Of a stretch of 21,788 nucleotides of DNA, positions 1 to 21,788 are shown piece after piece. The stretch is from a virus. The stretch covers positions 1 through 21,788 of the IMG/VR virus record IMGVR_UViG_3300017964_000097. One strand, 5' to 3'. The notes below the pieces were generated by a model. The model was not told where the DNA came from and ran no database searches. It saw only the letters and a list, made by a program, of their open reading frames with translations. The translations under genes and the position numbers were made by a program. Position 1 is the first letter of the stretch; each line of letters opens with the position of its first letter.

Positions 1-1514
1 AGAATATGGTCACCATTCGCACTTCGTCTTTTTACCCAGACAAAATTAGGAGCAAATCCGACGCCTGTAATTGCATTTGTTGCATTAGTACCCGTATAAA
101 GCACCGTATTGAAATAATCCGACCCATCCGCAATGTCCGGCGCGGGCAGGTTGGCGGTGTTCAGTGCTTTGTAGCCGGTCGGTGGGGTGTAGGCAAAGTC
201 GCGTTGTCCGAAGTTAAATATGCCTGAGCTAGAAGATCCGCCAGAGCCGTGACTCAGCAATGGTAAATACCTTTTACCTACGGTCAATTCGAGACCATTT
301 GTGCCGCTTGCTGGTGCTGCGGAATTTTGCCAAGTATTGTTCTTCGCAAAGTAGATTTCTGGGGGGTTGGTATCTGCATCAACGGCAATACTGATTATAT
401 CGCCATTGGTGTAGGTAGAGAATCCGCTGGTCTGTGCAGCTGTCTCAATCTTGTACTCACCGTTCGGGAAGTAACAAGCAAACTCTGTATTGTCTCGAAT
501 TTGAAAATTTGAATCAGCCTGAATTACACCTGTGTCTTGATTCGAGTTGGAATCGTTCACGGTCATTTCCCAATACCACTTGCCGGAGATTGGGATCAAA
601 AATGTACCTACCGCCTTTGCACCAGCAGCAGCGGTTAAATCAGCCTGCAAATTGCCATTGCTAAGAGTTCTTGTACCGGGTGAGTTTGCAGCCGAATTAA
701 GAGTGCACCAGTTCGTCGTCGGCGTGTCGCTCATCACGTCCGTACCAGTGCCGGAGGGGGTGAAGTTATTGGCGGTCCAATCGTTGCTCAAGCCGCTGCT
801 ATCAGTGCCATCGCCGCTGGCAAACTTCAGATACCAAGACTGTCCGGTGTAGCTGCCTGCGTACTTGATGGGACGCCAAACGCCGTTGTTGTCGTATTCT
901 CCAAAAGCAGTTGCATCGGTATAAGCGGTTCCATCAATAAAGTTGACTTCTGCTAAATATCCGTCGCCGGGGTCACTGGTCTGGACACTTTTGCCTATTG
1001 TGTGTGAACCGGTGTTGTTAATAGCAGCTTCAAAATTTTGAGCCAACGTGCTTCGGTTGGCAGTATTTATGTCAACAACTTTTTCATTGTTAATCCATAC
1101 ATTGCACCTATCGTCAACAGCCGACTGAGTGGTATCCAGCACGAACATTATGTGATACCAGGCAGAAGGGTCGCGCAGTTGCCTGTCGGACCTGTAGTAA
1201 AAAAGGTTGCTACCGCCCGGATCGGACGAATAGAACAAAATATAAAATGAACCGTCAGCATCAATAATTAGACCATCCTGATCTGACCCAGAGGGTTGCT
1301 GAGCAGCAAACACTGTGAAGTTACCAGTGCTGGCGCTTACGTCACTCCTTTTGAACCACCCACTCCACGTCCACGTCTTGCGATTTCCAGCACTACCGGG
1401 AGTCCGGTTCAGGTACGCCGAATCCGCCGAGTTAAACCGCAAGCTTTGCTCGATCTGATATGGACCCTGGTTCCCGCTAGCACCAGCTAGGACTGAAGCG
1501 TGTAAAAAAGACAT
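1..1514 (-). CDS. LamG/SPRY-like tail fibre or receptor-binding protein, 3' end outside the window
   Basis: The frame starts at ATG 1514 and stays open for 504 codons to the left edge, so the C-terminus is missing. Its ATG shares one base with the stop of the preceding gene (TAATG). Three regions can be seen. Residues about 25-200 look like a concanavalin/LamG-type sandwich, with motifs such as WTWSGWFKRS, WYHIMFVLD and GYLAEVNFIDG. Residues about 265-450 look SPRY-like, with GKWYWEMTVN, a GDIISIAVDAD strand and YTPPTGYKALNT. From about residue 465, YFNTVLYTG followed by GVGFAPNFVWVKRRS resembles the DUF7483 type seen in phage fibre proteins. Such proteins probably bind host surface sugars. 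Its position at the end of the fibre cassette supports a receptor-binding role, which is inferred. Domain names come from motif resemblance, not a search. Confidence 0.85.
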   Translation of the reverse strand, partial: MSFLHASVLAGASGNQGPYQIEQSLRFNSADSAYLNRTPGSAGNRKTWTWSGWFKRSDVSASTGNFTVFAAQQPSGSDQDGLIIDADGSFYILFYSSDPGGSNLFYYRSDRQLRDPSAWYHIMFVLDTTQSAVDDRCNVWINNEKVVDINTANRSTLAQNFEAAINNTGSHTIGKSVQTSDPGDGYLAEVNFIDGTAYTDATAFGEYDNNGVWRPIKYAGSYTGQSWYLKFASGDGTDSSGLSNDWTANNFTPSGTGTDVMSDTPTTNWCTLNSAANSPGTRTLSNGNLQADLTAAAGAKAVGTFLIPISGKWYWEMTVNDSNSNQDTGVIQADSNFQIRDNTEFACYFPNGEYKIETAAQTSGFSTYTNGDIISIAVDADTNPPEIYFAKNNTWQNSAAPASGTNGLELTVGKRYLPLLSHGSGGSSSSGIFNFGQRDFAYTPPTGYKALNTANLPAPDIADGSDYFNTVLYTGTNATNAITGVGFAPNFVWVKRRSANGDHI

Positions 1515-2314
1515 TATCTTGTGTAGTTACCGGTCCAGACGCAATCGATTAAGTTTGCACCACGAATAATATAATCCACGCGATCCACCTGATTAGCCCC
1601 GGTGCTTAACGTTGGTACGGTACCGCCTGGGAAGCGGAATGCTGCGTTCCAAGTGATTGTGCGGCTGCCTGTACCGTCCTGAACGATGAAAATAGAACCA
1701 CTCTGGCCAACAGTCTGGTTTGTAGGCTGTGCAAACGCCCGTGTCGCACCTGCCGTGTCGAGCGTGATCGTGAAATTATTCGAAGCAGATAAGTCAATCG
1801 CGACGGTTGCAGCGTCAGTCAACGTCGTGACTTCTGCAATCTGAGCAGCCGTAAACGTCTGAACATCTTCTAAGTTGGCGATCGTGCGAGCTACGCCATT
1901 AGAAGCTAAACCGACAACACCGGAACCGTTCCGGTACAAACCAGTGTCTGGGTCCGCTGAAAAAGTAATGCTAGGGGTGGCAGCTGAACCATCGGGAAAC
2001 TGACCACCTGCATTTACATAGTCAGCGCCTGCGAGAATGACACCGAAGAAATCCTGACCTACACCAGGGGCAGAGCTAAAGACGATGTTACCACCGTTAA
2101 GTCTGAAACCTGATCCACCTGTGCTGTCAGGCTGCTGAATGACACCACCGACTGATATCAAACACTGTTGTTCGTTAAGCGGTAACGGTACTGGAGCAGC
2201 ACCGTTTACTTCTAGAGCAAAAGAAGTTGTGGTGCCGTCAAAAGAGCCGCTGATATCATCGATATTTAAATATGAAGTAAAAGCAGCCTGAAGGTCGTTA
2301 CCGATGTAACCCAC
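1514..2314 (-). CDS. Phage fibre / virion structural protein (266 aa)
   Basis: The start is GTG at 2314; no ATG lies nearby in frame, and a partial Shine-Dalgarno (GAGAG) sits upstream. Residues about 14-95 show the pattern common at the N-terminus of phage fibre proteins: a strand containing GSFDGTTTSFAL, then LISVGGVIQQPDS, then IVFSSAPGVGQDFFGVILAG. Residues about 111-143 contain PSITFSADPDTGLYRNGSG, a motif recurrent in fibre and appendage proteins of marine phages. The C-terminal third is Thr/Ala-rich and beta-prone, ending with a Trp-containing strand. No enzymatic motif is visible. It sits between the chaperone-like gene and the LamG-type fibre, whose start overlaps its stop by one base. 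It probably forms part of the fibre or adsorption apparatus; the exact location is unknown. Confidence 0.85.
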   Translation of the reverse strand: MGYIGNDLQAAFTSYLNIDDISGSFDGTTTSFALEVNGAAPVPLPLNEQQCLISVGGVIQQPDSTGGSGFRLNGGNIVFSSAPGVGQDFFGVILAGADYVNAGGQFPDGSAATPSITFSADPDTGLYRNGSGVVGLASNGVARTIANLEDVQTFTAAQIAEVTTLTDAATVAIDLSASNNFTITLDTAGATRAFAQPTNQTVGQSGSIFIVQDGTGSRTITWNAAFRFPGGTVPTLSTGANQVDRVDYIIRGANLIDCVWTGNYTR

Positions 2315-2341
2315 GATTTACTCTCTTAGCTCTGTTATTAG

Positions 2342-2728
2342 TTATTCTAACTCGGTTGTATTAGGACCAGCAGTAGAAGGTTCAGTAGGCCAAACAACAG
2401 ACTCAGGTCCAGTCGCCTCATAGGTTTGAGGCAGATCACGCAGAACCTGACGATAAGCGGCCCATGCTGCTTGATCGACTGTAGCTCCAGGGATCATGGT
2501 CCAGTCAGAAGCTTTGATAAGTTGATCACGCTTTTCACGGATAGAATCCCAATTGAGAGCGTTTTCAGCTGGAATGGTTACGTTACCCTCGGCCACCCAC
2601 TCCAAGTAACGTTTGTAATCGTAATTGCTGTCGTCCATCGGGATGCATGCCCCGTCGGAAAGACGAATGACGCAAGTTGGCTCGGTGAAGCCAGCTAAGG
2701 GAGGAACAGGTGCAAATTTATAGGACAT
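2342..2728 (-). CDS. Tail-assembly-chaperone-like protein (Phage_tail_APC type, 128 aa)
   Basis: The pattern is that of the phage tail assembly chaperone family. An N-terminal Pro-rich stretch precedes a short region with IRLSDGACIPMDDSN, then a helix with SIREKRDQLIKASDWTMIPG, then WAAYRQVLRDLPQ, and a tail containing VVWPTEP. The Arg-Asp-x-Leu-Ile-x-x-x-Asp-Trp and Trp-x-x-Tyr-Arg-Gln-x-Leu-Arg-Asp blocks are the family hallmarks. I chose ATG 2728 over a TTG at 2734 because GGAG lies eight bases before it. The TTG would add only two residues. Family members are usually encoded next to tail fibre genes and help fold or attach fibres; here it sits between two fibre genes, which fits. Confidence 0.85.
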   Translation of the reverse strand: MSYKFAPVPPLAGFTEPTCVIRLSDGACIPMDDSNYDYKRYLEWVAEGNVTIPAENALNWDSIREKRDQLIKASDWTMIPGATVDQAAWAAYRQVLRDLPQTYEATGPESVVWPTEPSTAGPNTTELE

Positions 2729-2730
2729 GA

Positions 2731-3849
2731 TCAAAGCTCCGCGTTGATGATGATTTTATCTGTTGCAGCGTTACCTGTATACAAGAAGCAAGGGTTGTAA
2801 GTGGTGAAAACGGCAGATGACGTAAAAGCAGCAAGGATGGATCCAGTGCGCGTTGCATAGACATTGGTCCAGCTAGTCAAGGCAACGTTAAAGCCGGACC
2901 CGCTTACATAAATTGTTCCCTCATTAGTCAACGTAGGAATTGCTCTGAGGGGAGCTGGCATGGTAAACACCACCGACCCTGCGCTTGCGGTTGAGGTGTA
3001 ACCAGTGGCGAACGCTGCAAACCCATTCGCAGCACCATCGCCTTCGTAAACCATGCAGTAACGCTGGCACCTCTGAAGCTCATCACCATAGCTTTTAACT
3101 TGGAAAGGCGTAGCCTCGGTTCCTTCTTCAAACTGAACACCAGTTATTTCCCATGTTGCAGAAGCAGTTGTTATAACCCCATTCTGCACGTGGCCGTAAG
3201 CAAAACCAGTGGTTGCGTAAGCTCCCCAGGAAGAGCTATCAGTGCTTGTCCAATCGGTTCCAGCGCATAGAATAAAATCAATTTCTAAACCGTTTCCGTT
3301 ATCATCATTAATTACACCCGTCGTATCCGCAGGCACGGAGATTATCTTTTTTTCCCAAGTATTGGCAGAGTTGACCGTATAAGTAAGAGTGATATTACGA
3401 CTTGCGTCTTCTCGATACAGGCAGAGGCCAAATGTGCCGGTTATAGAAGAACGCACCCAAAAAGAGAGCCTTGTCTCCTTAGCGTTGGCTGTACCGTACG
3501 CTAAACGTTGACAATCGTGGGCTTCAATTCGATACGTGAGATAGAGTAATTCATTAGCATCGACAGTTGTCTCAGCTGTCCCTGTCGTTAAAAGTAGACT
3601 GTTGGTAAAACCTGCGGGTGGTGTAGTACTGCTTTGTGAAAGAGTACCATCGAACTCATCAAGGTTGGCTGCAAGGTAACGGAATCGATCAACACAATAT
3701 CCATCATTCACACCGTCGTGTGCAACGGTCAGAGAAGTACGTCTCTGGGCTACTCGCATCCCTCCATTCAGCACTAAATTGGCATCGGGGCCGACAACAT
3801 CAAAAACGTTATCGGCCAAGCGTCCTGCATCAACATCTGTAAGTGCCAC
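2731..3849 (-). CDS. Tail fibre protein with carbohydrate-binding-like fold (372 aa)
   Basis: The start is GTG 3849, strongly supported by AGGAGG eight bases upstream. The N-terminus contains NLVLNGGMRVAQRRTS and YCVDRFRYLAAN. The middle has LSFWVRSSITGTFGL, and a later segment reads ITGVQFEEGTEATPF. Near residues 255-268 comes ELQRCQRYCMVYEG. That succession (NGGM.vaQR..., DRF, a jelly-roll-like beta domain, GVQFE.G..ATPF, L.RCQRY) is a common layout in fibre/receptor proteins of marine tailed phages. In those proteins the beta domain is thought to bind carbohydrate. The last 100 residues are Thr/Ser/Ala-rich and beta-prone and may form the distal tip. Its stop lies immediately after the chaperone-like gene start. 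Fibre identity is confident; ligand unknown. Confidence 0.88.
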   Translation of the reverse strand: MALTDVDAGRLADNVFDVVGPDANLVLNGGMRVAQRRTSLTVAHDGVNDGYCVDRFRYLAANLDEFDGTLSQSSTTPPAGFTNSLLLTTGTAETTVDANELLYLTYRIEAHDCQRLAYGTANAKETRLSFWVRSSITGTFGLCLYREDASRNITLTYTVNSANTWEKKIISVPADTTGVINDDNGNGLEIDFILCAGTDWTSTDSSSWGAYATTGFAYGHVQNGVITTASATWEITGVQFEEGTEATPFQVKSYGDELQRCQRYCMVYEGDGAANGFAAFATGYTSTASAGSVVFTMPAPLRAIPTLTNEGTIYVSGSGFNVALTSWTNVYATRTGSILAAFTSSAVFTTYNPCFLYTGNAATDKIIINAEL

Positions 3850-3864
3850 GTTTTATGCCTCCTA

Positions 3865-4206
3865 TCAAGTCTGATCAAGGTAGCTCACAGCAATATCTAA
3901 GGCACTCGCAGTGTTAGAGCGTGCTCTGAGAATATCGCTGGATTCCATAATAATTTTACTGCCGCTGATAATCTCGAGAGAAGAACCAGCGGGGACAGGA
4001 GCGTTTCGAATCAAGAACACATCGTCGCCCGTGTTCGAGTCCAACTGAATATCTACGTTGGCACTCGAACCACTCTTGTTGGAGACCAGAATGCTTAGCA
4101 GAATGATCGTCGAAGAAGCGCTGGCTGTAAGAACCACCGCCGTCGCATCAGTGATAACAGCTGTGGTTAAATCGGCGTTGGTGTCGATCTTAAATGTATT
4201 TGCCAT
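3865..4206 (-). CDS. Small beta-rich virion protein (113 aa), function unknown
   Basis: A compact protein beginning MANTFKIDTNADL, followed by alternating hydrophobic strands (TAVVLTASASSTIILLSILV) and a hydrophilic second half with DIQLDSNTGDDVFLI and PVPAGSSLEI. The composition and strand pattern look like a small beta-sandwich, as in accessory virion proteins encoded among phage fibre genes. The segment at residues 28-43 is hydrophobic but is interrupted by Ser/Thr and lacks flanking charges, so I read it as buried strands, not a membrane helix. It starts two bases after the end of the Mtd-N-like gene and ends just before the 372-residue fibre gene. No recognised family. Confidence 0.75.
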   Translation of the reverse strand: MANTFKIDTNADLTTAVITDATAVVLTASASSTIILLSILVSNKSGSSANVDIQLDSNTGDDVFLIRNAPVPAGSSLEIISGSKIIMESSDILRARSNTASALDIAVSYLDQT

Positions 4207-4207
4207 T

Positions 4208-4612
4208 TCAACTTAATGCGAGGATTAGGGCGAGTTGCGAGGTCGAATCAAAATTCCCACTCACAGTAAGATCTCCTGTGATCGAAACGTTACCAGGGAT
4301 GGTAACAGCGCCAGATGTATCTATTGTAAGCCTAGCAACACCTCCGGTCACAAGCGCCAGTTGACCTACTGAGGGACTAATAAAACCTGTATTTTGACTG
4401 TTTGCAAACTTCAGGGCACAGCTTGAAAGTGAACCCGGCGCCAAGCTGGAGTTGCTGCCATCTTCTCGAAGTAGCGGAAAACCGCCGCTAGTAATCGCAT
4501 CATGGATTACACAGGTTTGCTTGACGGTATCTACAGTGACTTCTCCAACAGCACCGATGAAACCACCTGTTTCTGCTGTTGTGCCCCGCCTAAATTGTAC
4601 TTGGGTTGCCAT
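4208..4612 (-). CDS. Fibre-associated protein with Mtd N-terminal-like domain (134 aa)
   Basis: The N-terminus reads QVQFRRGTTAETGGFIGAVG and continues with EVTVDTVKQTCVIHDAITSGGFPL. This matches the pattern QxRRGTtaexxxFtGaxGElxvDtxkxtlxvHDGxtxGGxpl, which characterises the major tropism determinant N-terminal domain and related trimeric fibre heads. The C-terminal half carries a fibre-like strand run: ITGDLTVSGNF preceded by SGAVTIPGNVS. Such short proteins are usually fibre heads or adaptors linking a fibre to the baseplate. The start ATG 4612 has AGGA about ten bases upstream. It lies between the 488-residue repeat fibre and two further fibre-type genes. Only the N-terminal family resemblance is seen directly; the adaptor role is inferred. 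Confidence 0.8.
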   Translation of the reverse strand: MATQVQFRRGTTAETGGFIGAVGEVTVDTVKQTCVIHDAITSGGFPLLREDGSNSSLAPGSLSSCALKFANSQNTGFISPSVGQLALVTGGVARLTIDTSGAVTIPGNVSITGDLTVSGNFDSTSQLALILALS

Positions 4613-4616
4613 GGTT

Positions 4617-6083
4617 CTATCCTAATGCAATTGCAATTGCGGTCGCAAAATCCTGTGTAGCCATTGTCCCTGTTTCATCAGGAACTGTGACCGTTCTATT
4701 TGCAGTTAGGGTATCAGTCGTAAATGTACTCGCAAAACTTGAAGTTCCTCCGCCCCTGCCTTGAATAACGATCCCGTCCTGTGTTGCAGCTTGACGGAAG
4801 GTCTGACCAGTCGCGTTAGTGAATGTGTTAGCACCTGTAAACGCGTTTGCAGTGCCTAGCAACGCTAATGTCCCGTTTTCATCAGGGACGGTCAGGGTGC
4901 GGGTTGTGCCAGTTGTGATGCCTGATGCGCTAAAGGCAATCTGTTTTGTATTGTCGGCTGTGTTCCTAACACGGAAACCGCCATCATTTGTAACGACTGC
5001 AGTAGAAGTAACTGATGTCAGGCCAGCCAGAGTTGTCGAGCTACTGCCAAGAGCGATACCGGTTGTACCAACCGTGATCGAGCTATTCGCTAATTGCGAA
5101 TTGGGAATAGCGTTAGTACTGAACTCTCCGGTGGAACTGTTATAAGTAAGACCTGAACCAGTTGCAACACTGAGTGACTCAAGCAGAGCAACCGTACCAC
5201 TCAAATTCGGAAGGTTGATTGCCCGGTCAGCATCGGGATTGATGACCGAGAGTGTAGTTTCATGTGCATCAGCACCGCTCCCCTCAAAGGTGATTCCACT
5301 GGAGTTGAGGAGGATGCTGTTTGCTGCGTCAGTTGCACCGATCGTGACCGCTGTACTGATGACCGAAGTCAGGCCATCCAGAGTTGTGGAGCTAGCGCCG
5401 AGAGCAATACTTGTTGTACCAACTGTGATCGTGCTGTTAGCCAGGTTGGCGTTGGCGATCGATGAGCCAGTAGAAAGGAGGGTTCCGCTGTTATCAGGTA
5501 AGTTCAGCGCCCGATCTGCTGTCGGATCAACAACATTGAGGGTTGTCTCAAAGTCGTTTGCTGTTGAACCTTCGAAGACAATACCAGTCGAATTGAGCAG
5601 AATGCTGTTAGCAGCATCAGCTGTACCAATCAGAACCGAAGTGCTACCGATGAGGTTGGTTGATGTAACCGAAGTTAAACCACCAAGCGTCGTTGAGGAT
5701 GCACCAAGGGCAATCGCTGTGGTGCCGATGGTGATATCGTCGTTCGCTAATTGCGAATTGGGAATAGCATTGGTTCCGAATTCGCCGGACGTGCTGTTAT
5801 AAGTTAATCCTGAGCCGGTTGCGACACTGAAGTGGGCACGGACTTCACTGGCAGAAGGACCAGTGTAAGTAATGACGCCGCTTGTACTGTTGTAACTAAG
5901 AGAACCGTCGCCACCAGAATCCGTAACAGATATCGCAGCACGCGCTCGCGCATTGGTGAAGTACTCATTAGTGCCTTCAGAAAGGTCAGATGTTGAGTTA
6001 CCAGCAAAATCTAACTTGTCTGTAGGAGTGTTTACCTCCTGAAATAAGCCACTAACGAGACAAATAGCCTTCCTAGTTGCCAT
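4617..6083 (-). CDS. Repeat-rich tail fibre protein (488 aa)
   Basis: The N-terminus resembles a fibre anchor and includes DLSEGTNEYFTNARARAAIS, a motif found in many marine phage fibres. The rest is built from repeated blocks. One is SVATGSGLTYNSTSGEF followed by AIPNSQLANxxITxGTT and IALGASSTTLxGLTSV, present in whole or part three times. A second, DAANSILLNSxGIxFEGS followed by ETTLxVxxPxADRAxNLP, is present twice with degenerate relatives later. A third, RTLTVPDENGTLALLG / RTVTVPDETGTMATQD, closes the protein. The repeats are beta-prone and typical of a fibrous trimeric shaft. It begins after a 77-base gap that follows the tandem paralogue pair. The fibre call rests on composition and repeat type; the receptor is unknown. 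Confidence 0.85.
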   Translation of the reverse strand: MATRKAICLVSGLFQEVNTPTDKLDFAGNSTSDLSEGTNEYFTNARARAAISVTDSGGDGSLSYNSTSGVITYTGPSASEVRAHFSVATGSGLTYNSTSGEFGTNAIPNSQLANDDITIGTTAIALGASSTTLGGLTSVTSTNLIGSTSVLIGTADAANSILLNSTGIVFEGSTANDFETTLNVVDPTADRALNLPDNSGTLLSTGSSIANANLANSTITVGTTSIALGASSTTLDGLTSVISTAVTIGATDAANSILLNSSGITFEGSGADAHETTLSVINPDADRAINLPNLSGTVALLESLSVATGSGLTYNSSTGEFSTNAIPNSQLANSSITVGTTGIALGSSSTTLAGLTSVTSTAVVTNDGGFRVRNTADNTKQIAFSASGITTGTTRTLTVPDENGTLALLGTANAFTGANTFTNATGQTFRQAATQDGIVIQGRGGGTSSFASTFTTDTLTANRTVTVPDETGTMATQDFATAIAIALG

Positions 6084-6160
6084 CTTGCATACCTACATGG
6101 CTCACTTTAGAGCACTAAGAATGAACCTTTTATAGAACCTATCCTACCAAGACTAAGGTT
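6084..6160 (-). other. 77-base intergenic gap before the repeat-rich fibre gene
   Basis: This gap is longer than usual for the block. In the minus-strand direction it contains TTCTATAAAAGG, which is -10-like, but no matching -35 is visible and there is no clear terminator. It may hold a weak promoter for the fibre cassette; I cannot support more. Confidence 0.25.
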
Positions 6161-6625
6161 TTAAGCTAGCGTAATCGGCGGCTCTATTTGTATCATAAAT
6201 TCAGATGTTGAGGCAGCTTCTCCTACCCTGGTTAGATGATGTCCTGCAGTCGTTGGCGGAGTCTTCGTAATTGCACCTGCCGTCGCGTTCGAAAGATAAT
6301 ATAAATCGCCAGCGTCGTATCCAGATCCAGCAAGCGTACCCACAATCAAAACGCGGACTTCTTCTCCGGCGAGTTTTGAAGTCTGCGCGAAACCAACAAC
6401 TGTAGCTTTGTCTAGCGTGTCATTGGCAACGGCACGTCCTACCTTACCATCGCTGGACCGCGAATAAAGAGCTTCGCCTTGCGAAACGTCCTCAAATCCC
6501 TCTGCTAAAAAACCAGCCACAGCGTAGACAGTGCGTCCAGCCATTGTTGATTTCAAATCCAGTAAAACCTGTGTAAACCCTTCAGCATTAGGTGAATAGG
6601 GTTCGTAATTACTAACTCCGGCCAT
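6161..6625 (-). CDS. Virion structural protein, tandem paralogue B (154 aa)
   Basis: This is clearly related to the preceding 175-residue protein. Both contain G(D/E)ALxxRxSDGxVG, then TLDxATVVGFA, a VxVLxxGxL strand, a (P/A)GDxYYLS-type turn, KTPPTTAGHHLTRVGEA and a final IQIEPPITL. The N-terminus has one Tyr-Glu-Pro...Asn-Ala-Glu-Gly segment followed by a hydrophobic helix (VLLDLKS). The first half is otherwise shorter than in the paralogue. The conserved core is a small beta-barrel-like module of a type common in phage virion accessory proteins. The ATG overlaps the stop of the paralogue by one base (TGATG), implying coupled translation. Probably a fibre-base or decoration protein; the exact role is unknown. 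Confidence 0.8.
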   Translation of the reverse strand: MAGVSNYEPYSPNAEGFTQVLLDLKSTMAGRTVYAVAGFLAEGFEDVSQGEALYSRSSDGKVGRAVANDTLDKATVVGFAQTSKLAGEEVRVLIVGTLAGSGYDAGDLYYLSNATAGAITKTPPTTAGHHLTRVGEAASTSEFMIQIEPPITLA

Positions 6626-7152
6626 CAGCTTAGAAGAATTGGTGGCTCAATCTGAATACTGAAGGATGTCGTTGTGGCACCTTCTCCAACACGCGTGACA
6701 AAGTGACCTGCAGAAGTAGGAGGTGAGAGGGAGATTTCACCAGCTGTGGTGCTTAAGAAGTAAATGTCACCAGGATCAATACCTGTTTGATCGTCTAAAA
6801 GACCTGCAACTAAAACTTTCACAGTGGTGCCAGAAGCTGCATCATCGTCTGCAAAACCAACGACAGTAGCCTCATCCAGAGTGCCATCAGCCTGCGCTAA
6901 GCCGACCTGACCATCACTTGCTCGCATAAACAAGGCGTCACCGTTACTAACCGCTTCAAAGGTGGTGGCGTCGAAACCAACCCTGGTCGGGGCAAACGCT
7001 GGGAACCCCTCTTTCATATCAATGATCGCGTCGACCAAGCCTCGGTAATTCGGCTCGTACGGCTGCCGAGTCATGGTGAACCCATTACCCTGCATCAGGT
7101 CAACGAGGACAGCTATAGCACCTTCTATATTCGGTTCGTAACCAGTAGCCAT
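6625..7152 (-). CDS. Virion structural protein, tandem paralogue A (175 aa)
   Basis: The first of two adjacent homologous genes. The N-terminus carries a short internal duplication: YEPNIEGAIAVLVDLMQG at residues 5-22 and YEPNYRGLVDAIIDMKEG at 32-49. The core from about residue 60 contains GDALFMRASDGQVG, LDEATVVGFADDD, GDIYFLSTTAGEISLSPPT and GHFVTRVGEGATT, ending IQIEPPILLS. The two N-terminal repeats look amphipathic and may provide docking surfaces, while the core looks all-beta. The start at ATG 7152 has AGGT eight bases upstream. It is the first minus-strand gene after the isolated plus-strand gene. No enzymatic residues are evident. Confidence 0.8.
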   Translation of the reverse strand: MATGYEPNIEGAIAVLVDLMQGNGFTMTRQPYEPNYRGLVDAIIDMKEGFPAFAPTRVGFDATTFEAVSNGDALFMRASDGQVGLAQADGTLDEATVVGFADDDAASGTTVKVLVAGLLDDQTGIDPGDIYFLSTTAGEISLSPPTSAGHFVTRVGEGATTTSFSIQIEPPILLS

Positions 7153-7221
7153 ATGCGTGCACCTAGTATCTTTATTTTAAATTGTCAACTACCTTAGAAT
7201 AAGAAAAACGGTAAGCATACA

Positions 7222-7473
7222 GTGACGCCTGAAACTTTGATGGCCGTCGTCAGTGCAGGTCTTGCTGCTTTCGCTGGTCTTGGTAAAGCTTTAGGTCGCT
7301 TCAATGAGAAGTTAGATATTCGCTTAAGGCGCATAGAGAATGATATCGATGAGCTACAAGACAACATGCTCAGAGACTATGTACTGAAGCAAGATTTCCT
7401 TAGAGAAATGCAATCAGTTCACCAAAAACTAGATAGAATTTGGGAGCACATGATTCAGGATCGAATCAAATAA
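7222..7473 (+). CDS. Small membrane-anchored coiled-coil protein, holin/spanin-like candidate (83 aa)
   Basis: This is the only plus-strand gene I accept. It starts with GTG 7222; a weak GGTAAG lies upstream. Residues about 4-23 form an Ala/Gly/Val/Leu-rich helix (LMAVVSAGLAAFAGLGKAL) long enough to cross a membrane. The rest is a heptad-like charged helix with RLRRIENDIDELQDNML, then DYVLKQDFLREMQSVHQKL and a basic/acidic tail. The layout of one N-terminal membrane segment plus a coiled coil occurs in conserved small proteins of cyanobacterial phages and in some lysis accessory proteins. A lysis role is only a guess, since the wall hydrolases lie about 7 kb away. Its stop overlaps tail-to-tail, by eight bases, with the end of the 140-residue gene on the other strand. 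Confidence 0.75.
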   Translation: MTPETLMAVVSAGLAAFAGLGKALGRFNEKLDIRLRRIENDIDELQDNMLRDYVLKQDFLREMQSVHQKLDRIWEHMIQDRIK

Positions 7474-7888
7474 GCACCCAGCTACCTGTTGTTCCGTTGT
7501 AGATATGTAGCCCAGGGACTGATTTGTCGTAGTGAAGTTGTCCATCTACTGGGTTAGAGGGGAACCCTGTGGTTGAGGTTGAGGCTACTGCGTTTACTGG
7601 CTGGAAGGACGTGCCATCAAATACTTTAAAAATGTTGGTGCTGCTTTTATCCAGCCAACTCTCTCCCTTGCATAAATTAGGATATCCTGAGGGCAGTACG
7701 TTCGGTGGTTCAGAACCAACATGTGTCGGGCCTACTTTAATCAAGCCCGGCGAGGCATTGCTATCTGCAAAATAAATTCCTGGCTCATTCGGGTTTAAGT
7801 TGACAGCAAATTCACCTTGACCAAGTCGATTAGGGAATACTCGATCGTATAAGAGCGTTGATCTTAACCTTAATATTTGCGTTGTCAT
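7466..7888 (-). CDS. Small fibre/virion structural protein (140 aa)
   Basis: The N-terminus has ILRLRSTLLYDRVFPNRLG, then QGEFAVNLNPNEPGIYFAD and LIKVGPTHVG. This is the arrangement R-x-R-x-(T/S)...P..L..GE.AVN...PG.YF.D...L.KVGP that opens many phage fibre-head proteins. The C-terminal half holds GESWLDKSSTNIFKVFDG and PVDGQLHYDKSVPGLHIYNG, ending in GSWVLI. Those Trp/Tyr-rich strands resemble the W-D-x-x-x-x-L-x-x-(Y/W)-(D/N)-G repeats of fibre proteins. The start overlaps the stop of the 765-residue protein by one base (TGATG), suggesting coupled synthesis and perhaps interaction. Fibre or head-appendage role inferred. Confidence 0.78.
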   Translation of the reverse strand: MTTQILRLRSTLLYDRVFPNRLGQGEFAVNLNPNEPGIYFADSNASPGLIKVGPTHVGSEPPNVLPSGYPNLCKGESWLDKSSTNIFKVFDGTSFQPVNAVASTSTTGFPSNPVDGQLHYDKSVPGLHIYNGTTGSWVLI

Positions 7889-10185
7889 CAGTTATTAATG
7901 TAAATTCCACAATCAATACTAGCAAACGGTGCCGAGGTACGGCTTCCATTCACATAGGTTCCACAATCTAACGCCTCTGCTTGAGATGTCACAGGTTCTC
8001 CGTTCCTGTATGTACCGCAATCAATCTCTGCAAATTGGAAATCTGCCGAGTAATCCGTCAAAGGCTGGTCCAGCATCCCGAACTTGGCATCATTCAACAG
8101 AAAAATAGGAATATTTAACAGTTTTTGCATCATGTACAGCTTGGTTGTTGTGCTGTTTTTGGTATTGCCATCACGATCTAGGTTGCCGTTCTCATCTCTC
8201 CTGATCGAATCCGTCATGAGCATGGTTGCAAGCTCAGGAGTGAAGTTACCGACCTGCACAGGCTGATTTCGATCACCAGTGATTGATATTGCACCCACCC
8301 AAGGCATTCCGTATCCCATCATCTTCATTCGATCTAACTGCTCTCGTGTTTTCTCAAATTCTTTATGGAAACGCACGTAAAACTTCTCTAAAGCAGCTCC
8401 AACAGGCTGGTCATTTGGCTCATATAACCAAGCTTTAACATATTCGTGGTTTTTCAGGTTGTTTACCGTGCAATATCCGCTCGTAGTGAGGTTTACAGGC
8501 GCAATTACTAGAAAATTATCGGCATCAATCACTTCAGAAATAATAAACTCACCGCTGGTAACGTTTCCACTGGTGATATCCAGTTGAACGCGTGTATTTT
8601 GTCCTAAACCATGCCCTGGAGCATTAATCGAGATGTTTGGACCGCCGTCCTGGATGTATTTTGCCGTAATAGCGATCGGATCATTACCTTCGTCATGTAC
8701 AATCGAAAACATGGCTGCATAAATGTGTTTGCACCAGCGGATTTGGTAGTATTTGAGATTGTTGTACGAATATTCGGCTCCATCTTGGTATGTAGGAGGC
8801 TGATAAAAATTATTGACGTTTACAAACTTCATCGAGGAAAAGGTACCGACATCATCTGTCGTATTGACCGTTGTTCCAGTACGATCAATACGTGAACCAG
8901 GCTGAAGAGAGCCAAGAGGTGTCGAAGGGAAGCGTCTTTTCGTCGCTTCTGAGCTCACGTCCAAATTCTCACGCCTCATGAAATCAGCGCAGGTGCATTG
9001 ATACCTAATCTCCGTTGTCAGGTAACGACCAGGAATAAAACCCCTATGAGCAGGGACAACAATTGATGAACGTGCATTAACTTCTGTTGATCCGTAACTA
9101 TCGTCGCGTTGGAAAAGGATCTCATTGGTATCTGCATCGGTTCCAGTAACCGTGTAGCCGACATAGTCCAGATAATCGTATCCGCGTAAGCGTCTATTTA
9201 AGATAAGAGTGCCAGCGGTTATGCCAACCTCATAGTTCTGCACGGTAAAACGGTTCTCATCAAGGACACTGACTTCAAAAAGACCACTCTGTGCTTGACC
9301 ACTAAGAACAGCTAATAAAACCTCAGTTCCAGTCGACAATCCATGCTCCGCAGAGCAAGTTACGGTCACGGTGGTTCCTGCGTCACGTTCATACGTACAG
9401 AAAATGCCTGGATCACGTTCGATAACACGGTCAGCAAGGCGTTCACCAGCAAAAAAGTTAACAGGAGTTGGGATAAAGCGTATTTTTACACGCTGCTCTA
9501 CCCAATCTGGGCTCTCAAAAGAGGAAATCTTCTGTGAAGTAGCGTTTCCAGACGTAGTGAGACTGGCCCCGGCAACTGCTGTGAAGGTATCTGCATTTAA
9601 AACAGTAACTTGTAACGTTTCGGACAACGCTGCGCCGCTGTTTATTTTGATATAGACGTTATCTCCAGTTTTAAATCCGTGATTTGAGGCTGAAACCGTC
9701 AACAAGGTCCCATTTTGTAAATAAGTTGAGCTTTTACCGCCTTCTAGATATCTAACTGCATCGATAGGCAGTCCAAAACTGTAAAAATTGAAGCTATTCG
9801 TATCGCGAACACCGACCATGTGCTCGCCAATGTCTACATCACTGCTTGGAAACGTAAATAAACGCGCTGGAATGAAAACATTCGGGAACTGCTGGAACGC
9901 GCAGTACATCCGAAAGTCACCACGAGAGTTTCTGCCCGTAGCTTTGGAACCAAAGACAGTCTGGGTTAACGTATAAAGCTCGTAACCACGCCGCCAACGA
10001 GCCCATAGAGATTCCTGGTTGTAATAGCGAATCTCACTATCGATAGATTTATCGGCAGGCGTGAAGTCAAACGGATTTCCGTTACTCTTCTGAAATGAAC
10101 GCGACTGTTTATCAATCGCGTCACTGAACCCGCCGATAAGATTTTTATCGAATTTGCCGCCAAATGTATTTTTGTTTTGCGGCAT
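7888..10185 (-). CDS. Large virion structural protein with three E1-FCCH-like modules (765 aa)
   Basis: Residues 1-160 are aromatic/basic-rich (SLWARWRRGYELYTLTQTVF) and resemble the opening of large structural proteins in marine phages. Modules of the type (N/E/G)HG(F/L)xTGxxVxxxxxSG...xVxVLxxxxF(T/L)V recur at about 168-215, 280-328 and 524-575. This is the pattern often labelled E1-FCCH in phage proteins. C397-x-C399 and C485-x-H487 followed by IYAAM look like the two halves of a SWIM-type zinc site, but about 85 residues apart. Residues 590-700 include a helical segment (FHKEFEKTREQLDRMKMMGY). The end carries three short repeats, DCGTYRNG, DCGTYVNG and DCGIYINN, at 722, 740 and 758. The gene starts nine bases before the end of its upstream neighbour's intergenic space. 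Likely a tail or head-appendage component; the exact role is unknown. Confidence 0.8.
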   Translation of the reverse strand: MPQNKNTFGGKFDKNLIGGFSDAIDKQSRSFQKSNGNPFDFTPADKSIDSEIRYYNQESLWARWRRGYELYTLTQTVFGSKATGRNSRGDFRMYCAFQQFPNVFIPARLFTFPSSDVDIGEHMVGVRDTNSFNFYSFGLPIDAVRYLEGGKSSTYLQNGTLLTVSASNHGFKTGDNVYIKINSGAALSETLQVTVLNADTFTAVAGASLTTSGNATSQKISSFESPDWVEQRVKIRFIPTPVNFFAGERLADRVIERDPGIFCTYERDAGTTVTVTCSAEHGLSTGTEVLLAVLSGQAQSGLFEVSVLDENRFTVQNYEVGITAGTLILNRRLRGYDYLDYVGYTVTGTDADTNEILFQRDDSYGSTEVNARSSIVVPAHRGFIPGRYLTTEIRYQCTCADFMRRENLDVSSEATKRRFPSTPLGSLQPGSRIDRTGTTVNTTDDVGTFSSMKFVNVNNFYQPPTYQDGAEYSYNNLKYYQIRWCKHIYAAMFSIVHDEGNDPIAITAKYIQDGGPNISINAPGHGLGQNTRVQLDITSGNVTSGEFIISEVIDADNFLVIAPVNLTTSGYCTVNNLKNHEYVKAWLYEPNDQPVGAALEKFYVRFHKEFEKTREQLDRMKMMGYGMPWVGAISITGDRNQPVQVGNFTPELATMLMTDSIRRDENGNLDRDGNTKNSTTTKLYMMQKLLNIPIFLLNDAKFGMLDQPLTDYSADFQFAEIDCGTYRNGEPVTSQAEALDCGTYVNGSRTSAPFASIDCGIYINN

Positions 10186-10193
10186 GATTCAAA

Positions 10194-12299
10194 TCAATAG
10201 TATCCGCCCTGGACGTTAACGTAGAAGCCGTTGGTAAGTGCTGTCGTTCCGCTAACGGCAGCGTAGAGTGCTTGACCGCGCTGAAGAATAAGTCCACGTG
10301 TCTTCGGGGACACGTTGCTATTCTGACTGGTGAAGTTTGAACCAGCCTGAACGACCGGGTGGTTGATCAAAGGCAGGACACCTTCTTCAGTCAAGCTGAA
10401 GCTCTGCTTACCTGGAACCGCAGAAATAGATGCAACAAACAGCGGCTCAAATTGGGTGAGAGCCGTCAACGTGCCTGTATTGACTAAATAGAAACAAATA
10501 TCAATAGGAGCCTGGTAAGAAACATCTCCTGTAGTGACTACGTCAACTTCAGAAGAGCCAGTAAATGTAGTTGGCGTAACCGCACTAATTGTGATTGTTT
10601 CGTTGGTTAGACCAGGAGAACCAGTGGTGTAAGTGACATAGGCTTGCTCACCAACTTGCAAGTTGTGACCGGTGGATGTAACGGTTACATTGGAAGCCGT
10701 GACGTTAGAAGCAGTAAGAGCAGTGGGGTTAAACGTCGAAGCATCGATTTGCTGATCAGGGAAAGTAGTACCGTTGATCGCTGCTGGTGTAGTACCAGTA
10801 ATAGTCGTGGAGGCAACCGTCTGTGAAACACTCACGGTATAAGTACCCGCACCACCTGTGCCTGTACCAAGACCAGTAATCGTCGTGCCGTAAGTAACGC
10901 CAGAACCGGTGAGAACCATGCCCACTGTAAATGTGCCAGTAACGGTGCCACCAACAGTCAAGGTTGTGCCAGAGATGCTAGAAGCGTCGCCAGAACCCTG
11001 GGCAAAGTTCTGAGATGTGCTGACTGTGTAGGTACCTGCGCCACCTGTAGTCGCTGAGCTGATCGTTGTGCTTGCAACAGTCTGCGAGTTGTTAACGGTA
11101 TAAGTGCCTGCGCCTCCTGTACCGGTTAGCGTGCCTGTAATAACAGTGCCTGCGGTTACGCCTGCACCAGAGATTGCTTGGCCAACTGCAAAGGTGCCAG
11201 TGACCGTGCCGCCGATAGTTAGAGTAGTACCGGCGATGCTTCCAGCGCTGCTAGAACCTGTTCCGAACGCAGTGATGACTGTGCCCGCTGTGACACCAGC
11301 GCCGGTAAGCGTCATGCCGACAGCAAACGAGCCTGATGTAGCACCACCGATAAGAAGTTGAGTACCTGTGATGCTCGATTGTGAAGACGTTGCGTTAGTG
11401 ATTGCTAAGGCAGAAGTATTAATTGCCGTGGTGGCAACCGTCTGAGAAGCGCTAACTGTGTAAGTACCAGCGCCGCCTGTTCCTGTCAGCAGTGCGGTGA
11501 TGATGGTACCCGCAACGACACCGGTACCGTTAATTGCTTGACCAACCGCAAAATTACCTGTTACAGACCCACCAACCGTAAGGGTTGTGCCAGAAATGCT
11601 TGACGAGCTGGAAGTACCTGCTTGGAATGTTGTAAATGCAGGGCTGATTGTGTAGGTACCAGCACCACCTGTACCACTTCCTAATGCAGTGATTTGAGTG
11701 TTCGCAGGAATATAATTACCAGTCAAAATCTGATTGACTGCAAAACTTCCTGTTATCGAGCCTCCAATGGTCAAAGTTGTTCCAGAAATGCTCGATGCAG
11801 TCGATGTACCAGAACTCAAAGCAGGACCCGACGGCGAAACCGTGTAAGTGCCTGCACCACCTGTACCGGTGCCTAAACCGATGATCTTGGTGCCTGCCGT
11901 GATGCCAGTACCAGAGATAACCTGGCCAACGGCAAAGGCTCCCGTGATCGTGCCACCGACGGTTAAGAGGCTGCCGTTCACTGTTGCCGTAGATGCGGTA
12001 GCAGCAGTTGTTGTACCTGCTAACAGCGTGGTGGCATAAGTTGCAGTAACTGCTGATTTAGCGCCGATGAAATTGTTAACAAGTTGGCTATACCGAATCC
12101 AAATCTCATCGATATATGCCCCACTGATTGATGTATCCGTTAAAGAGGAATCAACATCAAAGACTTTGGTCGCGTTGCCAATCGCCGAAGGCACCAAGCT
12201 CGTCGCAAAAGGCTGTCCAGAAGCAGTAGTAAGAAGAGTACTGGACGTTGCCGGACGGTCAACGAGCAGGGGCTGTTTGTTTGTAGAGGTAGAGCTCAT
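10194..12299 (-). CDS. Repeat-containing virion protein (701 aa)
   Basis: Six tandem copies of an approximately 55-residue repeat occupy residues about 105-500. The consensus is [15 protein letters not shown], FAVGQxIxGTGVxAGTxI, a loop, then [19 protein letters not shown]. Copies start near 105, 170, 234, 309 (shortened), 354 and 441, with an extra GGAGTYTVS fragment near 419. A single E1-FCCH-like module follows at about 543-590. The flanks ([26 protein letters not shown] before, and [14 protein letters not shown] through [10 protein letters not shown] after) look like two halves of a small beta domain into which the repeats and the FCCH module were inserted. The ATG overlaps the stop of a 49-residue gene (ATGA). 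Probably a surface-exposed head decoration or fibre protein; function not demonstrated. Confidence 0.85.
10794..11990 (-). repeat. DNA tract encoding six tandem ~55-residue repeats
   Basis: Recurring coding blocks of roughly 165-200 bases within the 701-residue gene give near-identical peptides ([24 protein letters not shown]). Synonymous sites differ between copies, so this is not a recent perfect duplication. The fourth copy is shortened and an extra partial copy follows the fifth, as unequal recombination would leave. Confidence 0.8.
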
Positions 12300-12445
12300 T
12301 TGTCCGCAGTGAGTTGCTTGGTGGCGTTACGTAGCTTGTTGAGTTTTTTATAGCGCAGCCACATCTTCATGTACTGCAGCTCAGCTGGCGTATAAAGCTC
12401 AGGTTGCTTTAGCGCCTTTTTTACCAGCTTCTTCCTGCTTGTCAT
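12296..12445 (-). CDS. Small basic protein, overlapping gene (49 aa)
   Basis: An ATG at 12445 opens a 49-codon frame ending in a TGA that overlaps the ATG of the 701-residue gene (ATGA). The protein has a basic start ([17 protein letters not shown]), then [20 protein letters not shown] and a short tail. It looks like a compact two-helix basic protein, and its PELYTPAEL turn is what one expects of a folded domain. Its first 47 bases overlap the end of the 73-residue gene in a different frame. No clear Shine-Dalgarno is present. Without it, the roughly 100 bases before the 701-residue gene would be empty in an otherwise closely packed block. Function unknown. Confidence 0.6.
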
Positions 12446-12620
12446 TTTTACGCCGGTTATTCTTGCTCTCTATTCTAATGCGTGCCTTTTCTACAGCCTC
12501 TTTACGTTTCTTTTTATCTGACTCTTTTTTGCTACTAGGCTCTGATTCGGAACCGCGATCTTCCTGCTTCTTCTTAAAGTGAGCCAGAAGTTCTGGCGGC
12601 ATTTTCTTGGGGTTCGCCAT
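12399..12620 (-). CDS. Small Lys/Glu-rich protein (73 aa), function unknown
   Basis: It opens with MANPKKMPPELLAHFKKKQ, a short amphipathic, probably helical, segment. About fifty residues dominated by Lys, Arg, Glu and Ser follow ([18 protein letters not shown]), most likely disordered or a single charged helix. There is no hydrophobic core, signal peptide or cysteine. It starts one base after the stop of the 169-residue gene and its 3' end overlaps the 49-residue gene. Similar small charged proteins occur in the structural region of cyanobacterial phages, but no role is established that I can name. Binding to nucleic acid or to the acidic capsid interior is possible but unproven. Confidence 0.75.
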   Translation of the reverse strand: MANPKKMPPELLAHFKKKQEDRGSESEPSSKKESDKKKRKEAVEKARIRIESKNNRRKNDKQEEAGKKGAKAT

Positions 12621-12621
12621 C

Positions 12622-13131
12622 TTAAGAAACTAACTGACCTCCGAAAGGAGCATTGGAGCTAGCTTGGTACTGAGAACGTCGTTCTTTGGGAGCGGGTGCC
12701 AGGCCACCAACACCATAACCCGACTCCTCACCTTGTTCACCTGGAGCCATGCTGTCATTGAAAGCTTGATTAAACATTTGCATCGCTTCACCAGCCATAC
12801 GAGATGTCGAAACTTTAGGCATAGCACTGACATCAGCGACACCTCTTTCTGAAGCATCACGTCTACCGAAAAGCTCATTCCCGAGACTCCGTGTCTCCTT
12901 TAAAAATCCACCCTGTCTTAATGTTCTGCTGGGAGTAGACGACTCTGCAGGTTCATCATTCCTCGGTGCTGCGCCGAATGCTGAGGATCCTCCAAAATAA
13001 CCACGATTAGCGCCGTAATCAGATTCAGAGTCTGACGGACGATAGTAAGAAGGAGAAGAGGGTTTAGAAGCAGACGCGAACCCACCACCGCTGCTAAAAC
13101 TTCCTGCACTCCTGTCTTTAGTCTGTCCCAT
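12622..13131 (-). CDS. Ser/Gly-rich protein (169 aa), function unknown
   Basis: A low-complexity N-terminal half rich in Ser, Gly, Tyr and Phe (SAGSFSSGGGFASASKPSSP, then YFGGSSAFGAAPRN) leads into a short region that may be ordered (GFLKETRSLGNELFGRRDA and AGEAMQMFNQAFNDSMAPG). A Gly/Pro/Gln-rich tail ends in APFGGQLVS. No transmembrane segment or catalytic motif is visible. The helical AGEAMQMFNQAFNDSM stretch is the likeliest interaction site. The gene is packed between small genes, starting two bases after the 101-residue gene. It may be an internal or linker virion protein; I do not recognise a family. Confidence 0.72.
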   Translation of the reverse strand: MGQTKDRSAGSFSSGGGFASASKPSSPSYYRPSDSESDYGANRGYFGGSSAFGAAPRNDEPAESSTPSRTLRQGGFLKETRSLGNELFGRRDASERGVADVSAMPKVSTSRMAGEAMQMFNQAFNDSMAPGEQGEESGYGVGGLAPAPKERRSQYQASSNAPFGGQLVS

Positions 13132-13133
13132 CT

Positions 13134-13439
13134 TTAACCAGGAATTTCGAAATAATTAAAGGCTTCCACGTCAGAAGCTGTTTCTGGATAAGGTGGCAAA
13201 GGACTGAACTTTGCTTCACCAAAAACCTGTCTTAGGTATAAGTCTAGCTGATCTCCAGCCTTACGCTGGCCTTTACCTGGGGACTCTCGCTCAGGCTGAC
13301 GACCGACCGCATAAACCGCTCCCATATCGCCAACAAGAGTTTGAAATTTCTCTTGGCCAGTTGGCAGCGGTTGTTGGTAGGGACGTGTATCTCTGTTTAT
13401 CCCCAGGGTATATCCCAATTTGGTTTTTGACTTAACCAC
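13134..13439 (-). CDS. Small protein of unknown function (101 aa), GTG start
   Basis: The start is GTG 13439, supported by AGAGGA nine bases upstream. The gene overlaps the end of the preceding Lys/Arg-rich gene by eight bases. The protein has a basic start (VKSKTKLGYTLGINRDTRPY) and a middle with FQTLVGDMGAVYAVGRQPE. A helical stretch, DQLDLYLRQVFGEAKFSPLP, precedes an acidic end containing SDVEAFNYFEIPG. There is no membrane segment or metal-binding pattern. The mixture of ordered and Pro-rich parts suggests a small scaffold or connector partner, but no family is recognised. Confidence 0.72.
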   Translation of the reverse strand: MVKSKTKLGYTLGINRDTRPYQQPLPTGQEKFQTLVGDMGAVYAVGRQPERESPGKGQRKAGDQLDLYLRQVFGEAKFSPLPPYPETASDVEAFNYFEIPG

Positions 13440-13653
13440 GGCTTTGCTTCCTCTTTTCAGCTAAAGATACAGCGCGTCTTGCTTTCTTTGCTCGCTCAGT
13501 ATTCTTCACGAACTGCTTACCCTTACGAGATTCACGTTTCTTCTTCTCATCAGTACGTTCACGTTCTTCAGGAGAAAGCTTTGCCCAAGCCTTCTCCGGA
13601 AGATAGCGTTCCGTACCCTTCTTGCCGGGTTCGATAGCCTTATCGGCAGCCAT
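13432..13653 (-). CDS. Small Lys/Arg-rich protein (73 aa), function unknown
   Basis: I chose ATG 13653, which overlaps the stop of the preceding gene by one base (TGATG). The in-frame ATG at 13725 would run 72 bases into that gene and give an unlikely Cys/Arg/His-rich leader. The protein begins AADKAIEPGKKGTERYLPEK, followed by AWAKLSPEERERTDEKKKRE and a very basic helix (GKQFVKNTERAKKARRAVSL). The central LSPEER...KKR looks like a helix cap plus a charged helix. Strong positive charge suggests contact with DNA or with an acidic protein. No known family is assigned. Confidence 0.72.
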   Translation of the reverse strand: MAADKAIEPGKKGTERYLPEKAWAKLSPEERERTDEKKKRESRKGKQFVKNTERAKKARRAVSLAEKRKQSRG

Positions 13654-13997
13654 CAGGCAGCAGCGACTTGAAAGTTGACCGTCGGGGTGCCGCCGCTGGC
13701 AGAAACGAAGTTGGGGCGGATCCACTTGACCGGACGCCCTGAGACACTGAATACAGCTGGATCAGTTGTATTGATTGTTTGGTTACCGATGATCGGGGCA
13801 AAGACTGTCCCATCGAGGCTGCCGTCCAAGCGCACAGTGACAGTGTTGCCGCCAAGATTTCCAGCAACCACAATTAAAGTGTAATCCGTGGTGCGGAATC
13901 CGTCATTCGCCGCCACCTCCACCAAAGTCCCCAAACCAGGCGTGGTCAATTGGGGGCTGATGCTAATAAGCGTGTCCTGGAAATATGTTAATGACAT
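13653..13997 (-). CDS. Small beta-rich virion protein (114 aa)
   Basis: The protein is all-beta in appearance: strands such as DYTLIVVAGNLGGNTVTVRL, GTVFAPIIGNQTIN, and a C-terminal VSASGGTPTVNFQVAAA. The start contains FQDTLISISPQLTTPG. The segment from about residue 35 (TLIVVAGNLGGNTVTVRLDGSLDG...WIRPNFVSASGG) looks like an immunoglobulin- or fibronectin-like sandwich of the kind used for capsid decoration or for head/neck proteins. It follows a 29-base gap after the 76-residue gene and is coupled to the basic 73-residue gene downstream. A decoration or neck role is inferred from fold and context only. Confidence 0.75.
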   Translation of the reverse strand: MSLTYFQDTLISISPQLTTPGLGTLVEVAANDGFRTTDYTLIVVAGNLGGNTVTVRLDGSLDGTVFAPIIGNQTINTTDPAVFSVSGRPVKWIRPNFVSASGGTPTVNFQVAAA

Positions 13998-14026
13998 GAC
14001 AACGGGAAATCTATATACAGTTTAAA

Positions 14027-14257
14027 TCAGTTCTTTTTCTCGTACTCATCTTTGGTCATCCACTTCTCTTTACCCCAGCGGGTCAAATCTTTCTGTTTCT
14101 CGGTTTTACCGCCTTTGTAGCCGCCGCCCTTCTCCTTATATGCTTTGGCCAGCATCTGAGCTTTACGAGCGCTCCACTCGCCCGATTTACCGCCCTTAGA
14201 GCCTGCTTTAATGCGGTTCTTCAGACGCTCACGTAATTCTGGCTTGGTATATGCCAT
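14027..14257 (-). CDS. Small basic protein, DUF5872-like (76 aa)
   Basis: The sequence AGSKGGKSGEWSARKAQMLA, then KAYKEKGGGYKGGKTEKQKD and LTRWGKEKWMTKDEYEKKN, fits the small conserved domain of the DUF5872 type. That domain has a Gly-Ser-Lys-Gly-Gly-Lys...Trp-Ser-Ala-Arg-Lys-Ala-Gln core and a W(x)3-4W C-terminus. It occurs widely in phages and giant viruses with no established activity. Its high Lys/Gly content suggests nucleic-acid binding, but this is not shown. The start overlaps the stop of the 93-residue gene by one base (TAATG). Family name given from memory of the motif, with moderate confidence. Confidence 0.8.
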   Translation of the reverse strand: MAYTKPELRERLKNRIKAGSKGGKSGEWSARKAQMLAKAYKEKGGGYKGGKTEKQKDLTRWGKEKWMTKDEYEKKN

Positions 14258-14538
14258 TAGAACTGATTCTGAATAGGCCTCTTATTAAGAATAACAGGCG
14301 GAATGTTATCAGAATGCGAGCGTGAAACCTCACGCATGTAAGCAGGATTGTTTAGCTGGAAACGAGGATCGTTGCTTCCGTTATAGCCAACCACGTAAGA
14401 ACAAGGATGGCTCTCATCTCGGCGCGTTTGATTAAATGGATCACTGAACCCGGCTGTAGTCAGCGTGTAATCGTTGTACATATTTTGATACGTCACCGGA
14501 AAACTTTGTGTATAGCCGGGCACAGAAGCGAATCTCAT
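14257..14538 (-). CDS. Small protein of unknown function (93 aa)
   Basis: A Tyr/Asn/Pro-rich protein beginning MRFASVPGYTQSFPVTYQNM. It contains FSDPFNQTRRDESHPCSYVV, one cysteine, and a C-terminal Arg-Pro-Ile-Gln-Asn-Gln-Phe. There is little predicted helix and no membrane segment. The aromatic-rich, loop-heavy composition is common in small virion proteins. The start overlaps the end of the peptidase gene (TGATG) and the end overlaps the start of the DUF5872-like gene (TAATG), so it sits in a translationally coupled chain. I do not recognise a family. Confidence 0.72.
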   Translation of the reverse strand: MRFASVPGYTQSFPVTYQNMYNDYTLTTAGFSDPFNQTRRDESHPCSYVVGYNGSNDPRFQLNNPAYMREVSRSHSDNIPPVILNKRPIQNQF

Positions 14539-15116
14539 CAGCTCATGAAGGTAGGTTGCTGGAAAGCTTGTTTCAGCATTCCAACAGCATCAATAGAGGG
14601 GGCGACAACCTCTGGCTTCTCAGTACGCTTAGTCAAAAAGTCAGCTAAAAACTCATCAGCTTCTTGCTTTTTCTGACGTAGCACCATCTGAGCAAGCTCT
14701 TCTTGGTCAACAGACGGCGCGGCAGTCTGCATCGGCTGCTGCAGTCCAGGCATCGTATCAAGCGACATGCCTTGTTGATTCTTGTATCGACCTGTCGCCA
14801 GCCATTCAACTTGCTGCGGCGTCATCTGGACATTATTCCGGAGCGCCAGGTGGACATGAGTATCGTGACCCGGATCTCCTGGGCCTAAGGCTTCAGTGAA
14901 GAGTCCAAGTTTCTTAGCACGTTCTGAGAGCCCCTTGGTGCGCTGTTGCCACTCACCTGGACGCCAGTCAGTAACGTCGATCGCCTCGCCGTAGTAATGG
15001 TGCGACTTGGGAGCATGCTTGCCGACCTTGCCAGAACCAAAGGCAGGGTTCTCTCCAACACGCAGTCCATATTTCTCCAGCTCTTTACCGAGGTCGACGA
15101 TCGAATACTGCTTCAT
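14538..15116 (-). CDS. M15-type peptidoglycan peptidase (D-Ala-D-Ala carboxypeptidase/endopeptidase-like) with C-terminal tag (192 aa)
   Basis: Zinc-peptidase motifs of the M15 (VanY/DacD-type) fold are visible. SHHYYGEAIDVTDW at residues 38-51 gives the H-x6-D pair (H40 and D47), and GDPGHDTHVHLAL at 80-92 supplies the third ligand region (H87/H89). Such enzymes cut peptide cross-links or the terminal D-Ala in peptidoglycan. Residues 100-145 are a Gln/Met-rich linker. Residues about 153-192 form a C-terminal module (FLADFLTKR, then SIDAVGMLKQAFQQPTF) that also ends the lytic transglycosylase encoded just upstream. The gene starts two bases after that gene's stop. It may act as a virion-borne entry enzyme or a lysis enzyme; its place inside the structural block and the shared tag favour virion association. 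Confidence 0.85.
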   Translation of the reverse strand: MKQYSIVDLGKELEKYGLRVGENPAFGSGKVGKHAPKSHHYYGEAIDVTDWRPGEWQQRTKGLSERAKKLGLFTEALGPGDPGHDTHVHLALRNNVQMTPQQVEWLATGRYKNQQGMSLDTMPGLQQPMQTAAPSVDQEELAQMVLRQKKQEADEFLADFLTKRTEKPEVVAPSIDAVGMLKQAFQQPTFMS

Positions 15117-15118
15117 AG

Positions 15119-15769
15119 TTATAGATCCTCAATAAAAGTCGGTGCAGAGCCAAAAGCAGTCTTCAAGAGTGAAACAGGATCAATTGAAGATTGCACCTGT
15201 GGCAACTGTTGTTGAGCTCTTTTCTTAAGAATAAAATCGCCCAACATCACATTGGGATCAATCTTGGGAAGATTCTCAGCTAAAAGTTTGATTCCAGTCG
15301 ATGCTTGTTCCGGTTCAGGTTGTACAGGTTGCTGAGCACCTAACGCTTCCGTAAAACTAAACTTATCTGGACCAATGATCTTGTTGACATAAGCATTTGT
15401 CTCCGCATACCTTCTACTGGCTTCAACTGCACCAGGGCCAGCATTGTAAGCACGCAGAGCTTTCTCGGTAGCCTGGCGAAGCTTGACAGGATCAGTCTCC
15501 TCACCAGGGCTTTTGCCACCAAGGAAGGTCTTAGTGTAAGCAGCCATATTCTTAGCTGCTGCATCAAGTGCTGCGACAGGATCATCAGGGTTTACACCCC
15601 AGCCACGCGCAGTTGCTGGCATAATCTGTGCAATGCCACGAGCACCCGCATAGCTGACGGCTTGAGGATTAAAACCAGACTCAGCTTCAATCTGGCGTTC
15701 AAAAACCTGAGGTAAAAGACCGTATTTTTTTGCTTTTTCTCTTGCGACCTGGCGGAAATCTATTGGCAT
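15119..15769 (-). CDS. Lytic transglycosylase (SLT family) with C-terminal tag (216 aa)
   Basis: The catalytic domain spans residues about 5-135. The catalytic glutamate is E30 in RQIEAESGFNPQAVS, followed by GARGIAQIMPATA and later RAYNAGPGAVEA, the three hallmark blocks of the Slt/goose-lysozyme-like fold. It cleaves the MurNAc-GlcNAc bond of peptidoglycan. After a Pro/Gln/Glu-rich linker, residues about 176-213 (LGDFILKKR, then SSIDPVSLLKTAF and APTF) form a module shared with the M15-type peptidase downstream. I placed the start at ATG 15769, just after the preceding gene. The frame also has an ATG at 15928 that would add a hydrophobic 53-residue leader but overlap that gene by 137 bases. 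Neither start has a good Shine-Dalgarno, so the N-terminus is uncertain. Confidence 0.88.
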   Translation of the reverse strand: MPIDFRQVAREKAKKYGLLPQVFERQIEAESGFNPQAVSYAGARGIAQIMPATARGWGVNPDDPVAALDAAAKNMAAYTKTFLGGKSPGEETDPVKLRQATEKALRAYNAGPGAVEASRRYAETNAYVNKIIGPDKFSFTEALGAQQPVQPEPEQASTGIKLLAENLPKIDPNVMLGDFILKKRAQQQLPQVQSSIDPVSLLKTAFGSAPTFIEDL

Positions 15770-15791
15770 GACGGTTGCTAACGGCTTTGCT

Positions 15792-16271
15792 TCAGCGGAA
15801 GTTATTTTCCAGCATGAGACGAGTACCAACGGCAACGTCAGCAGGGCCAGGGAGGGCTTGAATAAATTCAGAACCTTCCCGGTTGAACCGATACCGAGCT
15901 TGCTCGGGATTTCGGTAATTCGGGACATAAAGATGCATGGCTAAGCGATCCGTCTCGTAGAGATAGATTTGCGTCCACGTCTTTAGAGTGTCCTTAAAAT
16001 CCGAGGTGGCGATCGTACGATCGACATCACCCGCAATGCTTTCAATGCGGCTACGAGGAACTGTATCGTTATTGACGCTGCCGGTCATGTCGGTGCGTTT
16101 TTCAGCCTCGTCACACCTGCTGACCTGTTCGACAATTTTCGAATACCAGTACGAATCTTGGATGTTGTCGAGAGCTTCCTCGAGACGCGCTAAATCACCA
16201 GCGGGAACCGAAGTTAGGTTATAACCGAGGTGCCAGCGAACCTTAGATTTAAGGAAACTATCTAATTGCAT
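15792..16271 (-). CDS. Probable head-completion/connector-type protein (159 aa), family not recognised
   Basis: The N-terminal half is helical with an adaptor-like look: SFLKSKVRWHLGYNLTSVPA, then GDLARLEEALDNIQDSYWYS and KIVEQVSRCDEAEKRTD. The middle (DFKDTLKTWTQIYLYETDRL) leads to a Tyr/Asn/Arg-rich end with YVPNYRNPEQARYRFNREG. A small mostly helical protein lying between the capsid genes and the wall-hydrolase genes is the usual place for a head-tail adaptor. That is an inference from position and predicted structure only. It follows a 7-bp inverted repeat in the 71-base gap after the helix-hairpin-helix gene. No Shine-Dalgarno is evident. Confidence 0.72.
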   Translation of the reverse strand: MQLDSFLKSKVRWHLGYNLTSVPAGDLARLEEALDNIQDSYWYSKIVEQVSRCDEAEKRTDMTGSVNNDTVPRSRIESIAGDVDRTIATSDFKDTLKTWTQIYLYETDRLAMHLYVPNYRNPEQARYRFNREGSEFIQALPGPADVAVGTRLMLENNFR

Positions 16272-16289
16272 TATTCGTAGAATGCGTTA

Positions 16290-16317
16290 TAGGCAGTCCA
16301 GGACTTCGGTCTGCCTA
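16290..16317 (-). repeat. Intergenic inverted repeat (7-bp perfect stem)
   Basis: TAGGCAG at 16290-16296 pairs perfectly with CTGCCTA at 16311-16317, with a 14-base loop. It lies between the end of the helix-hairpin-helix gene and the start of the 159-residue gene. No T-run follows in the minus-strand direction, so it is not a standard intrinsic terminator. An RNA-processing or stability element is possible. Confidence 0.45.
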
Positions 16318-16342
16318 ATAACACAATACCACGCGCAAATTA

Positions 16343-16783
16343 TCAGTCCACGCGGACAAGATTCTCTTTGAAGATCTCGTCCCAATCAACGCGCTTCACG
16401 CCCTTCAGCTGTTCCAAGCGCTGGAAGCGTTCGCCAGCCATGGTGGTCTGCAGATCTTTGATATCTCGTGCAGTCTTCAGGCCGACGCCAGGGAGGGCAT
16501 CAGCGATTTGCCGGGCAGTGGCAGTATTGATATTGATGCGGGTGTCGACGGGGAACGTCTCACGCTTGGTGAGTTTCGGTTCCTTGATGCCATCAGCTGC
16601 AAGATCTGCAGTCAAACGCTCTTCAGTTCGAATCTTTTCTGCGGTTGCGTCGAGGTGTGGAACCAGATCGCATTCATCCACATAAATAACCTCATCAGAT
16701 GCGTCGACACACATCATGATGCCTTCACCGTGTTGAGAAACAACTTCAACAAGACCGCCAGTGGGGCGATATTGGTACAGCAT
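16343..16783 (-). CDS. Helix-hairpin-helix (ComEA-like) protein in the head module (146 aa)
   Basis: Residues about 81-115 (ININTATARQIADALPGVGL followed by KTARDIKDLQ) form a clear double helix-hairpin-helix motif with the LPGVGLKTA hairpin. A partial second copy follows: FQRLEQLKGVKRVDWDEI. This motif is typical of sequence-independent DNA binding, as in ComEA. The N-terminal 60 residues look beta-rich (YRPTGGLVEVVSQHGEGIMM, VIYVDECDLVPHL), followed by a charged helix. There is no signal peptide, unlike ComEA. It lies immediately downstream of the terminator that ends the capsid transcript and before the connector-like gene. It may bind packaged DNA at the portal or neck, which is inference. 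Confidence 0.8.
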   Translation of the reverse strand: MLYQYRPTGGLVEVVSQHGEGIMMCVDASDEVIYVDECDLVPHLDATAEKIRTEERLTADLAADGIKEPKLTKRETFPVDTRININTATARQIADALPGVGLKTARDIKDLQTTMAGERFQRLEQLKGVKRVDWDEIFKENLVRVD

Positions 16784-16837
16784 GCCTGTCTTTTAAATCC
16801 TCAAGATAGCTTACCAAAGTGAATCCTAACTTGAGAT

Positions 16838-16865
16838 AAAAAAAAAGCGGGCCGAAGAGGCCCGC
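16838..16865 (-). terminator. Rho-independent terminator after the capsid operon
   Basis: In the minus-strand sense a 7-bp G+C-rich stem, GCGGGCC / GGCCCGC, encloses a 5-base loop and is followed by nine T residues. It lies 29 bases beyond the stop of the 272-residue gene, so it should end the capsid transcript before the helix-hairpin-helix gene. Confidence 0.92.
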
Positions 16866-16893
16866 GATGTTTAGGACTACGAGAAGTGAATTA

Positions 16894-17712
16894 TCACTCG
16901 TCGTTACCGCCCACCTGGGAGGCGAAGTCGATGAAGCCCTGGATGTCATTCCAGGACACGGCAGCTGCGGGACGCAGGTAGTTCACGCGAGCAACGATGT
17001 AGGCCGCCTTACCAGCAGTGGAGTCGTCAGCGCTAATGAACACACCGTCGCCGTTAGCGGCACCAGTGTTGGTGATGGCGTTCATGTTGAAGACCTTGAA
17101 CGTCAGATCAGACGTGGTCTTGAACATCATCGAGTTGTTGAAGTCACCGGACGCGATGGTCGCGGTAACGCCGGTCACAGCGGGGAAGCCAGCAGGAGCA
17201 ACGGCGCTAGTACCTTGAGCGATACCAGAAGCACCGATTGCCAGGCTTGCACCAGCAGCACGCAGACCGGTGGTAGAACCGGTAGCGGGAATACCAGGAG
17301 CGCCGGAGGAATCGCCACCAAGCACGAGGTGCTCAGTGTCGGTACCCTGCAGGTCACAGGTGACAGGGGAGGCGGGGAAGCCGACGACACCGCCAGAGGG
17401 GATGTCAGCGGCCAGGGCCAGAGAAGCGCCATACACATAGGCAGGGCGATCGCTGCTGGCTTGGACCACCATGGAGGTGCGATCATTACGAACGCGATCA
17501 TCAGGACGACGATCGGGGGAAGGAATGATCAGATCCAGGGTTTTGAAGTCAGCTTTGTCAGCAGCAACGTTGCTGATCTTGACATAGCCGATGAGCTCAT
17601 AAAGCTCGACACCAGGCCAACCATAAACACCTTCGGTGTTGTAGGAGGACAGGCGGTTGATTTGGTTGCCGGGCTGCAGAATAGCGCCAGCTTCAGACTT
17701 GTAAGTTGCCAT
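16894..17712 (-). CDS. Probable major head-associated protein (272 aa), companion of the capsid protein
   Basis: A 272-residue protein with a structured start (GNQINRLSSYNTEGVYGWPG, VELYELIGYVKISNVAADKA). The middle is long and Gly/Ala/Ser-rich (residues about 95-180, low complexity), and the C-terminal beta-rich segment has SDLTFKVFNMNAITNTG and DGVFISADDSTAGKAAYIVA. It has a near-perfect Shine-Dalgarno (AAGGAGGT) before its ATG and G+C-rich codons like the capsid gene, both signs of high expression. It follows the capsid gene by 19 bases and shares its terminator. Abundant proteins in this position are often decoration or minor coat proteins. I do not recognise the family; a tail-tube protein cannot be excluded. 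Confidence 0.75.
   Translation of the reverse strand: MATYKSEAGAILQPGNQINRLSSYNTEGVYGWPGVELYELIGYVKISNVAADKADFKTLDLIIPSPDRRPDDRVRNDRTSMVVQASSDRPAYVYGASLALAADIPSGGVVGFPASPVTCDLQGTDTEHLVLGGDSSGAPGIPATGSTTGLRAAGASLAIGASGIAQGTSAVAPAGFPAVTGVTATIASGDFNNSMMFKTTSDLTFKVFNMNAITNTGAANGDGVFISADDSTAGKAAYIVARVNYLRPAAAVSWNDIQGFIDFASQVGGNDE
17446..17453. other. HIP1-type palindrome GCGATCGC (copy 1)
   Basis: An exact copy of the octamer that is highly over-represented in many cyanobacterial genomes lies inside the 272-residue gene. A second lies at 18431-18438 in the capsid gene. Two copies in 21.8 kb are slightly more than chance and give only weak support for a cyanobacterial host. Confidence 0.5.
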
Positions 17713-17714
17713 TA

Positions 17715-17731
17715 GTTAGGTACCTCCTTTA
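17715..17731 (-). promoter_or_regulatory. Strong Shine-Dalgarno of the 272-residue gene
   Basis: Between the capsid stop and the next ATG the minus strand reads AAAGGAGGTACC, an almost full anti-16S match, nine bases before the start. This is by far the best ribosome-binding site in the window and points to very high synthesis of the protein. Confidence 0.85.
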
Positions 17732-18868
17732 TCACTCGACGATGGTGAAGGCACAGGTCACGAAGTCCTTGTTCAGGTTCGCGAAACCGGCGTACAGCTG
17801 CCAAATCAGGATGATGAAGCGGCTGAAATCGTCGTTGTTGTTGATCAGAACCTGAGCATTAGGACCACCGATACCAACGCCAACAGCCTGAGGACCGAAG
17901 AACAGACCAGCGGGGGTGGTGCGGGTAGCAGCACCGGAGCTGAGGTCAACGGTGGCGGTCTTGTCGGGGAAGTTGGTGGACTCGAAGAAGCGGACACCTT
18001 CGAACACGAAGCCGGAAGGCATCACGGGCTCGCCAGCGACGAACTGGGCTTGGCCATACTGACCACCGCCGTAGATAGCACCGTTGGGACCCATGGCGCC
18101 CATCAGGGGGTTGCCTTGGCCCATGCCGGGATAGCGGGCGACTTCACGGAAGCCTTGGTCAGCACGCAGATCCTTCATGAAAGAGGGATCAGCGATACAA
18201 CGGTAGTAACCGTCAGCGAAGACGGGAACGTTACGCTTACGCAGGGACTTAACCACCTCGAGGAGGTCAGTCTTCACGTTGAACTTGAAGCGCTCAGAAG
18301 CGTACTCAGTTGCAGAGTAAGCAGAGACGGTAGAACCAGACTTGCTGTGGCCGTTGGGGTAGTAGTAACCACCCTGGGTGTCGGAGGACTGACCACGTGC
18401 TTCAGCCTTGAACAGTTCGTCCAGGAACACGCGATCGCGCCAGCGGCGATAGTCATCCAGCAGGGTCAGCGAACCGATGGACTGGTGGAACATGTTGAGG
18501 TTCCCGGTGTCCAGCAGCAGACGCTGAGCGGTCATCAGAGTCTCGCGAGCGATCTTGAAGGTGCTCGGGAGGTTGGTGTTGTTCGGGTCAGCAGGACCGG
18601 TGTACTCACGCAGAGACACCAGCACTTTGTCCTTAACGATCGACCGGCTGTTGGCGGTACCGATGGTTTGATCCTGGGTACGCTCACGGCTGGTCTTCGT
18701 GCCAGGGTTACCGAAGAAGCGGTAACGATCCAGCTGAACGGTCTGACCGGGCTGTTTGGTGAAGTCGTGGACAACTACGGGCTCAGTGGCCATCTCCACG
18801 ATATAAGCTGGGTGGGGACGGTACAGCTCCGCGCCCAACAGCTTGGGAAAATCGTTATCAATAAACAT
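17732..18868 (-). CDS. Major capsid protein, N4gp56-like (378 aa)
   Basis: Size, position after a scaffold-like gene and G+C-rich codon use fit the major coat protein. Features resembling the N4gp56/P22-coat group include an N-terminal arm, then QPGQTVQLDRYRFFG. The middle has NVPVFADGYYRCIADPSFMK and DLRADQGFREVARYPG, followed by GNPLMGAMGPNGAIYG. An FEGVRFFESTNFPD strand follows, then GLFFGPQAVGVGIGG, and DFSRFIILIWQLYAGFANLN leads to a final KDFVTCAFTIVE. The order (HPxxxxDLRxD...NPLxxGAxG...G..(F/I)xES...LFxGxQA...GMxWxxxxxx.DFxxxxxxx) matches that family. The family assignment is by pattern only. It is transcribed with the 272-residue gene between two terminators. Confidence 0.75.
   Translation of the reverse strand: MFIDNDFPKLLGAELYRPHPAYIVEMATEPVVVHDFTKQPGQTVQLDRYRFFGNPGTKTSRERTQDQTIGTANSRSIVKDKVLVSLREYTGPADPNNTNLPSTFKIARETLMTAQRLLLDTGNLNMFHQSIGSLTLLDDYRRWRDRVFLDELFKAEARGQSSDTQGGYYYPNGHSKSGSTVSAYSATEYASERFKFNVKTDLLEVVKSLRKRNVPVFADGYYRCIADPSFMKDLRADQGFREVARYPGMGQGNPLMGAMGPNGAIYGGGQYGQAQFVAGEPVMPSGFVFEGVRFFESTNFPDKTATVDLSSGAATRTTPAGLFFGPQAVGVGIGGPNAQVLINNNDDFSRFIILIWQLYAGFANLNKDFVTCAFTIVE
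18431..18438. other. HIP1-type palindrome GCGATCGC (copy 2)
   Basis: Second exact copy of the octamer, inside the capsid gene. See copy 1 at 17446; alone it has no demonstrated function. Confidence 0.5.
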
Positions 18869-18918
18869 GTTGGTTTCTCAGCGTAGGTTTAGCTGATACC
18901 CGAGGACAAAAAGCCTCT

Positions 18919-18942
18919 AAAAAAATGGAGGGATTACCTCCA
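18919..18942 (-). terminator. Hairpin plus T-run upstream of the capsid gene (terminator or 5' leader hairpin)
   Basis: In the minus-strand sense TGGAGG, a 5-base loop and CCTCCA form a perfect 6-bp stem followed by seven T residues. It lies 41 bases after the stop of the 86-residue gene and 51 bases before the capsid ATG. It can end transcripts from upstream. Because a promoter-like TATAAT lies just before it, it could also be a 5'-end hairpin of the capsid mRNA. Confidence 0.75.
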
Positions 18943-18952
18943 CTTGGTAAAA

Positions 18953-18961
18953 ATTATAGCA
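18953..18961 (-). promoter_or_regulatory. Candidate extended -10 promoter for the capsid operon
   Basis: In the minus-strand direction the sequence TTGCTATAAT contains a perfect -10 hexamer preceded by TGn (extended -10). No good -35 is present at 17 bases. The predicted start, about 7 bases downstream near 18946, would put the hairpin at 18942-18926 at the very 5' end of the capsid transcript. Confidence 0.45.
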
Positions 18962-18971
18962 ACGGTTTATC

Positions 18972-18997
18972 AATCCTGTTTATTAAGCGACAGGATT
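18972..18997. repeat. Inverted repeat at the 3' end of the 86-residue gene
   Basis: AATCCTGT at 18972-18979 is the exact reverse complement of ACAGGATT at 18990-18997, with a 10-base spacer. It spans the stop codon of the 86-residue gene and lies just upstream of the candidate capsid promoter. It could be an operator-like site or an RNA 3' end stabiliser. Neither role is shown. Confidence 0.45.
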
Positions 18998-19243
18998 AAT
19001 TACCCCACTCACGTTAGGACCACCGATCATATTGCCGGGGTAATAGCCAGTAGGAGGCATAGAACCCATGCGGTGATAAGGAGTCACATAACCGTCAACA
19101 GGTTGCATTGCAACTTGAGCGGCCTGGATCTCAGGATCGATCGGTTCTGCACCAGCTTGAAGCGCAGCGAGCTCCATAGCAGCGGCCATTTCTTTACGTG
19201 CAGCTGCTTTGTCAACAGCTTTCTTTGCTTTCTTGGAATCCAT
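18983..19243 (-). CDS. Small protein of unknown function (86 aa)
   Basis: It starts with a Lys/Ala-rich helix (MDSKKAKKAVDKAAARKEMA, then AAMELAALQAGAEP) that probably forms a charged coiled coil. The second half is Pro/Gly/Met-rich (RMGSMPPTGYYPGNMIGGPN) and ends NPVA. The gene is coupled to the preceding one by TGATG. The helical start and disordered Gly/Met tail resemble scaffold-associated or internal head proteins, and its position between scaffold and capsid genes agrees. No family recognised. Confidence 0.72.
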   Translation of the reverse strand: MDSKKAKKAVDKAAARKEMAAAMELAALQAGAEPIDPEIQAAQVAMQPVDGYVTPYHRMGSMPPTGYYPGNMIGGPNVSGVINPVA

Positions 19244-19680
19244 CAGCGGCGTCCTTTTTTCTGAGGCATGGGAGGTTGGATACCCATCGGCAGTTGACCA
19301 ACAGGAGGCATGAACTGAGACGCCATCATCTGCTCGTTCATCATGATCTGGTCTTGGACCATCTCAGCATTACGGAGATATTGAGGAGTCAGCAGACCAT
19401 TGTGAGGCAGAGGCGAACCAGGGAGATTCAACTTCAGATAAGAAGCATCAAGGTCCTGGGGCATACGCGGTTGAGGAGCTCTGGGGTCTCCAACCTGAGT
19501 CTGTGCAGCCTGTGCACGGATGGCGCCATACTCATCGATATTGCCAGACTGAACCTGACGAGCTAGATCACCAGCACCAAAAGAAACAAGGCCAGGAGAA
19601 CCAACCGGACCACCTGCCGTACCGATAGCCGCAAGGAACTCATCAGCTCTTTCTCTGGCGCTTGCTTTTTTGGAAGGCAT
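19243..19680 (-). CDS. Small head-region protein of unknown function (145 aa)
   Basis: I chose ATG 19680 (protein start MPSKKASARERADEFLAAIG). The in-frame ATG at 19713 lies in the loop of the terminator that ends the scaffold transcript, so the extra 11 residues are unlikely. The N-terminus is a basic helix. The middle (GDLARQVQSGNIDEYGAIRA) is helical, and the C-terminus is Met/Pro/Gln-rich (MMNEQMMASQFMPPVG, ending PQKKGRR). No enzymatic motif is seen. It shares a Met/Pro-rich, low-complexity style with the 86-residue protein that follows. The two may be a scaffold-type or internal head pair, inferred from position. Confidence 0.75.
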   Translation of the reverse strand: MPSKKASARERADEFLAAIGTAGGPVGSPGLVSFGAGDLARQVQSGNIDEYGAIRAQAAQTQVGDPRAPQPRMPQDLDASYLKLNLPGSPLPHNGLLTPQYLRNAEMVQDQIMMNEQMMASQFMPPVGQLPMGIQPPMPQKKGRR

Positions 19681-19696
19681 AACAAAAGTTGTTAAT

Positions 19697-19724
19697 AAAA
19701 AAGGGGCAGCCATTGCTACCCCTT
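19697..19724 (-). terminator. Rho-independent terminator after the scaffold gene
   Basis: In the minus-strand sense GGGGTAGC, a 4-base loop and GCTGCCCC form an 8-bp stem (one G-T wobble), followed by a run of T. It lies about 28 bases after the stop of the 332-residue gene and just before the start of the 145-residue gene. Confidence 0.88.
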
Positions 19725-19750
19725 ATTTTACATTCAGTGTATTGAAGCTA

Positions 19751-20749
19751 TCACTCCATCACGAGCATCTTCTGGCGGAAGACCTCGGGGTTAGCGGAGG
19801 CTTGGTTCAGATAGCGCCAAGCGTTAGCGGGATCACGGTCGGCCAGGTTGCCGAAGCTGTTCCAGAACTCAGAGGGGTTGCCCTGGGCCTGAGGCTGCGG
19901 GGGAGCAGGCATTTCAGGACGCTGGGGAGCAACGGGGCGCTGGAACTGCTGACCCACGGCCTGAGCCTGGGGCATAGCAGGAGCTGCTTGCTCTTCGGGG
20001 ACGGGATAAGGACCGTTCTCACCGAAGAACTCACAGGTGTAGTCAGCGAGCACGTCGGGATCAGTCAGGATGGTCTCGTAAGCTTTGTGCTCAGCGGAGA
20101 GTTCCTGAAGCAGGTTGACGGCTTCGATCAGCTGCTGATTGGTTTGAATCAGAGCGTCTTCGATCTGACAAGCGTAGTCATTGAGGACCTTCGGAACATC
20201 GGGACCGAAGTGGTCAATGATTTCAAGACTTGCTTCGCTTACCCCGTTGGCGCGGAGCTGTTCCGGGCTGATTTCCTGCGAAGTTTGGGAAGAGTTGGGC
20301 GAGTAAGCCTGGCTGTTGTTGATCCCAGGCGTAGAGGTCTGCATCCCCAGGCTGTTGAACTGGGTTGCTTGTTGGGAACCGTAGTTGGCCTGCCCGAGAT
20401 CCTGAGGGCTCTGAATCGATTGTTGACCCAGGGACGGGAATTGGACGGGCGAACTCAGGAGCCCGACCACCTTGTTGAACGCCTCCTTGTAGGGGTTCTC
20501 CGCTTGTGGAGCCGCCTGGGGTGCTTGGGGGTACGACGCTGTAGGGGTTGACTGGTACCCGGTCACCCCCATCTGGGCCTGCATTTGCGGGGCTGGGGCC
20601 GCCGTCTGTTGGTAAGGCGCCACCCATTGGGTATTGGTTGAAACCGCTGGAGCCTGAGCCGCCGTCTGAGCCGGAGCCGCGTAGCTGCTCGGCTGGGTCG
20701 GGGATACTTGGGGTGCCGATTGGGTCGGCATTGCGGTATCGGCCTGCAT
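19751..20749 (-). CDS. Scaffold-like head assembly protein (332 aa), N-terminal half overprinted on the portal gene
   Basis: The first ~170 residues are Gln/Ala/Pro/Ser-rich and probably disordered (ASYPQAPQAAPQAENPYKEA is typical). A helical region at about 170-240 (ISPEQLRANGVSEASLEIID, then CQIEDALIQTNQQLIEAVNL) is followed by an acidic segment around DVLADYTCEFFGENGPYPVP. A Pro/Gln linker precedes the C-terminal SEFWNSFGNLADRDPANAWR, which may dock the coat. That layout (acidic, helical, disordered, no catalytic residues, between portal and coat genes) is that of phage scaffolds. AGAGGT lies six bases before ATG 20749. The first 527 bases lie inside the portal reading frame, in the +1 frame. 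Confidence 0.8.
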   Translation of the reverse strand: MQADTAMPTQSAPQVSPTQPSSYAAPAQTAAQAPAVSTNTQWVAPYQQTAAPAPQMQAQMGVTGYQSTPTASYPQAPQAAPQAENPYKEAFNKVVGLLSSPVQFPSLGQQSIQSPQDLGQANYGSQQATQFNSLGMQTSTPGINNSQAYSPNSSQTSQEISPEQLRANGVSEASLEIIDHFGPDVPKVLNDYACQIEDALIQTNQQLIEAVNLLQELSAEHKAYETILTDPDVLADYTCEFFGENGPYPVPEEQAAPAMPQAQAVGQQFQRPVAPQRPEMPAPPQPQAQGNPSEFWNSFGNLADRDPANAWRYLNQASANPEVFRQKMLVME

Positions 20750-21788
20750 AGGTTACCTCTTTTTGTAGGCTTTCGAGAGTTCGGTAAAGGAAAGGTGTGA
20801 GGTCAAGCCTCGGATCCGCAGCCATCGGGAGATTCGGTTGCTGCGGATGTGGTGTCCGCATCTCTTGATTGACTAGATCAATAAATGCGGAGTAGGCCCT
20901 CTGTACTTCCCCAACCATTCGGAACGGGAAACCGGAGAGCATGCTCGCGATTTCGTCGTCCGTTTTCGAAGGGAATAAATACTTCAGTGCTTCAATGCTA
21001 TCAACACCCAACTCTTGCAAGTTGCGTGTGAAGATTGACTGGTTGAGTTTATCCTGTGCAGTATCTTCGTAAACAGGCCCCATCCATCGCCAATCAACCT
21101 GGCGATCCCCATCGGGCGCTAATCCAAGAACACCATCAGGAATCTCTTTGGTCTCGATCGCCGTATCAATGGCCTTCTGTAGCTTTTTCTCATAGTTCGC
21201 TTTTTGTTTTTCGTATTTAGCGACAGCAGCTTCGTCTTCGAGGTCTTCGGGAGGAGCTGGATACTTGATTCCGGAAGCGTAGGCTAATGACTTGCGGAAG
21301 ATCTGCTCCTCCTGGAAGATCATTAACTCGAAGCACTTACAGATACCGTAGGTATACAGTTGCAAGCACTTCTTCTTAGCAGTTGCACTTACCCGTCCAT
21401 AGGCTGATTTAATCTCCGTAGCAGTTACATTTGTAATGCTAAGGTCGTCGATACCGCCTAGGGCAAGCCGGATCTCACTACGAAGTTGTTCGGCATACCG
21501 AGCCTGATCAGTACTTACAGCGTTCGGTGTAATAAAACCAACACGATCTGTGGGCTCCAGGTTGGCAATAACCCTAGGCACACGCATGCCTTGACCGGGT
21601 TTCCCGTTATATCCAGAGACCTGGCGGGTGATCGGATCTTGCTTGTAGGTAGAGCTGAAAAGATTTAAATCAGAACCAAAACCTGACTGGCTTGAGATAC
21701 TCGGACGTTGCGCAGTATCTTGATCGCCGCTCTCAATGATGTCCTGCTTGGGACGGGAGGAAAGCAGTGTCGGGTTGCCGAAGAACGA
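20223..21788 (-). CDS. Portal protein, 5' end outside the window (521 codons visible)
   Basis: The frame is open to the right edge. The ATG at 21587 is internal: 67 further in-frame codons lie upstream, including NPTLLSSRPKQDIIESGDQ and LFSSTYKQDPITRQVSGYNG. Portal-like features are GQGMRVPRVIANLEPTDRVG, then QLRSEIRLALGGIDDLSITN and VTATEIKSAYGRVSATAKKK. A long helical stem follows (CKCFELMIFQEEQIFRKSLA). A crown-like region with SIFTRNLQELGVDSIEALKY and GEVQRAYSAFIDLVNQEM ends near residue 345 of the visible part. The last ~175 residues are Gly/Pro/Ser-rich and end in GTAPRQRGKRSKS; this tail overlaps the scaffold gene. Portal identity is by pattern and by position before scaffold and coat genes. 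Twelve copies would form the DNA channel at one head vertex. Confidence 0.82.
   Translation of the reverse strand, partial: SFFGNPTLLSSRPKQDIIESGDQDTAQRPSISSQSGFGSDLNLFSSTYKQDPITRQVSGYNGKPGQGMRVPRVIANLEPTDRVGFITPNAVSTDQARYAEQLRSEIRLALGGIDDLSITNVTATEIKSAYGRVSATAKKKCLQLYTYGICKCFELMIFQEEQIFRKSLAYASGIKYPAPPEDLEDEAAVAKYEKQKANYEKKLQKAIDTAIETKEIPDGVLGLAPDGDRQVDWRWMGPVYEDTAQDKLNQSIFTRNLQELGVDSIEALKYLFPSKTDDEIASMLSGFPFRMVGEVQRAYSAFIDLVNQEMRTPHPQQPNLPMAADPRLDLTPFLYRTLESLQKEVTYAGRYRNADPIGTPSIPDPAEQLRGSGSDGGSGSSGFNQYPMGGALPTDGGPSPANAGPDGGDRVPVNPYSVVPPSTPGGSTSGEPLQGGVQQGGRAPEFARPIPVPGSTIDSEPSGSRAGQLRFPTSNPVQQPGDADLYAWDQQQPGLLAQLFPNFAGNQPGTAPRQRGKRSKS

Follow-up and report, generated by a model that had tools for sequence, protein, structure and literature searches.

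The window, by which we mean the whole 21,788-bp stretch of DNA analyzed, covers an uncultured phage record (G000). Among isolates, its DNA has one near relative, Synechococcus phage S-EIV1 (73% over 359 bp). On the minus strand, the conserved gene p159 (15792..16271; phrog_29158), which served as an independent anchor, lies directly upstream of a lytic transglycosylase (LT) gene (15119..15769 with its start corrected; 216 aa; PF01464). This is followed by a gene for an M15-like (LAS-type) metallopeptidase (14538..15116; 192 aa) and, directly downstream of it, by p93 (14257..14538), a weak candidate partner. Both hydrolase genes and p159 sit between the major capsid protein (MCP) gene (17732..18868, minus strand; phrog_1357, E 1.9e-16) and the tail-fibre genes. 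The location of the MCP gene thus places the pair within the virion structural block, with tail-fibre genes on its other side.

The LT features a recognizable peptidoglycan-hydrolase domain, an SLT domain at about 15392-15748 on the minus strand (Pfam PF01464, E 6.9e-19), an assignment by homology from which its activity is predicted. It also matches phrog_342, annotated 'internal virion protein with endolysin domain', and T7 gp16. The listed open reading frame starts at 15928, so that 137 nt of it lie within p159; the N-terminal segment 'MSRITEI...SAEA' is conserved p159 read out of frame. Because of this overlap and a conserved internal ATG, we moved the start to the ATG at 15769 (MPIDFRQ...), which is likely the true one. 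An N-terminal signal peptide or lipobox was considered and rejected, the apparent leader being out-of-frame p159. The 53 N-terminal codons of the listed frame (15770-15928, minus strand) resemble a signal peptide carrying a lipobox, which presents a risk of false leaders in automatic gene calling.

The neighboring peptidase retains the M15 zinc ligands, HxxxxxxD and HxH, with H40-D47 and H87/H89 invariant in an alignment of 25 sequences (A4). Its profile matches the Zn DD-peptidase 1lbu weakly (E 0.0018), its Pfam Peptidase_M15_3 score falls under the cut-off, and a PDB fold search with its model returned weak, mostly chance matches, 1lbu among them at a probability of 0.87.

Both enzymes end in a similar segment. 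The LT tail (15122..15265, minus strand; 48 aa, KIDPNVMLGDFILKK...SIDPVSLLKTAFGSAPTFIEDL) runs to the stop codon as LGDFILKK...SSIDPVSLLKTAFGSAPTFIEDL, and the peptidase tail (14541..14669, minus strand; 43 aa, KQEADEFLADFLTKR...SIDAVGMLKQAFQQPTFMS) as LADFLTKR...PSIDAVGMLKQAFQQPTFMS. Aligned locally, the last 60 residues of the two proteins give a best BLOSUM62 score of 61 (z 8.1), which none of 20,000 shuffled controls attained (mean 23.7, sd 4.6, maximum 49). The last 48 residues of the LT and the last 43 of the peptidase are homologous. This bears out the initial annotation, which had proposed a common C-terminal module on two adjacent wall hydrolases, and the motifs lie exactly where it had placed them. 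An all-against-all comparison of the C-termini of window open reading frames, in which the tail was not used as a query, recovers the same pair (E 7.9e-6), and this tail-blind scan within loci recovers it in relatives too. Within its own record, the LT tail is matched by just these two reading frames. When profiles of the LT tails and the peptidase tails are compared, hhalign gives 99.1% (E 1.7e-18).

Two further pairs of C-termini were listed in the window scan. One consists of opposite-strand reading frames at 4807-5799 that overlap a repetitive 488-aa gene. The other, p175/p154, is alike over all 110 residues compared (E 4.5e-36); these adjacent 175-aa and 154-aa genes (6161-7152, minus strand) are paralogues, and their duplication is kept in several relatives. 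Elsewhere in the window, a 701-aa protein (10194-12299, minus strand) contains a long glycine-rich repeat stretch that is missing from its orthologues of about 265 aa.

The full alignment of tails yields the approximate consensus T-[FY]-I-[IV] ... DFLxxY ... P-x-[IV]-x-S-x-[IF][DN]P-x-x-[ML]LT-x-AF-x-QTPNYL-end, conserved close to the stop codon. The pattern of about 38 residues that had been described at the outset is real, but it covers the conserved final part of a module that extends further back: in relatives, a strand-like T-[FY]-I-[IV] segment, together with a linker, stands before it. AlphaFold2 models of both enzymes, built on shallow alignments of 25 sequences, predict the catalytic cores mostly well and the tails with low confidence, in pLDDT blocks of about 34-52 (LT) and 47-72 (peptidase). 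Disordered and dissimilar tails had been anticipated as evidence against a shared module; confidence is indeed low, yet each tail is predicted to form two short helices, first at the DFL and then at the LLKxAF motif, in the LT and the peptidase alike. The models fit a flexible peptide that perhaps becomes ordered once bound. They give no support for a folded wall-binding domain, although their low confidence and shallow alignments leave room for one. A Pfam search of the tails found no domain, and a search of PDB chains found no match better than E 0.48.

The module recurs widely in related phages. With a profile built from 29 tails, each of 13 tail-bearing records gives exactly two matches, in every case on adjacent hydrolases; this holds in records of 78 and 82 kb, which contain no further match elsewhere. 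Across loci, which overlap, 144 carry two tails, 21 carry one and none carries more. The first profile drew on tails found via the enzymes, so its counts alone are partly circular; the within-genome C-terminus scan and sampling via p159 are independent of it. The latter yielded 449 relatives, of which 80 were kept. Among distinct p159 regions of sufficient length, pooled from this sampling and the earlier loci, 59 have two recognized tails, four have one and 35 have none. Many of these 35 belong to the S-EIV1 branch or hold pairs with another, still mutually matched tail, such as ...ELME / ...ELMT in L158 and ...SPADIASAISAAA / ...SPTDIYKALAAAA in L178. One or no recognized hydrolase follows p159 in L162, L163, L211, L212, L169, L200 and L203. 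Many loci are overlapping slices of one record, and non-redundant counts were therefore dereplicated by tail similarity. The initial annotation had suggested a profile search and foresaw, as grounds for abandoning the idea, no further occurrences and random loss of the tail. Instead, more than 100 related loci, many of them overlapping or drawn from one record, have the module, and it always sits on a pair of neighboring wall hydrolases. Searches of INPHARED isolates and GTDB species genomes with the tail profile returned no match, and all 25 IMG/VR loci obtained with the tail query fall, by gene pairs, in this phage group. The tail-bearing pair belongs to a large uncultured cyanophage group.

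The enzymes that precede the tail vary. At least five glycan-cutting types occupy the first position: SLT, SLT_3, SleB-like (phrog_12490, without a Pfam match and labeled by eye), phrog_90 endolysin-type and other lysozyme-like proteins (phrog_4928, weak SLT). The second holds an M15-type or an apparently circularly permuted M23-type peptidase. All such profile matches denote homology to families, and the activities are predicted. Among non-redundant genomes, SLT is paired with M15 in four and with M23 in 13, SLT_3 with M15 in eight and with M23 in 12, and the SleB-like type with M15 in two and with M23 in one; other lysozyme-like types take the first position in four. Nine type combinations stand before the same kind of tail, and the loci collected via p159 thus show catalytic domains exchanging freely around a constant tail.

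The M23-type partner of relatives, which resembles tape-measure domains, looks circularly permuted. In L015:4170-4802 and its relatives (alignment A5), the usual C-terminal PHLHFEV...VDP segment is N-terminal (PHLDVRVLKDGKYVDP), before HxGxD, and its HxH motif reads HxD. Two segments of the M23 structure 6jn7 match this protein, but with their order exchanged, and the match of the second is very weak. PF01551 gives no match to it, probably because of the permuted order.

The two tails of a genome also evolve in step. They match in 43 of 44 non-redundant adjacent pairs, each with a z of 3.7 or more; L140 alone falls short (z 2.0). Across 50 non-redundant genomes, the alignment score within a genome is 88.4 against 53.6 when partners are permuted (0/10,000); this set includes six S-EIV1-type arrangements in which the gene taken as the second member is not the real partner, and 44 genomes without them. 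Tail identity likewise averages 0.44 within a genome and 0.315 when permuted (0/5,000; 28 genomes). Plain divergence after an old duplication would leave a tail no closer to its own-genome counterpart than to a foreign one; the closer relationship seen argues for matched evolution. Two genomes bear what is evidently recent gene conversion of the tail: in L055 the two tails are identical at 145 of 150 nt, their last part fully so, and in L052 at 137 of 150 nt. DNA identity was rejected as the general cause of matching, being clear in these two alone, with a few moderate cases. In most other genomes the tail DNA has diverged and the proteins still match. Where synonymous change is not saturated, pairwise tail dN/dS values of 0.03-0.10 indicate that the tails are under purifying selection.

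The tail is best described as a family of genome-private variants, not one fixed sequence. Other variants (ELM-end, SPxDI type) occur in L158, L155, L178, L130 and L139; these too are matched between both enzymes, and they show the tail sequence to be replaceable. The within-genome co-variation of the two tails leads us to infer one phage-encoded partner common to both.

We therefore favor, at odds of roughly one in two, an exchangeable docking tag through which both enzymes bind one phage partner, likely a virion component, for joint action at entry. On this reading a glycan cutter and a peptide cutter, neighbors in the structural block, would end in the same flexible, helix-forming peptide. 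The peptide of each would bind the same phage-encoded partner, most likely part of the virion, and both enzymes would be loaded at, and act at, the same point as the phage breaches the wall. The earlier proposal of a targeting or docking tag is upheld in that a shared module is kept while enzymes change; its common partner gains indirect backing from within-genome co-variation. Gene position and relatives point to a virion location for both enzymes. Entry rather than lysis is suggested by gene position, by the likeness of the LT to T7 gp16 and internal virion proteins, by the tape-measure likeness of the M23 type and by a separate lysozyme-like protein. This T4-lysozyme-like protein, a candidate for the lysis role, is not among the tail-bearing reading frames and occurs in all eight related records tested, a set apart from the fragmentary window record. 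In G003, the record of L034, the lysozyme-like match (47040-47501) is read through one TGA stop. More tentatively, the tail may form a per-phage address code, kept matched by selection and gene conversion, into which any hydrolase could plug and reach the same virion site.

The adjacent gene p93 was examined as the partner. It accompanies the tails in 50 of 52 testable loci. This co-occurrence is suggestive but fails in L025 and L077, and descent confounds it; we did not retain p93 on these grounds. In L077, a 207-aa cysteine-rich reading frame (2939-3559), HNH-like by eye, occupies its place. L034 and L040 have the window gene order, a different matched tail and no p93, with other small genes there (alanine/proline-rich in L034).

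Exactly two tails per genome and their within-genome matching would also be expected if the tails bound each other, forming an LT-peptidase hetero-complex that needs no third docking protein. We consider this rather unlikely, as L162 and L211 have a single recognized hydrolase after p159, with a tail-like end. A constant C-terminus behind swapped catalytic domains is, moreover, the classic layout of modular lysins, and the tail could be an uncharacterized cell-wall-binding module, as in modular endolysins. However, the models give the tail low confidence and no compact fold, it lacks a Pfam or PDB chain match, and the endolysin-like protein that these genomes encode separately is not one of the tail-bearing proteins. 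A chemically conserved ligand would also not predict genome-private matched variants, and we regard such a module as unlikely.

Removable targeting segments occur on virion proteins of other phages, and the flexible tail, with its pattern conserved near the C-terminus, could similarly be an assembly or processing signal, either a chaperone site or a prodomain removed in head maturation. No prohead protease was recognized among the window proteins searched, and no conserved cleavage motif was noticed on unsystematic inspection, which makes this a distinctly unlikely explanation. A passive relic of a gene duplication, with domain replacement coming afterwards, kept alike solely by recombination between neighboring copies, would account for the homology and draws on gene conversion that does occur, but strong purifying selection, protein matching despite diverged DNA in most pairs and the rarity of tail loss among adjacent pairs make it highly improbable.

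If the docking-tag reading is true, these phages follow a simple modular rule for equipping virions with wall cutters and for swapping them without losing assembly. The lineage is abundant in environmental data, with 449 loci carrying the anchor gene p159. Matched tails would offer a testable tag and could help to pick out the virion enzymes of uncultured phages.

The enzyme pair itself is of a known kind, candidate virion-associated hydrolases, and for its matched, swappable tail literature searches, largely of openly readable papers, returned no description of a tail both shared and matched between two such enzymes. Modular endolysins carry one C-terminal wall-binding module behind interchangeable catalytic domains. 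The present system differs in having two enzymes per genome with matched tails and no predicted folded binding domain; Pfam, PDB and pLDDT results reveal no known family of folded binding domain at the C-terminus. S-EIV1 (KJ410740) has partly the same structural gene set (portal, MCP, HhH and p159 orthologues) and also carries genes for an M23-family protein and a tail lysozyme. It differs in gene order and in its tails, whose sharing is just hinted at (LSQALNP / LKNALNP). Within the S-EIV1 branch, whose tails differ, such sharing is at most weak, and a tail profile common to the branch was not supported (hhalign 22.8%, from a set that wrongly included one non-hydrolase row, L007).

Encapsulins offer a parallel for the tag. 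In family 1, a short C-terminal targeting peptide, with the consensus SDGSLGIGSLKRS, loads unrelated enzymes into an HK97-fold shell (PMC8346489). Here too, one short C-terminal peptide stands on unrelated enzymes, and the pair is encoded near the MCP gene. The phage tail is longer and varies from genome to genome, its DFLxxY...SxIDPxxMLTxAFxQTPNYL pattern, compared by eye, does not fit the encapsulin consensus, and the resemblance is one of proposed mechanism. Virion-associated peptidoglycan hydrolases have been reviewed (PMC6116005). The T7 gp16 core transglycosylase, to which the LT domain is related, and the phi29 tail-knob enzyme are likewise phage wall cutters encoded in the structural block. 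In these known examples the enzyme is embedded in a larger structural protein, whereas the tail-bearing pair consists of two small, free-standing enzymes with a short C-terminal tail in common.
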